From Lentisphaerota bacterium (GTDB lineage Bacteria > Verrucomicrobiota > Kiritimatiellia > CAIQIC01 > Lenti-01): 64,000 nucleotides of DNA. The DNA is taken from NCBI GenBank assembly GCA_012514035.1, contig JAAZBB010000072.1, positions 1 to 64,000 on the forward strand, in the 5' to 3' direction. The translations under genes were made by a program, and so were the position numbers. Positions 1 to 64,000 of this stretch are shown here, piece after piece. Numbering within the stretch: the stretch's first letter is position 1; the number at the start of each line of letters is the position of its first letter. The notes under the pieces are model-generated. The model was not told the DNA's origin, ran no database searches, and saw only the letters and a program-made list of their open reading frames with translations.

Positions 1-185
1 CGGGTTTTGATGACCGCGAGGACTTCGGCGGCGCGGGTCAATTTCCCTTTCCAGTGGAAGGAACTCCGGACCGGCAGGCGCTGCACGCAGGCCGCGAGCC
101 GCTCCGTCAGCAATTGGTCCAGGATCCGCCGGGCGGTTCGGGTGTCGGGAAACGTGGTCAACACGAGGCAGGCTTCCGGTTTCAT
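1..185 (-). CDS. cutA: CutA1 family divalent-cation tolerance protein (partial, runs off the window)
   Basis: This gene is missing from the ORF track because the window edge cuts it. Reading the minus strand from the ATG at 185 gives 61 residues starting MKPEACLVLTTFPD and running through LLTERLAACV, SSFHWKGK and EVLAVIKT. These are the conserved blocks of CutA1 in the right order: an N-terminal strand ending in TT, the LAACV helix, an aromatic-W-x-G-K strand and EV-x-IKT. Family members are small trimeric ferredoxin-fold proteins of about 110 residues linked to copper tolerance, and their molecular role is unsettled. About half the protein is visible. It is divergent from the phosphate transporter, with a 225-nt spacer. 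No strong ribosome binding site precedes the ATG. Confidence 0.85.
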   Translation of the reverse strand, partial: MKPEACLVLTTFPDTRTARRILDQLLTERLAACVQRLPVRSSFHWKGKLTRAAEVLAVIKT

Positions 186-410
186 GTTCCGGAGTATAGG
201 AGCCCGGGGATGACGGCGTATAGAAGAAAGCGCCGGACATGGGATTGGCGCCGGGGATTACAAATTGGATTGGGTCAATTCACTACGGGGCAATGGGATG
301 GCCAACAGCGAGTAAAACGATTTACTTATTTCCTTGTCATCCCGTCCCGGGCCCGCTAGGGTGCGCAGGCAAACCACACCCCAGCCCCTGAAACCGAACA
401 AGGAGTGGAT

Positions 411-1934
411 ATGCCGGATTTCTCCACCGTGTTGATGATCGTGGCCGTTGGAATGCTTGCGTGGGACTGCCTCGAGGTCGGCAAGAACGATGCGGCCAAC
501 CTGATCAACGGCGTCTTTGGCGCGCGCGTGATGACGCACCGGGCCGCCGTTTGGCTGGCGGGTCTCGCCGTCCTGGCCGGCGCGATGTTCTCCTCCCCCG
601 TCATAGAAACCGCTCGCACGGGCATCTTCGAACCCGGCCACCTCCAGCTTCACCAGGCCATGGTGGTCTACGTGTCGGTCTATATCGTGGACACGGCCCT
701 GCTCCACGCCTACTCCGCCTACGGCATGCCCGTCAGCACCACCGCCTCGCTCATCTTCGAACTCGTCGGCGCGGCCATCGGCGTCTCGCTCTCGCTGGGT
801 CTTGTCCACTGGGACAAGGTCGGTTCCGTCCTCAACGCCATTTTGGTTTCCGTGCTGCTGACGGGCATCGCGGGCTTCCTCGTCCAACGGGTGTTCCGCG
901 CGGCCATCCATGACGAGCACACCGACCATCTGCGGGTGCTGCTGCACGGCCCATGGATCGCCGGCCTCATGCTGACCTGGCTGTCGTGGTTCATGATCCT
1001 GAAAGGCATGAAAGCCGTGCCGTGTATTGTCACCTTCCGCGAACATTTCGTCGAGCGCCTCGGCATGGGCGGCTTCCTGCTGGTCGCCTGGGGCGCAATG
1101 ACCCTGCTGGTCCACATGTTGGTGACGATCTTCCAGGAACGGCTCACCCAACGGCTGTTCGGCATTCTGGCGATCCTCGGGATGCTGTGCCTGGCCTTTG
1201 CATTCGGACAAAACGACCTGGCCAACGGAGCTTCGCCTGGGCTGTCGGCCTTCTGGCTGTGGCGGCACGCCGACATCGGCACCGCGGAGGCCTCGAAAAT
1301 GTCCCTCCCGATCTGGCTGCTGGCGGTCTGCGGCGCGATGCTGGTGGCGGGCATGCTGACCCCGGCCGCCCAGCGCGTCACCCGCGCAGCCGTGAACACG
1401 GGCAGCCAATTCGACCATATCGCCCTCTATGCGCCGGGCTGGTGCCGAGCCATCGCCCGCCGGCTCCTGCGGTTCCGCTCCGCCGGCCCCGACCTCGCCC
1501 CGCCCCCCCAACGCACTGAGACCGGCAAGCGCGTGCACTTCGACCCGCTGCGCGCGGCGGTCATCATGTCGGTCAGCGCCAGCGTCATTGCGTTTGCCTC
1601 CAGCAATGGCTTTCCGGTTTCCACGACGTACGTGACCTTCGCGGCGGTGGTGGCCACCGGCATGGGCGATCGCACCATGTCACGCGGCGACGCCGATTTG
1701 AAGATCGGGCGCGCTCTCTGGGTGGTATTCAGTTGGTTCGTGGGCGGATTTCTGGCGTTGGTGGCAGCGGGTACCGTGGCCTGGGTCCTGCTGCGGACCG
1801 GTACCGCGGGCCTGATCCTGGCCCTGGGCGGCAATCTGGCGCTGCGGATTCTGGTGAAGCAGCGCGCCGACCGCCACGAACAGCGGTACCATCCCAAGAC
1901 CCCGCAGGAAATCGCGCTTGAAGCCAAGGGCTGA
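411..1934 (+). CDS. pit: PiT family inorganic phosphate transporter
   Basis: A 507-residue inner-membrane protein that imports inorganic phosphate (as metal phosphate) using the ion gradient. It carries both inverted halves of the PiT family. The first signature, GKNDAANLINGVFGARV, is near residue 24 and the second, FGQNDLANGASPG, is near residue 264. A late SSNGFPVSTTYV block matches the family's C-terminal repeat, and many hydrophobic segments lie between. The ORF track starts at GTG 405, but AAGGAG sits 5 nt before ATG 411, which makes 411 the likelier start. The gene stands alone; no phoU-like gene is next to it. A central hydrophilic stretch around residues 340-370 is a usual cytoplasmic loop. 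Confidence 0.93.
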   Translation: MPDFSTVLMIVAVGMLAWDCLEVGKNDAANLINGVFGARVMTHRAAVWLAGLAVLAGAMFSSPVIETARTGIFEPGHLQLHQAMVVYVSVYIVDTALLHAYSAYGMPVSTTASLIFELVGAAIGVSLSLGLVHWDKVGSVLNAILVSVLLTGIAGFLVQRVFRAAIHDEHTDHLRVLLHGPWIAGLMLTWLSWFMILKGMKAVPCIVTFREHFVERLGMGGFLLVAWGAMTLLVHMLVTIFQERLTQRLFGILAILGMLCLAFAFGQNDLANGASPGLSAFWLWRHADIGTAEASKMSLPIWLLAVCGAMLVAGMLTPAAQRVTRAAVNTGSQFDHIALYAPGWCRAIARRLLRFRSAGPDLAPPPQRTETGKRVHFDPLRAAVIMSVSASVIAFASSNGFPVSTTYVTFAAVVATGMGDRTMSRGDADLKIGRALWVVFSWFVGGFLALVAAGTVAWVLLRTGTAGLILALGGNLALRILVKQRADRHEQRYHPKTPQEIALEAKG

Positions 1935-2138
1935 TGCGGCCCCCTGACGAATGGAACCGCCGCTTGCGGAAACCTGCTTCATGCACGCCGGTTGTTCGCC
2001 ATTCACCCGCCGGCTGGATTTCGGCGCCGGATCGCCAATGCCTGCTTCCGTGTCCCGCCGCCCCCCGACATGCGGGCCCGGATACAGCCCAATTGCTTCT
2101 GCCAGCAATAACCGATGTCCCGACCAGAAAGACTATTA

Positions 2139-2215
2139 TTAATTAAACATGAGATGATTGAATCCGCTTATTTTCTAGAATGTATAGCTTAATATGGACA
2201 TGTTTAATTAAACAT
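2139..2215. repeat. AT-rich island with 16-bp palindrome ATGTTTAATTAAACAT and a partial upstream copy
   Basis: Bases 2200-2215 form the perfect palindrome ATGTTTAATTAAACAT. A 12-base match, TTAATTAAACAT, lies at 2139-2150. The block is strikingly AT-rich against its GC-rich surroundings. Paired copies of a short palindrome in such an island look like a repressor-type operator or a promoter region. The nearest gene downstream on plus is the secreted protein at 2689, about 470 nt away, so the target is unclear. Confidence 0.5.
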
Positions 2216-2437
2216 AGTTTCCTCCAGGAGCAAGAACGGTGGCAGGATTCGGCCAGGGCGCATCGGCGATACGGTGGGGTTCCGGACCTGGAGGAGCCAC
2301 CGCCGGGTTGCCCGCCTGGGAATCGGCGAGTATGCCAGAAACCGGGCGGGCCCTGCCCCTCCAGAACAGCCCTCTTTGGGAAGCAAAGTCCACTCCAGAC
2401 GTGTGCCCAATCGCTGGTGCGCTTGCGCCCCCCGCCC

Positions 2438-2605
2438 GGGCGCATCCCTGTTTCATTGACAACGATCGGCCAAATTTGGAGTGCGGCGGGAAGCGAGACT
2501 CGGCGAGCGCCACGCCGCCATGCACCTTGTCTCCGCACTCCTCAATAGCCGCCCATGGGAGAAGGCGGTTCGATTCCGGGCGATCAATGAAACGGGGATG
2601 CGCCC
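2438..2605. repeat. Inverted repeat with 22-nt arms
   Basis: The left arm GGGCGCATCCCTGTTTCATTGA (2438-2459) is the reverse complement of the right arm at 2584-2605 with one mismatch. The arms are 124 nt apart. No transposase ORF lies between them. This could be the ends of a small non-autonomous element or a large foldback. Confidence 0.6.
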
Positions 2606-2631
2606 CCCCAACCCGCCCTGCGAAAAACGGA

Positions 2632-2660
2632 TTGAGCGATCAGTTGGATTTGAATATGGA
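2632..2660 (+). promoter_or_regulatory. Possible promoter for the secreted protein gene at 2689
   Basis: TTGAGC (2632-2637) and TATGGA (2655-2660) are spaced by 17 nt and lie about 29 nt before the ATG. The match to the sigma-70 consensus is fair, not strong. Confidence 0.35.
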
Positions 2661-2688
2661 CATTGTCCTCAACCATCAGGAGGGCGGC

Positions 2689-3438
2689 ATGTATAGATCA
2701 TCAAGGAAATCATGGGCGTACTGGCTGTGGACGGTGGTCATCGGACTTGGGCTTTTGGCGCCGGTGGCCCGGAGCGCCGAAGATCCGTTGCAGGGGCAAC
2801 AACCGGTGCCCATGTTCGGAAACGAATTCCAGTTCATCCCCGGAGTCTGGGGCAGGTACCGACTGACAGGCAAAGAGGTACCGGCTGGCTCTCAGATGTA
2901 CTTTGCGGTACTGGAAAAAGTTCCCCAGTGCAAGGGTCAGGCCTTCTGGATTGAGGTCGAAGTCTATACGAACGGACACTCCGCGGTGGTGACGCGCCTG
3001 CTGGTACCGGATACCGGCGCGGGCCCCGGCGACGCGCACAAGGCCTATGTGCAGATCACGGGATACCGGCCATTTGAGGTGCCGCGGAAGTACCTGAGAG
3101 CTTATCCGAAACAACCCCAGAAGCAGGTGGGCCGGTTCCAGAAATACAACCTGGCTGGAGAACCGAAGGAATCGGCCCTGACATGGCGGGGCCGCCCGTT
3201 GAAGGTCACAACCGTGGAAGCGATTGATCCGCAGGGGCGGCCGGCCACGGCCACCATCAGCCGGGAGGCGCCACCGCTGTGCGTGGTAAAACTGGATTCA
3301 CCCGATACCCGAATGGAACTGCTGGATTGGGGCACCGGCGCGAAAAGCAAGCTCACCGGCAAGCCGGTGGGCCTATGGCGCTGGGTGTGGGGCGTGGCCT
3401 GGCAGGCGGCAAGGAGCAGCCAGTCTGTGCAGCCGTAG
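2689..3438 (+). CDS. Secreted protein of unknown function
   Basis: The ORF track extends back to 2239, but the true start is most likely the ATG at 2689, which has AGGAGGG 4 nt upstream and opens a clean signal peptide (basic MYRSSRK, a hydrophobic core, then a probable cut after ARSA). The mature part of about 220 residues has few cysteines, alternating hydrophobic residues and several proline-rich turns. I recognise no domain. It is probably periplasmic or exported. It is followed by 158 nt of intergenic DNA and faces the convergent ABC operon. No function can be assigned from neighbours. Confidence 0.7.
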   Translation: MYRSSRKSWAYWLWTVVIGLGLLAPVARSAEDPLQGQQPVPMFGNEFQFIPGVWGRYRLTGKEVPAGSQMYFAVLEKVPQCKGQAFWIEVEVYTNGHSAVVTRLLVPDTGAGPGDAHKAYVQITGYRPFEVPRKYLRAYPKQPQKQVGRFQKYNLAGEPKESALTWRGRPLKVTTVEAIDPQGRPATATISREAPPLCVVKLDSPDTRMELLDWGTGAKSKLTGKPVGLWRWVWGVAWQAARSSQSVQP

Positions 3439-3596
3439 ACTCCGCGCCCAAATGTGCGGCCGCTGACGCGGGCTTGCCCCGCAGGGCCAGCGCCCACCCG
3501 AACGGCCACTGCGGCAAACGCGGGCAAGTCTTCAGGCGATTAATCCGGCGCCCCGGGCCCATACCGTCAGACCAGAAACACCAGGCGCGGGTGCAT

Positions 3597-4784
3597 TCAG
3601 TTTGGTTCCTGGGCCGCTTCGGGAATGGGCGGCGGCTCTATCGCCGGTTCGGATTCCGGTTCGGAGCCTGTGTCCGAATCGGGCTCGGGGTCCGATTCGG
3701 AATCCGGTTCAGATTCCACTTTGGATTCGGACTCGGGACCGGATTCCGGATCGGGTGGACGGATCACGGCCGCCCGTTGCAGGGTCATGGATTCCACTTG
3801 ATATGTGGGAATCAGGAAAATCCGGCCATTGAATTTTCTGGCTGCCTGGGCGGCCAGGGCCTCTTGTTCCGGCGTCGCTTCCGGGACCGGCGTGACGTCG
3901 ATTTTCACGAACCGGCTGGCGGCATTGTTGGTATCGACGGCTCCGATTTCCAGCCGGTAGGCGGCGGCATCCGTCTCGGCGCGGCAAACCAGGACATCGG
4001 CGAAGGCGTCGGCCTCCTCCTCGCCGCTGGCCAGCTGGCGGTCAGCCCGCAGATTGCGCAGGGACCCGAAGAGGCGGTTGGCGGCGGCGGCATCCACTTC
4101 GCCCTCGCCGGAATCGACCGCCAGCGCGAAGGTCCCCTCTCCGGTTCGTTCGACGCCGTAGGACCCGTCGGCTCGTTCGATCTTCATCTTCCGGATGGCG
4201 TCGGGTTCCAGTTCCAGCAGCCGGCGATCCCACCACTGGCCCGAATCGGCCTGAACCAGGCCCAGGTCTTCCTTGATCAGGAGAACGGGGCCCTCATCCA
4301 CCCGCACATAGCGGCCGGGGGGCGGCCCCCACATTTGGTTCTCGCTCCTCTGCGGTTCGCGCAACCGGCCCAGATGTAAAATGGTCGTTCCGCCCGCATG
4401 TTCCAGGACAAGCTGCCGGGGCGCGGGATCGGAATCGCCGGTCAACCCGAATTCAGCCAGCTTGTCCGCACCCGGGTCGGCCACTTGCGGATTCCTGGCC
4501 TCATCGATTTCGCGGATCAACCGCTGGAGCCGATCGAAATCGGCCGGATAGCCGTCGAGGCCCTCCACGATCCAGATGCCTTCCGCCCGGACCAGGCGGG
4601 TGGTCGCCGTGCCATCGGTGATGGTGATCGCGCGGACGCTGTTCATCTCCACATCTGTGAGCAACGTTCCGGCCGCGGCCTCCTCTGCGCCGGCGGGCGC
4701 GGCGGAACGCCGCCCGGCCCCCCAGAGGGCGGCCATCAGCACCGCCAATACAATTGCCAAGCCCAGCAAGGTCTTTTTGGACAT
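3597..4784 (-). CDS. DUF4340 domain protein of the Gld-like ABC operon
   Basis: A 395-residue protein with one N-terminal membrane helix (about residues 6-24) and a large outer part. The pattern (LV-x-AEGIWIVEGLDGYPAD near residue 65, later KLAEFGLT and the WWDRRLLEL block) fits DUF4340 proteins, which are normally encoded beside GldG-like and ABC-2 permease genes, as here. It is the last gene of the operon, 18 nt after the GldG-like gene, with a good ribosome site (AAGGGAGTGGAATC then ATG). The last 50 or so residues are a low-complexity tail of E, S, D and P that looks disordered and acidic. Exact role unknown; probably an accessory subunit of the exporter. Confidence 0.8.
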   Translation of the reverse strand: MSKKTLLGLAIVLAVLMAALWGAGRRSAAPAGAEEAAAGTLLTDVEMNSVRAITITDGTATTRLVRAEGIWIVEGLDGYPADFDRLQRLIREIDEARNPQVADPGADKLAEFGLTGDSDPAPRQLVLEHAGGTTILHLGRLREPQRSENQMWGPPPGRYVRVDEGPVLLIKEDLGLVQADSGQWWDRRLLELEPDAIRKMKIERADGSYGVERTGEGTFALAVDSGEGEVDAAAANRLFGSLRNLRADRQLASGEEEADAFADVLVCRAETDAAAYRLEIGAVDTNNAASRFVKIDVTPVPEATPEQEALAAQAARKFNGRIFLIPTYQVESMTLQRAAVIRPPDPESGPESESKVESEPDSESDPEPDSDTGSEPESEPAIEPPPIPEAAQEPN

Positions 4785-4802
4785 GATTCCACTCCCTTCT
4801 GA

Positions 4803-6683
4803 TCAAGCCACAGCCCGCCGCCGGCGGCGCCATCCATATCCGAGGCCGAATGCGGCGACCAGCACGGGCACCGCGGCCATGTTGAGAACCTTGAGCGAGA
4901 GCCCCAGCCGCTCGATGCTCCGGCGCAGGTTTTTCCGCACCTCCTTGAGCTGCCGCTGGGTTTCGAAGCGTTCCTGCCGGAATCGGTCGAGTTCCTGCTT
5001 CTGCGCGGCGCTCAACACCAACTGCTGGTCGGCGCTTTTGGCCGACTGCAATTCATTGAGCCGCTGCTGGGTTTGCATCAGCTTCTGCTGCAGCTTTTCC
5101 TCTTCCTCCTGCCAGCGTTCCTGGGCGGTGCGCTCGAGCGCCAGGACCCGCTCGAAGGGCCGGTCAAACCGCCCGCGGCTGCGCAGGCCGATCAAGGCCG
5201 GGTTGCCCGTCAACTGTTCGGCCAGGTTCAGCACGAAATTCAGGTTGTCGTTGAAGGGCTGGTACAGGGTCTGGCCGAAGAAATTGACGCGCCGCGCGGA
5301 GTAGTCATTGACGAGCAGATCGGCGTCGGCCACGAGGATCACGGCCGCCTCCTGTTCGGCCGCCTGGAGCCAGGCGTTCGTGGCTGCGGCCACCTCGTTG
5401 GTCTCGTCGGCGGCCGCGGGCGGTCCGTCGGGAAACGCGGTCGGGAAGCGGCCCGCCAGCCGTACGGCCAGCGCGGCACCGGCAGCGGGCAAGCCGCCGC
5501 GGGTGTTGAGAGCGGCCGGATTCCGGGCCTGGCAACTGTCCAGCGTCACCGCGCCGTCCGAGGCCACCACGAGGGAACTCATGGTCAATCCATCCGCCGG
5601 CGTGCCCGTGATCGTCCCGGCGAATGGCAGCATCAGGCTTTCCAGTGCCGCGGTGACGATGTCCTGGCGATCGAGGTTGAGGCCGCCGCGCAGCGAGAGC
5701 CAGGCCGGCAGGCGTTCCGCCCGGCCGTCGCCCAGATTGACCGGCGTGGCCGCGTCCAGATCCGCCACGACGCGCGCAACATCCACGGTGACGCCCCATG
5801 CGTTGGCCAGGCGATTGATGTCCGAGGACAATTGAGGCATGGCCATGGGGTCGTCCGGCGACTCTTCGCCGATGCACATGGGATCCACGAAGGCCACCAG
5901 CCGCCCGCCCTTGAGCACGTACTGGTCCAGCGCGAACAACGACTGCTCGCGGATATCCTGCGGATGGATCAGCAAGAGCGCATCCAGGTCGGCTGGAATC
6001 TCCGTGGCATCCAGGGGGACGGAAACGATTTCATACTGCTTCTTCAGTTCGCTGACGAACAGCCAGTCCTGCATGCCGGGCGCAACCGGCATGAACGGGG
6101 AGGCGGGGGGGGCCACGACCGGCAGGCCGCTCATGATGCCGAGGCGGGGCCGACGGTCGCGGGTGACTTCCTGCACCAGGCGCGCGACGAGATATTCCAT
6201 CTGGGGCTCTGCGGTGGGATCCAGGAACGGGATCGCGGCTTCGCGGGAGCCCGCCACGGCGACCAGCCCCAGGTACAGGTCCGGCTGCAGGCCGAGGCCG
6301 CCGGTTGCCTGCGGCACCAGGCCATAGCGCTGAGCCCATTCCTCGGCGTCGGAATCCGGCTGGGGATCGTGCGTCTCGAGCACGACGCGTCCGTTGCTGC
6401 GGTCGGCGACCTCCTGCAGGAAATCCAGCGTGCGCTGCACGTAGTTTTTCAATCCGATGGGCACGTTGGGATTGCCCTTCGAGAAAAAGAACTTCAGCGT
6501 GACGGGCCGCGGGGCGGCCCGGAGCATGTCGACCGTGCCCGGTGCCAGCGTGTAGAGCCGCTCGGCGGTCAGGTCCTTGCGCAGGCGGATGCCGGCGAAA
6601 AGGGCATTGACGACGATCAGGATGCCCAGCACCACCAGCGCGCCGGCCACCCCGGTGAACAGTTTCGAAGTCGTTTTCTTCAT
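4803..6683 (-). CDS. gldG: GldG-like ABC transporter auxiliary protein
   Basis: A 626-residue protein with an N-terminal membrane helix (LFTGVAGALVVLGILIVVNA), a periplasmic domain containing LYTLAPGTVDMLR and VVLETHDPQPDSDAE, a long charged coiled coil (about residues 500-590, rich in Q, E and R) and a C-terminal membrane helix followed by a basic end. This layout matches the family of uncharacterised ABC proteins related to gliding-motility GldG. I place the start at ATG 6683, where AGAGG lies 8 nt upstream, rather than GTG 6692. It lies between the permease and DUF4340 genes. The gld name reflects homology only; the window gives no evidence of gliding, and many non-gliders carry this set. 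Confidence 0.82.
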   Translation of the reverse strand: MKKTTSKLFTGVAGALVVLGILIVVNALFAGIRLRKDLTAERLYTLAPGTVDMLRAAPRPVTLKFFFSKGNPNVPIGLKNYVQRTLDFLQEVADRSNGRVVLETHDPQPDSDAEEWAQRYGLVPQATGGLGLQPDLYLGLVAVAGSREAAIPFLDPTAEPQMEYLVARLVQEVTRDRRPRLGIMSGLPVVAPPASPFMPVAPGMQDWLFVSELKKQYEIVSVPLDATEIPADLDALLLIHPQDIREQSLFALDQYVLKGGRLVAFVDPMCIGEESPDDPMAMPQLSSDINRLANAWGVTVDVARVVADLDAATPVNLGDGRAERLPAWLSLRGGLNLDRQDIVTAALESLMLPFAGTITGTPADGLTMSSLVVASDGAVTLDSCQARNPAALNTRGGLPAAGAALAVRLAGRFPTAFPDGPPAAADETNEVAAATNAWLQAAEQEAAVILVADADLLVNDYSARRVNFFGQTLYQPFNDNLNFVLNLAEQLTGNPALIGLRSRGRFDRPFERVLALERTAQERWQEEEEKLQQKLMQTQQRLNELQSAKSADQQLVLSAAQKQELDRFRQERFETQRQLKEVRKNLRRSIERLGLSLKVLNMAAVPVLVAAFGLGYGWRRRRRAVA

Positions 6684-6722
6684 GCGGATCACCTCTGGTT
6701 CAAATCGATGAAAACTTCCGGT

Positions 6723-7466
6723 TCAACGTCCCGTGCGGTTGCCCAGCACCAGGTGGGTCAGGAACAGCATGAATCCCGTCACGCTGGCGAAATAGACGAA
6801 GTCGCGCGCGTCCAGCACGCCCCGCTGCATGGCTTCGTAGTGCGGCATGAAGCTGAAGGCGGCCACGCCGTCCACCAGCCAGCCCGGGGCCCACTGGGAG
6901 AGCAAGTCCGTCACCGGCTGGAACCCCGCCAGGATCAGGAACAATCCCAGCACCACTGCGAGGATGAAGCTGATGACCTGGTTGCGCGTCAGGGCGGAGG
7001 TGAACATACCCACGGCCAGATAGGCGCCGGCCAGCAGGAAACTGGCTACATAGCCGGAAACAATCACGCCCCAGTCCGGCCGACCCAGCCATCCGGCCGT
7101 CAGCGGAATCGGAAACGTCAGCAGCAGCGCCAGGCCCAGAAACGCCCACGCGGCGGCCATTTTGCCGGCGATGGCCTGGGCGGGGGTGACGGACGTGGTG
7201 AAGAGCAGCTCGATCGTGCCCTGCCGGCGCTCCTCCGCCCACAGGCGCATCGCCACGGCCGGCACCAGAATCAGGTACAGCCACGGATGCCAGAAAAAGA
7301 AGCTGCGCAAGTCCGCCTGCCCGACCTCGTAGAAGCCGCTCACCGAGAACGTGAAGAATCCGGCCAGGACCAGGAAGATGACGATGAAGATATAGGCGAC
7401 GGGCGAATTGAAGTAGGCGCTCCATTCGCGCTTGGCGATCGCCCGGCCGTGGGAAAGCATGTCCAT
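6723..7466 (-). CDS. gldF: ABC-2 type permease of the Gld-like transporter
   Basis: A 247-residue integral membrane protein with about six hydrophobic helices. It begins MDMLSHGRAIAKREWSAYF, the usual start of ABC-2 permeases ('xxKREL-x-YFxSP'), followed by SPVAYIFIVIFLVLAGFF. RLWAEERRQGTIELL is the conserved coupling-helix region of this family. It is the membrane partner of the ATPase encoded 24 nt upstream, and the GldG-like protein follows. AAGGAG lies 9 nt before the ATG. Substrate unknown. Confidence 0.88.
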   Translation of the reverse strand: MDMLSHGRAIAKREWSAYFNSPVAYIFIVIFLVLAGFFTFSVSGFYEVGQADLRSFFFWHPWLYLILVPAVAMRLWAEERRQGTIELLFTTSVTPAQAIAGKMAAAWAFLGLALLLTFPIPLTAGWLGRPDWGVIVSGYVASFLLAGAYLAVGMFTSALTRNQVISFILAVVLGLFLILAGFQPVTDLLSQWAPGWLVDGVAAFSFMPHYEAMQRGVLDARDFVYFASVTGFMLFLTHLVLGNRTGR

Positions 7467-7490
7467 GGGGTCTGCTCCTTTCGCTGGGGG

Positions 7491-8444
7491 CTATGCGGTT
7501 TTCCGGCCGACGTCGTCGGTGATGGTGATCTGGCGGAAGACGTCATCGAGCCGCCCTGGATCGGACCGCAGTTCGGTGACCAGCCAGCGCCGGGCGGAGG
7601 CGACTTCGATTGCGCGGACCGCCAGCGACTGCCGGTCTTTGGGCACCAGGCGGAGAACCTGTTTTTCGCTCCCGCTGGAAAGGGACACCACTTCGGCGAC
7701 GTCCGGAATCTCGGCGAAGGCCTGCAACGCTTCCGCGGCGGGGGCCACCACCTCGATGGTCAGCGTATTGTAGCCGCCCGCGCGCTTCTTCAGATCGCCC
7801 GGCCGGCTGTCTACCTGCAAACGGCCCTCGCTGATGATCATGACGCGCGAGCAAATGGCCTCGACTTCTTCGAGCACATGCGTGGACAGCACGATGATCT
7901 TGTTCTGCGCCATGCGTTCGATCATCTCGCGCACGACCTGCTTCTGGTTGGGATCGAGTCCTTCGGTGGGTTCATCGAGCAAGAGCACGGCCGGATCATG
8001 GATCAAGGTCTGGGCCAGGCACGTCCGCCGTCGATAGCCCTTCGACAGCGTTTCGATGGGCTGGTGGCGGACGGAGGAGAGCATGCACTTGTCGATGATG
8101 GCATCCGCCTGGCGGCGGCGGTCGGCGCCTGCAAAGCCGCGAATTTCGGCCAGAAAATTCAGGAAGGCCTCGACGGTCATCTCGTCGTAGAGCGGTGTGT
8201 TTTCCGGCATGTAGCCGATCTGTTTCTGGGCTGCGACCGGATCGGCAACCACGTCGATGCCGTTGACTTCCACCGCACCCGACGTCGGCGGCAGGTACCC
8301 CGCGATCATCCGGATCGTCGTCGTCTTCCCGGCGCCATTGGGTCCCAGAAACCCCAGCACCGTGCCTTTTTCCACGCGGAACGACACGTCGTTCACGGCC
8401 GTCCGCAAGCCGAATTTTTTGACCAGATGCTCCACCTTGATCAT
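7491..8444 (-). CDS. gldA: ABC transporter ATP-binding protein (GldA-like)
   Basis: A 317-residue cytoplasmic ATPase that drives the adjacent ABC-2 permease. The nucleotide-binding domain is complete: Walker A GPNGAGKTT near residue 35, the signature region LSKGYRRR, Walker B LLLDEPTEGLDPN and the switch histidine in LSTHVLEE. The C-terminal 90 or so residues form the extra domain found in GldA-like ATPases (LTIEVVAPAAEALQAFAEIP onward). It is the first gene of the operon, with AAGGA 8 nt before the ATG. No clear promoter consensus was seen in the gap to the upstream relic. Confidence 0.92.
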   Translation of the reverse strand: MIKVEHLVKKFGLRTAVNDVSFRVEKGTVLGFLGPNGAGKTTTIRMIAGYLPPTSGAVEVNGIDVVADPVAAQKQIGYMPENTPLYDEMTVEAFLNFLAEIRGFAGADRRRQADAIIDKCMLSSVRHQPIETLSKGYRRRTCLAQTLIHDPAVLLLDEPTEGLDPNQKQVVREMIERMAQNKIIVLSTHVLEEVEAICSRVMIISEGRLQVDSRPGDLKKRAGGYNTLTIEVVAPAAEALQAFAEIPDVAEVVSLSSGSEKQVLRLVPKDRQSLAVRAIEVASARRWLVTELRSDPGRLDDVFRQITITDDVGRKTA

Positions 8445-8689
8445 TGTTGCTTCCTTGTTGTTGGCCGGAGACCGACGGGCCCTCTGCGGCGATGAGACTC
8501 ATCCGGAGCAGACTGCATGCCAGCTGCGCCGGATCGGCCTGAAATCTGTTGCATTTCCCGGTCTTCCGCCAGCTTTTTGCCACATTCTGACGGCGCGACC
8601 GTCAGAGCCAGCGCCAAGGGCGACAAAAATTCCCAGCCCGCCTGCGACAAAATGTCCAAATACGCCCCCTGCTCCCCGCGGGCACATCT
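8445..8689. other. Intergenic remnant downstream of the SUMF1 relic
   Basis: This stretch should encode the missing SUMF1 C-terminus, but no frame here resembles it. It also holds the leader of the GldA-like operon. No promoter, RNA or repeat stands out. Confidence 0.4.
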
Positions 8690-9396
8690 GCAAGCAGATA
8701 CGGAATATGCCCTACCAGCCAGGCACCACTCATTCACGTTCCCGTGCATGAGGCACAACCCCCAGGAGTTCGTCTGATATGTCCAAGCTTTGGCAATACC
8801 TTGGCTGGTGTCCACGCCCCTTCCGGTTTCTGTTCCCCCACCGTTTGTACTGGTACCGCCCCAACACCTCCAGCGTGGGGCCAGAAGGGGTCGAGGTCAG
8901 GCTTTGCCCCGAAGTTCAGCGGCGTCACCGTCCCCGCCCGGCACGCATATTCCCACTGCGCCTCGGTGGGCGATCCAGGGCCGCCAGCCCCGTCTTCGCG
9001 CGCAATCTGCCCATGAACGAGTTCGACAGGTAGCCAACCGCGTAACTCGTCGCCCCGGTGCCATCCGAAAGAACAATAACCATATAGAGATCCGTTGGGC
9101 CGTTGGTCACGGCCGTTTAGACGTGATAGAAGACACCGCCCGCGCCACATCGACCGATTTGCTCCGGCCTCCGAACCCGGTGGGGGGAATCGCGGCGATG
9201 CCGGGCGGCGCCGAGGTGCTCCACCCCATTGTCATCAGGTTGGTCGTCCACTTTACCCGGTAGACCGTGGCATTGCTCACTTCGCCGAAGGTCATTTCCC
9301 CGCGGGGATCCATGGACTGGATTTGCACGTTTGGTGCCCAGGCCGCCCCGCCGCCATGCATGCCAGCGCCAGGATCGTTGCGATTCGTGTGCTCAT
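8690..9396 (-). pseudogene. Frameshifted SUMF1/formylglycine-generating-enzyme-like secreted protein (relic)
   Basis: No single frame is open, but consecutive minus-strand frames spell one protein. Frame 1 starts at ATG 9396 (AAAGAGG upstream) with a signal peptide, MSTRIATILALACMAAG. A second frame gives APNVQIQSMDPRGEM and the strand-rich segment common in PVC SUMF1 proteins. A third frame gives YAVGYLSNSFMG. A fourth gives SPTEAQWEYACRAGT, the hallmark of the SUMF1 fold. A fifth gives SWGLCLMHGNVNEWCL, the second hallmark. The expected C-terminal end after EWC is gone. Active relatives oxidise sulfatase cysteines or serve as non-enzymatic SUMF1 proteins; this copy must be dead. At least four frame changes point to old decay rather than a single sequencing error. 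Confidence 0.8.
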
Positions 9397-9610
9397 GCGT
9401 CCTCTTTCGGGCGGGGCGACCTCCCACCGCAGGGGATTACAGCCCCGCGCCCGGCAGGCGCAATTTCTTATGTCCGGAGAAGGGACCACGGGCGTATTCC
9501 GGTTGGTTGCGACGGCGGGTTTCCCTGGCAGGATCCCATGCGCGGGACCGTTTGATGCGCCAGGCGCGGGCCGTGGACGCGTTCGGCCCCGCCTCTTTCT
9601 TCACCTGCCC

Positions 9611-11632
9611 TCAGGCGCTGAAAATGCGCCGCACGGCGGCGATCTGGCTGACATCCCCCATCAATAGCACCCGGTCGCCCACCTGCAATGGCCAGCTTCC
9701 ATCGGGATTCAACAAGATGTCCGAGCCGCGCTCGATGCTGACGACGGTCGCCCCCGTCGCTGTGCGCAATTGCAGTTGAGGGATGGACATTCCCACCACG
9801 GGGGAGTTGTAGGGCACCAGGACCGCGGTGACATCCCGATCGAGCAGGGCGCCGATCGTGGCGGGCATCGACGGCGATAGCGCGCTGGGCGCCTGCCGGG
9901 CAAACAGATCGCCCACTTCCCCCTGGGCCCGCGCATATACGCGCACCAGCATTTTCCAGCTCAGACCCGTGACCAGAGCCACTACCGCGACAAGGACAAC
10001 CATGACACGCGGGGAAGGCAGGAAGGCGGACCCCAGCAGGAAGGTGAGCAGGCCCATGCCCGCCACGCCGAGGAACAGAGTCAACGCGCCAACGAACGCC
10101 CGCAGCTGACGCGCCCACAAGGTGCGGTTGGTGGACGGCAGCGTCACCTCGGCCAGCATCATTCCCAGCGCCTGGATCTTGCGGAAGCTGGCCACGTAAA
10201 ACGGAAGCCCCAGCAGGAGGGTGGCCAGCCAAATCAATCCGCGCTGACCGTCCGGCCCGAACGGCAGCCGTGCCAATACACCCTCCTGCCTGGCAACCAC
10301 TCCTGCGGACAGGAACAACCCCGCGATGAAGGCGTTGTTGATGGCAACCGTCCAGAGCGAACGGCGAACCGCCCGGCGAATCGGGTTGTCGCGATTCTCT
10401 TCCCCCATCTGGTGGAGCCAGTGCGTATACACCCCGAGCGTCTGGACCACGCGCGTGGGCACGAGGAGGCGGGCACGGGCCGCCAGCCAGTCCGAGCACC
10501 GGATCAAATACGGGTTCACCACCACCGAGAGAACAGTCGCGCCCACCGCCACCTGATACACTTCCGGTCGCGTGGCATGCATCGCAAGTCCCAAGGCCGC
10601 GATGATCAAGGCGAACTCCGCGACCTGCCCCATGGCGATGCCGACGCGGAACGAGGTGCCCAGGCTGCCGCCCGTCAAGAAACAACCCAGGGTGCAGTTG
10701 ATCCATTTCCCCACGATGATAATGGCGGCGACGCCAATGATCGGTCCCGCGTGCTGCACCAGCAGCATCGGCTGGACCAACAGGCCGATGGCCACAAAAA
10801 ACACCGCCGTGAACATGTGCCGCAGCGGCGCCACCAGCATCTCCACGCGCCCGATCATCCCGGATTCGGCCGTGATCGCGCCAATCAGGAACGCGCCGAG
10901 AGCCAGACTGAGATGGAGCTCGACGGCGAGCAGAGAAACGCCGAACGCCAGCGCCAGCACGACGATGACAAGTAATTCGTCATTGCGATAGCGGACCACC
11001 CGCGTCAGAAGCCGCGGCACCAACAGCAGGCCGGTGATGATGACCGTGACGAGGAAGATGCCAAGAACCCCCATCCGGCCCAACACCGGACCGGCCTGGA
11101 GACTGCCGGTCGAAATAACGCCCGTAAGGATCGCGATCAGCCCGATCGCCAGCAGGTCCTCCACCAAGGTGGTGGCATAAACGATGTGGGCAAAAGACTC
11201 CTGCGACTTGTGAAGGTCCCGCAACAGCTTGGCCAGCACCGTGGTGGAGGAGTCGCAGATCACGGCGCCCAGGAAAAGGCTTTCGAGCGCGCCCCAGCCC
11301 AGCCAGATCCCGACGTGATAGCCCAGATAGAGCATCAGGACCACATCCAGCACAGCGATGATCAGCGCCTTGCGTCCGACCGCCCGCAAGCGGCGCAGAT
11401 GGAATTCCAGTCCCAGGGAAAACATCAGAAACAGGATACCCAGATCGGCCAGGGTCTGGATCGTCGTCTCGCTTTGCACAAACGAAAACGGGGGAGTGTG
11501 GGGACCGATCGCGATGCCCGCCAGAATATAGCCCAGCACTTTCGACTGGTCGAACATGTGGGCCAAAAAGGCCGCGATGCCCGCCGCGATCATCACAATC
11601 GCCAGGTCATGGAGGAGCGTCACCTCGTTCAT
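9611..11632 (-). CDS. CPA2-type (Kef-like) cation:proton antiporter with C-terminal TrkA-C domain
   Basis: A 673-residue inner-membrane protein. Residues 1-390 form about 12 helices of the Na+/H+ exchanger fold (FDQSKVLGYILAGIAIGP, LGLEFHLRRL, CDSSTTVLAKLL, SLALGAFLIGAITAES). A second cluster of membrane helices follows around residues 450-560, and the last 80 residues (VPYNSPVVGMSIPQLQL through GDRVLLMGDVSQI) are a TrkA-C ligand-binding domain. Unlike KefB/KefC there is no NAD-binding TrkA-N domain. It probably exchanges K+ or Na+ for protons. The ORF track runs on to 13021, but that part overlaps the opposite-strand prenyl synthase; ATG 11632 is the sensible start, although its ribosome site is weak. 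Confidence 0.88.
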   Translation of the reverse strand: MNEVTLLHDLAIVMIAAGIAAFLAHMFDQSKVLGYILAGIAIGPHTPPFSFVQSETTIQTLADLGILFLMFSLGLEFHLRRLRAVGRKALIIAVLDVVLMLYLGYHVGIWLGWGALESLFLGAVICDSSTTVLAKLLRDLHKSQESFAHIVYATTLVEDLLAIGLIAILTGVISTGSLQAGPVLGRMGVLGIFLVTVIITGLLLVPRLLTRVVRYRNDELLVIVVLALAFGVSLLAVELHLSLALGAFLIGAITAESGMIGRVEMLVAPLRHMFTAVFFVAIGLLVQPMLLVQHAGPIIGVAAIIIVGKWINCTLGCFLTGGSLGTSFRVGIAMGQVAEFALIIAALGLAMHATRPEVYQVAVGATVLSVVVNPYLIRCSDWLAARARLLVPTRVVQTLGVYTHWLHQMGEENRDNPIRRAVRRSLWTVAINNAFIAGLFLSAGVVARQEGVLARLPFGPDGQRGLIWLATLLLGLPFYVASFRKIQALGMMLAEVTLPSTNRTLWARQLRAFVGALTLFLGVAGMGLLTFLLGSAFLPSPRVMVVLVAVVALVTGLSWKMLVRVYARAQGEVGDLFARQAPSALSPSMPATIGALLDRDVTAVLVPYNSPVVGMSIPQLQLRTATGATVVSIERGSDILLNPDGSWPLQVGDRVLLMGDVSQIAAVRRIFSA

Positions 11633-11810
11633 CGCACGGCACCGATGTTGTTCACAGGAGTATTGTTCATTTTCAACCGTTTTCTCGCAAGGCGATTTTC
11701 CATCTGTTTCGCGCCGGCTCGTGGCAACGGGAAGCGGCGGTCGTGCGCAGCGGCCTTTCCGGGAAACCCGCCCGGCTGATCCCGTCGCGGATCCGCGAAT
11801 CCGCCCGCGC

Positions 11811-11840
11811 TTGCCTTTGACAAGCCATCTGCCGTATAGG
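11811..11840 (+). promoter_or_regulatory. Probable promoter of the prenyl synthase-flavodoxin-cyclase-like operon
   Basis: TTGCCT (11811-11816) and TATAGG (11835-11840) are separated by 18 nt. Transcription would begin near 11847, which leaves almost no leader for a GTG start at 11852 and favours ATG 11870 for the first gene. A second TTGACA overlaps at 11817 but has a poor -10 partner. Confidence 0.45.
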
Positions 11841-11869
11841 ATGTTTCTGAAGTGCGCACATCCCTGCCC

Positions 11870-12760
11870 ATGGAGAATCTGGATACCTGCCTGGACCAGG
11901 TCCGGCGCCTGATGGCCGAAGTGTTGTCGGAAACCGTGCTCGGCCGGCTGGCGGACCATAGCCGTGCACTGACCGGCTCCGGCAAGATGCTGCGCGCCCG
12001 GCTCCTGCTGCGGATTGCGGCCGTCCGGAAAATTCCCCGCCCGGCGTGGTTGTCCGCCGCCGCGGCCGTGGAAATGATCCATGCCGCCAGCCTCCTGCAC
12101 GACGACGTGATTGATGGCGGCATCATCCGCCGGCATCTGCCCGCCTTCTGGAAGCAGCGCGGCATCGCCGGCGCCATCCTCGCGGGCGATCTCATGCTGT
12201 TCAAGGCGCTGGACCTGCTCGTGCGCGCGGAGGAAACCCGGCTCCTGGCCGAACTCATCCGCCACACCGGCACGCTCTGCGATGCCGAAGCGGAACAGGA
12301 ACTCCTCTCGCGCGGCGGCCGGACGGCCTGGGCGCAAATCCTGGACGTCAACCGGCGCAAGACCGGCTCGCTGTTCGCCTTTGCCGCCAGCGCCGCCGCC
12401 GGCGGGGATAAATCCCTGCATCGCGCGCTGCTGAAGGCCGGCTACGCCCTCGGAACCGCCTACCAGTTGGCGGATGATATCCTGGACGCCTCCGGTGCCG
12501 AAACCGCCGCCGGCAAGACGCTGGGCACCGATCGGGCCCGCCGCAAAAACACCGCGGCGAACCCGGCTCCCCCCAAGGCCGCCGCGCCGGCCCGCCATTG
12601 CCGCGAACTCCGGCGCGCCGCGCTGGCCGCCGTCCGGCGCTGGCCCGAGATCCATGCCACCCTGCAAGACTACTGCCGCCAGGATTTTGATCCGGTCGTC
12701 GAACCCATGCTGGCCGGACGGACAAACAAGCAAAAACACCGGAACGGAGGCCCCCCATGA
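11870..12760 (+). CDS. Polyprenyl diphosphate synthase family protein
   Basis: A trans-isoprenyl diphosphate synthase that condenses isopentenyl diphosphate with an allylic diphosphate in the cytoplasm. Both Mg2+-binding aspartate motifs are intact: LLHDDVID (first DDxxD, about residue 77) and QLADDILD (second DDxxD, about residue 201). KMLRARLLL gives the basic K/R pair and AGDLMLFKA the following helix. Its 296 residues are slightly short for long-chain synthases (about 320). The ORF track uses GTG 11852; I prefer ATG 11870 because the likely transcription start is near 11847, but neither has a strong ribosome site. It overlaps the flavodoxin gene by 4 nt (ATGA). Chain length cannot be read from the sequence. 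Confidence 0.85.
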   Translation: MENLDTCLDQVRRLMAEVLSETVLGRLADHSRALTGSGKMLRARLLLRIAAVRKIPRPAWLSAAAAVEMIHAASLLHDDVIDGGIIRRHLPAFWKQRGIAGAILAGDLMLFKALDLLVRAEETRLLAELIRHTGTLCDAEAEQELLSRGGRTAWAQILDVNRRKTGSLFAFAASAAAGGDKSLHRALLKAGYALGTAYQLADDILDASGAETAAGKTLGTDRARRKNTAANPAPPKAAAPARHCRELRRAALAAVRRWPEIHATLQDYCRQDFDPVVEPMLAGRTNKQKHRNGGPP

Positions 12761-13251
12761 AGGCCGTTGTCGTGTACGAGTCGTTGTGGGGCAATACGGC
12801 GACGATTGCGCGAGCCATCGCCGCGGGCATCGGCCCGGATGCCCGGGCGCTGTCCACGGCGGAGGCCACCGCCGAAGCGCTCGTCGGGGTTGATCTGATC
12901 GTGGCGGGCTCGCCGCTCTTCGCCTTCCAGCTTCCCACGGACCGGATTCGCGACACCATTCGCAAGCGCGCGGGCTCGTTTCCCGCGCCGCCGGACCTGT
13001 CGCACCCCGCGCTGCGCACATGGCTGGCTGCCCTGCCCCGCGGAACAGGCTGCGGCGCGGCCTTTGAAACGCGCATGTGGTTCTCGCCCGGCGGCGCCAC
13101 CGGCGCCATTCTTCGGGAATTGAAGCGCGCCGGCTATCCGCCCGCCGCCCGCGGCCAGCGCTTCCGCGTCACCGGCATGTTCGGTCCCCTCAAGACCGGC
13201 GAACTCGAGCGCGCACGGGCCTGGGGCACCCAATTGGCGCGAACGACCTGA
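12757..13251 (+). CDS. Flavodoxin domain protein
   Basis: A 164-residue protein starting MKAVVVYESLWGNTATIARAI, the FMN phosphate-binding loop of flavodoxins (S-x-x-GNT). A second block, GVDLIVAGSPLFAFQLP, corresponds to the flavodoxin strand and loop around the flavin ring. The remainder (about 85 residues) is less typical but ends with GMFGPLKTGELERARAWG, as in flavodoxin-like oxidoreductases. It probably carries electrons through FMN. It is translationally coupled to the polyprenyl synthase (ATGA overlap), and the DADDTA lipoprotein begins 8 nt after its stop, so a role in redox steps of isoprenoid metabolism is possible. Expression from the same transcript is clear from spacing; the pathway link is inference. 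Confidence 0.8.
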   Translation: MKAVVVYESLWGNTATIARAIAAGIGPDARALSTAEATAEALVGVDLIVAGSPLFAFQLPTDRIRDTIRKRAGSFPAPPDLSHPALRTWLAALPRGTGCGAAFETRMWFSPGGATGAILRELKRAGYPPAARGQRFRVTGMFGPLKTGELERARAWGTQLARTT

Positions 13252-13259
13252 AGACCGGC

Positions 13260-14729
13260 ATGAGCGCCCGGGCCGAAACAAAACCGGGATGGCCGCGCAA
13301 AACGGCCCGCCGGGTCTTCGCCGGCATGCTCCTGGCGCTGGTCCCGGGCTGCGGATTGCATTTTTATTACGGCCCGGTCCAATGTCCGCCATCGGACCCC
13401 GGACTTTCCCCCATCGCGCGTGCCCTGTCCTACCTGGATGAAACACAGGTGAAAGAGGTGCTCCGCCCCCTGGCGGGCGGGGCGGATTTCCCCGGCAACT
13501 GGCCTCAACATGTCCTGATCAATTTTCCGGCGCGCATCCGCGCGCGCGATGTCAGCCCCTTCCTGCCGGCCTGCATTCATCACTCCCTCGCGCTGATTCA
13601 TGAAGAAACGCAGGCAGCCCTGGGCCTGCCGGGGCAATCGATCGACCGCGCGCGCGCGCTGCGGCAGGCCGCGGTGGAGTTCATGCGGCGGTTCGAAGTC
13701 CCGCCGGGATCGCCCCTGGCCGGGGCCTATGGATTCTGGTTGCGGGCGGAGGAATGCGCCGCTTGGCGCAAGCCATGGCTCGAGCGGCTGCGCGGCGACT
13801 GGCTGGCCAAACCGATGTTCTGGCTCTTCATGCACGGTCCGGCCATGCAAGGTCCGCTGGTGGCCCTCAACGTCCCCCAAATGCCGCCCGCATACGGCAT
13901 CCATCCGGATGCCGACGACACCGCGATGATTCATCTGGCGCTCCTGAACGCGCATCGGTTCGATGGCGGCGCGGAGCCGCGCCCACCGTTTTCCCTGCTG
14001 GCCGACTGGCGGGACACCGGACGGGAAGAACTCTTCTCAAGGCCGGACTGGCTGCCCGAAGCCAGCGGCGCTTTCCTGACCTGGTTCGGCGCCCCCGTCA
14101 ACGACGTGGATCTGGCGGTCAACGCCAATGTCCTTTACCTGCTGGCCCGCTGCGGGCGACGGGATGCACCGGGGGCGGCCGCAGCACAGGCGTTGATCTG
14201 CCAGGCGGTCCCGGCCTTCCTGGATGGCACCGCGCGGGACACCATCGAGGTGTACTATCCCAACCCGATGATGGCCTATCGCTGCATCGCGCGGGCGTTC
14301 CGCGCCGGGCCGGTGCCCGGCCTGGAACCGGCCGTGCGGCATATTGCCGACATGCTCCGGCAACGCGCCCGCGTCCGGAAGGACGGCACGGTCCATTGGA
14401 ACTTCGGCCAGCCGGCCTTGGACACGACTTGCGGAATTCTGATCCTGATCGATGCGCAACAACACCTGGATCTCGTGCCCGGTGCTGCCCGGTTCGTGCT
14501 GCAGAAACAGGATCCGCGCCGGGGCAACTGGCCGGAAGGCTATGCGTTCGGAGGGCGCAGCGGCCGGGGCCATCGCATCAACTGGGTTTCCGCGCCGTTC
14601 AGCACCGCCCTGGCCCTTGAAGCCTTGTGCCGCATCGTGCTGGCGGCCGAGGACATGCCCGATCCGGATTGGCGGAAGGTGGCGCAAAGCGCCCGGGCGG
14701 CCGGTCGCAGCCAAAACGGCCGCCGCTGA
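13260..14729 (+). CDS. Probable lipoprotein with terpene-cyclase-like alpha/alpha repeats and a DADDTA motif
   Basis: A 489-residue protein starting at ATG 13260; the longer ORF-track start lies inside the flavodoxin gene. An N-terminal hydrophobic run ends LLALVPGCGLHF, a lipobox-like cut site with an unusual proline at -2, so membrane anchoring is probable. The body is helix-rich. HPDADDTAMIHLALLNAH near residue 222 matches the DxDDTA acid motif of class II cyclases such as squalene-hopene cyclase, and late segments (TVHWNFGQPALDTTCG; RINWVSAPFSTALALEAL) resemble the toroid repeats of that fold. It is shorter than squalene-hopene cyclases (about 630) and I see no clear QW repeats. The operon with a prenyl synthase supports an isoprenoid role, but a non-enzymatic toroid protein is equally possible. 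Confidence 0.6.
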   Translation: MSARAETKPGWPRKTARRVFAGMLLALVPGCGLHFYYGPVQCPPSDPGLSPIARALSYLDETQVKEVLRPLAGGADFPGNWPQHVLINFPARIRARDVSPFLPACIHHSLALIHEETQAALGLPGQSIDRARALRQAAVEFMRRFEVPPGSPLAGAYGFWLRAEECAAWRKPWLERLRGDWLAKPMFWLFMHGPAMQGPLVALNVPQMPPAYGIHPDADDTAMIHLALLNAHRFDGGAEPRPPFSLLADWRDTGREELFSRPDWLPEASGAFLTWFGAPVNDVDLAVNANVLYLLARCGRRDAPGAAAAQALICQAVPAFLDGTARDTIEVYYPNPMMAYRCIARAFRAGPVPGLEPAVRHIADMLRQRARVRKDGTVHWNFGQPALDTTCGILILIDAQQHLDLVPGAARFVLQKQDPRRGNWPEGYAFGGRSGRGHRINWVSAPFSTALALEALCRIVLAAEDMPDPDWRKVAQSARAAGRSQNGRR

Positions 14730-14742
14730 AGGCCCCGGCGAA

Positions 14743-15099
14743 TCAGAAGCTGACGCGCCAGCCGATGGACGCGCCGGCAACCTGCGCCGGATTTCCCGCC
14801 CCCGATGATTCCATGCCCAGCGGCGCGGTCACGGCTTGCAGGACAATGGGCGACTCTTCCGCCGCCCGGACGGCCCGGGCAATGGCCGCCTCGGTATCCG
14901 CCTGCGAGTAACGCTCCACATCGGCGCGCAGCGAGACCAGCGCATACACGACCACCACGGCCGCCAGCAGGCCCACCGTCACCGCCGCTCCCGTCGAATC
15001 GGCGCCCATCTCCGCGCGGGCCGGTGCCGCCGGCAGTCCGGCCCACACCAATGCCGCCACCAGTACCAAGGCCGTTCCGCTCCATCCCTTCCGTTTCAT
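14743..15099 (-). CDS. Small secreted or membrane protein at the end of the mla operon
   Basis: A 118-residue protein with a signal peptide (MKRKGWSGTALVLVAALVWAG, then a probable cut after ARA) and a second hydrophobic helix (AAVTVGLLAAVVVVYALVSL). A short charged part follows (ADVERYSQADTEAAIARAVRAAEES). It has a good ribosome site (GGAGG 6 nt before the ATG) and lies 26 nt after the MlaD-like gene, so it belongs to that operon. No known family is recognised. It may be a small accessory of the lipid transporter. Confidence 0.65.
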   Translation of the reverse strand: MKRKGWSGTALVLVAALVWAGLPAAPARAEMGADSTGAAVTVGLLAAVVVVYALVSLRADVERYSQADTEAAIARAVRAAEESPIVLQAVTAPLGMESSGAGNPAQVAGASIGWRVSF

Positions 15100-15125
15100 G
15101 GCATGCCTCCGCTCCGGTCCCGTCC

Positions 15126-16007
15126 CTAGAAAATCCCGAAAAACACGCTGGTGAAGGTGGTGATGGGCGAAGTCTCCCGCATGTCGTCCACCGCCGCCCG
15201 GCCTTCGCGCAGCAAGGCCTTGAAATGCAGATAGAGTTCCTCGTCCGCCACCAGCTTGCCCAGCGTGCCTTCGCCGTTTGCGACCGCTTCGGTCATCTGG
15301 CGGAACGCCGCCAGGGTGGCGGTGAGATCTTCGTAGGCCTGGTTGTCTTCGGCCAGCAGCCGGCCCAGCGTGCCGTCCCCCCGGGCCAGCCGCTCGCTGA
15401 TGCCCTTCAGGTTCGCCGTGATCTGCTGGACGTCGCCATAAATCGCGTCATCCGTCATCAGCCGGCCCAGCGTGCCTTCGCCTTCGCCGAGACGCGTGAC
15501 GACCTTGCGGATTTGCGCCAGGGTGACCTGGATGTCTTCCAGGGCGTCGTCGCTCAGGGTCTGCTGGATCCGCTGGACGGTCTTCGCGGCCGTGGACATC
15601 AAATCCGGGGTTTCCGTGCCCCGGAGCTGCGCGTCCGGCGGCAGGCGGGGCGCCGCGGGATCGCCTTCGTAGATGTTGAGTACGTTGCCGCCGATGAGCG
15701 AGCCGCCCTGGATTTGGATGCGGTAGCCTTCGTGCAGTACCAGCGGCTGGTCGAGCCGGGCCTTGACCCGCACCTGGTGATCCTGCAGCCCGATCTCCTG
15801 GATCTTGCCGACCGGCACGCCGCGCACCATGACCGCATGCCCGACCGCCAGATCCTTCACAGAATCGAAAACGACCTCCAGCGGGTAATAGGTCCGGAAC
15901 AGCTTTTCTTCACTCAGTACGGTGGTCAGCGCCAGCAGCACGAGAATCATCGCAAAGGAGAAAATGCCGACGGCAACTTCCGTGATGATTTGTTTTTTGT
16001 TCTTCAT
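15126..16007 (-). CDS. mlaD: MlaD/MCE domain substrate-binding protein
   Basis: A 293-residue protein with one N-terminal membrane anchor (IITEVAVGIFSFAMILVLLALTTVL) and an MCE domain. YYPLEVVFDSVKDLAVGHAVMVRGVPVGKIQEI includes the V-x-x-L-x-x-G-x-x-V-x-x-x-G-V-x-V-G-x-V pattern of MCE proteins that bind lipid in the periplasm. The C-terminal half is helical, with repeated GEGTLGRL-type segments (GEGTLGRLMTDD, GDGTLGRLLAED, GEGTLGKLVADE), typical of long-tailed MCE proteins that form a tube. The start at 16007 overlaps the ATPase stop (ATGA). It works with MlaE and MlaF to move lipids between membranes. Confidence 0.92.
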   Translation of the reverse strand: MKNKKQIITEVAVGIFSFAMILVLLALTTVLSEEKLFRTYYPLEVVFDSVKDLAVGHAVMVRGVPVGKIQEIGLQDHQVRVKARLDQPLVLHEGYRIQIQGGSLIGGNVLNIYEGDPAAPRLPPDAQLRGTETPDLMSTAAKTVQRIQQTLSDDALEDIQVTLAQIRKVVTRLGEGEGTLGRLMTDDAIYGDVQQITANLKGISERLARGDGTLGRLLAEDNQAYEDLTATLAAFRQMTEAVANGEGTLGKLVADEELYLHFKALLREGRAAVDDMRETSPITTFTSVFFGIF

Positions 16008-16768
16008 TTGGCAAAAGCCTGATGGACATCCTGCAGGGTGACGATGCCCTGCGCCCGGAGGAAGTTTCGCACGACCGGATGCGGCGATGCAATGAATTCT
16101 TCCGGCGGGGCGCACACCACGAACCGCCCCTCGTGGAGCATGGCCACGCGGCTGCCGATCTGCAGTGCGCTGTAGAGGTCATGCGTCACCACCACGCTGG
16201 TCACGCCCAGCCGCCGCCGGAGGTCGTCAATCAGCAGATCGATCTGCCGGGAGATCATCGGATCCAGGCCGGAGGTGGGTTCGTCGTAGAGGATGATTTC
16301 CGGCTGGGTCACGATGGCCCGGGCCAGCCCGACCCGCTTGCGCATGCCCCCGGAGATGTCGGCGGGCATGCGATCGCCCACGCCCTCCAGTCCGACCAGC
16401 CGGAGCATGTCGGCGGCGCGCTGGCGGATTTCGGCGTCCGGCAGGCGCGTCTTCTGCCGCAACGGCAGGCAGACGTTGTCCTCCACGTTCAGCCACTGCA
16501 GCAGCGCCGCCCCCTGGAACAGGACCCCGAACCGCGCCAGGATGCGTTCCAGCGGGCGGCCCGTCGCCTCACTGATGCAATCGTCCCCAACCCACACCCG
16601 GCCCTGTTCCGGCGTCAGCAGCCGCACCATGTGCCGGATGCTCACGCTCTTGCCGGCGCCGGAGAGGCCCACGATCACAAACGTCTCGCCGGCCTGGATC
16701 TCGCAGGACACGTCGTCCAGGACGAGCTTGTCGCCGAACCGCTTGGTCACGTGCTCGAAGCGGATCAT
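16004..16768 (-). CDS. mlaF: MlaF-like ABC transporter ATP-binding protein
   Basis: A 254-residue ATPase of the lipid (Mla) transporter. Walker A GLSGAGKSV is near residue 37, with the Q-loop FQGAALLQWLNVEDNV, signature ISGGMRKRVGLAR, Walker B IILYDEPTSGLDP and the histidine in VVTHDL. The 'SGGMRKR' signature and the 'PTSGLDP' form are those of MlaF. ATG 16768 overlaps the permease stop by ATGA; the longer ORF in the track is an artefact of the permease region. It is encoded between MlaE and MlaD in the standard order. Confidence 0.93.
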   Translation of the reverse strand: MIRFEHVTKRFGDKLVLDDVSCEIQAGETFVIVGLSGAGKSVSIRHMVRLLTPEQGRVWVGDDCISEATGRPLERILARFGVLFQGAALLQWLNVEDNVCLPLRQKTRLPDAEIRQRAADMLRLVGLEGVGDRMPADISGGMRKRVGLARAIVTQPEIILYDEPTSGLDPMISRQIDLLIDDLRRRLGVTSVVVTHDLYSALQIGSRVAMLHEGRFVVCAPPEEFIASPHPVVRNFLRAQGIVTLQDVHQAFAK

Positions 16769-17577
16769 GAGTACCACAGCCTCGTCACGAAATAGCCCAG
16801 CGTCAGGATCAGCAGGAAGGAGACGATCACGCTGCGGCGGGTGGCGCGGCCGACGCCCACGGCCCCCTCCTGCGTGCGGAATCCCTGGTAGCACGACACC
16901 GAAACGATGATCAGCGCAAACACCACGGCCTTGACCAGCCCGACGTAGAAATCCTTGTTGTAGGTGAATTCGAACAGCCCGTCGTAGTAGGTTTCGGGCG
17001 CCACGCCCAGCATCGTGGCAGCCACGATCGCGCCGCCCAGCAGCCCGAGCACGTCCATGTAGATCGTCAGCAGGGGTGCCATCACCACCAGGCCCACCAG
17101 CCGCGGCATCATCAGGTAGCGCAGCGGCGAAACCCCCATCACGTCCAGCGCGGCGATTTCCTCGGAAACCGTCATCGTGCCCAGTTGCGCGGCGATGGCC
17201 GAACCCACGCTGGCGGCCAGGATCAGCCCCGTCATGAACGGGCTCATTTCCCGCAAAATGCCGTTGCACACCAGGGTGCTGACGTACCGCTCCTGCTTGA
17301 CCAGTTCCAGCCCGAGGCCCATCTGCACCGCGAGGATCATGCCGGTGAAAAGCCCCACCACCGTGACCACCCCCAGGCTCTTGATCCCCATGGTGTAAAG
17401 CTGCGTCACGACATTGGCGCGGTTGCGCGGCGTGAACGCCTGCGGCACGTAGGCCAGGGCCCCCAGCAGCATCAGCAGCGCCTGCCCCGTGCCCTGACAG
17501 GCGGCGATCACCCCGCGGCCCAGGGCGGCGACGGCGTTCACCGGGGGATCGTAGTATTGCTGTTCACGGGTGATCAT
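16765..17577 (-). CDS. mlaE: MlaE-like lipid ABC transporter permease
   Basis: A 270-residue membrane protein with the MlaE family core: FTGMILAVQMGLGLELVKQ, a central GSAIAAQLGTMTVSEEIAALDVMGVSPLRYLMMPR stretch (the highly conserved E-x-x-A-L-x-x-M-x-x-x-P loop) and the late GFRTQEGAVGVGRATRRSVI. About five membrane helices. It forms the inner-membrane channel with MlaF. ATG 17577 overlaps the stop of the upstream WPLW protein (ATGA), so the two are translationally coupled. The upstream 840 nt of the ORF-track entry belong to another frame. Confidence 0.92.
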   Translation of the reverse strand: MITREQQYYDPPVNAVAALGRGVIAACQGTGQALLMLLGALAYVPQAFTPRNRANVVTQLYTMGIKSLGVVTVVGLFTGMILAVQMGLGLELVKQERYVSTLVCNGILREMSPFMTGLILAASVGSAIAAQLGTMTVSEEIAALDVMGVSPLRYLMMPRLVGLVVMAPLLTIYMDVLGLLGGAIVAATMLGVAPETYYDGLFEFTYNKDFYVGLVKAVVFALIIVSVSCYQGFRTQEGAVGVGRATRRSVIVSFLLILTLGYFVTRLWYS

Positions 17578-19202
17578 GGCGGGGCCGGCGCCGCCGGCTG
17601 CAGGCGAATCCGCCCCAGCCACAGCAGGCGCACCTGACGATTTGTAGCCGTTCGGTCGTAGGCCAGCAAGCCTTTCAGCACCGACCAGCGCCGCGCGCCG
17701 TCGTCCGCAGTCCGCTCGTGACCCCACAGCGGGAAGAGCGAAAACGCGCGCGCGCCGCCGCGCCGGGTGTCGCGATACAGGCCCCACAGCACGTCCAGAT
17801 CGCTGTCCGCCCCGTTGACGCGATAATCCAGCACGGTCCACAGCGGGGCCCAGCTGCGCTCCACCGGCGGCGGATGGCCCGCCGGCCACAGATCCAGCAG
17901 GCGCAGGCGATAGGCGTCTTTTTCCAGATCGTAATTCCGCGAATACAGCGGCCACAGCTTCGTGCGGTTCGCTGTCACGCGCGCGGGGGTCGCCGGCTCG
18001 CTCTCCTGCGCCGGCGGCCGCCGGCGGCCCGCGGGGCGGGGATTCTCCGACTGCGTCACGTTGTGGTAGAACGGAATCAGGCTCCAGCGGTTTTGTTTCC
18101 GGAAGCCCCACTCGTTCTTCTCGTTGACGATCAGCGGCCAGAGCCAGAAGCGCCGTTCCAGCGCGCCGTCTTGCCGACGGCCGTAGAGCGGCCAGATCAC
18201 CAGCCGTTCGCGGAAGCCCGTCTCGCGCTGAAAAAACGGCCACGGGCAATACGTGCGCGTCATCTTTTCGCTGCGGATCTGCTGGATGAACGGCGGCAGG
18301 AACATCCAGCCCTTCTGGTTTTCCAGGTTGACGCGCCCGACCAGCGGGAACAGCACCCAGGCGGTGCCGTTGGCCTTCGGGTGCGTGTAGCGCGCGTGGG
18401 TCCAGAGCGGCCACAGCACCGCATGCTTCTCGTACTGGCGAACGTTTTTCGCCCAGACGTAGAACGGAAACACGCGGAATTTTTCCAGGTGCCGGTCGGG
18501 CGTTGTCGTCCGCGACCAGATCGGCCAGAGCACGTCCGTGGTCTGCACATCATGGATCCGGCTCTGCGCCCACAGCGGCCAGAGAAAAAAGCGAATGCGG
18601 TCCTGGACCAGGATGTTGCGGACTTCCCCGCCCAGCGGAAACAGCGCCGCGTAGGACGCGCCCTGCTCGTCGCGCCCGTGGAACCAGATCGGCAGCAGCC
18701 AGAAACGGTACTGCGATTCCGGATCCGTCCGGTCCTGGTCCAGGAACCACGAAATCAGCACCCGCCACGACTTCTGTTTTCCGAACGTGCTGCCCGCCGC
18801 CAGCGGCCACAGAACATCCCACGACTCCCGGTCCGCCGCCGGATTCCGCGCCCGCGTCCACAGCGGCCGCGGCGACGCCCGCAGGCTCAGCCCGTTCGTC
18901 CCCTCGGCCCGTTCCCAGAACGGACCGACCGCCCGGAAGCGCGCATTGCCGTCGCTGTCCGCCAGCCACGAGGCCACCGGCCCCCAGTCGCTCTCCACCA
19001 CCCGCGGCTCCACTGCCCCTTGCGCTCCGTCCGCCACCAGCAATGGAAAAAGAATGACGAAAAAAAGTTTTCCACACCGTGGAAAAAAACACCCCTTTTT
19101 TTCCACACAATGGAAAAAATTTTCGCGGTTTTTCCACACAATGGAAAAAAAGTTTCCACAGTGTGGAAAACCGCTTCCGCCCCGCCCCGCCGGCGCGCTC
19201 AC
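17574..19202 (-). CDS. WPLW-repeat protein leading the mla operon, function unknown
   Basis: A protein of 510-542 residues with no recognised domain but an obvious repeat: about every 25-35 residues there is a hydrophobic-x-P-[LIF]-aromatic core (VLWPLA, LLPIWF, LFPLGG, FLWPLW, VLWPIW, VFPFYV, VIWPLY, WLWPLI and so on, roughly 18 copies) in strand-like surroundings. A beta-barrel or beta-propeller is plausible. The start is undecided. GTG 19202 overlaps the dihydropyrimidinase stop (GTGA) but makes the first 40 residues translate the palindrome array. GTG 19106, inside the second palindrome, gives a cleaner signal peptide (MEKKG, then LFFVILFPLLVADGAQGA). It is coupled by ATGA to mlaE, suggesting a cell-envelope partner of the lipid transporter. 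Confidence 0.7.
   Translation of the reverse strand: MSAPAGRGGSGFPHCGNFFSIVWKNRENFFHCVEKKGCFFPRCGKLFFVILFPLLVADGAQGAVEPRVVESDWGPVASWLADSDGNARFRAVGPFWERAEGTNGLSLRASPRPLWTRARNPAADRESWDVLWPLAAGSTFGKQKSWRVLISWFLDQDRTDPESQYRFWLLPIWFHGRDEQGASYAALFPLGGEVRNILVQDRIRFFLWPLWAQSRIHDVQTTDVLWPIWSRTTTPDRHLEKFRVFPFYVWAKNVRQYEKHAVLWPLWTHARYTHPKANGTAWVLFPLVGRVNLENQKGWMFLPPFIQQIRSEKMTRTYCPWPFFQRETGFRERLVIWPLYGRRQDGALERRFWLWPLIVNEKNEWGFRKQNRWSLIPFYHNVTQSENPRPAGRRRPPAQESEPATPARVTANRTKLWPLYSRNYDLEKDAYRLRLLDLWPAGHPPPVERSWAPLWTVLDYRVNGADSDLDVLWGLYRDTRRGGARAFSLFPLWGHERTADDGARRWSVLKGLLAYDRTATNRQVRLLWLGRIRLQPAAPAPP
19068..19170. repeat. Array 1: four copies of the 19-bp palindrome TTTTCCACAC-nnTGGAAAA
   Basis: Copies lie at 19068-19086, 19099-19117, 19130-19148 and 19152-19170. 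The consensus is TTTTCCACACAATGGAAAA; copies 1 and 4 have extended arms (TTTTCCAC-ACC-GTGGAAAA). Start-to-start steps are 31, 31 and 22 nt, close to three, three and two helical turns. The array sits between the dihydropyrimidinase stop and the WPLW gene body and overlaps the possible 5' end of the latter. A half-site, CAATGGAAAAA, lies near 19041. Confidence 0.85.
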
Positions 19203-20563
19203 AACAGCAGCCGGCCCTTCCCCGGCGACCCGACGAACTGCCCGTGGCGCACCATGATTTCACCGCGCACGGTGACGACTTCGGGCGCGCCGTGGACATC
19301 GATTCCTTCGTAGGGATTGTAGTCCGTGGCGATGCTCTGGGTTTGCCGGGAGAGGGTGCGCCGCGCGGCGGGATCCCACACCACCAGGTCGGCATCCGCC
19401 CCGGGGGCAATCGTCCCCTTGCGCGGCCACAGGCCGAAAATCTTCGCGGGATTTTCCGCCGCCGCCGCCACGAGGCGTTCGAGAGATATCTTCCCGCCGA
19501 CCACCCCCGCCGTGTAGGCCAGCGCCACGCGCTCCTCCACCCCGCCGATGCCGTTGGGAATCTTGGTGAAATCGCCGCGCCCGAGCTCTTTCTGGCCCTT
19601 AAAGTCGAACGGGCAGTGATCCGTGCCCAGGGTGTCGATGCGCCCGTCCGCCAGCGCGGCCCACAGCGCCGCCTGGTCGGACTTCTCGCGCAAGGGCGGC
19701 GAGAGCACCCATTTGGCGCCCTCGAAATTTGGCCGCTCCGCGCAGGTCTTGTCCAGCACGAGGTAATGGGTCATCGTTTCGAGGAACAGCTCGGAAATCC
19801 GGTCGCGGAAGCCGTCGGCCATGGTGAGGGCCGCGGCGCTGCTGACGTGCACGATGTAGGCCTTTGCGCCGGTGGCGGCCGCAAACGTCAGGAACCGGCA
19901 GACGCCTTCGGCTTCGACCAGGGGCGGCCGGCTCGGACCGTGCCATTCGGGCCCCGTTCGGCCCGCCGCCAGCAGTTTCTGCTGCAGCGCCGACACCAGT
20001 TCGGCGTTTTCGCAGTGCGCCATCACGATCAGGTCGCGGGCCGCCGCGAACTCCAGCACCCGGTACAAGTCCGTGTCGGACATCGCCAGGGTGGGCTTGT
20101 AGGCTAGATAGATCTTGACCGACCGCAGGCCCCTGGCCACGTAGGCCTCCAGTTGCCGGCGCGTGGTTTCATCGAACCGGGTCAGGGTCAGATGCCAGGC
20201 GTAGTCGCAGTGCGCCTGGCCGGCGGCCTGTTGGTCCCAGGCCGCCCAGGCCGCGTCGGGATCGGGCTCCAGGCCCGAACCGGCGAAATCCATCACGCAG
20301 GTCGTGCCGCCCAACAGCGCCGCGCGCGTGCAGGAATCATAGTCGGATTTCACCGTCACATTCTTCAGCGGCATGTAGGCGTGGACGTGCGGATCAATGA
20401 AGCCCGGGAACACCAGTTTGCCGGCCGCTTCGATCACCGTCGCGCCCGGCGGCGGGGCGATCTCCGGCGCCACGCGGGTAATCGACTCCCCCGCGCACCA
20501 GACATCCGCCGCCCGGCGGCCCGCGGCCGTGACCACTTCGCCCCCGCGGATCAACAGGCCCAT
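19199..20563 (-). CDS. hydA: Dihydropyrimidinase / D-hydantoinase
   Basis: A 454-residue cyclic amidohydrolase that opens dihydropyrimidine or hydantoin rings, for example dihydrouracil to N-carbamoyl-beta-alanine. All ligands of the two-metal centre are visible: HxH in FIDPHVHAYMP (about residues 57-61), the lysine to be carboxylated in RSVKIYLAYK, histidines in VMAHCENAEL and YIVHVSS, and the aspartate in TLGTDHCPFD. Length is as usual for the family. AGGAG lies 8 nt before the ATG. It follows panD by 10 nt in one operon with tsaB, and its stop overlaps the GTG of the next gene. The true substrate cannot be fixed from sequence alone; related allantoinases and phenylhydantoinases exist. Confidence 0.88.
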   Translation of the reverse strand: MGLLIRGGEVVTAAGRRAADVWCAGESITRVAPEIAPPPGATVIEAAGKLVFPGFIDPHVHAYMPLKNVTVKSDYDSCTRAALLGGTTCVMDFAGSGLEPDPDAAWAAWDQQAAGQAHCDYAWHLTLTRFDETTRRQLEAYVARGLRSVKIYLAYKPTLAMSDTDLYRVLEFAAARDLIVMAHCENAELVSALQQKLLAAGRTGPEWHGPSRPPLVEAEGVCRFLTFAAATGAKAYIVHVSSAAALTMADGFRDRISELFLETMTHYLVLDKTCAERPNFEGAKWVLSPPLREKSDQAALWAALADGRIDTLGTDHCPFDFKGQKELGRGDFTKIPNGIGGVEERVALAYTAGVVGGKISLERLVAAAAENPAKIFGLWPRKGTIAPGADADLVVWDPAARRTLSRQTQSIATDYNPYEGIDVHGAPEVVTVRGEIMVRHGQFVGSPGKGRLLL

Positions 20564-20573
20564 CGGCGCGCTC

Positions 20574-20936
20574 CTATTTCTTCAGAATCTTGGCGATGCG
20601 GTTGCGCGCATCCACCTTCACCACCGTCGCCTTGAACTTCCGGGCCTCCGCATCTTCCATCGGCGCGTAGGCCAGCACGATGATGGTGTCGCCCAGCACC
20701 GCCAGCCGCGCCGCGGGCCCGTTGAGCATCATCTGTCCCGTGCCCCGCTTGCCGCGGATCACGTAGGTGATGAAGCGCTCGCCGTTGTTCAGATTCAGGA
20801 CCTGCACCTGCTCGCCGGCCAGCATGTCCGCCGCCTCCATCAGGTTCTCGTCGATGGCGATGCTCCCCTCGTAGTCGAGTTCGAGCCCCGTCACCGTCGC
20901 CCGGTGGATTTTCGATTTCAACATGATGCGCTGCAT
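20574..20936 (-). CDS. panD: Aspartate 1-decarboxylase
   Basis: A 120-residue pyruvoyl enzyme that converts L-aspartate to beta-alanine for pantothenate and coenzyme A. It begins [16 protein letters not shown], the usual PanD start, and has the self-cleavage site YEGSIAID, where Gly-Ser processing gives the pyruvoyl group (Ser about residue 25). [18 protein letters not shown] and the late [12 protein letters not shown] are also family blocks. Length is typical. GGAAAGGA precedes the ATG. It sits between tsaB and the dihydropyrimidinase gene, both on the same strand. Confidence 0.95.
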
Positions 20937-20989
20937 CGTCGGTCCTTTCCTTTAAAAAAACGTACTGTATCCCGATCCCCGCCGCCACT

Positions 20990-21625
20990 TCAAGAGCCGA
21001 GAATGCGCGGCCGGCCCTCGGCATCGAAGCGCGGGGGAACAATCACCGGGGGATGAAGATAGATCGGCTGCCGTTCCTCGCTCGGCCCCCCGGCGAAGAA
21101 CAAGCGTCCCACCCACTCCGCCTGCGGGACGCGGCCGGGCTCAATCCAGTGCGCATCCGGCCACTCCCGGCCGCGCAACTCCGCCGGCAGCAGCCGCCAC
21201 GCCCCCGTCTGACGGAGGAGATGCAATGGCTCGCGCTCAAACCGCCCCGCCCAGATTTGTCCCCGCCGCGCGTCGCCCCACACGACCACCGACATCATTT
21301 CCGTTTTTTCCGCCAGAATCTCCGCCGCCAGCGCGGCGCCGCTGGAGACCGTCCACACCGACTTGTTTTGCGGCAGCGCCCACCCACAGGCCGCCGTGAG
21401 GCTCACCCGCAGACCTGTATAGGAACCCGGCCCCCGACCAACTGCGAAGGCACCAAGGGCCTCCCACCCCCAGCCCGCCCCGGACAGCAAAGCCCCCCCC
21501 GCATCGAAAAGCCCTTGGCTGCGACGCTGACGGGCATCCATCGGCACGGACGCCACCACACCGCCATCCTCAACAAGCGCCAGGCTGCCGGCGTCGGACG
21601 AGATTTCCACGGCCAGAACTTTCAT
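20990..21625 (-). CDS. tsaB: tRNA threonylcarbamoyladenosine biosynthesis protein TsaB
   Basis: A 211-residue protein of the ASKHA fold needed with TsaD and TsaE to put the t6A modification on ANN-decoding tRNAs. It starts MKVLAVEISSDAGSLALVE and contains GRGPGSYTGLRVSLTAACGWA, the diagnostic GPGSYTGLR block. The C-terminal half is less conserved, as in all TsaB. The ribosome site is weak (AGGGC just before ATG). It heads the minus-strand run to panD and the dihydropyrimidinase, with a promoter presumably in the AT-rich region upstream (21830-21900). Confidence 0.92.
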   Translation of the reverse strand: MKVLAVEISSDAGSLALVEDGGVVASVPMDARQRRSQGLFDAGGALLSGAGWGWEALGAFAVGRGPGSYTGLRVSLTAACGWALPQNKSVWTVSSGAALAAEILAEKTEMMSVVVWGDARRGQIWAGRFEREPLHLLRQTGAWRLLPAELRGREWPDAHWIEPGRVPQAEWVGRLFFAGGPSEERQPIYLHPPVIVPPRFDAEGRPRILGS

Positions 21626-21947
21626 GCCCTACACGTTGTCCGCTCCGGCCCTTCCTGTCAATGACCCAGAACACAACGTTTCCATGGGGCACATCCGCGA
21701 TTGGGAATACTACCCCAACGATGCAGGGGGCAATGGACGGGAGCACGCGCAGACGAGTACACCAAACGACTCCGGTTCGTCGTTCAGCGATCAGGCTGAA
21801 TTCTTGCACTTCATTGCCGAAACGTTTGTTTCAATGTTTATAAACATTGAAATTATTCGAATATTTATAAACATTGATATACTTTTCTTATCCAAATGCC
21901 GTGCATCTGGTTACTTTGGCAGGGCTGGAAAATATTCCGGACTCGGG
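21626..21947. other. Intergenic region upstream of tsaB
   Basis: 322 nt between the tsaB start and the stop of the DNA glycosylase gene, both minus-strand. It holds the tandem 20-bp palindromes and an AT-rich block near 21830-21895, presumably the tsaB promoter region. No ORF here is credible; the plus-strand ORFs of the track lack ribosome sites and homology. Confidence 0.5.
21831..21877. promoter_or_regulatory. Tandem 20-bp palindromes TCAATGTTTATAAACATTGA
   Basis: Bases 21831-21850 form a perfect 20-bp palindrome. A second copy at 21858-21877 matches at 17 of 20 positions. Start-to-start distance is 27 nt. They lie about 205-250 nt upstream of tsaB in an AT-rich block and look like a tandem operator for a dimeric regulator. 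Confidence 0.6.
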
Positions 21948-22508
21948 TCAGTCGGGCGGACGGGCGGCGGCAAGCTCGGGCCCAGCGAGTGCGGTGCGCC
22001 AGGCGGCGAGTTTGCGGGCATAGGTGCGGGAGGCATGGGCGGGGCTGGTGGAGGGCAGGCGGACCAGTTCAACGCCATTCAGAAGACGATTGCAACGGGG
22101 TGCCACATGCCGCCGGAACAAGTCCGCCGCGGAACTGCCGTTGAACGCGATCCGCTTCAAGCCCGGATGACGCCGCAGCAACGCGGGAATGTCGTTGGGG
22201 ATGAGTCGCCGGGGATGAATGTCGGAATCCAGACTGCCGGGACGATGCGCCGCATGAAGAACATCCCACAGCATGACTCCGCAGGCGGCCAGCCGACGCA
22301 ACCGAACGGCATAGGCCCATGACCGCCCCGCGCCGTACAGATCCCCCATGATCTGCCAGAAGCAATTCCGGGGATGGGCGTAGTACTGCCCCTGCCGGAT
22401 GGATTCCGCACTTGGCAATGTGCCCAGGATCAGTACCCGCGCGCGGCGGGGCTCTACGGGCGGGAAGCCCGTTGCCCAGGCTGGGGCCTTGGCCTTTGGC
22501 TGCTTCAT
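21948..22508 (-). CDS. Uracil-DNA glycosylase superfamily protein, hypoxanthine-DNA glycosylase type
   Basis: A 186-residue DNA repair enzyme expected to excise deaminated bases, probably hypoxanthine. [30 protein letters not shown] is the first family motif: GTLPS in place of the GxDPG of classical UDG, followed by the YYxxPRNxFW block of the hypoxanthine-DNA glycosylase group. The second motif, LPSTSPAHA, contacts the minor groove. Length fits (about 165-190). It is translationally coupled to the MsrB gene (ATGA overlap). Substrate choice is inferred from the group. Confidence 0.85.
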
Positions 22509-22996
22509 GGATCTGTCCGCCGGGACACGAAGCGCAGGGCGACGGAATTGATGCAGTAGCGCAGACCGGTGGGGCGCGGCCCGTCGTCGAACACGTGGCC
22601 CAGATGGGCGTCACACCGCGTGCAAAGCACCTCGGTCCGCACCAGGCCGTGGCTGCGGTCCGGGCGCATCGTGAGGTGCTCGCGGGCTACCGGCTGGAAA
22701 AAGCTAGGCCAGCCCGTCCCGGAATCGAACTTGTGGTCCGACGAAAAGAGCGGCAGCCCGCAGCACACGCATTCATAGGTACCGGATTCGTGGTGGTCGT
22801 GGAACGGTCCCGAACAGGCCCGTTCGGTGCCCTGCTGGCGGGTGATGCGGTATTGCTCCGGGGTCAACCGGGCACGCCATTCGGCATCGGTCATGACCAG
22901 CTTGTCCATGGAAACGGCCTCCCTTTGTGCGGGCCCGGCCCCCGGCCCAGTGGTCCCGACAACCAGCAACCAGCTGATGACCAGTGCGTGCTTCAT
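22505..22996 (-). CDS. msrB: Peptide-methionine (R)-S-oxide reductase, exported
   Basis: MsrB reduces the R form of methionine sulfoxide in proteins. It has two zinc-binding CxxC pairs (ECVCCG and [15 protein letters not shown]), the substrate region [11 protein letters not shown] and the catalytic cysteine in RYCINSVAL. The start I choose, ATG 22996, gives a signal peptide ([19 protein letters not shown], cut near the following A/Q), so it should act in the periplasm; the further in-frame upstream start in the ORF track runs into the opposite-strand cdaA. 163 residues. Its stop overlaps the glycosylase ATG. It is divergent from cdaA, with under 100 nt between starts. Confidence 0.93.
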
Positions 22997-23075
22997 GCCG
23001 ATACCATACCCCATCGGCCCGGCCGGCGAAAGGTTGGCACTTGCGCCGTTGCGCGCTGCGTGGCAAATTGCCGTC

Positions 23076-23960
23076 ATGAACAGAGCCTGGACGGACTATT
23101 TCCAGCAGATTCCCAACCCGGGGGTGGGCGGACTGCTGGAGATTCTGGTCCTGTCGGTCATGTTTTACTACGCCATCCTGTTCTTCCGCGGCACCCGCGG
23201 CGCTCAGGTCCTGCTGGGATTCGTCACCGCCGTGGTGGCCATGCTGGTGGTGACGCGGATTTTCAACCTCGATACGCTGAACTGGCTGCTCCAGCAGATG
23301 TCGGTCTATCTGGTCGTCGCCTTTCTGGTGATCTTCCAGCCGGAAATCCGTCGCGCGCTGGCCGAGCTGGGCAAACAGCACGTCTTCGCCACCACCGAAC
23401 GCGAACGCGGGGTCCTGGACGAAATCCTCCAGGCGGTTTCCCGCCTGGCGGCCGACAAGATGGGAGCCCTGATCGCCATTGAACGTGAAATCGGGACCCG
23501 GGCGGTGCAGGAGACCGGTGTCCGGCTGGATGCCGCGGTCAGCGCCGAACTGCTCGCCACCATTTTCTATCCCCGGACGGAATTGCACGACGGCGGCGTG
23601 ATCATCGCAGGCGACCGCATCCGTGCCGCGGGCTGCGTCTATCCGCTGTCGAGCCGGGACATCGGCAAGACGGGCACCCGCCACCGGGCCGCCGTGGGCC
23701 TGTCGGAGGAAAGCGATGCGCTGGTGATCGTGGTGTCGGAGGAGACCGGGGCAATTTCCCTGGCCTACCGGGGCCGGCTGATCCGGGGCCTGGAAGAAGA
23801 ACGCCTGCGTCGCATTCTTTCTTCCGTGCTGCTGCGCAGCGCCAAGACCCAAAGCCGCTGGCAGCGGTTCCGGCGCAATCTCGACCTGTCTGCCGAAGGA
23901 CTGGCCCGCACGGATGACATGATGGAGCGTGAATTTGAAAATCCGCCGCCGAATCCTTGA
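23076..23960 (+). CDS. cdaA: Diadenylate cyclase CdaA
   Basis: Makes cyclic di-AMP from two ATP. 294 residues: three N-terminal membrane helices ([20 protein letters not shown] onward) and the DAC domain with [24 protein letters not shown] (the DGA motif is DGG here), the [24 protein letters not shown] block holding the RHR motif, and a coiled, charged tail. ATG 23076 begins the canonical short periplasmic lead-in; the longer track ORF runs into msrB. It overlaps cdaR by about 30 nt. c-di-AMP controls potassium and osmotic balance and cell-wall homeostasis in many bacteria. The alanine-to-glycine change in DGA is conservative and also occurs in active enzymes as far as I know. Confidence 0.94.
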
Positions 23961-24882
23961 TTTTCTCGCCACCCGCAATGGCCTGCGTCTGCTGGCGCTC
24001 GGCGCCGCGGTGGTGGTGTGGTATGCCATCCGCGCGGCGACCAGCAACGCCACGCTCATCACCGACATTCCCCTGACGATCCAGCCGCCGGCTGACTGGA
24101 GCGTGGTGGCTGGTTCCGCCAAAACCGTGGACGTGGCGTTTTTGGGAACCCGCAACGATCTGCGCTACCTGAACCGCGAAATGATCAAAGCCACGGTGGA
24201 TGCGCGCGTCCACGAGGACACCCGGCCGCTCACAGTCACCCTGAGCGCGGCGCACATCAATGCGCCCGGCAGCGCCCGCATCGATTTCATCCGTCCCGCT
24301 ACCATCACCTTCCGGTTGGACCGCCGGATCACCAAACAGGTGCCGGTCACTGTGGAAACCCAGAACCTGCTGCCCGACGGCTACGAAACCGAAAAGATGG
24401 TGGTAACGCCGGCAACCGTGGAACTGTCCGGGCCCGCCCAGATCCTGGATCAGATCGAATCCATTCGCACGGTGCCGGTGGATCTGGATGGCCGTATCCG
24501 GTCCATCAACAAGCGCCGCCTGCCGCTGGTGCCCGGCGAGAACTTCGCCGACGTGCGCATCGATCCGCCCGCCGTCACGCTGGACCTGACCATCGTCGAG
24601 CGGTCCGTCAGTCTTGTGTTCCCCGACCTGCCGATCATGGCGCTGCTGCCGCCGGGCCGCTCCGGACAGGCGGAGCTGGATCCGGAAGTGGCGACGCTCA
24701 CGGTCAAGGGCCGGCCGGAACTGATCAAAAACCTGTCCGCCGGGGATCTGCGGTTGTTCGTGGATGCCGGGGAGGCGTCCGGTCCGGGTCCGGATACCCT
24801 GCCAATCCGCGCCGTCCTGCCCAACGGGGTAACGCGGGTGCGCACCGAACCGGCCACCGCCACCGTTCGTTTGGAGGACTGA
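23929..24882 (+). CDS. cdaR: CdaR / YbbR-domain protein, partner of CdaA
   Basis: A 317-residue membrane-anchored protein with an N-terminal helix (GLRLLALGAAVVVWYAI) and four YbbR-like beta modules outside; the segments ITDIPLTIQPPADW, VPVTVETQNLLPDGY, RSVSLVFPDLPIMAL and VATLTVKGRPELIKNL mark them. It normally binds and tunes CdaA. It starts with GTG at 23929 inside the end of cdaA, with GGAG just upstream, indicating coupled translation. TPR and YdjY-type genes follow in the same run. Confidence 0.9.
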   Translation: MNLKIRRRILDFLATRNGLRLLALGAAVVVWYAIRAATSNATLITDIPLTIQPPADWSVVAGSAKTVDVAFLGTRNDLRYLNREMIKATVDARVHEDTRPLTVTLSAAHINAPGSARIDFIRPATITFRLDRRITKQVPVTVETQNLLPDGYETEKMVVTPATVELSGPAQILDQIESIRTVPVDLDGRIRSINKRRLPLVPGENFADVRIDPPAVTLDLTIVERSVSLVFPDLPIMALLPPGRSGQAELDPEVATLTVKGRPELIKNLSAGDLRLFVDAGEASGPGPDTLPIRAVLPNGVTRVRTEPATATVRLED

Positions 24883-24884
24883 CG

Positions 24885-25487
24885 ATGCGCCGGGTGTTGA
24901 TCATCGCCGCCTGGCTGCTGCTGTTCGGGGAGCTCTGGAGCGGCGCCAGCGAGTCCGCCTGGCGGAGGATGGAGCTGCCACCCGAATCCGCCCGACTTGT
25001 GCGCCTGGCCGAAACCACCCGGGATCCCCGCGCCGCCGCCCGCCTCCATGCCGAAGCGATCCGCCTTTGTCCCTCCAACGGCCCCGCCCTGTACGGATTG
25101 GCGTACCTCATGCTCGCCCAGGACCGCCCGGCGGACGCGCTCAAGATCTTCCGGCGCCTCAACGCCCTCTTTCCCGGCGAGGCGGACATCGCTGCCGGCC
25201 TGGCCGCCGCCATTGTCCGCCTGCCCGGTCTACGACGGCCGCTGGCCCGCGAAGGCCTGGCCTGCGCGGAGCGAGCGGTTGCCCAGCAACCCGAATTCCC
25301 GGAAGCCTGGCATCTACTTTCCCTGCTCCGGCATTTCGACGGCGATTATTCCGGCGCCGCCGAAGCTGCCCGCCGGGCAATCCAATGCGATGCACAGAAC
25401 CCCTCCGATCCGGAAACCACCGCTCGCTATCAACAACAGGAGATCGCATGCACCGATGCTGTTTTGGCATTCTCGCCCTTGGACTGA
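24885..25487 (+). CDS. Exported tetratricopeptide-repeat protein
   Basis: A 200-residue protein with a signal peptide (MRRVLIIAAWLLLFGELWSGA) and about four TPR-like helical hairpins: RDPRAAARLHAEAIRLCPSN, GPALYGLAYLMLAQDRPADAL, ACAERAVAQQPEFPEAWHLL, DYSGAAEAARRAIQCD. It starts 2 nt after cdaR and overlaps the YdjY gene by 40 nt, so it is part of the cdaA operon. Likely a periplasmic scaffold; no specific partner can be named. Confidence 0.8.
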   Translation: MRRVLIIAAWLLLFGELWSGASESAWRRMELPPESARLVRLAETTRDPRAAARLHAEAIRLCPSNGPALYGLAYLMLAQDRPADALKIFRRLNALFPGEADIAAGLAAAIVRLPGLRRPLAREGLACAERAVAQQPEFPEAWHLLSLLRHFDGDYSGAAEAARRAIQCDAQNPSDPETTARYQQQEIACTDAVLAFSPLD

Positions 25488-26170
25488 TCGCCATTCCGGC
25501 CGCCGCCAGTGACGAACCCGCAGCGGCCGCGCCGCCGCCGGCCGCGTCCGAACCCGTCATCTACCGCGTCGGCGAAGAGCCACAGCCCGAGCCGTCCCCC
25601 GTACGGTGGGAAGGCTCCACGGCCATCCTGGGTTCGGTGAAACTGGACTCCGCGGCCAGGACCGTGATCGCCACCGGGTGGGTCAACCAGATCGCGGGTC
25701 CGATTGAAGTGCTGGCCTGCGGCCCCCAGGGCAAGGTCCATGAATCCGTTTTTGTTCTGACCCTCAATCCCCTTGATCTGCAGGCGGCGCTGCTGCTCGC
25801 CGGGCTCAAGGGCGGCGCCCCCATGCCCGCCCTGGGCGAGGGCCCGCCCCGGGGCACGCCCGTGGACATCCTCGTGGAGTGGACGGCCGCTGGGGAAACC
25901 CGGCGGGCCCGCGCCGAAGAGTTTGTCTGGAACATCGAGGAAAATGCTGTCCTGCCCGAAACGCCGTGGATCTTCACCGGCTCCGTCGTCAAGGACGGCG
26001 AGTTCAAGGCCCTGGTGGAAGAGTCCCTGGTGGTGACCTACTGGGATCCCTACGCAATCATCAACCTGCCGCTGCCCTGCGGGGCCAACGACGAAATCCT
26101 GCATGTCAACACCAACACCGTGCCCCCCTACCAAACGCCGGTGACCATGCACTTCACGCCCCGCGATTGA
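25448..26170 (+). CDS. YdjY-domain periplasmic protein
   Basis: 240 residues with a signal peptide (MHRCCFGILALGLIAIPAAA) and a P/A/E-rich linker. The region from VKLDSAARTVIATGWVNQIAGPIEVLACGPQGKVHESVF through LDLQAALLLAGLKGG follows the YdjY domain (often found beside iron-sulfur and redox proteins), including KxHES and the L-x-ALLL-x-GL helix. ATG 25448 is internal to the longer track ORF and starts the signal peptide cleanly. It overlaps the end of the TPR gene. Function of YdjY proteins is not established. Confidence 0.8.
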   Translation: MHRCCFGILALGLIAIPAAASDEPAAAAPPPAASEPVIYRVGEEPQPEPSPVRWEGSTAILGSVKLDSAARTVIATGWVNQIAGPIEVLACGPQGKVHESVFVLTLNPLDLQAALLLAGLKGGAPMPALGEGPPRGTPVDILVEWTAAGETRRARAEEFVWNIEENAVLPETPWIFTGSVVKDGEFKALVEESLVVTYWDPYAIINLPLPCGANDEILHVNTNTVPPYQTPVTMHFTPRD

Positions 26171-26214
26171 GTGCGCCGCCGCCGCCCCCCCCTTTTCAGG
26201 CCCCCGTCAGGAAG

Positions 26215-27207
26215 CTACCAGTTCAGCACGCAGTTGGTCTGGTACGCCCCGCTGTTGATCTTGAGGTAGCGGGGCTGGATCATCGGCACCACGATCTGCT
26301 GCATGGCACTTTCGGCCCCGGCGGGAATGTTCACCGTCTTGCCACTCATGATGGCCGCCATGCTTTTTTCGCAGGGAATAATCCGAATGACCCGGGCCTC
26401 ATCGGTCAGGTTCCGGACCGAAAACCTCACCCAGAAATTATCATCCGGAAGCTTTTTGGTTTCGATGCTGTGGATTTCGATGTTTGCGGGCACTGCGGAC
26501 ACATCCGGCTGGGGTTGTTCTTCCGGCGGCGGGCGGCTGGCCGCGGCCATTTCCCGCTGATATTTCCAGGCGACGACGGGATCGTAGCCGTGCTCGCGCC
26601 GCAGTTCCTCCGGCAGGGAGGGAAACCACAGCTTGGTAACGCCCCCATCGTGATGGAACGTCAGGCCATCGGGTTCCACGCGGGTGATTTTGATGTTGCG
26701 AAAGATCTGGCCGTAGGTCGTCACCAGATCGTCGGCATCCGGCGGCGGATCCGGCTGCACCGGCATTTCCTTGCGGTATTTTTCATGCAAAGCGGGCGGA
26801 ATCACCGCAAAATAGACCGTGGCCAGACCGGTGTCGTGGCCGATGCGCAGCGTGTCCCGGCCGACCTCCTTGACCACGACATTCCGGTAAATCTCGCCGG
26901 AAAGCGTCGCCAGGTCCTGGGGCCCGGGCGGTTCTTCCTGTTCGCCGGCCAACCGGTCCGTAGCCACCGGAAGCTGCGACCGCGACTTGTAGTGTCCGCG
27001 CAGCTCGGGATGGATGTCCTTGAACAGCACGCGGGCGCTGCCGCCATCGTGCTCGATGAACAGACCATGGCGGTCGAAACTCTGCACCACGATGTTGCTG
27101 TAGGTCACCCCCGCCAGGGTCGTCAGGTCGTCCGCGCGCACCGGCCGGGACACGCTCGCGAGCAGGCACAGGAGAATGCCAACCAGGCAAAGATCTGGCT
27201 TGTTCAT
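26215..27207 (-). CDS. Secreted protein with three tandem PVC-type repeats
   Basis: 330 residues with a signal peptide (MNKPDLCLVGILLCLLASVSRPVRA). Three copies of a 48-residue module follow: DLTTLAGVTYSNIVVQSFDR, DLATLSGEIYRNVVVKEVGR and DLVTTYGQIFRNIKITRVEP, each continuing through a HDGG/HDTG turn and ending near P-x-L/EL-x-x-x-Y. I know this D-L-x-T-x-x-G-x-x-Y-x-N-V module from many secreted PVC proteins, where it has no assigned function. The C-terminal 100 residues form a separate beta-rich domain (IEIHSIETKKLPDDNFWVRF). It faces the cdaA operon convergently. Confidence 0.75.
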   Translation of the reverse strand: MNKPDLCLVGILLCLLASVSRPVRADDLTTLAGVTYSNIVVQSFDRHGLFIEHDGGSARVLFKDIHPELRGHYKSRSQLPVATDRLAGEQEEPPGPQDLATLSGEIYRNVVVKEVGRDTLRIGHDTGLATVYFAVIPPALHEKYRKEMPVQPDPPPDADDLVTTYGQIFRNIKITRVEPDGLTFHHDGGVTKLWFPSLPEELRREHGYDPVVAWKYQREMAAASRPPPEEQPQPDVSAVPANIEIHSIETKKLPDDNFWVRFSVRNLTDEARVIRIIPCEKSMAAIMSGKTVNIPAGAESAMQQIVVPMIQPRYLKINSGAYQTNCVLNW

Positions 27208-27283
27208 GAAAGTATCCTACGCCCCGGTGCGGATCGTGAAAAGCCCTCATTCCGGGCGGGGGGCAAATTCCCCGGCGGACTCC

Positions 27284-27883
27284 TCAGGCCCGGCGGACAC
27301 CAAGCCGGCCAATGGGAACCTGGGAAATATAGTAGCGTTCAAAATCGGTCTGTTCCTCCGGCGGCGGCCCCCAGGGGGCGATGGGCACAAAGCGCGGGTC
27401 CCGGGCGAAAATATCCACAAGCTGCCTAAAGTAGGGCTGGTGGTCTGTGGCCACGTGTATGGCGCCACCCGGCGCAAGGGTCCGGTGCAAGGCATCGAGA
27501 AAGAGGGCATTGAAAAGCCGGTGTCCCTCGTGCCGCGCCTTGGGCCAGGGATCGGGGAAAAAAATATAGTAGGTATCGACCGCGCCCGGGGGCAGCAGGT
27601 AGGCCACCGCGTAATAGGCTTCGACGCGCATCAGCCGGATGTTGTCCAGATCCAGCCGGCGGGCCCGGTTGTCGACGGCCCGGATGCGCCGCAGCATGCG
27701 GTCGATGCCCAGGAAGTTGGTTTGGGGATGTCGGGCCGCGTGCGCCAGCAGGAAGCGCCCCTTTCCGCAGCCCAGATCCACCTCAAGCCGCCGTTCCGGA
27801 TGCGCGAACCACTGCCGGACCGGCACAGGCCCGAGCCATTCCGTCTCCGTCGCGGGCCCCGCCCGCAGGCTGTGCGCAATCAT
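27284..27883 (-). CDS. trmB: tRNA (guanine-N7-)-methyltransferase
   Basis: A 199-residue SAM enzyme that makes m7G46 in tRNA. EVDLGCGKGRFLLAHA is the SAM-binding motif I, and YYIFFPDPWPKARHEGHRLF is the diagnostic FPDPWPKxRHxxR block. GAIHVATDHQPYF and the late TDFERYYISQ are also family segments. Slightly short at the N-terminus compared with the usual 210-240. The ribosome site AGAGG is 6 nt before the ATG. Confidence 0.94.
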   Translation of the reverse strand: MIAHSLRAGPATETEWLGPVPVRQWFAHPERRLEVDLGCGKGRFLLAHAARHPQTNFLGIDRMLRRIRAVDNRARRLDLDNIRLMRVEAYYAVAYLLPPGAVDTYYIFFPDPWPKARHEGHRLFNALFLDALHRTLAPGGAIHVATDHQPYFRQLVDIFARDPRFVPIAPWGPPPEEQTDFERYYISQVPIGRLGVRRA

Positions 27884-27954
27884 GCCATGCCTCTGATCGG
27901 CGGCGGCGGCGCGCGGGGAACCGGACGGTGCCGCCGCCCCGGCGACCCCGGGCC

Positions 27955-28548
27955 TTACGGGGCGGATTCCGGCTTGAGTTCCGCCAGCGCCTTCAGGTCC
28001 AGGGCGTTGGCGGAGGCCGCCAGTTCATCGAACGAATCCAGGCCTGAGCCGGTCACCTTCACGCTGAACCGGCCGCCGACATATACTTCGATTTCGCCGG
28101 AGCCGTCGGTCCGGTCATAGGTTTCAAGGGATTTGAATCCCTGGCAGGTGGCCGTGCGTTCGAAGCCGCTGCGGGTTTCCTTGTCCACCTCGCTGTTGGT
28201 CCAGCCAAGCATGGCCATGGCGGCCAGCCCGCCCATTCCGCCGATGTCGGTGATTTCGATTTGGATGGATTTGTCGCCGCTTTCATAAACGCCGGTTGCC
28301 ACGACGGTGTTCATGCCGAACGCGCCTTGTTTTTCCGAACCGGCCTCCACCCGTTCGAAACCGGGCACGGCGGCCGGCAGGGCCTCTTTCAGGGCCTTGG
28401 GCGAGACCGTGGCCGGGGCATTCGTGGCCTGTTGCGACTGCGCCATGCCGCCGAGCGCCTGCATCATCGCGCCGAGATCCATCGTTTCCTGAGCCTGAAC
28501 CGCGCCGGCCACGCACGCCGCCAGCAAACCTGCCCATATCCTGTTCAT
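27955..28548 (-). CDS. Secreted protein of unknown function
   Basis: 197 residues. GGAGG precedes ATG 28548, and the longer track start is not needed. A signal peptide (MNRIWAGLLAACVAGAVQA) leads into a Q/M-rich segment (MMQALGGMAQSQQATNAP) and a folded part with VPGFERVEAGSEKQGAFGMNTVVATGVYES, a beta-strand pattern seen in PVC lipids-and-envelope hypothetical proteins. I assign no function. It is followed by trmB on the same strand after about 70 nt that include a GC-rich inverted GGCGGC/GCCGCC run. Confidence 0.6.
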   Translation of the reverse strand: MNRIWAGLLAACVAGAVQAQETMDLGAMMQALGGMAQSQQATNAPATVSPKALKEALPAAVPGFERVEAGSEKQGAFGMNTVVATGVYESGDKSIQIEITDIGGMGGLAAMAMLGWTNSEVDKETRSGFERTATCQGFKSLETYDRTDGSGEIEVYVGGRFSVKVTGSGLDSFDELAASANALDLKALAELKPESAP

Positions 28549-28588
28549 CCTGTCCTCCGGGGTGTTGTGTTTACATTGGTCATCGACA

Positions 28589-29464
28589 TCAACCATACGT
28601 CATTGCCACGGGATTGCGCAACAGGCCGATGCCGTCGATTTCGCATTCGACCACGTCCCCGTCGTGCAGGACCACCGGCGGGCGGCGGGCGGACCCGATG
28701 CCGCCGGGCGTGCCGGTGGACACCACGTCGCCGGGCTCCAGCGTCATCACGCGGCTGAGGTCGGCCAGCACCATATCGAGGCGAAAGATCATCCGGGAGG
28801 TTTTCGAATCCTGAAGGACTTCGCCGTTCACGCGCTGGCGGATGCCCAGGGCATGCGGGCGGCGGACTTCCTCGCGCGTGACCAGCCATGGGCCCATGGG
28901 GGCGAAGCTGTCGGCGCTCTTGGCCAGGAACCACTGTCCGCGCGCCTTCTGCAGGTCGCGGTCGGTCACGTCGTTGAACACCGTGTAGCCGGCCACGCAA
29001 CTCAGGGCATCCCCCTCCTGGATGTCACGCGCACGCCGGCCGATCACCACGGCCAATTCGACTTCGGCATCCACGCGGTCCATGCCCGGCCGCAACCGGA
29101 TGGGATCCCCCGCCCCGCACAGCGCGCCGGGCGCCTTGGAGAAATAGACCGGGAATTCCGGCATCCGGGCATCGAATTCCCGGGCATGCTCGCGGTAATT
29201 CTTGCCGAGGCATACGATTTGACGCGGCCGGGCCACGGGCGGCCCCAGACGCACGCCCGCGGCCGGCATGGTTTTGGGCGGCTTCTCACGCAGGAGGCCT
29301 CGCAAACGTTCCAGGCCGCAGGTTCGCCAGAAGCGCGCATCGTAATCCTCAATGTCATAGGCCATGGCGCGCACATCCACGATGCGGGCGGGCTCCTTCC
29401 GGGTGGCCTCCAGCCAGATGCCCGGCCGTTCTCCGCCGGGCGTGCCGAACCGCACCAGTTTCAT
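28589..29464 (-). CDS. Fumarylacetoacetate hydrolase (FAH) family protein
   Basis: 291 residues. The C-terminal FAH domain has the metal and catalytic blocks: VCLGKNYREHAREF, MDRVDAEVELAVVIG (metal-binding E-x-E), YTVFNDVTDRDLQ, VNGEVLQDSKTSRMIF and GDVVSTGTPGGIG. Members hydrolyse or decarboxylate beta-diketo or 2-keto acids (fumarylpyruvate, oxaloacetate, 2-keto-3-deoxy acids). ATG 29464 overlaps the rnhC stop by ATGA. The long track entry upstream is a shadow of rnhC. Substrate is not predictable here. Confidence 0.9.
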   Translation of the reverse strand: MKLVRFGTPGGERPGIWLEATRKEPARIVDVRAMAYDIEDYDARFWRTCGLERLRGLLREKPPKTMPAAGVRLGPPVARPRQIVCLGKNYREHAREFDARMPEFPVYFSKAPGALCGAGDPIRLRPGMDRVDAEVELAVVIGRRARDIQEGDALSCVAGYTVFNDVTDRDLQKARGQWFLAKSADSFAPMGPWLVTREEVRRPHALGIRQRVNGEVLQDSKTSRMIFRLDMVLADLSRVMTLEPGDVVSTGTPGGIGSARRPPVVLHDGDVVECEIDGIGLLRNPVAMTYG

Positions 29465-30453
29465 GACGAGGGCTTTCGCGGAACGAACACCTTGCGCACC
29501 GGGGCCGGGGGCAACCCGGCGTCCTTGCGGGTGGTCCCGAGGGTCGCCAGCACCTGGTCCGTGGTCTGGAAATGGCACTTGGCCGTCTCGAGCAGCACGG
29601 CCGGACCCCGCTTCTTCACGAGGTCGGCGGCAACGGCCTTGACCTTCTCCGAAGCGCCCTTGGGCAGCGCGGCACCGCAGTTTTCGCCCAGTTTGGCCAG
29701 CGCCGTCAGAAATGCGGCGCGTGCCAGGATGGAAGCAGCCGCGACGGCGACATCGCTTTCCGCCCGGGGCCGCTGTTCCAGCTTGATGCGGCGGCCCTTC
29801 TGCTGCAACGCGCGCTGGATCTGGCGGGCGGGGCCGAACTGGTCGCTCAGGGCCCGGGGGCAGTTCGGCACTTTTTCCAGCAGGTTCTCGATGGCGCGGG
29901 CATGCCCCCAGGCCAGGATACGGTTCACGCTGGTCATGGTGGCATGCAGCCGGTTGTAGGCCACCGGGCCGATGGTCACGACGGCAAACCGGTCGCCCAG
30001 CCGCGTCCGGATCTTGCGGGCGAGATCCTGCGCCGCCTTGTCGCTGGTGATGCTCTTGCTGTCGCGCACGTTCATCGCCTTGAGGTCGCGCGCGATGGCT
30101 TCGTCCACGTAGGCTGCGGCGATGACCAAGGGACCGAAAAAATCGCCCTTGCCGCTTTCGTCCACCCCCATGTGCGGGGCGTTTGCGCCGGGATCCAAAA
30201 CATCCTCGTAGCCCAGCCGCGCTTCCAGCAGCACCTGCGGTTCCAGGACAAAGGTGATCCAGTCGGCCGCCCCCTTGCCCTGTACGAGGCATTTGCCGCT
30301 TTTGTACAGCGCAATCTGGCAATCGGGCGCTTCGGCCGCCGCCACTGTATGTTCCACCCGCCGCGGCCGGTAGTTGCCCTCTTGCAGAATCCGCGCCGCC
30401 TGGTCCATCTGCGCCGGGGTCAGTTTGATCGTGTATGAAGTCTTTTCGGCCAT
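29461..30453 (-). CDS. rnhC: Ribonuclease HIII
   Basis: A 330-residue nuclease that removes RNA from RNA:DNA hybrids. The N-terminal 90 residues are the TBP-like domain of RNase HIII (SYTIKLTPAQMDQAARIL, CLVQGKGAADWITFVLEP). The catalytic domain has HMGVDESGKGDFFGPLVIAA (Asp and Glu), MNVRDSKSITSDK (Asp) and the DVAVAAASILARAAF segment. The C-terminal 30 residues are an extension rich in K, P and R. RNase HIII is less common in Gram-negative bacteria but is known in several PVC lineages. Its stop overlaps the FAH gene start. Confidence 0.92.
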   Translation of the reverse strand: MAEKTSYTIKLTPAQMDQAARILQEGNYRPRRVEHTVAAAEAPDCQIALYKSGKCLVQGKGAADWITFVLEPQVLLEARLGYEDVLDPGANAPHMGVDESGKGDFFGPLVIAAAYVDEAIARDLKAMNVRDSKSITSDKAAQDLARKIRTRLGDRFAVVTIGPVAYNRLHATMTSVNRILAWGHARAIENLLEKVPNCPRALSDQFGPARQIQRALQQKGRRIKLEQRPRAESDVAVAAASILARAAFLTALAKLGENCGAALPKGASEKVKAVAADLVKKRGPAVLLETAKCHFQTTDQVLATLGTTRKDAGLPPAPVRKVFVPRKPSS

Positions 30454-30503
30454 TTGCTGAGCATCTTATCAGCCCCCCCCACTCTCTGGCAACCGTGCCG
30501 CCG

Positions 30504-30532
30504 TTGACATTCCCTTGCCCGGGGTCTACAGT
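30504..30532 (+). promoter_or_regulatory. Strong sigma-70-type promoter of the BON lipoprotein operon
   Basis: TTGACA (30504-30509), a 17-nt spacer and TACAGT (30527-30532). Start of transcription near 30539 gives a leader of about 48 nt with GGAGAG before ATG 30587. Confidence 0.65.
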
Positions 30533-30586
30533 GATCAGGAATTGATCGCCGGTGCGACCGGTTGACGCGGCGACGGAGAGCCCCAT

Positions 30587-30892
30587 ATGAAGACATTCAT
30601 ACCCTTTGCCTTCCTGGCCGCCGCCGCCCTGATGCTGGGCGGCTGCGCCGCCTTGGAAGGCCAGGACCTCAGCGACGAACTTGTCTCCAACGAAGGCGTG
30701 ACGGCCATCGCCAACAGCCGCCTCAACGACGACTTCATGACCGGCCGGGCCACCCTGAGCGTCACGGTTGTTGACGGTCTGGCCACCCTTTACGGCACGG
30801 TTCCGGACGAAGCCACCCGTCAGCGCGCCATCCAAATCCTGGAAAATTCCCCCGGGGTTTTCGAAGTCCTCGATCGCACCCGCCGGCGATAG
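30587..30892 (+). CDS. BON-domain lipoprotein
   Basis: 101 residues. A lipoprotein signal (MKTFIPFAFLAAAALMLGGC, lipobox LGGC) is followed by a short linker and one BON domain, about residues 36-98: VTAIANSRLNDDF, ATLSVTVVDGLATLYGTVPDEATRQRAIQI and PGVFEVLD. BON domains bind phospholipid or help keep the outer membrane intact; OsmY and DolP are known examples. It is first in a run with two paralogous lipoproteins, 15 nt upstream of the first. Confidence 0.88.
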   Translation: MKTFIPFAFLAAAALMLGGCAALEGQDLSDELVSNEGVTAIANSRLNDDFMTGRATLSVTVVDGLATLYGTVPDEATRQRAIQILENSPGVFEVLDRTRRR

Positions 30893-30907
30893 GCTCGCGC
30901 CGGCCCC

Positions 30908-32113
30908 ATGGCTCCGCTCCCCGTCAATCGCATGGGCGCCATGCGGGGTGTGGCCGGCTGCTTCATTCTGTTGCTCGCATCCGTCCTGCTTGCCGGCTGT
31001 GCAACGACCAGCCGCCCCCGCCCGGAGGAGAGCCGGCGCACCTTGCGACCCATCCCCCGGGTTCCGGCCGGAGATTCGCGCCCGGACCGCGCGCTGGTCG
31101 GTGCGTTTTTTGCCGCCAACGGCATCCGGCTCGCGCCGGCACAGGCGGAAGAAATCGTTCCGCCGTCCGCCCGGGCCGGCCGCTTTGACCGCGCCGCCTT
31201 CCGCCGGGCCGCCCGGCAGCACAACCGCCTGCTGCTGCCGATTCAAGCCGATCCGGCCACCCTCTGGACCGAACTCGGCCGGAACACGCCCCTGTTGGTT
31301 CTGCTGCCGGCGAACTCCTCCCGCCATCCCGATGTCCGTCCCGGCATGCCCGTTGCCTGGGATCGCGGCGCGGGGACCATTGAACTGCTGGACGGCACCG
31401 GGAACATCCAGACCATAGCGGAAGATGTATTTTTCAGCCGAGGTGAATCCCTTGAGCATACCGCCCTCTGCCTGTTGCGGCCGGGCCAACTGCCTCGCCG
31501 CCAGCCTACCCGGGAGCAGCAACTTCTGCTGGCCGATTTCTGGTTCGACCGGGGCTTTTATCGCCGGGCCGCGGCCGCCTATGAAGCGCTCCATGACCAA
31601 GCGCTGCGGGACCGCGTGAATATCGACAGCCTTGTCGGCAGCGGGAACGTTTTGGTCCGTCAAGGCCGCCCGCAGCAAGCCATTCCCTTGTTCGATTCCG
31701 CCCTTACTTTGGATCCCGGCAATCCCCGGATCCTGAACAATCTGGCCTATGCCATGCATCAGGGCCACGGCAACCTGGCCGCGGCCTTGTCCCATGCCGA
31801 AAAGGCCACCGAACGGGCTCCGGGCAATCCGATCTACCTCGAAACCCTCGGCAGCCTCTACCTTGATCTGGGAGACGCTCCGGCTGCTGCCCATTGCTTC
31901 GAACAGGCCTGGGCCCGGGCGGCCGGGCATGCCCCCGAAGTTCAACTTCCCATCCTGGACCAGCTTGTTCGCGCCTGGCTAGCCGCCAACCGGAGGGATC
32001 TCGCCTGGCAGGTTGCGGAACACCGGCGCCGCTCTTTCCCCGGACATCCTTTTCCCAAAGACATCCAGCTCGCTTTCCCCGCTCTGAGAAATCCCCTCCC
32101 CAACCGCCGATAA
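30908..32113 (+). CDS. Lipoprotein with degenerate C39-like domain and TPR tail (paralog 1)
   Basis: 401 residues from ATG 30908; the inner ATG 30941 would give the tidiest lipoprotein signal (MRGVAGCFILLLASVLLAGC, lipobox LAGC). Residues about 60-190 have the outline of the papain-like C39 domain of PA2778-type lipoproteins (LVGAFFAANGIRLAPAQ, FRRAARQHNRLLLPI, TPLLVLLPAN, MPVAWDRGAGTIELLDG, VFFSRGESLEHTALCLL) but lack the CGPAA cysteine and the WH-A-V histidine. From about 200 onward TPR hairpins follow (RRAAAAYEALHDQAL, QQAIPLFDSALTLDPG, AAALSHAEKATERAPGN). It is co-transcribed with the BON gene. Likely a binding scaffold, not a protease. Confidence 0.65.
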   Translation: MAPLPVNRMGAMRGVAGCFILLLASVLLAGCATTSRPRPEESRRTLRPIPRVPAGDSRPDRALVGAFFAANGIRLAPAQAEEIVPPSARAGRFDRAAFRRAARQHNRLLLPIQADPATLWTELGRNTPLLVLLPANSSRHPDVRPGMPVAWDRGAGTIELLDGTGNIQTIAEDVFFSRGESLEHTALCLLRPGQLPRRQPTREQQLLLADFWFDRGFYRRAAAAYEALHDQALRDRVNIDSLVGSGNVLVRQGRPQQAIPLFDSALTLDPGNPRILNNLAYAMHQGHGNLAAALSHAEKATERAPGNPIYLETLGSLYLDLGDAPAAAHCFEQAWARAAGHAPEVQLPILDQLVRAWLAANRRDLAWQVAEHRRRSFPGHPFPKDIQLAFPALRNPLPNRR

Positions 32114-32227
32114 AACCGTATACGGCTGGCCAGGCATCTTCCCGCCATCCGCCCTTGCCGGACCAGGCATCGCGCTGCCATTTTGGCGACTGTATATCTG
32201 GTGAACAAGCCCTCCACCCAGAAAATT

Positions 32228-32345
32228 ATCTGTATGTAATTTCCGGATAGATAATAAGATCGATGTTTTTGCAAACAGCATAATATTTGAATTATTAGGT
32301 ATTTGTTTGACTATTAAGTGATTTGTATTAGTATTATATTAAGAA
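32228..32345. promoter_or_regulatory. AT-rich promoter region upstream of paralog 2
   Basis: About 115 nt of very AT-rich DNA in a GC-rich region. On the plus strand TTGACT (32307-32312) has possible -10 boxes TAGTAT (32329-32334, 16-nt spacing) and TATTAT (32332-32337). This gives paralog 2 its own promoter, separate from the BON operon. Similar AT islands occur near 2140-2215, 21830-21900 and 35960-36000. Confidence 0.5.
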
Positions 32346-32376
32346 CGCAGAGGATTACCCGTATACCCGAAATCCC

Positions 32377-33636
32377 ATGTCCAAAAATATCTATATGAGC
32401 ACAAGGCAGGTTGGCCATGTGGTCGGAACATATTGGGCGACCGGTTGGACTTGGATGTTGACCGCGGGCCTGCTTCTGGCGACCGGGACGGGCTGTGCCA
32501 CCTGCCCATCCGCCCGCGATGATCCGAACCGATGGGCTTTACGAACGGTGCCACAGGTTTTCGACTCCGATCACCCCGCAGATGCCAGACTGATCGCGGC
32601 TTTCTTCGAGGCCCATGGCATCCGGTTGTCCGATGCGCAGGTAGCTGACATCGTGGATGCCCCAGACGCCCGGGACGGCCTTGATCGGAATGCCCTCCGT
32701 CAAGCGGCACTCCGACATGGCTACCGGTTGCTGGCCCTCCGGGCAACCCCGCGCTATCTCAAGGACCAACTGGCCGGCAACCGGACCCTGTTGGTGTGGT
32801 TGTCGCCGGACCCGTCGTCTGAGCGCCCCGCGGAGGCGGTGATCCCGCTGGCCTGGGACCAGGCGCAACGGCGCATGGAACTGCTGGATGGGCGCGGCCA
32901 GATCCGGTCCATGCCGGAAGATGAATTCTTCTCCCGCCACGAACCGCGCAAGCACGCAGCCCTCTGCCTGGTCAAAACCAAGGGCGTGCGGCGGTCCGAT
33001 CCGCCCCGGGAACAGCAGATGCTGCTCAGCGATTTCTGGAACCCGCCTGGCTCCGCGCCCCAGGCGCAGAATGGCCCGGCGCACGATCCGCCAGTGTACC
33101 AAAGCAATGACCTGCAATCCATCATGACCTGCGGTCGCGCCCTGTTCCGGCAACGCCGCTACCGGGACGCCATCGGGGTTTTTGAGGCCGGCCGGCACCT
33201 CGCCCCGGACAATCCCGAGGTCCTCACCCACCTGGCCCATGCTCTGCTCATGGGAAACGGCGGAGTCATGACCGCGTTGCGCCACGCCAACAAAGCCCAC
33301 CGGCTGGCCCCTCATGATCCCTTCGTCTTGGAAACCCTCGGCAGCATCAATCTGCAACTCGGCCTCCCGGAGGAAGCGGTCCGGTATTTCGAACTGGCCT
33401 GGGCACGCGCCCTGCGCCAATCGGCCGAGGTACAGGTAGTGATCATGGATCAGCTCGTGCGGGCCTGGCTCGCCGCCGACCGGCTGGATCATGCCCGCCA
33501 AGTCGCCGAGCAACGCTGTCGCACCTTCCCCGACTATCCCTTGCCGCGCGACATCCGTGTGCAACTTCCCGGCCTATATGGTGCCCGCCGAACCGCTCCG
33601 GTTGCTCTCCAGAAACAGTTGGCGGCAGCAGAATGA
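32377..33636 (+). CDS. Lipoprotein with degenerate C39-like domain and TPR tail (paralog 2)
   Basis: 419 residues; a tandem paralog of the preceding gene, matching segment by segment: LIAAFFEAHGIRLSDAQ, LRQAALRHGYRLLAL, TLLVWLSPD, IPLAWDQAQRRMELLDG, EFFSRHEPRKHAALCLV, then TPR hairpins ending VIMDQLVRAWLAADRLDHARQVAEQ (paralog 1: PILDQLVRAWLAANRRDLAWQVAEH). As in paralog 1, the cysteine and histidine expected of C39 peptidases are missing. The signal region is longer and ends TAGLLLATGTGC; the lipobox is weak but a cysteine is in place. No strong ribosome site precedes 32377, and the inner ATG 32395 is an alternative. Confidence 0.65.
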   Translation: MSKNIYMSTRQVGHVVGTYWATGWTWMLTAGLLLATGTGCATCPSARDDPNRWALRTVPQVFDSDHPADARLIAAFFEAHGIRLSDAQVADIVDAPDARDGLDRNALRQAALRHGYRLLALRATPRYLKDQLAGNRTLLVWLSPDPSSERPAEAVIPLAWDQAQRRMELLDGRGQIRSMPEDEFFSRHEPRKHAALCLVKTKGVRRSDPPREQQMLLSDFWNPPGSAPQAQNGPAHDPPVYQSNDLQSIMTCGRALFRQRRYRDAIGVFEAGRHLAPDNPEVLTHLAHALLMGNGGVMTALRHANKAHRLAPHDPFVLETLGSINLQLGLPEEAVRYFELAWARALRQSAEVQVVIMDQLVRAWLAADRLDHARQVAEQRCRTFPDYPLPRDIRVQLPGLYGARRTAPVALQKQLAAAE

Positions 33637-33742
33637 TCATTCCCCGGCGCCAGCGGCCTTGCGCCGAAACAGGCGGCGGCACACATTGGGCCGCAAACGG
33701 AAAACGGCAATGGTAAATTTTGAGAAAATGACGAAAGGGGGG

Positions 33743-33770
33743 TTGACATCCATCCGAGGTCGATTATAGT
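33743..33770 (+). promoter_or_regulatory. Consensus promoter of the orphan small RNA
   Basis: A perfect -35 box TTGACA (33743-33748), a 16-nt spacer and TATAGT (33765-33770). One of the best promoter matches seen in this window, and no coding start follows it. Confidence 0.7.
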
Positions 33771-33776
33771 TGATGC

Positions 33777-33949
33777 ACAAGTTGGGGATGGTGGTTCCCT
33801 TTGGATCTTTGCCAGATCGATTTTGGACATCTTGCTGCTAACCACGCAGCAAGCAGATGGGATTACGAGGGTCCCCCCATACCTCCCCCATCTGCATTCA
33901 TCCGTGCCAGGCTACCCCCCCCCGATAATGCCTGGCACGGACCTTTTTT
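33777..33949 (+). ncRNA. Candidate orphan small RNA, about 173 nt
   Basis: Between a consensus promoter and a strong intrinsic terminator lie about 125 nt with no credible ORF, clear internal structure and no gene downstream on the same strand (the next gene is convergent). Hairpins visible: CTTGCTGC-TAACCAC-GCAGCAAG (33831-33853) and the pairing GCAGATGGG/CCCCCATCTGC (from about 33853 to 33895). The 5' part is G-rich, followed by a short U-rich stretch around GGATCTTTGCC. Length is near that of 6S RNA, but I could not find the 6S central-bubble arrangement, so I do not name it. It could also be a trans-acting sRNA or an antisense RNA to the nucleotidyltransferase mRNA end. Confidence 0.65.
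33901..33949 (+). terminator. Strong intrinsic terminator of the small RNA
   Basis: Stem TCCGTGCCAGGC/GCCTGGCACGGA (12 bp; 33901-33912 with 33930-33941), a 17-nt loop containing nine C in a row, and then TTTTTT at 33944-33949. Confidence 0.85.
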
Positions 33950-34008
33950 GCCCTGATGGACACAACGAATTCCCTCCCGGACGAGCCCCGGCTTCTCCGG
34001 CGATCGAA

Positions 34009-34914
34009 CTACAGCGCCGGCGGATATTCCCCCGCCGCGACCAGGGCTTGGATCGATGCCCGCACCCGGTCCCGGTCTTCACGGTACGTCACCCCAAACC
34101 AGCGCGCGCGGGTTTCCAGCACCTGGACCGTCCCCCGGCCGGAACGGATGAGGCCGTCCACCACGCCCGGAATGGTGAACTCCAGCTTCTGCGATGTCCC
34201 GCCCGGGCCGCGAAAGAATACGGCAAATGCGGTCTCCAATTCCCCAAACACCGATGGCATGAAGCCCCAGCAGTTCATGGATACCGGCTCGGTTCCGGTC
34301 AACGGCGTGGCCAGAGCCCCGTCTGGCTCATCCCACAGCGAACCGTCAGAACGGCGGCGAATATTGGTGTATTCCCGAATGCCCGTCAGGCGGCGATCCG
34401 CCCCGCATAAGCAAACCCCGCGGCTCACGCTGCCGTGCTCGGACAATGTCTGTCCAAGCTGAAACGCCACCATGCAATGGCCGGCAGGACCCGCCCCCGC
34501 CGTCAAATGCTCCGCCAGCGTGCGAAACGACGCCGCTCCATAAAAATCATCGGCATTGATGGCGGCAAACGGTCCGGACACCTCGTGCCGGCCGGCGCGA
34601 ATGGCATGGGCTGTGCCCCAGGGTTTTGTGCGACCTGCGGGCACCCTCCCGCCTGGGGGAACATCGGCCAGGTCCTGAAAGGCGTAGGCGCAGGAGATGC
34701 GCTTCTCCCATTTCGCGCCGACCATTTCCCGGAAAGTCTGTTCGATGTCGCGCCGGATCACGAAAACCACGCGCCCAAAGCCCGCGCGCAGGGCGTCGAA
34801 GATGGAATAATCCAGCACGATTTCGCCGGTCGGTCCCACCGGATCGATCTGCTTGAGTCCGCCATAACGACTGCCCATGCCGGCCGCCAGAATCATCAGA
34901 GTCGGTTTATCCAT
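34009..34914 (-). CDS. NDP-sugar-type nucleotidyltransferase
   Basis: 301 residues. It begins MDKPTLMILAAGMGSRYGGLKQIDPVGPTGE, the nucleotide-binding loop of sugar-phosphate nucleotidyltransferases in the GMGSRYGGLKQ form. FAAINADDFYGAASF gives the metal-binding aspartates. The rest (NCWGFMPSVF; KLEFTIPGVVDGLIRSG) fits a single Rossmann-type transferase domain. It may activate a sugar phosphate for polysaccharide or storage; no partner genes lie beside it. The longer track ORF adds 41 residues without support. It ends 60 nt from the small-RNA terminator, facing it. Confidence 0.85.
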   Translation of the reverse strand: MDKPTLMILAAGMGSRYGGLKQIDPVGPTGEIVLDYSIFDALRAGFGRVVFVIRRDIEQTFREMVGAKWEKRISCAYAFQDLADVPPGGRVPAGRTKPWGTAHAIRAGRHEVSGPFAAINADDFYGAASFRTLAEHLTAGAGPAGHCMVAFQLGQTLSEHGSVSRGVCLCGADRRLTGIREYTNIRRRSDGSLWDEPDGALATPLTGTEPVSMNCWGFMPSVFGELETAFAVFFRGPGGTSQKLEFTIPGVVDGLIRSGRGTVQVLETRARWFGVTYREDRDRVRASIQALVAAGEYPPAL

Positions 34915-35062
34915 GCTTTTGAGTATATCCGGAGCCGTGCCGCGGGAAAATCTTTTCCTGTACCCGGATACGGCTCCGGGAACGGCCGTGGAACCATGAT
35001 GCCGCAGATGCCACTGCCGGAGGGATCCGCAAACCAACAGGCCAGTTGATGAACCGTTCGGG

Positions 35063-35863
35063 CTAAAACACTTCCGGCACGAAGTTTTGGGCCGAGAGCG
35101 GCGGGCGCACGTAACCCTTGCGCTTCTGCCGCGGCGGCAGCTCCATGGGTTTGGGAGTGAGGTCCTGATAGGGAATCTGCCGCAGTAGGTGGTGGATGCA
35201 GTTCAGGCGCGCCCGCTTCTTGCTGTCCGCGTTCACCACGTTCCAGCGCGCCTGCGGGATGTCGCAGACTTCGAACATGGCGTCCTTGGCCTTGGAATAG
35301 TCCACCCAGCGGGCGCGCGATTCCAAATCCATGGGGCTCAGCTTCCAGCGCTTGGTGGGATCTGCGATCCGCGCCCGGAAACGCCTCTCCTGCTCTTCGT
35401 CCGAGACTGAAAACCAGTACTTGATCAGGATGATCCCCGACCGCACGAGCATGCGCTCGAATTCCGGACAAGACCGCAGGAATTCGTCGTATTCGGCATC
35501 AGTGCAGAAACCCATCACGCGTTCGACGCCGGCGCGGTTGTACCAGCTGCGGTCAAACAGGACCATTTCGCCGGCGGCGGGCAGATGCGCCACATAGCGC
35601 TGGAAATACCACTGGGTTTTTTCCTTGTCGGTCGGTGTCCCCAACGCCACGACCCGGCAGATGCGGGGATTCAGTGATTCCGTGATGCGTTTGATCACCC
35701 CGCCCTTGCCGGCCGCGTCGCGCCCTTCGAAAATCACCACCACCCGCAGCCCCCTGGCCTTGATCCACTCCTGCAGTTTCACCAGCTCCACCTGCAGTTT
35801 GGCCAGTTCTTTTTTATATTTAAACCGCCATAATTTCTTCCCGGATTCCCGCGGTGTTTTCAT
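35063..35863 (-). CDS. ppk2: Polyphosphate kinase 2
   Basis: 266 residues starting at ATG 35863, which has GGAGGAG 7 nt upstream; the 28 extra residues in the track are unlikely. Walker A FEGRDAAGKGG is near residue 47, followed by ITESLNPR, the lid and Walker B region VLFDRSWYNRAGVE, and KYWFSVSDEEQERRFRARI. These are the class I PPK2 features; enzymes of this class phosphorylate nucleoside mono- or diphosphates using polyphosphate. The C-terminus is basic (RQKRKGYVRPP). No polyphosphate kinase 1 or exopolyphosphatase gene is adjacent. Confidence 0.93.
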   Translation of the reverse strand: MKTPRESGKKLWRFKYKKELAKLQVELVKLQEWIKARGLRVVVIFEGRDAAGKGGVIKRITESLNPRICRVVALGTPTDKEKTQWYFQRYVAHLPAAGEMVLFDRSWYNRAGVERVMGFCTDAEYDEFLRSCPEFERMLVRSGIILIKYWFSVSDEEQERRFRARIADPTKRWKLSPMDLESRARWVDYSKAKDAMFEVCDIPQARWNVVNADSKKRARLNCIHHLLRQIPYQDLTPKPMELPPRQKRKGYVRPPLSAQNFVPEVF

Positions 35864-35974
35864 GGGCTGCTCCTCCGTGTTGTCCGCCGACCCATCCAGC
35901 CTATGCCCGGGCCGCCCGGATGCCAAGTCCTGATTAGGCTTGCCCATGCATATCCCGATAGCGTGATGTCAATA

Positions 35975-35998
35975 CTATAATATTTGCAAATATTATAG
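35975..35998. promoter_or_regulatory. Perfect 24-bp AT-rich palindrome
   Basis: CTATAATATTTGCAAATATTATAG is a perfect palindrome of 24 bp, 112 nt upstream of the ppk2 start and 55 nt past the pbpC stop (both minus). It contains TATAAT-like boxes on both strands, so it could be an operator overlapping the ppk2 promoter. Confidence 0.55.
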
Positions 35999-36052
35999 TC
36001 CGCCCCCGGGATCAATTGCTCTTCGGCGGCGGGGCCAGGCCCGGGTCGGGAT

Positions 36053-38245
36053 TTATTCCACCGCGATCTGGATGTGATCGCCTAACCCCCGGTCCGTGCT
36101 GCACACGATCTGGTGCCGGCCACGCTCCAGGGGCCAAAACAACGGTTCCCCCGGACGCGAACGGCCCACCGGCCGGTCGTTGACAAACCAATAGAGCAGT
36201 TCTCCGGGCCGGTCGCTGGCACCGGTGAAGGCCAGGCGCTGTGCGGGCAGGTCCAGATCCGGCAGCCAGCGGAAGATGCTGTCGCGGGCCGGCGCCAGGA
36301 TCCGCACCGATTCCGCCGGCCCTTCCGGTTGAGGCGCCGCGCGCCGGGCCAGGAACGACGCCACCGGCGCAGGCCAGACATCTTCCGGCCCCGCGCGATG
36401 CACCGGGCAAACCTCGTGACGCGATATCCGGGCAATGGCCCAGTCCTCGATCCGGTGCCGGCAGTGCGATCCCGGAGCGCAGCCACTGGTTGCGCACAGC
36501 GCGCGTTTTTCAATGCCGGCCGGCCTGGCAAACCATGGCCCGACGTTGCCGGGATAGAGGCGGCGGAACAAATCCCACGCGACAGGAGTGGCCGCCTCGC
36601 GCCCGACCAGCCCCTCCGCCGAGGAGCCATCTGGATTTCCTACCCACACGCCGATCACGTATTCCGGATTCCAGGCCACAGTCCAGGCGTCGCGCAGGCC
36701 GGCCGATGTCCCGGTCTTCCAGGCCATGGGCGGCAGGCGCACGTCCGCTGCATGCCCGGTAGTATCCATTGTGCGCTCCTCGCCGGCGAGCATGTCGCTG
36801 ACCAGCCAGCAGGCCTCGGGGGAAAAGATGGGCTGCGTGGCCGGCCACGGGGCCGACTCCACGAACCGCGCCGGGGCCCAGCCTCCGCCGCGCGCGAGGC
36901 AGGCGTAGGCATTGGCCAAATCCAGCAGCCGGACCTCGGCATTGCCGAGCACGAGGCCGAGTCCGTAATGTTCCGGCGACCGGTCGATCGTCCCCAGCCC
37001 CAGCGAACGCAACACCGCGTGAAACCGCTCCTGCCCCACCCGTTTTTCAATTTCGATGGCGGGCAGGTTGAGCGACAGCACCAGGGCATCACGCACACTG
37101 ACGAGTCCGCGGTAATCCAACGAAAAATTGCGTGGATCAAGATCACGGAAGCGCGTCGGCACGTCCGGAATCACGGTGGCGGGGGTTACCAGCCCGCGGT
37201 CGATGGCCAGGGCATAGGCAAAGGGCTTGAGGGTCGAGCCCGCCGCGCGCCGCGCCGTCGCGCCGTTGACCTGCCCTGCGCGCCGCGCGTTGAAATAGTC
37301 GGGCGAGCCGGCCAGGGCGCGCACCGCGCCGGTCCGCACTTCCAGCAGCACCACCGCGCCACCCGCGGCGGCACTGGCGGCCGCATGCCGGCGCAGGACT
37401 TCTTCGGCGGCGCGCTGCAGGTCGCCATCGAGCGTGGTGCGCACCGTTGCATCCGCCGCCGCGCGCGCCGGCACCCCGACCCAATCGCAGAAATGCGGTG
37501 CCCGGAATGGGTACGGCACCGGGCGCACCTGCAGCGTCTGGGCCAGCGCCTCAGCCCGCTCGTCCGCGGTAATGGATCCGCAGGCCTCCATCCGGTCCAG
37601 CACATAGGCCTGGCGTTTCTTCGCCGCCGTGGGCCGGCGGTCGGGCCGCAGGCGCGACGGCGCTTGCGGAACCCCGGCCAACAGGGCCGCCTCGGCGAGG
37701 CTCAAGTGACCTGCACCTTTTCCGAAGTAGCGGCGTGCGGCGGCCTCGACGCCCACCAGGTTGCCGCCAAACGGCGCACGGTCGAGATACTGCGCCAGGA
37801 TTTCGCGCTTTTCCAGCCGCCGCTCCAACTGCAGTGCACGGAAGGCTTCGATGGCCTTGGTTGCCACGGTCCGCGGGCGGGGTTCCATCAGGCGAATCAC
37901 CTGCGTGGAGATCGTCGAAGCGCCCGACACGCGCCGCCCGCCGGCGAGATTTTGCACGGCGGCGCGAATCATCGCGACGGCGTCCACGCCCGGATGCGAC
38001 CAAAAGCGGCGGTCTTCCGCCGCCACGATCGCCTTCGTGATCCAGTGGTCCGGATCGGGCACATAGCCCGGCCGGCAATCGAACCCGCCCGTCGCCAATT
38101 TCACCCGCAGCGGCTCCCCGTGGCGGTCAGCGAGGACCACAGCGGATGGCAGGCGCGCGAGACTCTCCTCGGGAAAGGGCATCCACCGGACAGCCGCCAT
38201 TCCGGCCGCAACCAGAAAGACGACCGCCCACGCGGTCCGTTGCAT
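36053..38245 (-). CDS. pbpC: Penicillin-binding protein 1C
   Basis: 730 residues; a bifunctional peptidoglycan synthase anchored by one helix (MQRTAWAVVFLVAAGMAAVRW). GT51 transglycosylase blocks are AAEDRRFWSHPGVD, GASTISTQVIRL and RRLEKREILAQYLDRAPFGGNLVGVEAAARRYFGK. Transpeptidase motifs are SxxK in GSTLKPFAYALAI, SxN in VLSLNLPAI and KTG in AWKTGTSAGLRDAW. A C-terminal PBP1C-type domain (RALCATSGCAPGSHC onward) follows. GTG 38269 overlaps the alpha-2-macroglobulin stop (GTGA); ATG 38245 has a better ribosome site (ACAGG, 5 nt). The pair with bacterial alpha-2-macroglobulin is a known conserved arrangement in which the inhibitor is thought to guard the envelope. Confidence 0.92.
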   Translation of the reverse strand: MQRTAWAVVFLVAAGMAAVRWMPFPEESLARLPSAVVLADRHGEPLRVKLATGGFDCRPGYVPDPDHWITKAIVAAEDRRFWSHPGVDAVAMIRAAVQNLAGGRRVSGASTISTQVIRLMEPRPRTVATKAIEAFRALQLERRLEKREILAQYLDRAPFGGNLVGVEAAARRYFGKGAGHLSLAEAALLAGVPQAPSRLRPDRRPTAAKKRQAYVLDRMEACGSITADERAEALAQTLQVRPVPYPFRAPHFCDWVGVPARAAADATVRTTLDGDLQRAAEEVLRRHAAASAAAGGAVVLLEVRTGAVRALAGSPDYFNARRAGQVNGATARRAAGSTLKPFAYALAIDRGLVTPATVIPDVPTRFRDLDPRNFSLDYRGLVSVRDALVLSLNLPAIEIEKRVGQERFHAVLRSLGLGTIDRSPEHYGLGLVLGNAEVRLLDLANAYACLARGGGWAPARFVESAPWPATQPIFSPEACWLVSDMLAGEERTMDTTGHAADVRLPPMAWKTGTSAGLRDAWTVAWNPEYVIGVWVGNPDGSSAEGLVGREAATPVAWDLFRRLYPGNVGPWFARPAGIEKRALCATSGCAPGSHCRHRIEDWAIARISRHEVCPVHRAGPEDVWPAPVASFLARRAAPQPEGPAESVRILAPARDSIFRWLPDLDLPAQRLAFTGASDRPGELLYWFVNDRPVGRSRPGEPLFWPLERGRHQIVCSTDRGLGDHIQIAVE

Positions 38246-38265
38246 CCAACCTGTCCGCCCGAATC

Positions 38266-41200
38266 TCACGGCACCACGCGCACGGTCCCGCCCGTTCCCA
38301 CGCCGCGGATTTCCGGTTCGTACATGCCCGAGACCACGACGGGCGGCCACGCGAAGGTACCGGGAGTCACCGCGCGGGCTGCATAATGGAATGATGTCCG
38401 GCCCTGGAACGGACCCGTGAAAATCAGCATCCGGTCGTCCCGCGCATCGCGATGCCGATCCGCTTCGGTCTCGTTCTTCAGCCAAGCCACCTGCTGCGAC
38501 GTCGCCAGATTCGGATTTTCGATTTCCCAACCCGCCGGCAGCAAATCCTCCACGACCATCTGGTCCAACAAGCGGTTGTGCGTATCCACCACGATGCGCA
38601 CGACGAACGGCGTGCCCTGCGACAGTTCGGCGGGATCCAGCGGCGTATTGTCCATGCTGACGATTTCGCGATGCACTTCGAGGTGTTCATTCTGTTCCGG
38701 CTCGGTTGCGGAGCCCACACCTTCATACTCTGCACAGAGATACAGATTGCCTGGCCCGGTGTTCATGACCGTCACGATTCCGGCCGCGCCGGGTTCCAGC
38801 GACCACGCCACTTCGTTGGTTGCGGTGAATCCGCGTTCCAAGCCGGGCAATTCCAACCGACCGGTGATGGGCGTTTCCTCGTCGGGCAGGTGCCGGGCCA
38901 TTTTGCCGAACGCGAGCAGGGCCAAGGCGTTGTCCTGCGTGTTGCCCCAGTGTCCGTCCCGCTGAGCGGCCCGCAGGAATTGAGCCAGCCGCGCCACGAT
39001 TTCGCTGCCCGGCTCGACTTCGAGCCAGGCGGAAAGCAGCAGGGCCGCATCGCGGATGTCGCTGTCGAGCAGGCGTCCCGGCACCCGCGGCCGCTTGACG
39101 GGCAGCGGCAGCGATTCGAGCAGCGGCAGCGCGCGCCGCGGTTCGCCGGCAAGCAGCAGGGCCGAGGCGGCATGGATGCGCGCCGCGTAGTTGAGTCGCG
39201 CGGTCTGCTCGCGCAAGCGCGCGTTCCAGCCGGCATCGGGCCGGCCCGCCAAGGCCAGCACGTGGCACATATATGCCCGCCGCTGCATGTCGAGCAGCCA
39301 GGCATCCCGGTCCGCATCGGTCGGGGCCGCCTGATCGAGGCTGGCGCGCAGCCAGCCCAGCGCAGCCTCAAGGCAGTCGGCGGGCACATCGTAGCCGGCG
39401 GCCTTGGCCTCCACGAGAAAATGCACGGCGTAGAGCGAAGCGTCTGCGTTCACCCCGCGCCAGAACGGCCACGGCGCAAAGCCGCCGTTTTCCTGTTGCA
39501 TCGCTGCGGTGCGCTGGATGGCCGCCGAGACAAGGCCCGCGGTATCGCCGATGGCGCGGCTTCCGGGCAGCAGGCGGCCGGCCCACTCGGGCGCATGCAG
39601 CAGCGGGAACGCCCCCGACACGGTTTGCTCGAGACAGCCGTAGGGATAATGCACGACATAATCCAGGGCGCGCCCGAGCTGCACCGATGGCAGCGACGAC
39701 AGCGTACCCGACATAGACACGGATTCCGGCAGCCAATCCGCCGGCGGTTCCAGCGTCGCGCTTTCCCCGGGCTTCAGCACGCTGCTGGTTGCCGCCACGC
39801 GGCTGCCCGCCGCCGGCCGCACGGCCAGCTCGATGGTCTCGCGGTACGAATTTTCGCCCGCCTCCGCCTCCAGCGTGCACAGTGCCTTGCCCGGCCCCGG
39901 CCCCGCCACAAGCGGAATCGCGACGTTTGTCGCACCGCCCGCGGGCAGCGAAATCCGGTGGTCCGCGATTTCCGCGCGCAGCGGCCCGCCGCAGACGGTG
40001 CGCAGCGTGGTCTCGAGCGGCGCCGCCCCTTCGTTGTAGAGCGTGACCGTCCCCTCGCTGCGATCGCCAATGGCCAAAAAGCGCGGCAAGGCGGGCTGGA
40101 CGATCAAATCGCGTTTCACTTTCACCGGTATGGAAGTTGAGCCCGTCTGCTCCGCGTTGTAGGCCACCGCCATCAGCCGCAGCTCGCCGTTGAATTCCGG
40201 CAGTTCCAGGGCAATCGCGGCCTGCCCGTTGGCATCCAGCGGCAGCGCGGCCCGCCACAGGGCGACGGGCTTGAACCGATTGGCCTTGATGGGATTGAGC
40301 CGGCGGCGCAACACATCTTCGCCATCGCCGCCGGGCGCGGGCACGGCTTCCATGTGGTCTTCGGTCACAGGCATCAGCTCGGCATACAAATCATACGCCG
40401 CCACGCCCAGGGCCCGCTGCGCTGAAAAGAGTTGCTCCGGGTCAGGCGTCTCAAACGCCGTCAGCATGCAGATGGCTTCATCCACGGCCATCACCGTCAC
40501 CGCGCCGCGAGCGGGCTGGCCCGCGGCGTCGCGCACGGTCACCGTGCCCGACAATTCCGCCTGCGGGCGTACCACGGCGGGCGCCTCGAACTCCACCCGC
40601 AGACGGGCCGCAGGCCGGTCCACCGGCAGCGCGATGGCGCCGATCGCCCGGTGTGCACTCCAAACCGGTTCCGCCACGGCCGGCCGGATCATCGTCAACG
40701 CGCAATAGGCGTTGGGCGCATAGCCGGCTTCAACGGGCACCTCCAGCTCCGCGGTGTTTTTCTCCAGTGTCACGAGCCGCGCTGCGCGCACTTCATCGGT
40801 TTCGATCGTCAACAGCGCGGGCCCCGCGAACGGGGCGCGCACCTGGAGGCGGGCCATGTCGCCGGCCATGTATGTTTCCCTGTCCCACGCCAATTCCACG
40901 CGGCCGGGCTTCTCGCGACTCCACGCCACCCACTCCGCATCCGCCGAACCGGCATGAAAGTCGATCCGCGTCGAAGATCCCGAAGCCGGATCCAGCGCCG
41001 TCAGCGTGTAGGCGCCCGCGGCATCGACAGCGAAGGCCCAATCGCGCGCCTCACCGCCGGCCGCCAGCGTGTCCTTGCGGATCTCGACGACCTGGCGTTC
41101 CGATTTCCACTCGTAGCGGCCGTGGGAATTGCGGCGCAGCACCGAATTCCAGGACACCCGCGACAGCGCCAGTACCAGGGGTTTGCCGTCGGCGACGGCC

Positions 41201-43668
41201 GTGCCGTCGGGTGCGATTTCAACCACGGCCACGCGCTGGGTGTCGCCAACGCGAACCGCCCCCTCCCAGGCGGGTTTCAGGCCGACGTAAAACGGATAGG
41301 GATCCAGCCGGCACCCGCCATAGGCCGTCACCGACCGGCCGCCGGTTTCCGTGACCGTGGCCTGCTGCACCACCTGCAGCGCCGCAGGCGGGCGCCACGC
41401 CCGTTGGCTTTGCACCTCGAATTCCGCATGTCCGTTTGCGTCCAGCGTCTTCGTGCCCAGATTACGGTAAACGGGACTGAAGTCTTTTTCGGCATCGCCG
41501 AACTGCCAGCCCGGCCAATTGGACGGGGCAAACGGCGCGGTCTTGAACGTGGCGGCGCCGGTGACCTTCAGTCCGCTCGCCGCGCGCCCAAACAGGTGAG
41601 CGGCCGTGACCCGGAAGCTGACCATGTCGCCCGCTTCGCCGCCTTCCGCGGCCGGGTGCACATCTACCCGGATTTGCGGCGGCACAAAATCCTCCAGCGC
41701 AACCGACGTCTGCCCCAGCACGGTGTGGGTACCCGGCATGGCCAGTTCCACGCCGTAGCGGCCGGTCGGCAAATAATCCGGCAGGACGACTTCCGCCTGG
41801 GCGGCGCCGAATTCATCGATTTCGACCGGCACATCACGGAACACCCGACCATCCGGCCGCCGTACCCGCAGCCGCGCGGGGAACGGTTCCGGGGCGCGAT
41901 GGCCGCCTTGGCGCGCGATGGCCTGCGCAAAAAGCGTCTCGCCGGGCCGGTAGACGCCGCGAGGGCTGAACACCGCCGCCTCGATCTGGTCGGCATCCAA
42001 ATACGGCAATCCGGAGAGTCCCTCGCCCTGGTCCACGTGCGTGCGCTCCAGATCCAGAACGGTCAGATCGCCATCGAGTTCGGCCAGGACGACGAACGGC
42101 TCGGTCCCCTCGCCCGGGTCCCACGCCAGGCGCGCCAGGCCGTCCGCCCCGGTTTTGCCGCGCGCCAGCACCTGGTTGTTGCGCGCATAGACGGTGACGG
42201 CCGCCCCGGCCGCCGGCGCGGCCGTCCGCAGCGAATTTACCCAGGCCAGCAGACCGCCGCGATATGTCCGCACCGCAAGGCCCAAATCCGTCACGACCAC
42301 CAACCGGCCTTCGCCGTCGGCATTTTCGCCGCTGACCTCGAGCCAGTAGGCGCCGCGCGGTTCGCCCTCGGCCAACGCGCGCAGATCGACGGCTCCGTTT
42401 ACGGGGGCGCCATCCTTCGACTCCGGCAGGTCATGGGTCTGGCTGCGTTCCGTTCCGGCCAAATCCGCCTTGAGCGTTTCACCATGATACCTGTCCAGCC
42501 TGCGCCGGGCCATTTCCACCAGATTGTTCGCGTAGACTGGACGCAGGCCCGCGCGAAAGTGCTTCAGGTTCACCGCCAGCACCGGCACCGACAGCTTGCC
42601 CTGCGGCGACAGATACCGCCCGGGCGAATCCACCCGCACGGCCGGCTTGGGCAGGGGAAACTGCACGGTGCGGGTGATGGCCTGGGGCAGGCTCGAACTG
42701 TTGGCGGCGGGAAACCCGGCCTTGAACGTCACCTCGTAGATCTGGCCCGGTTTGAAATCGCCCTTGAGCCGCAGGCCGGTCTCCCACCAGCGCTTGACAA
42801 CTTCTGCCGTGAATGAGACTTCCGGCTCAACCGCAATGTATTCCTTCAGGCCGTTCGGCTCCGGAAAGGCATTGAATTCCGCCCAGAGCTCCGGGGCTTC
42901 AAACGACGGCGACGATGCCTCGAGGTCGCGCAACTGCAGGTTGTGCTGCAATTCCAGCGAGCCCTGGCGCGGCTTATCCTCGGGCATGACGTCACCCGAG
43001 GCGGCCGGCAGACCGGGATCCAGCGCGTAGTCCAGGCGTTCCGCCAGCACCGGTTGTGTCTCCACCCACACCGCGCCGCTTCCGGTCGTGCCCAGCATCC
43101 AGTATTCCACCTGGTCCTGTCCCGGCGCCGACAGGCGGAAAAAGCGCGTAATCTGGCTGCGGTCCGGTTCCTCGTTGAATGTCAGCCGCAGCGTCAGTTC
43201 TCGATCCGGCGACACATCCACCTGCTCCACATTGCGCAGGCGCAGCACGCGCTCCACGGGACGTTCCGGTTTGGCGGCCGGCTCCCGGGCCGGAGGCGGT
43301 TCCGGCCGCGAGGTCCACTTCCATACCCCGTAGGCATTCACCAGCAGGAAGCCCAGGGCGAGCCAGAACCACCGGCCGCCCCCGGCCCGGATCGCCGCGG
43401 ACCCGGCCGCCGCTGCGGCCGCGGTGGCGACTTCGATCGCGGCTTCCGCAAACGTCTCCGGCGGATCCATCTCGGCGAGCACGTGTTCCACGGCTTCCAG
43501 GCCGATTTCACCCCCGGCGGTTTCCAGGCGCCGCACGGTTTCGCCGATCTGATCACGCAGTCCCGCGACGATTTCCCGGCGGACATCCGCCGGCTTGTGC
43601 CTCACCTGTTGTTCCACCGCGCGCAGGTATTCCTCCACCCGCCGTTCCGCCGCCGCGCTCCACTTCAT
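38266..43668 (-). CDS. Alpha-2-macroglobulin family protein fused to an N-terminal HAAS-like domain
   Basis: 1800 residues from ATG 43668, which overlaps the padR stop (ATGA). Residues about 5-75 (AAERRVEEYLRAVEQQV, RREIVAGLRDQIGETVRRLE, LAEMDPPETFAEAAIEVAT) fit the HAAS/DUF1700 helical domain usually encoded next to PadR regulators. One membrane helix follows (RWFWLALGFLLVNAYGVWKW, about residues 100-120). Beyond it lies a bacterial alpha-2-macroglobulin with macroglobulin-like beta domains, a bait-like middle, the thioester motif YPYGCLEQTVSG near residue 1340 and a toroid of helices. It should trap proteases in the periplasm and attach to them through the CLEQ thioester. Cytosolic HAAS plus periplasmic A2M in one chain is unusual. 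It is followed by pbpC (GTGA overlap). Confidence 0.88.
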   Translation of the reverse strand: MKWSAAAERRVEEYLRAVEQQVRHKPADVRREIVAGLRDQIGETVRRLETAGGEIGLEAVEHVLAEMDPPETFAEAAIEVATAAAAAAGSAAIRAGGGRWFWLALGFLLVNAYGVWKWTSRPEPPPAREPAAKPERPVERVLRLRNVEQVDVSPDRELTLRLTFNEEPDRSQITRFFRLSAPGQDQVEYWMLGTTGSGAVWVETQPVLAERLDYALDPGLPAASGDVMPEDKPRQGSLELQHNLQLRDLEASSPSFEAPELWAEFNAFPEPNGLKEYIAVEPEVSFTAEVVKRWWETGLRLKGDFKPGQIYEVTFKAGFPAANSSSLPQAITRTVQFPLPKPAVRVDSPGRYLSPQGKLSVPVLAVNLKHFRAGLRPVYANNLVEMARRRLDRYHGETLKADLAGTERSQTHDLPESKDGAPVNGAVDLRALAEGEPRGAYWLEVSGENADGEGRLVVVTDLGLAVRTYRGGLLAWVNSLRTAAPAAGAAVTVYARNNQVLARGKTGADGLARLAWDPGEGTEPFVVLAELDGDLTVLDLERTHVDQGEGLSGLPYLDADQIEAAVFSPRGVYRPGETLFAQAIARQGGHRAPEPFPARLRVRRPDGRVFRDVPVEIDEFGAAQAEVVLPDYLPTGRYGVELAMPGTHTVLGQTSVALEDFVPPQIRVDVHPAAEGGEAGDMVSFRVTAAHLFGRAASGLKVTGAATFKTAPFAPSNWPGWQFGDAEKDFSPVYRNLGTKTLDANGHAEFEVQSQRAWRPPAALQVVQQATVTETGGRSVTAYGGCRLDPYPFYVGLKPAWEGAVRVGDTQRVAVVEIAPDGTAVADGKPLVLALSRVSWNSVLRRNSHGRYEWKSERQVVEIRKDTLAAGGEARDWAFAVDAAGAYTLTALDPASGSSTRIDFHAGSADAEWVAWSREKPGRVELAWDRETYMAGDMARLQVRAPFAGPALLTIETDEVRAARLVTLEKNTAELEVPVEAGYAPNAYCALTMIRPAVAEPVWSAHRAIGAIALPVDRPAARLRVEFEAPAVVRPQAELSGTVTVRDAAGQPARGAVTVMAVDEAICMLTAFETPDPEQLFSAQRALGVAAYDLYAELMPVTEDHMEAVPAPGGDGEDVLRRRLNPIKANRFKPVALWRAALPLDANGQAAIALELPEFNGELRLMAVAYNAEQTGSTSIPVKVKRDLIVQPALPRFLAIGDRSEGTVTLYNEGAAPLETTLRTVCGGPLRAEIADHRISLPAGGATNVAIPLVAGPGPGKALCTLEAEAGENSYRETIELAVRPAAGSRVAATSSVLKPGESATLEPPADWLPESVSMSGTLSSLPSVQLGRALDYVVHYPYGCLEQTVSGAFPLLHAPEWAGRLLPGSRAIGDTAGLVSAAIQRTAAMQQENGGFAPWPFWRGVNADASLYAVHFLVEAKAAGYDVPADCLEAALGWLRASLDQAAPTDADRDAWLLDMQRRAYMCHVLALAGRPDAGWNARLREQTARLNYAARIHAASALLLAGEPRRALPLLESLPLPVKRPRVPGRLLDSDIRDAALLLSAWLEVEPGSEIVARLAQFLRAAQRDGHWGNTQDNALALLAFGKMARHLPDEETPITGRLELPGLERGFTATNEVAWSLEPGAAGIVTVMNTGPGNLYLCAEYEGVGSATEPEQNEHLEVHREIVSMDNTPLDPAELSQGTPFVVRIVVDTHNRLLDQMVVEDLLPAGWEIENPNLATSQQVAWLKNETEADRHRDARDDRMLIFTGPFQGRTSFHYAARAVTPGTFAWPPVVVSGMYEPEIRGVGTGGTVRVVP

Positions 43669-44015
43669 GTCTGGGGTTCCCTCTCTGGTTTGCCGGACTT
43701 CAATTCGTTCAAGGCCTTCGTCAACATCGGCCAATAGGCGTTCATTTCCGCAAGACGCACCTTGCCGCGCGGCGTCAGGGCAAAATAGCGGCGCGGCGGG
43801 CCCGCGTCCGACGGCACGTCGCGCGATTTCAGGAAACCCTCCGCGCGCAGCCGCCCCAGGATCGGATAGACCGTGCTTTCCGAAACCGCCAGGTCTTCGA
43901 TGCGCTTGAGGGCCTGCACGATCTCGTAGCCGTAGCTTTCCCCGCGCCGCAGCACCAGCAGGACGCAGTACTCGAGCAGCCCTTTCCGCAACTGCGTGAT
44001 CCAGCCCTCGATCAT
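43665..44015 (-). CDS. PadR family transcriptional regulator
   Basis: 116 residues: a winged-helix DNA-binding domain and a short dimerisation helix. LEYCVLLVLRRGESYGYEIVQALKRI and the recognition region ESTVYPILGRLRAEGFLKSRD followed by YFALTPRGKVRLAEM are typical of PadR. It is first in an operon with the HAAS-alpha-2-macroglobulin and pbpC genes and probably represses it. GGAG lies 8 nt before the ATG. A 21-bp near-perfect palindrome just upstream is the likely binding site. Confidence 0.92.
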   Translation of the reverse strand: MIEGWITQLRKGLLEYCVLLVLRRGESYGYEIVQALKRIEDLAVSESTVYPILGRLRAEGFLKSRDVPSDAGPPRRYFALTPRGKVRLAEMNAYWPMLTKALNELKSGKPEREPQT

Positions 44016-44032
44016 CCGCTACTCCGCATCAT

Positions 44033-44068
44033 GTATTACGCAATGCATAATACCGGGGCGGATGTCAA
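44033..44068 (-). promoter_or_regulatory. padR promoter with overlapping 21-bp palindromic operator
   Basis: GTATTACGCAATGCATAATAC (44033-44053) is palindromic at 18 of 21 positions and ends 18 nt upstream of the padR start. TTGACA (minus strand, 44068-44063) lies 9 nt before it, so the palindrome would cover the -10 region. This is the layout expected for PadR autorepression. Confidence 0.65.
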
Positions 44069-44136
44069 GCCCGCTTGCCTCCTCGGATGTGTCCTGCTCG
44101 CCGCAGGGGAATCGCGGCTCGTTGCCCGCCCGCCGG

Positions 44137-44216
44137 TTTTCCACACCATGGAAAAAATCGGCGTTTTTTTCCACACAATGGAAAAATATTTCGCCGGTTT
44201 TCCACACAATGGAAAA
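44137..44216. repeat. Array 2: three copies of the 19-bp palindrome TTTTCCACAC-nnTGGAAAA
   Basis: Copies lie at 44137-44155, 44167-44185 and 44198-44216, with steps of 30 and 31 nt. Consensus is identical to array 1 (TTTTCCACACAATGGAAAA; copy 1 has CATGG). The array lies between the GEVED protein stop (44259) and the padR promoter, about 70-150 nt upstream of the padR -35 box. Confidence 0.85.
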
Positions 44217-44258
44217 CTTTTTTCCCGGAATCCCGGCGGCGATATTGCGCGGCGGGAA

Positions 44259-47200
44259 TTACGGCGGCGGCGGCGCGAACGGCGCGATGACGCGGTAGAA
44301 CCGGGTTGTCTCCGCCGCGTTGGTATCGGTCTGGGTGTTGGCCGGGCCAAGCACCACGGGACCCCACGTTGTCCAGGAAACGTTGCTGGCGCTCACGAGG
44401 TTCGACGCCCACTGCGTCCAGTAGGTCACGTTGCTTTCGCTGGCCCACCAGATCGTAGCCGTGCTGGGCGCGGAATAGACGATGTTGGTGATCCGGAACG
44501 TGCTGGGGTCCGGGCCGTTCTGGAAGACGGCAACCTCGTAGTCCTCCACTTCGCCATCCGTTGCGAAGCCGGTGGGCCCGAGGCCCCGGTAGCTGCAGAA
44601 GCGCACCCGGCCGAACGTGGTTCCCAGTTGAGCCGCTTGCGGCGTCGCAAATACCACGTCGTTGGTGCCCGGCACCAGGGCTTGATCCGCCACGACCTGC
44701 TCGCTGGCATCCCAACTGCCGTTCTGGTCGAAATCGATCCAGATGTTGAGGAACCCGTTGGTGGAGGCGGTAGCCACGATTGTCTTGGTTTCGCCCTGCA
44801 CGGCCTTGGCCAGCGTGACGACCAGATCCTCGTCATCCACGTTGGCGTTGTCATCGCCCAGCGCCTGGGCATCCGGCTGCCCATCGGGTTCGTCGTCGGG
44901 CGCGATTCCCAGGTAGTAGGCCGAGGGCATGCGGTGCCGCGCGCCGTCGTTGGCGAGCAATGTGGGATACCTCGGATCGGGGGCGTCGCCGAAGTCGAGG
45001 ACCTCGAGCCGCACTTCATAATCCTCCACCTCGCCATCCGTTTCCGCGCCCATGAACATGGGGGCCACCAGTACCGGTGGGTAGGTGGTGAAGCGCCAGC
45101 GCGAATGGGGGCCGCCGGACATGGTGGCGGGATATGCCGGAATTGAAAGCGGCAGGACGTTCAGGCCCGGTATGAGCGGTTGGTTGAAGAACGCCTGTTC
45201 GCCCGGATCGATCCAGGTGCCATTGGCGTTGAAATCGATCCATGCATTGAGGAAGCCCGGCACGGAAGCGATTACCTGCACCTGTGCGACCGAGCCGGCG
45301 ATCAGGAGCGGTGGAATGATCACGCCGTCCTCGTCGTCAATTCCCATCGGTGGATTGTTGTCGTCGCCGTCGGCATTGAGCGTCGGCTGGCCATTGGGTT
45401 CAAGGTCAACCCAATTGCCCAGGAAGACGCCGGGCTGGACGGCATGGCGCGCGCCGTTGTTGGCGAGGAGGGTCGGATAGCCGAGGGCCGTCATGCTGTC
45501 CCAGGCATCGCCGAAATCGAGAAGTTGCACCTCTTCCTGGATCGCAACCTCATAATCCTCCACTTCGCCGTCCGGGGCCTGGCCGGTGACGGCCAACCCG
45601 ACTTGCTGGGTGGTGTACCGGAAGCGCATGAAGGTATTTCCCACGATGGCGTTGCCGGGAATGACAAAGGCGAAGGTGTTCGTACCCGCCACCACGTTAT
45701 TGGTGGCGAAGATGTTCTCGCCCACATCCGTCCAATCGCCGTCAGCGTTGAAATCGATCCAGACGGAAAGGAAGCCGGCGGCCGAACAGATCACGTCGAA
45801 GGTGGCCGACCCGCCCATGTAGAGAGGCGAAGTGAAGTTGACGCCGTCCTCGTCATCGGCATTGTTGTTGTCATCTCCGGTGGCGGTGGCATCGGGCTGG
45901 CCGTCGCTTTCGGCGTCCACAAGGCTGCCCATGAAGACGCCGGGCACAACGCTGTGGCGGGCGCCGTTGTTGGCCAGCAGGGTTGGATAGCCAACGATGC
46001 CGGGGCTGTCCGGCGCATCGCCAAAATCCAGTTCACCCTCGATCCCGGTGACGGCCAAGGCCAGGTCCATGGAATTCTCGATCACTTGGGCATATTCATG
46101 CCCGTTGCCATAATGCAGATCGACCCAGACCTGGCGGTCGGGATCGAACCAGACCGCATCGTCTTGCCAACGCTCCTCGATCGGGCAGCTCTTCCAGCCC
46201 ATCGCGGCAGGTTCCTGAGACAAGATGTCCTGATAGCGGACGGCGAGCCAGTAGATGGTGCCTTTGGTCTGCACGAAGGCCACGTCGGCGGGGAAAGTGA
46301 AATCATATTGGAAAACCTGGGTATCCCCGGGGAAAACCCACAAATTCTGCGCGGGGTCGAACCACCACTCGGGAGCGCCGACGGCGATCCGGCCGGCGGC
46401 ATAAGAGAAAGGCGGCACATCCCGCGCCCACAGCAACTCGCCGGGATGGCTGTACAGATTTTCCGGGCCGGCCGGCACATCGCTGTAGATTTCCAAAGTG
46501 AAGGCCAGGCTGTTGAGCCCTTCCGACGGCAAAAGATCCTGATAGAACGAGGTCCAGATGTGCAGATCGGTGATGGGGCCGGTGAGCGTGCAGCGAAAAT
46601 CATTCGCCAGCATTTTCTCGACCAGGCTCACATCCACGCCATTGGAGGTCAGGTCGGGCGGTTGCAACCATTTGACGGGCGCGATGGGGATGATGTAGTC
46701 CTCCACTTCGCCGTCAAAGGCCGGTCCCCGATCGGTCAAGCCCTGCACTGTGCTCAAGCGGCAGCGGACAAAGGTCGAGTTCGTGGCGGTGATCGCGCCG
46801 GGCGTGAAGGGATACCACTGCGTGCCGTTGAATGCTCCGTTGTCCACGACGACCTGTTCGCCGGCATTCGTCCAATTGCCATCGCCGTTGAGATCGATCC
46901 ACATGTTGAAATAGGCGGTGACCCCGGCCGGGACGCTGGCGACCACCTGGACCCGGTTCTGCACGCCAGAGAACAATGCCGTCGGGAAGGAAACGCCGTC
47001 CTCGTCGTCCAGGCCGGTCGGCGGATTGTTGTCGTCGCCGAGCGCTTGCGCATCGGGCTGGCCATCCGCCTCGGCGTCGACGAGGGCACCCAGACAGAGC
47101 CCCGAACCAAGCATGTGCTGGGCGCCGTTGTTGGCCAGCAGGGTGGGATAGCCCAGGGCCGCCACGCTATCCGGCGCGTCGCCGCAGTCATACTCCTCGC

Positions 47201-47786
47201 CCGCCTGGATTTCGACGCGGTAGTCCTCGACCTCACCGTTGACGGCGAGGCCATCATAGCCCAAGGGTACCTGGTCGGTGGTGAAGCGGAACCGGGCGTA
47301 GCTGGGCCCGACGCTGGCCGTGCCCGGCACCGTTATTGGATAGTTGAACGTGCCGGCCCCGGGGGCATTGGCAACGAGAATCGCATCTTCCGCCTGAGAC
47401 CACGAGTTGTCGGCGCCGAAATCCAGCCAGCCGTACAGCCAACCCGCCGTTGAGGTCGTGATCTGGATGATGGCGGTTTGCCCGGCGACAAGCGGGGTCA
47501 TGAAAATGACCCCATCCTCGTCATCCGGCCCGGCCGGAGGATTCAGATCGTCGCCGTCGGCATTGCCGGTCGGTTGGCCGTCGGGTTCGACATCGACGCT
47601 GGCACCCAGATAGGCCCCCGTCACCACGGGATGCCGCGCGCCGTTATTGAGGAGCAAGGTGGGATAAAGGATCGCCGAGACCCCGTCCGGCGCGTCGCCA
47701 AAGTCGAGAGATTGTGCCGCTCCCGGCTGAATCCCCAACAAACCCGCACCCACCCAGAAAACTGCAACCGTCAGCTTCGTTTTCAT
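44259..47786 (-). CDS. Exported GEVED-repeat protein
   Basis: 1175 residues with a signal peptide (MKTKLTVAVFWVGAGLLGIQPGAAQ). Five repeats of about 150 residues start with DFGDAPD-like and YPTLLANNGARH segments and end in DGEVEDY (the GEVED motif). They also share DDEDGV and a W-x-D-x-N-x-D/N-G-x-W strand. Between repeats 2 and 3 lies a different domain of about 230 residues rich in aromatic residues (DLHIWTSFYQDLLPSEGLNSL, WWFDPAQNLWVFPGDT). The C-terminus, about 80 residues with many W, Y and N, looks like a terminal beta domain. Probably a surface or secreted adhesin-like protein. A weak TTGACA-type promoter may lie near 47913. Confidence 0.88.
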   Translation of the reverse strand: MKTKLTVAVFWVGAGLLGIQPGAAQSLDFGDAPDGVSAILYPTLLLNNGARHPVVTGAYLGASVDVEPDGQPTGNADGDDLNPPAGPDDEDGVIFMTPLVAGQTAIIQITTSTAGWLYGWLDFGADNSWSQAEDAILVANAPGAGTFNYPITVPGTASVGPSYARFRFTTDQVPLGYDGLAVNGEVEDYRVEIQAGEEYDCGDAPDSVAALGYPTLLANNGAQHMLGSGLCLGALVDAEADGQPDAQALGDDNNPPTGLDDEDGVSFPTALFSGVQNRVQVVASVPAGVTAYFNMWIDLNGDGNWTNAGEQVVVDNGAFNGTQWYPFTPGAITATNSTFVRCRLSTVQGLTDRGPAFDGEVEDYIIPIAPVKWLQPPDLTSNGVDVSLVEKMLANDFRCTLTGPITDLHIWTSFYQDLLPSEGLNSLAFTLEIYSDVPAGPENLYSHPGELLWARDVPPFSYAAGRIAVGAPEWWFDPAQNLWVFPGDTQVFQYDFTFPADVAFVQTKGTIYWLAVRYQDILSQEPAAMGWKSCPIEERWQDDAVWFDPDRQVWVDLHYGNGHEYAQVIENSMDLALAVTGIEGELDFGDAPDSPGIVGYPTLLANNGARHSVVPGVFMGSLVDAESDGQPDATATGDDNNNADDEDGVNFTSPLYMGGSATFDVICSAAGFLSVWIDFNADGDWTDVGENIFATNNVVAGTNTFAFVIPGNAIVGNTFMRFRYTTQQVGLAVTGQAPDGEVEDYEVAIQEEVQLLDFGDAWDSMTALGYPTLLANNGARHAVQPGVFLGNWVDLEPNGQPTLNADGDDNNPPMGIDDEDGVIIPPLLIAGSVAQVQVIASVPGFLNAWIDFNANGTWIDPGEQAFFNQPLIPGLNVLPLSIPAYPATMSGGPHSRWRFTTYPPVLVAPMFMGAETDGEVEDYEVRLEVLDFGDAPDPRYPTLLANDGARHRMPSAYYLGIAPDDEPDGQPDAQALGDDNANVDDEDLVVTLAKAVQGETKTIVATASTNGFLNIWIDFDQNGSWDASEQVVADQALVPGTNDVVFATPQAAQLGTTFGRVRFCSYRGLGPTGFATDGEVEDYEVAVFQNGPDPSTFRITNIVYSAPSTATIWWASESNVTYWTQWASNLVSASNVSWTTWGPVVLGPANTQTDTNAAETTRFYRVIAPFAPPPP

Positions 47787-48044
47787 GCCGACCTCTCCCT
47801 ATGTTCGCCACGCTGAAGGCGTCTTACCCCGGCCCGCCAGACGCGCGCCTGGGCACATCCGGGGAACCACGTCTCCCACCACGCCTACAGCGTAAATACC
47901 CCCACACAGATCTGTCAATGCATAGAATGTTAGATTTGCGTTTGGACGCCCCCCCTCATCCCTTGAAGCTCTGAAAGCCCCCCCCTTCCACTCGCATGGT
48001 GGATAACCAGATAAGTCGGGCAAACCGCCGGTGGGGGACCTGGG

Positions 48045-49301
48045 TCAGGGGGGCAGCAGGATGCCGATGACGGCGCCGGTCAGAAGCGTGGCGAGGGTGC
48101 CGGCCGCCATCGCCTTTAAACCCAGCGAGGCGATGGTGCCTTTATGCTCGGGACACAGGGCCGTCAAGGTGCCGGCCAGGATGCCGATGCTGCTGAAATT
48201 GGCGAAGCCGCACAAGGCGTAGATGGTGATCAAGCGGCTGTGGAAGGAGAGCATCTCCGCCGGCTGCCGGGCCAAGGCCACATAGGCGACGAATTCGTTG
48301 AAGACTGTTTTGAGCGCCATGAGTTCGCCGGCGGCCCGGGCCTCGGCCCACGGCACGCCCACCAGCCACATCGCCGGGGCCATGATCCATCCGAACATCC
48401 GCTCCAGCGACAGCGGCGTTTCGAGCGGCAGCAGTCCCAGCGCCTTGTTGACCAGCGCGACCACCGCAATGATGGCCACGAGCATGATGGCGACATTGAC
48501 CATCACCTTGGCGCCGTCGTTCGCCCCGACAAGCAGCGCATCCACCACCCCGTGGGTTTCGGCCTTCAGGTCGGGGATTTCCAGGTCCACCTCCCCTGGC
48601 TCGGCCGGGACCATCAGCCGGGACACCATCACCGCCGCGGGGGCACTGATGATCGACGCTACAACCAGATGTCCCAGCACGATCCCCGGCAGGACGGGCT
48701 CGAGCATGGTGGCATAAACGATCATCAGCGATCCGGAGATCGTTGTCATGCCGGCGGTCATCGTGCACATCAGCCCGGCCCGGCCCAGTTGGCCGACATA
48801 GGGCTTGATCAGCAGCGGGGCATCGCTCTGCCCCATGAACACATTGGCGGCGACCACGACGCCCTCGGCCCCGCCGAGGCCCATGGTGCGCCGCAACAGG
48901 TGCGCAAAGGCGCCGACGATCTTCTGCATGATGCCGAAGTGGAACAGCACTGCGCTCAGCGCCCCCACCACGATCAGCATCAGCAGCGGCCCGAAGAAAA
49001 ACAGCGCGGGGGCCGAGGAAAAGCCCTCCTTCAGCGCAAAGGGCGCCTCACCGCCGGTCAGGTAGCCGAACACGAAGGCCCCGCCCTCGTGACTGGCGCG
49101 CTCGATGGCGCGCACGACCCGGTTCAACTGTGCCAGCGCCTGCTGGAACACCGGCACCTTGACCATGAGCCAAGCGATGGCGAACTGCAGGCCCAAGCCC
49201 CACGCGACCACCTTCCACTCCACCCGCCGCCGGTTTTCACTCCAGAGCCAGCTTAGCGCCACCAGCACCGCTATGCCTAGCAATCCGCGCATGATCCACA
49301 T
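48045..49301 (-). CDS. Concentrative nucleoside transporter (CNT/NupC family)
   Basis: 418 residues, about ten membrane helices. The family core is present: GGEAPFALKEGFSSAPALFFFGPLLMLIVVGALSAVLFHFGIMQKIV, GAEGVVVAANVFMGQSDAPLLIKPYVG and AGMTTISGSLMIVYATML, with GVPWAEARAAGELMALKTVFNEFVAYVAL and YALCGFANFSSIGILAGTL near the end, including the conserved helix ends that bind nucleoside and cation. It imports nucleosides with H+ or Na+. GGGAG lies 8 nt before the ATG. It stands alone and is divergent from the polysaccharide locus. Confidence 0.92.
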   Translation of the reverse strand: MWIMRGLLGIAVLVALSWLWSENRRRVEWKVVAWGLGLQFAIAWLMVKVPVFQQALAQLNRVVRAIERASHEGGAFVFGYLTGGEAPFALKEGFSSAPALFFFGPLLMLIVVGALSAVLFHFGIMQKIVGAFAHLLRRTMGLGGAEGVVVAANVFMGQSDAPLLIKPYVGQLGRAGLMCTMTAGMTTISGSLMIVYATMLEPVLPGIVLGHLVVASIISAPAAVMVSRLMVPAEPGEVDLEIPDLKAETHGVVDALLVGANDGAKVMVNVAIMLVAIIAVVALVNKALGLLPLETPLSLERMFGWIMAPAMWLVGVPWAEARAAGELMALKTVFNEFVAYVALARQPAEMLSFHSRLITIYALCGFANFSSIGILAGTLTALCPEHKGTIASLGLKAMAAGTLATLLTGAVIGILLPP

Positions 49302-49649
49302 GATTTCACTCCCAGCTCATGAACATTGCCCGCATCCTATCCCCGCCGCTGCCACGTGCCAATGCCGGAATCCTGCGGCCAACCATCACCTGTCAGGGCC
49401 GCACGGTCCATCATTCCGGCAGTCCCTCTGCCGTGCTTTGCGTCTCCGGATCCGCCCGGGGATATTGCCGCAGAAGAGGCCTCGGCAAACGACAAGATCA
49501 GGTTGATGTCCGCTGCGCTGGCAAAGAAGCTGCCGGAGGCGGAAAGACCAAGGAAAGCCGGGACGATGGGGCGACTGCGTTGTTTCCCCGAAGCCCCGTC
49601 GCATCATCGGGGTTAACATTGCGGTTTCCCGGATTTGTCGGTAGTTTCC
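49302..49649. other. Divergent intergenic region with no feature seen
   Basis: About 350 nt between the nucleoside transporter start (minus) and the FkbM gene start (plus). It must hold two promoters, but neither is obvious; GGTTAACATTGCGG near 49615 is the best guess for the plus side. No convincing ORF, repeat or RNA fold was found. Confidence 0.4.
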
Positions 49650-50525
49650 ATGGGTAACAAACCACTCATAGCCTCCCATCAACGGAATCCAGACATGCAA
49701 GTCATTTTGAAAAAAATCAGGAATCGGCTTTCCCGGACTTTCCGGCGGTGGCTGGTTGGGCTCCGTCTGCAACCGCCGACCCTTGAAGACTACGAGGACC
49801 AGGTTTTGCAACGGGTCGTAAGCCCGGGCGACATCTGCTACGATGTGGGTGCCAATATCGGCAACACCGCCAAACGACTGGCGAGATTGGCCGGCCCGCG
49901 AGGTTGCGTCGTCGCCTTCGAACCCGTTTGGCCCACCTATGAAACCATGTGCCGACGTTTGTGCTGGCCCGGCTGGCGCAAAGCCCCCGTCATTCCGATC
50001 GCCGCCGGGCTGTCGGATGCCGAAGGCACTTTTCCCCTGCACGTGCCAAATGGAAATTTCTTTCGAAGTTCCCTGGCCGACAGCCAGAAATGGTCGCGCG
50101 CCCAGTCCGAGGCCCGCATCGAATCCTTCGAGTGCCGCCTGCTGACCCTGGACGGGTTTCTTCGCATGTCCAGGTTTCCGCAGCCGGCCCTGATCAAGAT
50201 CGACGTCGAAGGAGCGGAGCTGCTGGTTCTGCGGGGAGCTCGGGAGTTCTTTGAGGCGGGACACCGTCCGCTCCTGTTTCTCGAGCTGCTCGCGGCCTGG
50301 CAGCAGGCCTTCCACTACGCGCCGTGGGACCTGCTTTCCCTTTTATCGGACTGGGGCTATCGTTTCCTGTTCATTTGCCCTACGGGCTTGGTCGAACACC
50401 ACCCCAGCCCGACCCAGCCGGTTCCACCTGAATTTGCACAGGGGGTCAATGTTCTGGCCTATAGCCTCCCCCAGCATTCCCAGATCATGACCCGCTTGAC
50501 GGCATTGCGCATGAATCCCGCCTGA
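49650..50525 (+). CDS. FkbM family methyltransferase
   Basis: 291 residues from ATG 49650; ATG 49695 is an alternative that keeps all conserved parts, and the TTG of the track is less likely. CYDVGANIGNTAKRLARLAGPRG is SAM motif I, VVAFEPVWPTYE the acidic second motif and LIKIDVEGAELLVLRGA the FkbM signature (I-x-x-DVEGxE). Enzymes of this family O-methylate sugars or polyketides. At the head of a glycosyltransferase run it probably caps or decorates a surface polysaccharide. Confidence 0.88.
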   Translation: MGNKPLIASHQRNPDMQVILKKIRNRLSRTFRRWLVGLRLQPPTLEDYEDQVLQRVVSPGDICYDVGANIGNTAKRLARLAGPRGCVVAFEPVWPTYETMCRRLCWPGWRKAPVIPIAAGLSDAEGTFPLHVPNGNFFRSSLADSQKWSRAQSEARIESFECRLLTLDGFLRMSRFPQPALIKIDVEGAELLVLRGAREFFEAGHRPLLFLELLAAWQQAFHYAPWDLLSLLSDWGYRFLFICPTGLVEHHPSPTQPVPPEFAQGVNVLAYSLPQHSQIMTRLTALRMNPA

Positions 50526-50784
50526 TCCACCAATCCCCCTCCGCCGCCGCATGACAACTGAAAAATCCGCAATTTCCACATGGAACCGGACGAGCGCGCC
50601 CTGGGGCACGATGCCGACCCCCGGCATGGCGGCATTCCCCCGCCCCAACGAGGTACAGGGCACATGCGCATGACCTCAGGCACCGCCGGATACGCCCCCA
50701 TTCGCGGGACGCACATCCCCCCGGTCGCCCCGCCTCCGGTTGCGCGACCGGGACAAACAGCCATCCAACGGCGGGCCTGAACCC

Positions 50785-51975
50785 ATGCGCATTCTCCTCG
50801 CCAACAAGTTTCATTATCCCCGCGGCGGCGACTGCATCCATGCGCTGGACCTGGAGCGGCTGTTGAAGGACCAAGGCCACGAGGTCGCTTTCTTTGCCAT
50901 GGATTTTCCTCTCAACGAGCCTTCCGAATGGCACCGGCATTTCCCTTCGGAGATCGCCTTCACTCCCCGGGCCCCCTGGAAGATGCTCAAGGCCTGCGTG
51001 CGGCCGGTATACGCCCCCGAAGTGCGCCGCAAATTCAACGGCCTGCTGGATGAATTCCGGCCCGCGGTCGTGCATTTGCACAACATCCATACCCAGCTCT
51101 CCCCCGTCATCGCGCAGACCGCCAAGGAACGCGGGCTGCGCGTGGTCTGGACGCTGCACGATTACAAGCTTCTTTGCCCGCGTTACGACTGTCTCCGGGA
51201 TGGCAAACCCTGCGAACTGTGCCTGGGCGGCGACAAGCGGTTCGTCCTGCGCCATGCCTGCCTCAAAGGCAGCCGGCTGGCCAGCGCCGTAGCCTTCCTT
51301 GAAGCCCGCAAGTGGAACCGCGTGAAACTGAGCACATGGACGGACGCGTTCCTTTGTCCCAGTCATTTCATGAAAGCCAAGATGGCGGCGGGGGGATTTC
51401 CTCCGGACAAGCTCCACGTGCTCCACCATTTTATCGACGAAAACAAACTGGCGGGAACCCGCCTTCCCGCCCTGGACTACTATTGCTACGCGGGCCGTCT
51501 CTCGGCGGAAAAAGGAATCCGGACGCTGTTGCAGGTGGCCGGCACGCTGCCATATCCGCTGAAAGTCCTCGGGACGGGCCCGCTGGAGCCCGAGCTGCGG
51601 CGGCAGCACGCCGGCGCTGCCCAGATTGAATTCCTCGGCCACCGGCCATGGGAGGACGTCCGCACGATTCTGGGCCAGGCCCGTTTTTCCGTCGTGCCAT
51701 CGGAATGCTACGAAGTTCTGGGACTGGCGGCCATGGAATCCCTGTGTCTGGGAGTGCCGGTGCTGGGCGCCCGCATCGGAGGCATTCCGGAACTCATCCG
51801 GGACGCAGCCGCCGGCGCCACGTTCGCGCCGGGCAATGCGCGCGAGCTCGCCGGCCAGATCCAGGCCATGTGGACCCGTGGCCGTCCGATGCTGCCGGTG
51901 GAGGAATACGCCGCCAGGTTTTCCGCCTCGCATTACTTGAAAACGCTGCTCCCGCTCTATGAAGGACGCCGATGA
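50785..51975 (+). CDS. Glycosyltransferase, GT4-type
   Basis: 396 residues with the two Rossmann halves of GT-B enzymes. The N-terminal half has HLHNIHTQLSP and the cysteine-bearing WTLHDYKLLCPRYDCLRDGKPCELC segment of a GT4 subgroup. The C-terminal half has CYAGRLSAEKGIRTLLQVA and the donor-binding VVPSECYEVLGLAAMESLCLGVPVLGA (the family's E-x7-E region). No membrane helix; it works at the inner face of the membrane on a lipid-linked acceptor. The start is ATG 50785; the track's GTG is 15 codons upstream without a ribosome site. It overlaps the next gene by 4 nt. Confidence 0.9.
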   Translation: MRILLANKFHYPRGGDCIHALDLERLLKDQGHEVAFFAMDFPLNEPSEWHRHFPSEIAFTPRAPWKMLKACVRPVYAPEVRRKFNGLLDEFRPAVVHLHNIHTQLSPVIAQTAKERGLRVVWTLHDYKLLCPRYDCLRDGKPCELCLGGDKRFVLRHACLKGSRLASAVAFLEARKWNRVKLSTWTDAFLCPSHFMKAKMAAGGFPPDKLHVLHHFIDENKLAGTRLPALDYYCYAGRLSAEKGIRTLLQVAGTLPYPLKVLGTGPLEPELRRQHAGAAQIEFLGHRPWEDVRTILGQARFSVVPSECYEVLGLAAMESLCLGVPVLGARIGGIPELIRDAAAGATFAPGNARELAGQIQAMWTRGRPMLPVEEYAARFSASHYLKTLLPLYEGRR

Positions 51976-53126
51976 AGATCCTCGTTTCCAACGAATTCTA
52001 TGAGCTGTTTCGGGGCGACAAGGACTTCATCATTCCGCGTCTAATTGCCCAAAAGCTCGGCCATCAGGTTGTCATCCTGTGTCCGACCAAGCTGTCCCTG
52101 TCCGACGAACACGCCGGATTCCAGTTTGCCAGGGAAATCTTCGTGGAGCGGCTGGGGCTGGGCCCCGCCGCCGTGAGATTCCATCGGCCGCTGCGCCTGA
52201 TCCGTCAAACCCACAACAAGCGCATGCCCTTCCTGCTGCCGCTGCCGTCGTATCTCGTCCAGTTGTGGCGCATCCGGCCGGATTGCATCGTGGAATCCAT
52301 CTACACGACCCTGACGCCCCGTTCCTTCCTGAACTGGATGTATTGCGCTTTGTTCCGCAAGCCGCGCGTACTGCTTGACGCCGGCGACGAAGGCCGCAAT
52401 CGCCGGATTCTGCCTTTGGAGCGACGCGCCATCCGGTCGGCCCGGAAAATCTTCACCTACAGTCCCGGCGGGGTCCGGCGCATTGCCGAGAAATACGATC
52501 TTCACGATCCGGATAAGTTCTTCATTCATCTCAAACTGCTCGATACAGCCCGATTCCATTACGAGCCGGCCCACACACGCCCGGAATTCACGGTCGGTTA
52601 CGTGGGCCGATTCATCCGCGCCAAGGGCTTTGACCGTTTCCTCGAATTAGCCCGGAATTACCATGATCCCGGCGTGCGATTCCGGGCGGTTGGCCCCAAC
52701 GAAGAGGGGTATGACATGCCCGCCGCGGTGGAGCATTCGGATTACGTGGACAATGCCCGCCTGGCTGAAATCTATTCCGCAATCGACCTGCTGGTGGTGC
52801 CGGACATGCGCCGGTTCCTGGGTTACTTCACCGTGATGCAGGAGGCCTTGATGTGCGGCGCCGAGGTCGCTGCCGGCTGCCACGACCGGTCCTTTTTCCC
52901 CAAGTCCGAGGGAGTCTTTTTCTTCGATCCCGACCGGCCCGGCGACCTGGTCGCGCACATCTGCCGCCGGGCACGGCAGACGCGGGAGGAAAAAATCGCC
53001 GTTCGGCAGGCCCTCGCCGAGGAATACCGGCGCGCCACCGAAGAATCCGGATTCTGGCCCGAACTGGAGAAAGCGATCACCGGCCAGGGCGGCAACGGCC
53101 TCTGCGGCCGCAGCGAATCCCCGTGA
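51972..53126 (+). CDS. Glycosyltransferase, GT-B fold
   Basis: 384 residues. The start (ATG, overlapping the previous stop as ATGA) opens MKILVSNEFYELFRGDKDFI. The C-terminal half has TVGYVGRFIRAKGFDRFLELA and LLVVPDMRRFLGYFTVMQEALMCGAEVAAG, the donor site of GT4-like enzymes in weak form. SRSA-type acceptor motifs are not obvious in the N-terminal half (VESIYTTLTPRSFLNW; TYSPGGVRRIAEKYDL). It works in the same polysaccharide run; sugar not predictable. Confidence 0.85.
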   Translation: MKILVSNEFYELFRGDKDFIIPRLIAQKLGHQVVILCPTKLSLSDEHAGFQFAREIFVERLGLGPAAVRFHRPLRLIRQTHNKRMPFLLPLPSYLVQLWRIRPDCIVESIYTTLTPRSFLNWMYCALFRKPRVLLDAGDEGRNRRILPLERRAIRSARKIFTYSPGGVRRIAEKYDLHDPDKFFIHLKLLDTARFHYEPAHTRPEFTVGYVGRFIRAKGFDRFLELARNYHDPGVRFRAVGPNEEGYDMPAAVEHSDYVDNARLAEIYSAIDLLVVPDMRRFLGYFTVMQEALMCGAEVAAGCHDRSFFPKSEGVFFFDPDRPGDLVAHICRRARQTREEKIAVRQALAEEYRRATEESGFWPELEKAITGQGGNGLCGRSESP

Positions 53127-54214
53127 GCCGCAAGATCTACATTTATCCCACGCACAAGCCCGGGCCCTACCTGCCGGAGGATTACCTCCAGTCCTTCCAC
53201 GACGCCTTCCGGGCGCATCCCGGGGTGCGGCTGGTGAACCGCGGCGGCCGCCTCGGCGTGGCCAGCCTCTTTCTGAACCTGGACGCCCGCGTCTTCATCA
53301 TTCACTGGGTGGACTTGATCGTTTTCAAGAAGTTCGGGCGGCTTCAGTTTCTGGTCTTTCTCGCCGGGATCTGGACGCTCATTGGCCTGAGAAAGCAGAT
53401 CGTGTGGGTCTTGCACAACCGGCAGGCGCATAACGGCCCGCACCCCTGGGTGGATTTCGCAATGAGCCTCATGGCCAAACACGCCCATCTGGTTCTCACT
53501 CATTCCGAGGCCGGCGTTGCGTTCTTTCGGGAGCAATACGGCGCCTGCGACGGCGATAAGGTATTTCACTTGCCGCTGCCGGCCTACCGCGCCGAAATCG
53601 TCCCGGCCGCTGCCTCCCAATGGGATTATGTGATCTGGGGCTCGATCACCCCCCGGAAAAGAGTGGCGGAATTCCTGGAATACGCGACGCAAGAGCCATT
53701 TTTCCGGGACAAGCGGATTCTGGTTTGCGGCATCTGTCTGGACCCGGCCTATGCCCGGCGGATCGCTTGTCTGGCGAAAGGACCCATCGAATTCATCCAG
53801 AAATTCCTCGCACGGGAAGAACTGGATGGCTATCTGGCGCGCAGCACCTGCATCCTGTTCACCTACAGCCCCGCGTCGGTCCTCAGTTCCGTAGCCCTGG
53901 TCTACAGCCTGAATTTCAATAAACCGATCATCGGACCGGCCATCGGAAATTTCCTGGATCTGAAAGGCGTGGTGCAGTGCTACCGGACTTTCGCAGAGCT
54001 TCCCGGACTGGACATTGCACAGCCGCCGGACACCGCGCTCATCCAGCGCTATCTGGCTGAAAACACCTGGGCCCGCTTCCCGCAGAAGCTACTGGATCGC
54101 CTGGAGTCCGGCGGCAGGTCCGGACCGATTCTCAGGCCCGGGGAGCGGCTGACCGGCCGGCCACCACGCGGCCCAGGAGATCGTTCAGCACGAGGCCGTT
54201 CACCTCGTAGCTGA
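53123..54214 (+). CDS. Glycosyltransferase-like protein, GT-B fold
   Basis: 363 residues starting with GTG 53123 (GTGA overlap with the previous stop); the earlier track start is inside that gene. A hydrophobic stretch, LQFLVFLAGIWTLIGLRKQIVWVLHN, ends in the acceptor-side HN pair. LVLTHSEAGVAFFREQY and YVIWGSITPRKRVAEFLEYA match bacterial GT-B transferases. The last 28 residues are basic and overlap the 3' end of the opposite-strand glycosyltransferase (54132-54214), so the tail is probably dispensable. It closes the plus-strand arm. Confidence 0.8.
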   Translation: MSRKIYIYPTHKPGPYLPEDYLQSFHDAFRAHPGVRLVNRGGRLGVASLFLNLDARVFIIHWVDLIVFKKFGRLQFLVFLAGIWTLIGLRKQIVWVLHNRQAHNGPHPWVDFAMSLMAKHAHLVLTHSEAGVAFFREQYGACDGDKVFHLPLPAYRAEIVPAAASQWDYVIWGSITPRKRVAEFLEYATQEPFFRDKRILVCGICLDPAYARRIACLAKGPIEFIQKFLAREELDGYLARSTCILFTYSPASVLSSVALVYSLNFNKPIIGPAIGNFLDLKGVVQCYRTFAELPGLDIAQPPDTALIQRYLAENTWARFPQKLLDRLESGGRSGPILRPGERLTGRPPRGPGDRSARGRSPRS

Positions 54215-55424
54215 AATGCCGCCTGGCCACCTCCCGGCCGGCGGCGCCGATCACCGGCAGTCGCGCGCGGTCCTTCAGGCATTGCCGCAGGGTGTTCTGG
54301 ATGTCTGCCACGCTGGTGGATGGAACGATCAGGGCATTGACCCCGTCGGTCAGGTATCGCGGCACATCCCCGACGCGGGAGGTGACCGTGGCGCGTCCGG
54401 AGGCGAGGCATTCGGACAGTTTGGTAGACAGGCCGGAGCGGCTGCGCTGGTTGTCCGCGCGAACGCACAGCAGGACGTCTGCCTGGTCGATTTCCCGGCG
54501 CAGTTCATCAAGCGGCACGCTCTCGGAGAAATGAACGCAGTCCTGGAGTCCGAATTCCTGCCGCAACCGGAGCAGCTCCGGCATCAGCAGCCCCTGCTGC
54601 ACATCGCCAAACACCTGGAACTCAAAAGCGAAACCTTCGGCGCGCAGTCCGCCCATGGCCACCAGGATCTCCTTGAGGACGTACGTGCCGTAGAGGGAAC
54701 CGGCATAGAAGAAACGGAGCCGGCCCTCGGGCGGCCGGGGCGGGCAGTGCCATTGGTCCAGGTTCACGATCGTGGGCACGAGCGTCAGGTTTCGGGCGCC
54801 CAGGGCGGCGAATTTCTCCTGCAGATAGGTGCAAATTACCACCACGGCATCCGCGCGGCGCACGAGCAGGCGATCCGCCAGGCGGTCGTCCAGCCCGGTG
54901 AAAATCCGCTGCTGCCAAGCCAGGGTTGCTCCGGCACACAAGGCCACATGCTCGTCTTCATAGCTCAAAACCGTCGGAATGCCGGCAAGGCGCGCCAGCA
55001 CCATCAGCGGCAGCATGTCATGGAAGGACAATTCATTCAGCCACAGCACATCCACATGGCGTCGTTCGCGCCACAGGCGGGCCGCCAGCCGGGCCGTTGT
55101 CCGCACTTTCATCCATCCGGAGCGCACTCCCCAGGTCCGGGTGGTGGTGCCCTCAATGATTTCATAGTCTGCCCCCTCCACCTGTCCGCGAACCGCCAGC
55201 ATCTCCGGCGGAAATTGCCCCATGATATGCTTGCTCCAAATCCGCACGGCATGGCCCTGGCGGACCAGGCAGCCGGCCAGGGTTTTCAACCGGCTGGTAT
55301 GGCCGCCCCCTTCCGGCAGGTCCGCAATGGTGGCGATCAGGATGCGCACCGGCCGCAGCGGGGCCGGTGTTCCGGTCCCTTCTCGGGAATCCCGTTGCAC
55401 TGACATGGCCGGCCGGCCGCTCAT
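54132..55424 (-). CDS. Glycosyltransferase, GT4-type
   Basis: 430 residues. The N-terminal half has ADLPEGGGHTSRLKTLAGCLVRQGH, the typical GT4 opening, and SYEDEHVALCAG. The C-terminal half has RLRFFYAGSLYGTYVLKEIL and the donor region RADNQRSRSGLSTKLSECLASGRATVTSRVGDVP. It ends by overlapping the plus-strand glycosyltransferase by 83 nt in a tail-to-tail manner. ATG 55424 overlaps the previous gene's stop (ATGA). It is the last gene of the minus-strand arm. Confidence 0.88.
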   Translation of the reverse strand: MSGRPAMSVQRDSREGTGTPAPLRPVRILIATIADLPEGGGHTSRLKTLAGCLVRQGHAVRIWSKHIMGQFPPEMLAVRGQVEGADYEIIEGTTTRTWGVRSGWMKVRTTARLAARLWRERRHVDVLWLNELSFHDMLPLMVLARLAGIPTVLSYEDEHVALCAGATLAWQQRIFTGLDDRLADRLLVRRADAVVVICTYLQEKFAALGARNLTLVPTIVNLDQWHCPPRPPEGRLRFFYAGSLYGTYVLKEILVAMGGLRAEGFAFEFQVFGDVQQGLLMPELLRLRQEFGLQDCVHFSESVPLDELRREIDQADVLLCVRADNQRSRSGLSTKLSECLASGRATVTSRVGDVPRYLTDGVNALIVPSTSVADIQNTLRQCLKDRARLPVIGAAGREVARRHFSYEVNGLVLNDLLGRVVAGRSAAPRA

Positions 55425-56707
55425 GGCTGCCCCGCCCGGCTTTTCAATTCCTTCAAACCGTACAGGAATCCAGCCAGCCGGTTCGGACGGGCGCGGCCGG
55501 TCCCGGCTGGCAGGACAAAGTCCGCGGTCCCATCCAACGCCGCCAGAATCGCATCATTCGGCACGAGCCGGTCCGGCAGGGTTGCCGGCCGGCTCCGATA
55601 GGAATCCACATCGCGCCGGACCAGCGGGACATCGCCCAGATACTTCTCCAATTCCGCCGGACCGGCAAAGACTCGTCCCGCCTTCCGATCCATAACCGTG
55701 TCGGCAATGTTGCCGCTGTCGGGATTGGTCACGAGCATGGCGTTCGTCAGCAGACACTCTTGGAGAACGTAACTGTAGGTCTCGGGACAGAGGGACCACA
55801 GGAAAACGATGTCAATATCCGCGAGGCGCAGCGCCCGGATCATGGCATCGGGCCCGTCCTGGACGACCGATACGGGGATGTTCCGGATTCCCGGAACCGG
55901 ATCCCGGACCCAGCCCAGATGCAGGAAATCATACGGCCATTTTTCGGCGGCGGCGCGGGCGGCCAGGCGGCGGAAGACCTCCCAGCCTTTATGTCGACCG
56001 GCGGCGCCAAGGAAGGCCAGGCGGATCGCCGCGGCCGGCGGCCGGGGTGAATAGACATTCGGACGGCTCCCGGCCGTCTGCAAATGCGGAATAATCTCCA
56101 CGCGGTCCTCGAAATCCGGAAACGTGCCCAGCCAAACGTGGCGGGCAGCCCGCGAGGGCGCCACCACTTGCAGCCGCTCCCTGACGGATTCCAATACCGC
56201 CCGGATGCGGCGGTGATGGTCCGGAGTCCAGCTGACACAGCCAGTGCATTTGGCCGCCGACGGCGGTTCCCGGCCGCAGAACTGTTCGCCGTTGCGCAGC
56301 AGGCTGGATTTCGGACACACCGTGGCATAATCGTGCAGAAACAAGCGAACCGGGAGGGGCATCTGGCACAGAAATCGCCGAACGCGGTCCAGGTTCAGGT
56401 TCCGCAAGTTGTGAAGTTGAATCTCCACGGGCCGCTTGCCCGCCCGCCCCCAGGCGACGATCAGGTTTTCTAGCGCTATTTCGTCATAGAATCCCGCCAC
56501 GGCCCCGTCGACCGTCACGCCCCAGTAACCGGACAGATGGCGGTCCAGCCAGCGGCTGCGGCGGGTGGTAAAGGGAAACAGGCAGACCGCTGAAAATCCC
56601 CCCTTGTCCAGCAGCTGCGTCTCCTCGCGCATGTAGCGCTCCAGCCCCCCCAGCGCACGGCGGTAATCGGCATAGGTGAGGAGCAGCACGTACCGGTCAT
56701 GCCGCAT
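55421..56707 (-). CDS. Glycosyltransferase, GT-B fold
   Basis: 428 residues from ATG 56707, where MRHDRYVLLLTYADYRRALGGLERYMREE is the natural opening; ATG 56731 overlaps the polymerase stop and is the alternative. RLFLHDYATVCPKSSLLRNGEQFC, with C-x(8)-C-x-x-C further on, resembles the cysteine segment of the transferase at 50785, so the two may share an acceptor-binding style. The C-terminal half has GAAGRHKGWEVFRRLA and WSLCPETYSYVLQECLLTNAMLVTN (the donor E-x7-E region). It is coupled to the next gene by ATGA. Confidence 0.85.
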   Translation of the reverse strand: MRHDRYVLLLTYADYRRALGGLERYMREETQLLDKGGFSAVCLFPFTTRRSRWLDRHLSGYWGVTVDGAVAGFYDEIALENLIVAWGRAGKRPVEIQLHNLRNLNLDRVRRFLCQMPLPVRLFLHDYATVCPKSSLLRNGEQFCGREPPSAAKCTGCVSWTPDHHRRIRAVLESVRERLQVVAPSRAARHVWLGTFPDFEDRVEIIPHLQTAGSRPNVYSPRPPAAAIRLAFLGAAGRHKGWEVFRRLAARAAAEKWPYDFLHLGWVRDPVPGIRNIPVSVVQDGPDAMIRALRLADIDIVFLWSLCPETYSYVLQECLLTNAMLVTNPDSGNIADTVMDRKAGRVFAGPAELEKYLGDVPLVRRDVDSYRSRPATLPDRLVPNDAILAALDGTADFVLPAGTGRARPNRLAGFLYGLKELKSRAGQP

Positions 56708-56723
56708 CCTTTGGATGAGCGAC

Positions 56724-58292
56724 CTAGGCATCGGATGGCACGGGCTCCGATCCAGCGCGGGCCGCCGGCGCCTTCGGAATGTCCATGTCCCAGGCCCGCC
56801 CAATCAGCATCCACAAGGGAAAGGCCACCACGGCGATGGTGGCGGTGGGCACAATGACCGTCGTGAACGCAAGGAAAATCACGCAACAACTCAAGCTCAG
56901 CAACAAGCCGGTGAGGGGATATTGCAGCGGCAGGCGGGAAGACCGGTGGAAAAGTTTCACCGCTACCCAGGCCAGGAAGGAATAATATGTGGCTGCGCCC
57001 AGCCAGCCGAACTCGCCCATCAACGTGAAAAAATCCGAGGTCGGCGTGCCCAGAATGGATCCGCCGGAACCGCTGCCAGTGTTCCGATGGATCAGTTCTG
57101 CGCGCCGCAACGCCATCATTTCCGGAATGATGTACCGCCGGGCCAGGGGCGCCTTGGCTGCCGTCGCCTGGCTCGAACCGAACCGGCCCGGCCCGGCTCC
57201 CAGCAGGGGATATGGCACCAGATGGGGGAAATCCGCCGTGACCGCGTAAAAGATATCGCCTTTGGGCGTGTCCTGCGCGCGCATCAAGAGACGGCCGATT
57301 TCCCCCGCCCCAATGGTCATGCGCATGTAGATGCCGGCGAAGACCATGATGATGGCGCCTCCCAGCACCAGGCTGGTCCGGAGCCGAAGGGGGAAATGAG
57401 GATGAAACAGGAAGGGCAGCGCCGCCAGCGGGAACAACAGCAAGGCATGCTTGGTATCCGTCATGAATATCAGGTTGTAGCTGGCGATGATCAGGCATAG
57501 GACGACCGCCCAGCGCTTCCGTCGGGAGGCCAGATGACCGACGCTGACCCACCAGCCGGCAATCAGAAGCAGCGCAAACACGCATAGATAGCCGACGATA
57601 TGGGCACTGCCGAATCCCTCAGGGCCGAACACACCGCCGCTGTGATCGGGGTGGTACTTTGGCCACGGCCCCTTTTGCCACAATACGTTATAGAAGAACT
57701 GCATGGTGGCATACAGGATGTAAATCCACTCCCACCGGAGAAGCTGGTGTTCATTTTCAAACGTACAGGTCAAGCGGCAGAAGTACCAGAGAATATAGGA
57801 CTTCAGCATGATGAGCGTGACCTGCATGGAGGTAAAAGCCGATGGCTTGCCATTCACGTACCAGCTCAATGCGGCAATCAGACAGAAGGCCGCCGGGAAA
57901 ATCGTGGCCCCATCCAGCTTGCGCCGCTGGATCCAGTTCATGACGATCACGGCAATAAACGGCAGGAAGAACAATTCATCGACGAATCCCGGCAGGGGCA
58001 GGCCCAGGAGGCCCAGCAGCCGGTTGCCGGGCATCAGCATGAAGTAGAACATCATGAAGGCCAGCAGCCCCCGGGGCCGGTCCAGCAGCAGCACCCCCGC
58101 GCTGAACACAATCACCAGAAAGGCCCAGCTCAAGGGGGGCGGAATGCCGAACAGACCCGCGATGAAGAACATCACCGTCAGGCCGATCGCAAAACCCGCC
58201 ACGGCCAACCACCCTATCCACCGATAGACCGGGAACTGGTAGGACGTTTTCCGAAGGGCCGGCGCCTTTACCGCTGCCATGCTGCTGTCCAT
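56724..58292 (-). CDS. O-antigen ligase/polymerase-like membrane protein
   Basis: 522 residues, about a dozen membrane helices, with a large outer loop between the late helices (HLVPYPLLGAGPGRFGSSQ through RNTGSGSGGSILGTPTSDFFTLMGEFGWLG). That loop, with the N-S-D-F/Y-x-x-x-x-x-E-x-G pattern, is typical of the Wzy/WaaL superfamily, which joins polysaccharide units or attaches them to lipid A. The start is placed at ATG 58292; the track's extension has no membrane segment or ribosome site. It overlaps neither the pyruvyltransferase stop (58384) nor other genes, leaving about 90 nt of leader. Confidence 0.85.
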   Translation of the reverse strand: MDSSMAAVKAPALRKTSYQFPVYRWIGWLAVAGFAIGLTVMFFIAGLFGIPPPLSWAFLVIVFSAGVLLLDRPRGLLAFMMFYFMLMPGNRLLGLLGLPLPGFVDELFFLPFIAVIVMNWIQRRKLDGATIFPAAFCLIAALSWYVNGKPSAFTSMQVTLIMLKSYILWYFCRLTCTFENEHQLLRWEWIYILYATMQFFYNVLWQKGPWPKYHPDHSGGVFGPEGFGSAHIVGYLCVFALLLIAGWWVSVGHLASRRKRWAVVLCLIIASYNLIFMTDTKHALLLFPLAALPFLFHPHFPLRLRTSLVLGGAIIMVFAGIYMRMTIGAGEIGRLLMRAQDTPKGDIFYAVTADFPHLVPYPLLGAGPGRFGSSQATAAKAPLARRYIIPEMMALRRAELIHRNTGSGSGGSILGTPTSDFFTLMGEFGWLGAATYYSFLAWVAVKLFHRSSRLPLQYPLTGLLLSLSCCVIFLAFTTVIVPTATIAVVAFPLWMLIGRAWDMDIPKAPAARAGSEPVPSDA

Positions 58293-58383
58293 GAATCCGG
58301 CGGGCACTATGCCGTCCCCCCCGGCAAAAGACAAACCGTTTTCCACCCTGGCCCATCCCGGCACGCGGGAAACACGGTCCGGT

Positions 58384-59337
58384 TCAGGCAAAGGAGGACA
58401 AGGAAAACGGGCACACCGCCAGAAGCGGTTCCAGATTCAATTGCGCCGGCACCCAGTCCTTCCGGCAAGCCCACAGTTCTTCCGGGGGGGTCGCTTCTCT
58501 CACCTGGAAAGGCCGAACGCCTGGCTTGCCGATGGAGGCGTAGAAATCGCGGAACTTGAAATCCCATCCGGGAATTGATGGTCCAAATTCCACCCACACG
58601 GCCGGGATGCCATAGGCTTCGGCAACGATCAACCCGTGCAGCGAGGATGACACGATCAAATCGCAACTGGTGATCTCATCGATGACCCGGCGCCAATCCT
58701 CGTATCCGCGCACGGCAATGGACTTCATTGCCGACCCGGCCGCCAGCCGTCGGAGCGCGGGGGGGATTTTTTCCACGTCCGAATAATGCGGGACCAGACC
58801 GATCCGCCAATGGCCGCAGGGAACCGGTTGATAAAACCGCGGCAGAAGCAGCGCAGGATCGCCATAGACGGCCGGACAGTCCGCCCCCTGCCGAAGGAGC
58901 CAATCCCGGGTCAGCGGACCCCGGACCGCCAAGATCCGGCGCGGGCGCGCAAGCAGTTCCAAGCCCTGGCAATCATTGATCAGACCGGCGCCCCAGACGA
59001 CGGTAGCCGTCAGGGGCCATGACGCAATCGTGCTGCCGATACACATGTAGTTCTCCCGGCCGGCCAAGCGCAATAGCCAGCTGCCGAGAAAGGGAACCAC
59101 CCGCTTGCCGGTCGCCGCCTCCAGGAAAAAGATGTTGAGGTCATCCCCCCAATTCTGACGATTCCGTGTTCCGCAGGTCTGCATCGGAAGACAGCCATCC
59201 GGCTTTCGGAAACACGCCGCCAGGCCCGCCAGTTCGCGGGGAATCCGGCCCAGTTCGAACTTAACCAGCCGGGCAATCCGCCAGGCGGCGCGGCCAGCCG
59301 GTGTCCGGCATAGCCGGTCTTTCAGGCGAGCTTTCAT
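58384..59337 (-). CDS. Polysaccharide pyruvyl transferase family protein
   Basis: 317 residues. TRNRQNWGDDLNIFFLEAATGKRV is the opening block of the family (N-W-GD-x-L), followed by VVWGAGLIND, RRILAVRGPLTRDWL, YGDPALLLPRFY and SCDLIVSSSLHGLIVAEAYGIPAVW, which carry the conserved H-x-x-I-x-A-x-x-x-G-x-P region. Such enzymes put a pyruvate ketal on a sugar, giving negative charge that can tether S-layer proteins or alter the polysaccharide. It is coupled to the flippase gene (ATGA overlap). Confidence 0.88.
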   Translation of the reverse strand: MKARLKDRLCRTPAGRAAWRIARLVKFELGRIPRELAGLAACFRKPDGCLPMQTCGTRNRQNWGDDLNIFFLEAATGKRVVPFLGSWLLRLAGRENYMCIGSTIASWPLTATVVWGAGLINDCQGLELLARPRRILAVRGPLTRDWLLRQGADCPAVYGDPALLLPRFYQPVPCGHWRIGLVPHYSDVEKIPPALRRLAAGSAMKSIAVRGYEDWRRVIDEITSCDLIVSSSLHGLIVAEAYGIPAVWVEFGPSIPGWDFKFRDFYASIGKPGVRPFQVREATPPEELWACRKDWVPAQLNLEPLLAVCPFSLSSFA

Positions 59338-60866
59338 GCCCCCAGTCCGTCAGGTTTGAACATTCTCCGCGTCATCCGGACCAGCCCCTGCCGCTCGGTG
59401 GACCTCAGTCCACCGAGCCAGGCGCTGCCGGCCGCCCAGACCGCGGTCCAGGCCGCTGAAACGATCCAGGACCCAGGCCCGAAATGTTGAATCGCACCGG
59501 CGCCGGCGGCCGCCAGCAGCAGCACCACCGCCGCAGGCACCAGTACCGCCCGGGCATACGTGTAAACAGGGATATGCGCTTTCCCGCAAAAATAAAGGAT
59601 GCGCCAACCCAAGGCAGCCAGGTTGACGGCCGCCCGCAGGGCGAGAACCCAGGCAGGACTGGCACCCAGGCGCAACGCGGCATAGGCCAGGGGCAGATTG
59701 CTCAACAGCAGCAGACTGACCACGATCTGGTAGAATCGGATGTTCCCGAAGGCCTGCGCGGACATCCAAAGCGGGCCGGCCAAGGCATCCGTGAGAGCCG
59801 AGACCATGATCAACTGCAGAAAGACCGGGGCATATGGCGGCACCGTGCCCAACCAGGCCTGCAGTACGGGCCGGGCATGGAGGGCGATGGGCAGGGCAAT
59901 CAACAGCAACAGGTAAAAGGAGAATTTGGAGGCCCGGAAAACCAGCGGGAGAAAATGCTCGCGCTCGTCGCGGGCACATAGCTGGACGATCTGGGGATTG
60001 AATGCCGTTTGGAAATTGACCACTAATTGATATACAGCCGTGCTCACCTGGCTGGCGATCCCCATGGCCGCGTTCACCGCCACGCCGCAAAACAGATTGA
60101 TCAACAGGTTGAGGCCTTGCACGTTGCCCATGTTGGCCAGATTGCCCAGCAAACTCCACCCGGAGAATCCGAGAATGGCCCGCAGGAGGGCGCCGTCCTT
60201 CTCCGGGCGGTACCGGGTCGTTTCACACTGCCACCGGCAGTACGCATAATAGACGGCCCAAACCACAGCCGTGACACCGAAGATCAACAGGGCATAGAGG
60301 ACCAGGGCATCTCCCGCCGCGAGCAACAGCGCATAGGCCACCCCCAGGCGCAGGCCCGCCTCGACCAGGCTGGTGTAAGCGTAGAAGGACATGCGCTCGT
60401 ACGCGAGGATGGTGGCGTTGTAGGGCACCCGGACAATCCCGACCACAGTCGTGAGGATGGACAGCTGGTAAACCCAGTTCGCCGCCTCCAGGCGGCCGGC
60501 CGGAATCACCATTTTCGTTTTCAGGAACCACAGGCCTGCCGTTTCCGCCAGCAGAACCACCAGGAACGCCACCCCGAAATGCGCGGAAAGACTGGCGCTG
60601 AACACCCGCGCCATCTGTTGGAAATTGCGGCGTCCCAGTTCAAAATTCAGAAAACGCTGGGTGGCGCTCGACAGGGCAACGTTCAGGAAGGTAAACAGCA
60701 CCACCAGCCCGCCGACCACGCTATAGATGCCGTAATCCTCCACCCCCAGCGCATTCAGGACGATACGCGAAGTGAACAGGGTCACCAGCATGGTGATCCC
60801 CGTGCGGAAATAGAGCAGGAGCGTGTTGCGGGCGATCCGGCGGTTGTTCTCGGACGGCGTGCTCAT
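59334..60866 (-). CDS. Oligosaccharide flippase-like (MOP superfamily) membrane protein
   Basis: 510 residues with about 14 membrane helices. IARNTLLLYFRTGITMLVTLFTSRIVLNALGVEDYGIYSVVGG is the usual N-terminal pair of helices of Wzx/polysaccharide-biosynthesis proteins, and FSGWSLLGNLANMGNVQGLNLLINLF starts the second half. It should move lipid-linked sugar units across the inner membrane for the polymerase next door. The start at ATG 60866 overlaps the DUF362 stop (ATGA); the longer track start does not. Confidence 0.9.
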   Translation of the reverse strand: MSTPSENNRRIARNTLLLYFRTGITMLVTLFTSRIVLNALGVEDYGIYSVVGGLVVLFTFLNVALSSATQRFLNFELGRRNFQQMARVFSASLSAHFGVAFLVVLLAETAGLWFLKTKMVIPAGRLEAANWVYQLSILTTVVGIVRVPYNATILAYERMSFYAYTSLVEAGLRLGVAYALLLAAGDALVLYALLIFGVTAVVWAVYYAYCRWQCETTRYRPEKDGALLRAILGFSGWSLLGNLANMGNVQGLNLLINLFCGVAVNAAMGIASQVSTAVYQLVVNFQTAFNPQIVQLCARDEREHFLPLVFRASKFSFYLLLLIALPIALHARPVLQAWLGTVPPYAPVFLQLIMVSALTDALAGPLWMSAQAFGNIRFYQIVVSLLLLSNLPLAYAALRLGASPAWVLALRAAVNLAALGWRILYFCGKAHIPVYTYARAVLVPAAVVLLLAAAGAGAIQHFGPGSWIVSAAWTAVWAAGSAWLGGLRSTERQGLVRMTRRMFKPDGLGA

Positions 60867-62293
60867 GGGTGCGGACGGGCTTCCACATGCCCCGCCCAGC
60901 CCCGGGGCGCGCGGGCGGGAGGAAAGGGCGGATCGAAGTCGGGCCAAGCCGGGGCCTCCGCGCAGATCCGCCAGCGCATCTCGTCGCAGGCATGGCGCAG
61001 CAGCGGGATCTTGGCGGCGTCGAAGCCGAGCAGGCGGGCGCCGAGGAAATCCCCGACGGCCGGATTGCGGACAGCAAAGACGGCTCCGGTCAGGAGCGGG
61101 TCAGGCGCCAGCGGCCCCTCGCCCTGGCCGGCGACGATCGCGTCCACGATGGAGATTTCCTCGCGCCGGGGCGTTTCCTGCATCCGCCCCTGCCGGTCGG
61201 CATAGAGCAAGGCCCGGTTCAGGTCGAGGCAGGTGCGCCAGATGGTGTCGTTCCCATGCCAGCTCCCCTCGATCTGGGCAGTGGAATCGCGGCGCCGCCG
61301 CTGCACCATCTGCCGCCACGCCACCCGCTCGAACAGCCGGTACAGCCGCGGGCAACCCCGCAAATGGCCGTTGGCGAAATCCAGCAGATGCTCCGCCAGC
61401 GACAGCTTCCAATGGGCATGGGCGTAATCATCGCCCGTCCCGCGGTCCGCCGCGCCCTTGCGATGGTGCGGCAGGAATTCCTTGTTGCCGTTGATCCCGA
61501 TCAGGTTTTTCAGGCAGCAGGTGATACCCGTTTTTTTATGCGCCTTGAGCTTGGGCACGTTCACGACCAGATCGGCCTCCAGAATCTCGCGGGCGATCAA
61601 ATAGCGGTGCCGCCCCGGCCGGTGATGGGGCCGCATTTTCCGCGGATCGTAGACCGTCACCCGGAATTTCTTCCAGTCCCTGGAGATCGGCTCCAGCAAG
61701 CTGTCCGGTCCCAGATCAACCAGAACATAGTGCGGCGCAGGCCGCAATTCCTCGACCACGCGCTTGAGGCCGCCGTTGTCCCGCATCACTGTCCGGCGGA
61801 AGTCTTCGACCGCCAGGGGCAGACCGCGCTCCTGGAATTCCCTGATGACCGCGCGCAATCCGCCGAAATCCAAAAGCTGCCGGAAATCGCATCCCTGCAA
61901 TGGAGCGTCGCCCAGCACGACTTGAGAGGGTTGGGTCAAGAATACATATTCCAGCACCGCTCGCAGCACGGACGGGTGGGTGATCATGCAATCCATGCCC
62001 CCTGCCCCCTCGTTGCGATGCAGCACCCAGTTGGGCTTGACCACGATTCGGCCGCCCGGCTTCACCAGATCGCCCAGCGGATTCCATTGCGGCGTGCCGA
62101 AGCGTCCCGCATCCAGCCCCAGGTCCCGCAGCGCGCCGCGCACAAGGGCGAATACTGGATTGGGGACGGAGCCAACGGGCAGGTCCGGAAATTCCGGAAA
62201 ACCCTCGTCCGGAGCAAACGGTGCGGCCCCGAGCAGAGGATATACGGCCGGCCCGTTCAGCCGGCGCAGCCCCCATGCCGCGGAATGGATCAT
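60863..62293 (-). CDS. DUF362 domain protein, first gene of the polysaccharide arm
   Basis: 476 residues. RIVVKPNWVLHRNEGAGGMDCMITHPSVLRAVLEYV is the DUF362 core (VKPN, then the T-x-P-x-x-L helix); EADLVVNVPKLKAHKKTGITCCLKNLIGINGNKEFLPHHRKG is its second block. No Cys cluster for an iron-sulfur centre is obvious, unlike some DUF362 proteins. Its role is unknown, but it is coupled to the flippase gene and thus likely belongs to surface polysaccharide assembly. I place the start at ATG 62293 (GGAG 3 nt upstream), because the earlier ATG 62326 lies inside a heptamer repeat. Confidence 0.82.
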   Translation of the reverse strand: MIHSAAWGLRRLNGPAVYPLLGAAPFAPDEGFPEFPDLPVGSVPNPVFALVRGALRDLGLDAGRFGTPQWNPLGDLVKPGGRIVVKPNWVLHRNEGAGGMDCMITHPSVLRAVLEYVFLTQPSQVVLGDAPLQGCDFRQLLDFGGLRAVIREFQERGLPLAVEDFRRTVMRDNGGLKRVVEELRPAPHYVLVDLGPDSLLEPISRDWKKFRVTVYDPRKMRPHHRPGRHRYLIAREILEADLVVNVPKLKAHKKTGITCCLKNLIGINGNKEFLPHHRKGAADRGTGDDYAHAHWKLSLAEHLLDFANGHLRGCPRLYRLFERVAWRQMVQRRRRDSTAQIEGSWHGNDTIWRTCLDLNRALLYADRQGRMQETPRREEISIVDAIVAGQGEGPLAPDPLLTGAVFAVRNPAVGDFLGARLLGFDAAKIPLLRHACDEMRWRICAEAPAWPDFDPPFPPARAPRGWAGHVEARPHP

Positions 62294-62311
62294 CGTCTCC
62301 AAAGCCTGTCC

Positions 62312-62346
62312 TTTGACACCTGACATCTGGCTTCTGACCTCTGACT
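62312..62346. repeat. Five tandem heptamers, consensus TCTGACN
   Basis: TTTGACA, CCTGACA, TCTGGCT, TCTGACC, TCTGACT in a row, at the gap between rsmE and the DUF362 gene. They also span an alternative start codon of the latter. Confidence 0.7.
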
Positions 62347-63085
62347 ACCGCATCCAAGCATACTGCAAGGCCGACAGGATAAAAAGCGCGGCGGTTTCGA
62401 CGCGCAGGACGATCGGGCCGAACGTGACGGGCTGTACGCCGGCGGAGAGCATCGCCTCGACCTCGGCGGGGCTGAAATCGCCTTCAGGGCCGATGAACAT
62501 GGCCACCTGCGGGCAGTTTTCGTTGCGCAGACGGCCGAAGAGTTCCGGCAGGGGCACGGCGTCCGCCTGCAGAGCGCCAAAACAGGCCGCTCCCGGAACG
62601 CCCGCCAGGGCGGCCAGAATCTCCGGCAGTGTCCGCGCCGGCAAGATGCGCGGCAGCCACGGATTCCCGCTCTGCTTGCAGGCGGAGAGCGCGATGGCCT
62701 GCCATCGCGCTGCTTTCCGGCCGGCATCGCCGGGCCGGATCTGGACCACCGCATGATCGGTCTGCAGCGGCCAGATGTCATGCACCCCCAGTTCGACGGC
62801 CTTCTGGATCAACCAATCCATCTGCTGTTCGCGAACCAGGGCCTGGATCAAAATCCGGCGCGGAACGAATGGCGCCACCGCAAGGCGCGACAGGATCCGG
62901 ATGGTCGTCCGGCTTTTGTGAGGCGCCACCACCTCGGCCTCGCCTGCGGTCCCTTTCCCGTCCAAGACACCGATGCGGTCGCCCGTCCGGGCGCGCCGCA
63001 CGGCGGCCAGGTGTTTCGATTCGGCCTCGTCCAGTTCCACCGGGCCGTCGCGCCACCGTTCGGCCGGCAAATAGCATCGAATCAT
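62345..63085 (-). CDS. rsmE: 16S rRNA (uracil1498-N3)-methyltransferase
   Basis: 246 residues of the SPOUT class. The N-terminal PUA-like part (MIRCYLPAERW, ESKHLAAVRRARTGDRIGVLDGKG) is followed by the knotted domain with LVREQQMDWLIQKAVELGV, MFIGPEGDFSPAEVEAM and VLRVETAALFILSALQYAW, the diagnostic GPEGG/F-type and LR-x-ETA blocks. ATG 63085 has GGAGGAA upstream, and the 50 extra residues of the track entry are unlikely. It runs on the same strand as the outer membrane protein, with a hairpin between them. Confidence 0.95.
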   Translation of the reverse strand: MIRCYLPAERWRDGPVELDEAESKHLAAVRRARTGDRIGVLDGKGTAGEAEVVAPHKSRTTIRILSRLAVAPFVPRRILIQALVREQQMDWLIQKAVELGVHDIWPLQTDHAVVQIRPGDAGRKAARWQAIALSACKQSGNPWLPRILPARTLPEILAALAGVPGAACFGALQADAVPLPELFGRLRNENCPQVAMFIGPEGDFSPAEVEAMLSAGVQPVTFGPIVLRVETAALFILSALQYAWMR

Positions 63086-63111
63086 GGAACCATTCCTCCG
63101 GAAAACGACAG

Positions 63112-63139
63112 CGGCACGTTCGCGTCCGCGAACGTGCCG
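63112..63139 (-). terminator. 13-bp GC-rich hairpin between the outer membrane protein gene and rsmE
   Basis: CGGCACGTTCGCG-TC-CGCGAACGTGCCG forms a perfect stem with a tiny loop. On the minus strand it is followed by CTGTCGTTTTCC, only a weak U-run, so it may stop or just slow transcription, or protect the upstream mRNA 3' end. Confidence 0.5.
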
Positions 63140-63179
63140 TGCGCCTGGCCGGTCTTCATCCCGACCGTCTCGGCACTTC

Positions 63180-63821
63180 CTAGAACAGGAATTTCGCGCC
63201 GAGGCGAAGATAGGCGCCGCGGAACGAGGTGTCACGCGTGGACCGGCCGGCGTACTCCGTGTCGGCCTTCATGACGTCGGTTTGATAGCCGATGCCGCCG
63301 AGCACATAGAGGTTTTCCCCCACCATGTACTCGTAATCGGCGCCGATGTTCCACAACAGGGCGTTGTCAATGTCCACGTCCTGTCGGCGCTGCACGCCTT
63401 CCTCGGAATTGAAGACGCTGACGCTGGAGTCCACGAACACGTACTGCAGACCGGTCTCGACCACCAGGTTCCAGTTGTCCCAGTCGATCACATTGAAGCA
63501 CACCGAGGCTCCGAGGGGGATCAGGAGCGCATCGCCGTCGTAGTCCTGCAGCGCGCGGTATTTGTAGGCGTTGGATCCGTCATCCACCTGCCACTGGGCC
63601 AGGCCCAGGCTGACCCCCACGCCCCACGGAAAGCTGAACCATTCCCGATAGGAAACGACTGCGCCGAACGCGTTTTCGAACAGATCGAAATCCCCGTCGC
63701 CGGGGAACCAGTACTGGCCCTGCACGGTCAATTCGCCGGGATCCTCGCTGATCATGCCGCCGAATGCCGCCCCCGCGCCCACCAGGGCCGCGCACACCAT
63801 CAAAATTGCCTTCTTCATCAT
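63180..63821 (-). CDS. Outer membrane beta-barrel-like protein
   Basis: 213 residues with a signal peptide (MMKKAILMVCAALVGAGAAFG). The mature part alternates strand-like stretches: LTVQGQYWFPGD, AFGAVVSYREWF, WGVGVSLGLAQWQV, WNLVVETGLQYVFV, NLYVLGGIGYQTDV, GAYLRLGAKFLF, the last ending in phenylalanine as barrel proteins normally do. About eight strands, so an OmpA- or OmpW-like barrel without a known enzyme motif. AGGAGAGAGG precedes the ATG. Confidence 0.75.
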   Translation of the reverse strand: MMKKAILMVCAALVGAGAAFGGMISEDPGELTVQGQYWFPGDGDFDLFENAFGAVVSYREWFSFPWGVGVSLGLAQWQVDDGSNAYKYRALQDYDGDALLIPLGASVCFNVIDWDNWNLVVETGLQYVFVDSSVSVFNSEEGVQRRQDVDIDNALLWNIGADYEYMVGENLYVLGGIGYQTDVMKADTEYAGRSTRDTSFRGAYLRLGAKFLF

Positions 63822-63905
63822 TTACCCTCTCTCCTTTGCAGGTTTCGGAACGCAGGAAATCTACCCCATCCGGCCCGGTCTTGTAAAGTGCGCGGAAGAA
63901 GACGG

Positions 63906-64000
63906 CTACCGGACGGTTCCGACGCGGATCTTGAGGTCCTGGCGCCGTTCGAGGCGCTCCTTGGCGCCGTCCTTGATCCAGAGGATGCGGTCGGAGGTGG
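63906..64000 (-). CDS. ABC transporter ATP-binding protein, C-terminus only (partial)
   Basis: Not in the ORF track. Reading minus from the window edge gives TSDRILWIKDGAKERLERRQ then DLKIRVGTVR and a TAG stop (complement of 63906-63908). The DRILWIKDG run is the tail end of LolD/MacB-type ATPase domains ('ADRILxLxDG'), with an extra 20 residues at the end. Only about 31 residues are visible, so partners and Walker motifs are outside the window. Confidence 0.5.
   Translation of the reverse strand, partial: TSDRILWIKDGAKERLERRQDLKIRVGTVR

Follow-up and report, generated by a model that had tools for sequence, protein, structure and literature searches.

Could three consecutive genes of a Lentisphaerota bacterium form an isoprenoid module, the last member of which is a terpenoid cyclase of the class II type held outside the cytoplasm? 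This question was raised by a reading made from the DNA letters alone (the sequence-only reading) and concerns a window of 64,000 nt, i.e. positions 1 to 64,000 of the forward strand of contig JAAZBB010000072.1 (assembly GCA_012514035.1; genome G000). The three genes were found where that reading had placed them, following one another on the + strand, with the stop codon of P0001 overlapping the ATG of P0002. The features that bear on the question are as follows.

11870..12760, + strand: P0001, trans polyprenyl diphosphate synthase of the long-chain (octaprenyl-synthase-like) type, from PF00348 and the Asp-rich motifs
12757..13251, + strand: P0002, flavodoxin-like, kept across the genus, from a sub-threshold PF12724 match and a PDB flavodoxin match
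13260..14729, + strand: P0003, orphan 489-residue probable lipoprotein, with P0004 as its sole relative
13260..13352, + strand: putative signal peptide and candidate lipid cysteine Cys31 of P0003, from a pattern common to P0003 and P0004
13908..13925, + strand: DADDTA motif (P0003 residues 217-222), kept in P0004 and in hhalign register with the DxDDTA of squalene-hopene cyclases
14481..14537, + strand: degenerate QW-like segment GAARFVLQKQDPRRGNWPE (P0003 residues 408-426), placed on the last QW repeat of squalene-hopene cyclases in some alignment runs
14743..15099, - strand: conserved small protein of 118 aa, a convergent neighbour, from synteny in the genus
15126..17610, - strand: lipid-transport cassette of MlaD, ABC ATPase (MlaF-like) and MlaE, from PF02470, PF00005, PF02405 and synteny in the genus

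A Na+/H+ exchanger with a TrkA-C domain (KefB-like) is also encoded in the window, at 9611-11821 on the - strand, divergently from the prenyl synthase gene.

The assignment of the first gene to a prenyl diphosphate synthase with intact DDxxD motifs was confirmed. P0001 matched PF00348 at 1.3e-38 (133 bits, the cut-off being 27), both Asp-rich motifs (i.e. HDDVID and DDILD) are present, and the best PDB matches were trans-isoprenyl and octaprenyl diphosphate synthases. Small residues precede the first Asp-rich motif (IHAASLLHDDVID), which is a trait of long-chain prenyl synthases. In a tree, P0001 clustered with a support of 0.994 with the synthases of two loci from another genus (i.e. L009 and L010), both of which adjoin an fmt-like gene as judged from the start of the neighbouring frames; the nearest family members of P0001 are found in an unrelated neighbourhood. 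P0001 is best explained, on the simplest reading, as the ordinary housekeeping long-chain synthase of the cell, of the quinone type, which was brought here by a local rearrangement and does not serve specifically to supply a substrate. A link between P0001 and the cargo of family 2 encapsulins was rejected, as the score of 131 bits, where the cut-off is 450, reflects general prenyl-synthase similarity only. One further PF00348 gene, and no other, was found in G000; it is located in a carotenoid-type cluster on contig C45 (L043:2922-8089), together with genes for a squalene/phytoene synthase family protein (PF00494) and an amine-oxidase/desaturase-like protein (PF01593).

Identification of P0002 as a flavodoxin was only weakly borne out: the first 66 residues of a two-sequence profile matched a PDB flavodoxin at 9.8e-5, but the best Pfam match (PF12724) reached 19.1 bits, below the cut-off of 27. 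Relatives with 73-76% identity were detected in all six other genomes of the genus and in genome G016. Across the genus (window positions 12757-17610 and loci L035-L040) the flavodoxin-like gene adjoins the gene for the 118-aa protein, which is without a Pfam match, and the MlaD/ATPase/MlaE cassette. Only in G000 and G003 is P0003, or its relative, interposed between the genes for the 118-aa protein and the flavodoxin; elsewhere in the genus the flavodoxin is in place without it. The flavodoxin is the older resident of the locus and the lipoprotein gene is a later insertion. A different prenyl synthase (DDLPSMD, FPP-synthase-like by motif) is found beside the flavodoxin in five genomes (G001, G002, G004, G005 and G006), with differing orientations, and throughout the flavodoxin/Mla loci of the genus the inserted prenyl synthase varies in position as well as orientation.

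Some of these loci also carry a palindrome, TTTTCCA-N5-TGGAAAA, in tandem arrays. Arrays were present at window positions 19068-19170 and 44137-44216 and in L035, L036, L038, L039, L041 and L002, with copies spaced at about 31 or 22 bp (i.e. whole helical turns) and with 7 copies in the window as compared to 0.09 expected. In G001, G003 and G005, similar copies directly precede the flavodoxin gene. The array looks like an operator array for some regulator.

Conservation of the three-gene set had been put forward as a check on the proposed module, and the set proved not to be conserved. In G003, which carries P0004 on contig JAKLIL010000247.1 (labelled Verrucomicrobia MAG), the flavodoxin gene lies upstream of P0004 with 7 bases between them, the same pairing and close spacing (7-8 bases) as in G000. 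The G003 locus is without a P0001-type synthase, and a fragment of an FPP-synthase-like synthase starts there on the opposite strand (L002:3438-3590). The trio of prenyl synthase, flavodoxin and lipoprotein is thus not repeated among the related genomes, with the lipoprotein in two of the 28 genomes of the order and the P0001 type missing beside P0004. The idea of an isoprenoid module was not supported, the relatives of P0001 being located elsewhere and the flavodoxin occurring without the lipoprotein in the remainder of the genus. At the genus loci compared, P0003 had no isoprenoid gene as a conserved partner.

P0003 has therefore to be considered in its own right. Its only relative in everything searched is P0004, with 73% identity. 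The pair exhibited a dN of 0.19 and a dS of 0.82 (dN/dS of about 0.23), and the frame is therefore under purifying selection, showing that P0003 is a real gene. All 28 genomes of the order were searched and the P0003 type was present in G000 and G003. No homologs beyond P0004 were found in 56 close relatives, the order genomes, the genome contigs, IMG/VR or plasmids, and searches of 388 genomes of the phylum with a profile and with the single sequence (E <= 0.1) yielded, beyond P0004, only short chance matches. A DNA pattern (DDT...NANV) run through the 388 genomes was discarded, its other matches being judged chance with similar counts for controls. P0003 had no Pfam family at E <= 10, no NCBIfam model and no PDB sequence match at a meaningful level.

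One explanation for such an orphan is that P0003 is a lineage-specific helical lipoprotein with no enzymatic role, such as an accessory of the envelope or of lipid trafficking, and that its DADDTA is a coincidence which the reader singled out. Confinement to two genomes of one genus and the adjoining Mla cassette are in keeping with this explanation, as are the chance frequency of the motif and the restriction of the signal to it, both described below. Purifying selection and the many Trp, Asp and His residues that are invariant between P0003 and P0004 look enzyme-like, however, and the match to squalene-hopene cyclases extends over 17 residues, beyond the hexapeptide. A non-enzymatic role may apply; we do not regard it as likely, but hold it to be as probable as the explanation preferred below.

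The N-terminus of P0003 was examined for signs of export. The pattern RR..AG.LL.L..GC is kept in P0003 and P0004 though the surrounding stretch is otherwise poorly conserved, and Cys31, common to both orthologs, is preceded by a short hydrophobic stretch that follows the arginine pair. The unusual lipobox, with P at -2, had been flagged by the sequence-only reading as needing care, and this caution was justified: the P0003 form (LVPGC) fails a PROSITE-type pattern whereas the P0004 form (LAQGC) passes. Four further cysteines are kept in both proteins, as in some exported proteins. From these features P0003 is probably exported and its lipidation appears likely. Failure of its lipobox would also suit a class II cyclase that is located in the cytosol and supplied by P0001, for which the N-terminal hydrophobic stretch would be a monotopic membrane contact. 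Known class II cyclases act on substrates made in the cytosol, and relatives of the organism have a DADDT cyclase-like gene near a DUF116-prenyl-synthase fusion. The absence of P0001 beside P0004, the retention of RR...LL...GC in both orthologs and the passing lipobox of P0004 argue against a cytosolic enzyme, which is very improbable.

The claim that the 489-residue product of the third gene contains DADDTA was correct (residues 217-222). The bare DxDDTA motif means little because 0.013 occurrences per window, or about 0.6 per genome, are expected by chance. Its surroundings were therefore compared with a set of six genuine squalene-hopene cyclases (SHCs) and 13 DADDT-bearing cyclase-like proteins, all from the phylum. 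Alignment of P0003/P0004 to a profile of the six SHCs using hhalign gave a single segment, PDADDTAMIHLALLNA on YPDVDDTAMVLLAL, with the DxDDTA helix in register and a score of 31.6 (P 0.0043) that was reached by none of 150 column shuffles (best shuffle, 27.0). Of 80 proteins encoded at the same loci, P0003 took the first rank in this comparison. An HMM built from the DxDDT helix (36 columns) was run against 521,000 six-frame residues; its top match was P0003 (HPDADDTAMIHLALLNA) with E = 0.001, and the DADDTA helix of P0004 scored E = 5.8 only. The 17-residue context of DADDTA in P0003 thus fits SHCs better than chance.

Removal of the motif helix left a remainder that was not significant, with 10 of 200 shuffles reaching the P0003 score against SHCs, so that the likeness rests wholly on the stretch picked by the reader. 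Loose alignments of P0003 to SHCs remained colinear between the DxDDTA helix and the final QW repeat. A strict QW motif was absent from P0003, the QW HMM giving 0.9 bits only, at the N-terminus; one degenerate QW-like copy (GAARFVLQKQDPRRGNW) is present, and its alignment to the last SHC QW repeat was not significant. No match of P0003 to the SQHop_cyclase_N/C or Prenyltrans models was obtained. DADDTA is kept in P0004, the sole ortholog, where roughly three in four positions are identical in any case. The reading as a class II cyclase consequently stood in part, in the register of the DxDDTA helix with SHCs and the presence of DADDTA in P0004, but not with regard to family membership, strict QW motifs or signal outside the helix. 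P0003 is not fileable as an SHC because it lacks the QW motifs and matches to the family models; this lowers the case for membership of the family and not the possibility of working alike. P0003 was also compared with the DADDT[AS] cyclases found in the phylum, and kinship was rejected: the score did not rise above the level of shuffles, 2 of 150 of which reached it, and the alignment did not fall at the motif.

Structural models were generated with AlphaFold from the two sequences and had pLDDT values of 38.1 (full length) and 32.1 (mature P0004 first), the low confidence arising because the alignment is too shallow. Foldseek with the pLDDT 38.1 model returned nothing at E <= 0.001. The list for this low-confidence model contained several alpha/alpha barrels, among them MstE (a type II cyclase, rank 3), Ldi, Tpn2, drimenol synthases and a glucuronyl hydrolase; the recurrence of alpha/alpha barrels is a hint only of what the fold may be. 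The same hint would accommodate an exported alpha/alpha-barrel lipoprotein with some other chemistry, e.g. a hydrolase, lyase or binding protein for glycans, with DADDTA either incidental or serving as a carbohydrate-active acid. Alpha/alpha barrels are often glycan-active, and lipoproteins that are exported and act on glycans are common; further matches of the poor model were an unsaturated glucuronyl hydrolase and an alpha-1,6-mannanase, and P0004 had a very weak match (0.12) to the N-terminal domain of GH116. No carbohydrate-active family was detected in Pfam or NCBIfam, however, and the fit of the P0003 DxDDTA helix to SHCs lay above all 150 shuffles. A barrel of another chemistry, such as a glycan-active one, is somewhat doubtful, though only slightly less probable than the explanation preferred here.

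The explanation that we prefer, while holding it as tentative, is that P0003 is an exported, lipid-anchored and all-helical alpha/alpha-toroid, a distant relative of terpenoid cyclases in which Asp219 donates a proton to an isoprenoid of the membrane. The protein would be anchored to a membrane by its lipid, outside the cytoplasm, and would fold into an alpha/alpha toroid with DADDTA at the cavity. Asp219, the middle aspartate of DADDTA, could then protonate an isoprenoid lipid of the anchoring membrane at a double bond, and this protonation would start a cyclisation or isomerisation. For type II synthases, a general-acid role of the central DxDD aspartate is established (PMC9814783). The further proposition, that P0003 is the founding periplasmic, lipid-anchored terpenoid cyclase/isomerase of the class II type, protonating extracytoplasmic membrane isoprenoids via the DADDTA aspartate, is unlikely. 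The evidence base for P0003 is at present one motif helix and an orphan family of two sequences. If an extracytoplasmic lipid-anchored cyclase does exist, the envelope would be a place where membrane isoprenoids (e.g. quinones or polyprenols) can undergo cyclisation; to our knowledge, this route of modification has not been looked for so far.

Comparison with known systems places P0003 at a distance from each of them. SHCs (PF13249/PF13243; L053-L058 in the phylum) share the register of the DxDDTA helix and a similar span from motif to C-terminus (about 260 as compared to 272 residues) but are longer (about 665 as compared to 489 residues), and P0003 has a probable export signal. The DADDT[AS] cyclase-like proteins of L097 and L098 (genomes G020 and G124) carry DADD[TS], SHC-type repeats and a nearby prenyl synthase; unlike P0003, they have a clear Pfam SQHop_cyclase match, are of about 590 aa and are without a lipoprotein start. 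In both L098:3303-9404 (G124) and L097:6667-11157 (G020, in the order of the window) the SHC-like DADDS/DADDTA gene lies near a DUF116-polyprenyl-synthase fusion, and the G124 locus also encodes a radical SAM protein and a prenyltransferase-toroid protein. Among the papers listed by a literature search on DUF116 together with polyprenyl or squalene, none mentions DUF116. MstE and Tpn2, monodomain/two-domain bacterial type II terpene cyclases, have a DxDD motif as does P0003 and appeared in the Foldseek list, but P0003 had no sequence match to them in the PDB search; both are cytosolic enzymes. Linalool dehydratase/isomerase (Ldi) differs from P0003 in that there is no sequence match and P0003 is probably lipid-anchored, and we know of no part for DxDDTA in its chemistry. 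As a periplasmic alpha/alpha-barrel that acts on terpenes and has functional cysteines (PMC6600392), Ldi nevertheless provides a precedent for both the location and the fold proposed for P0003.
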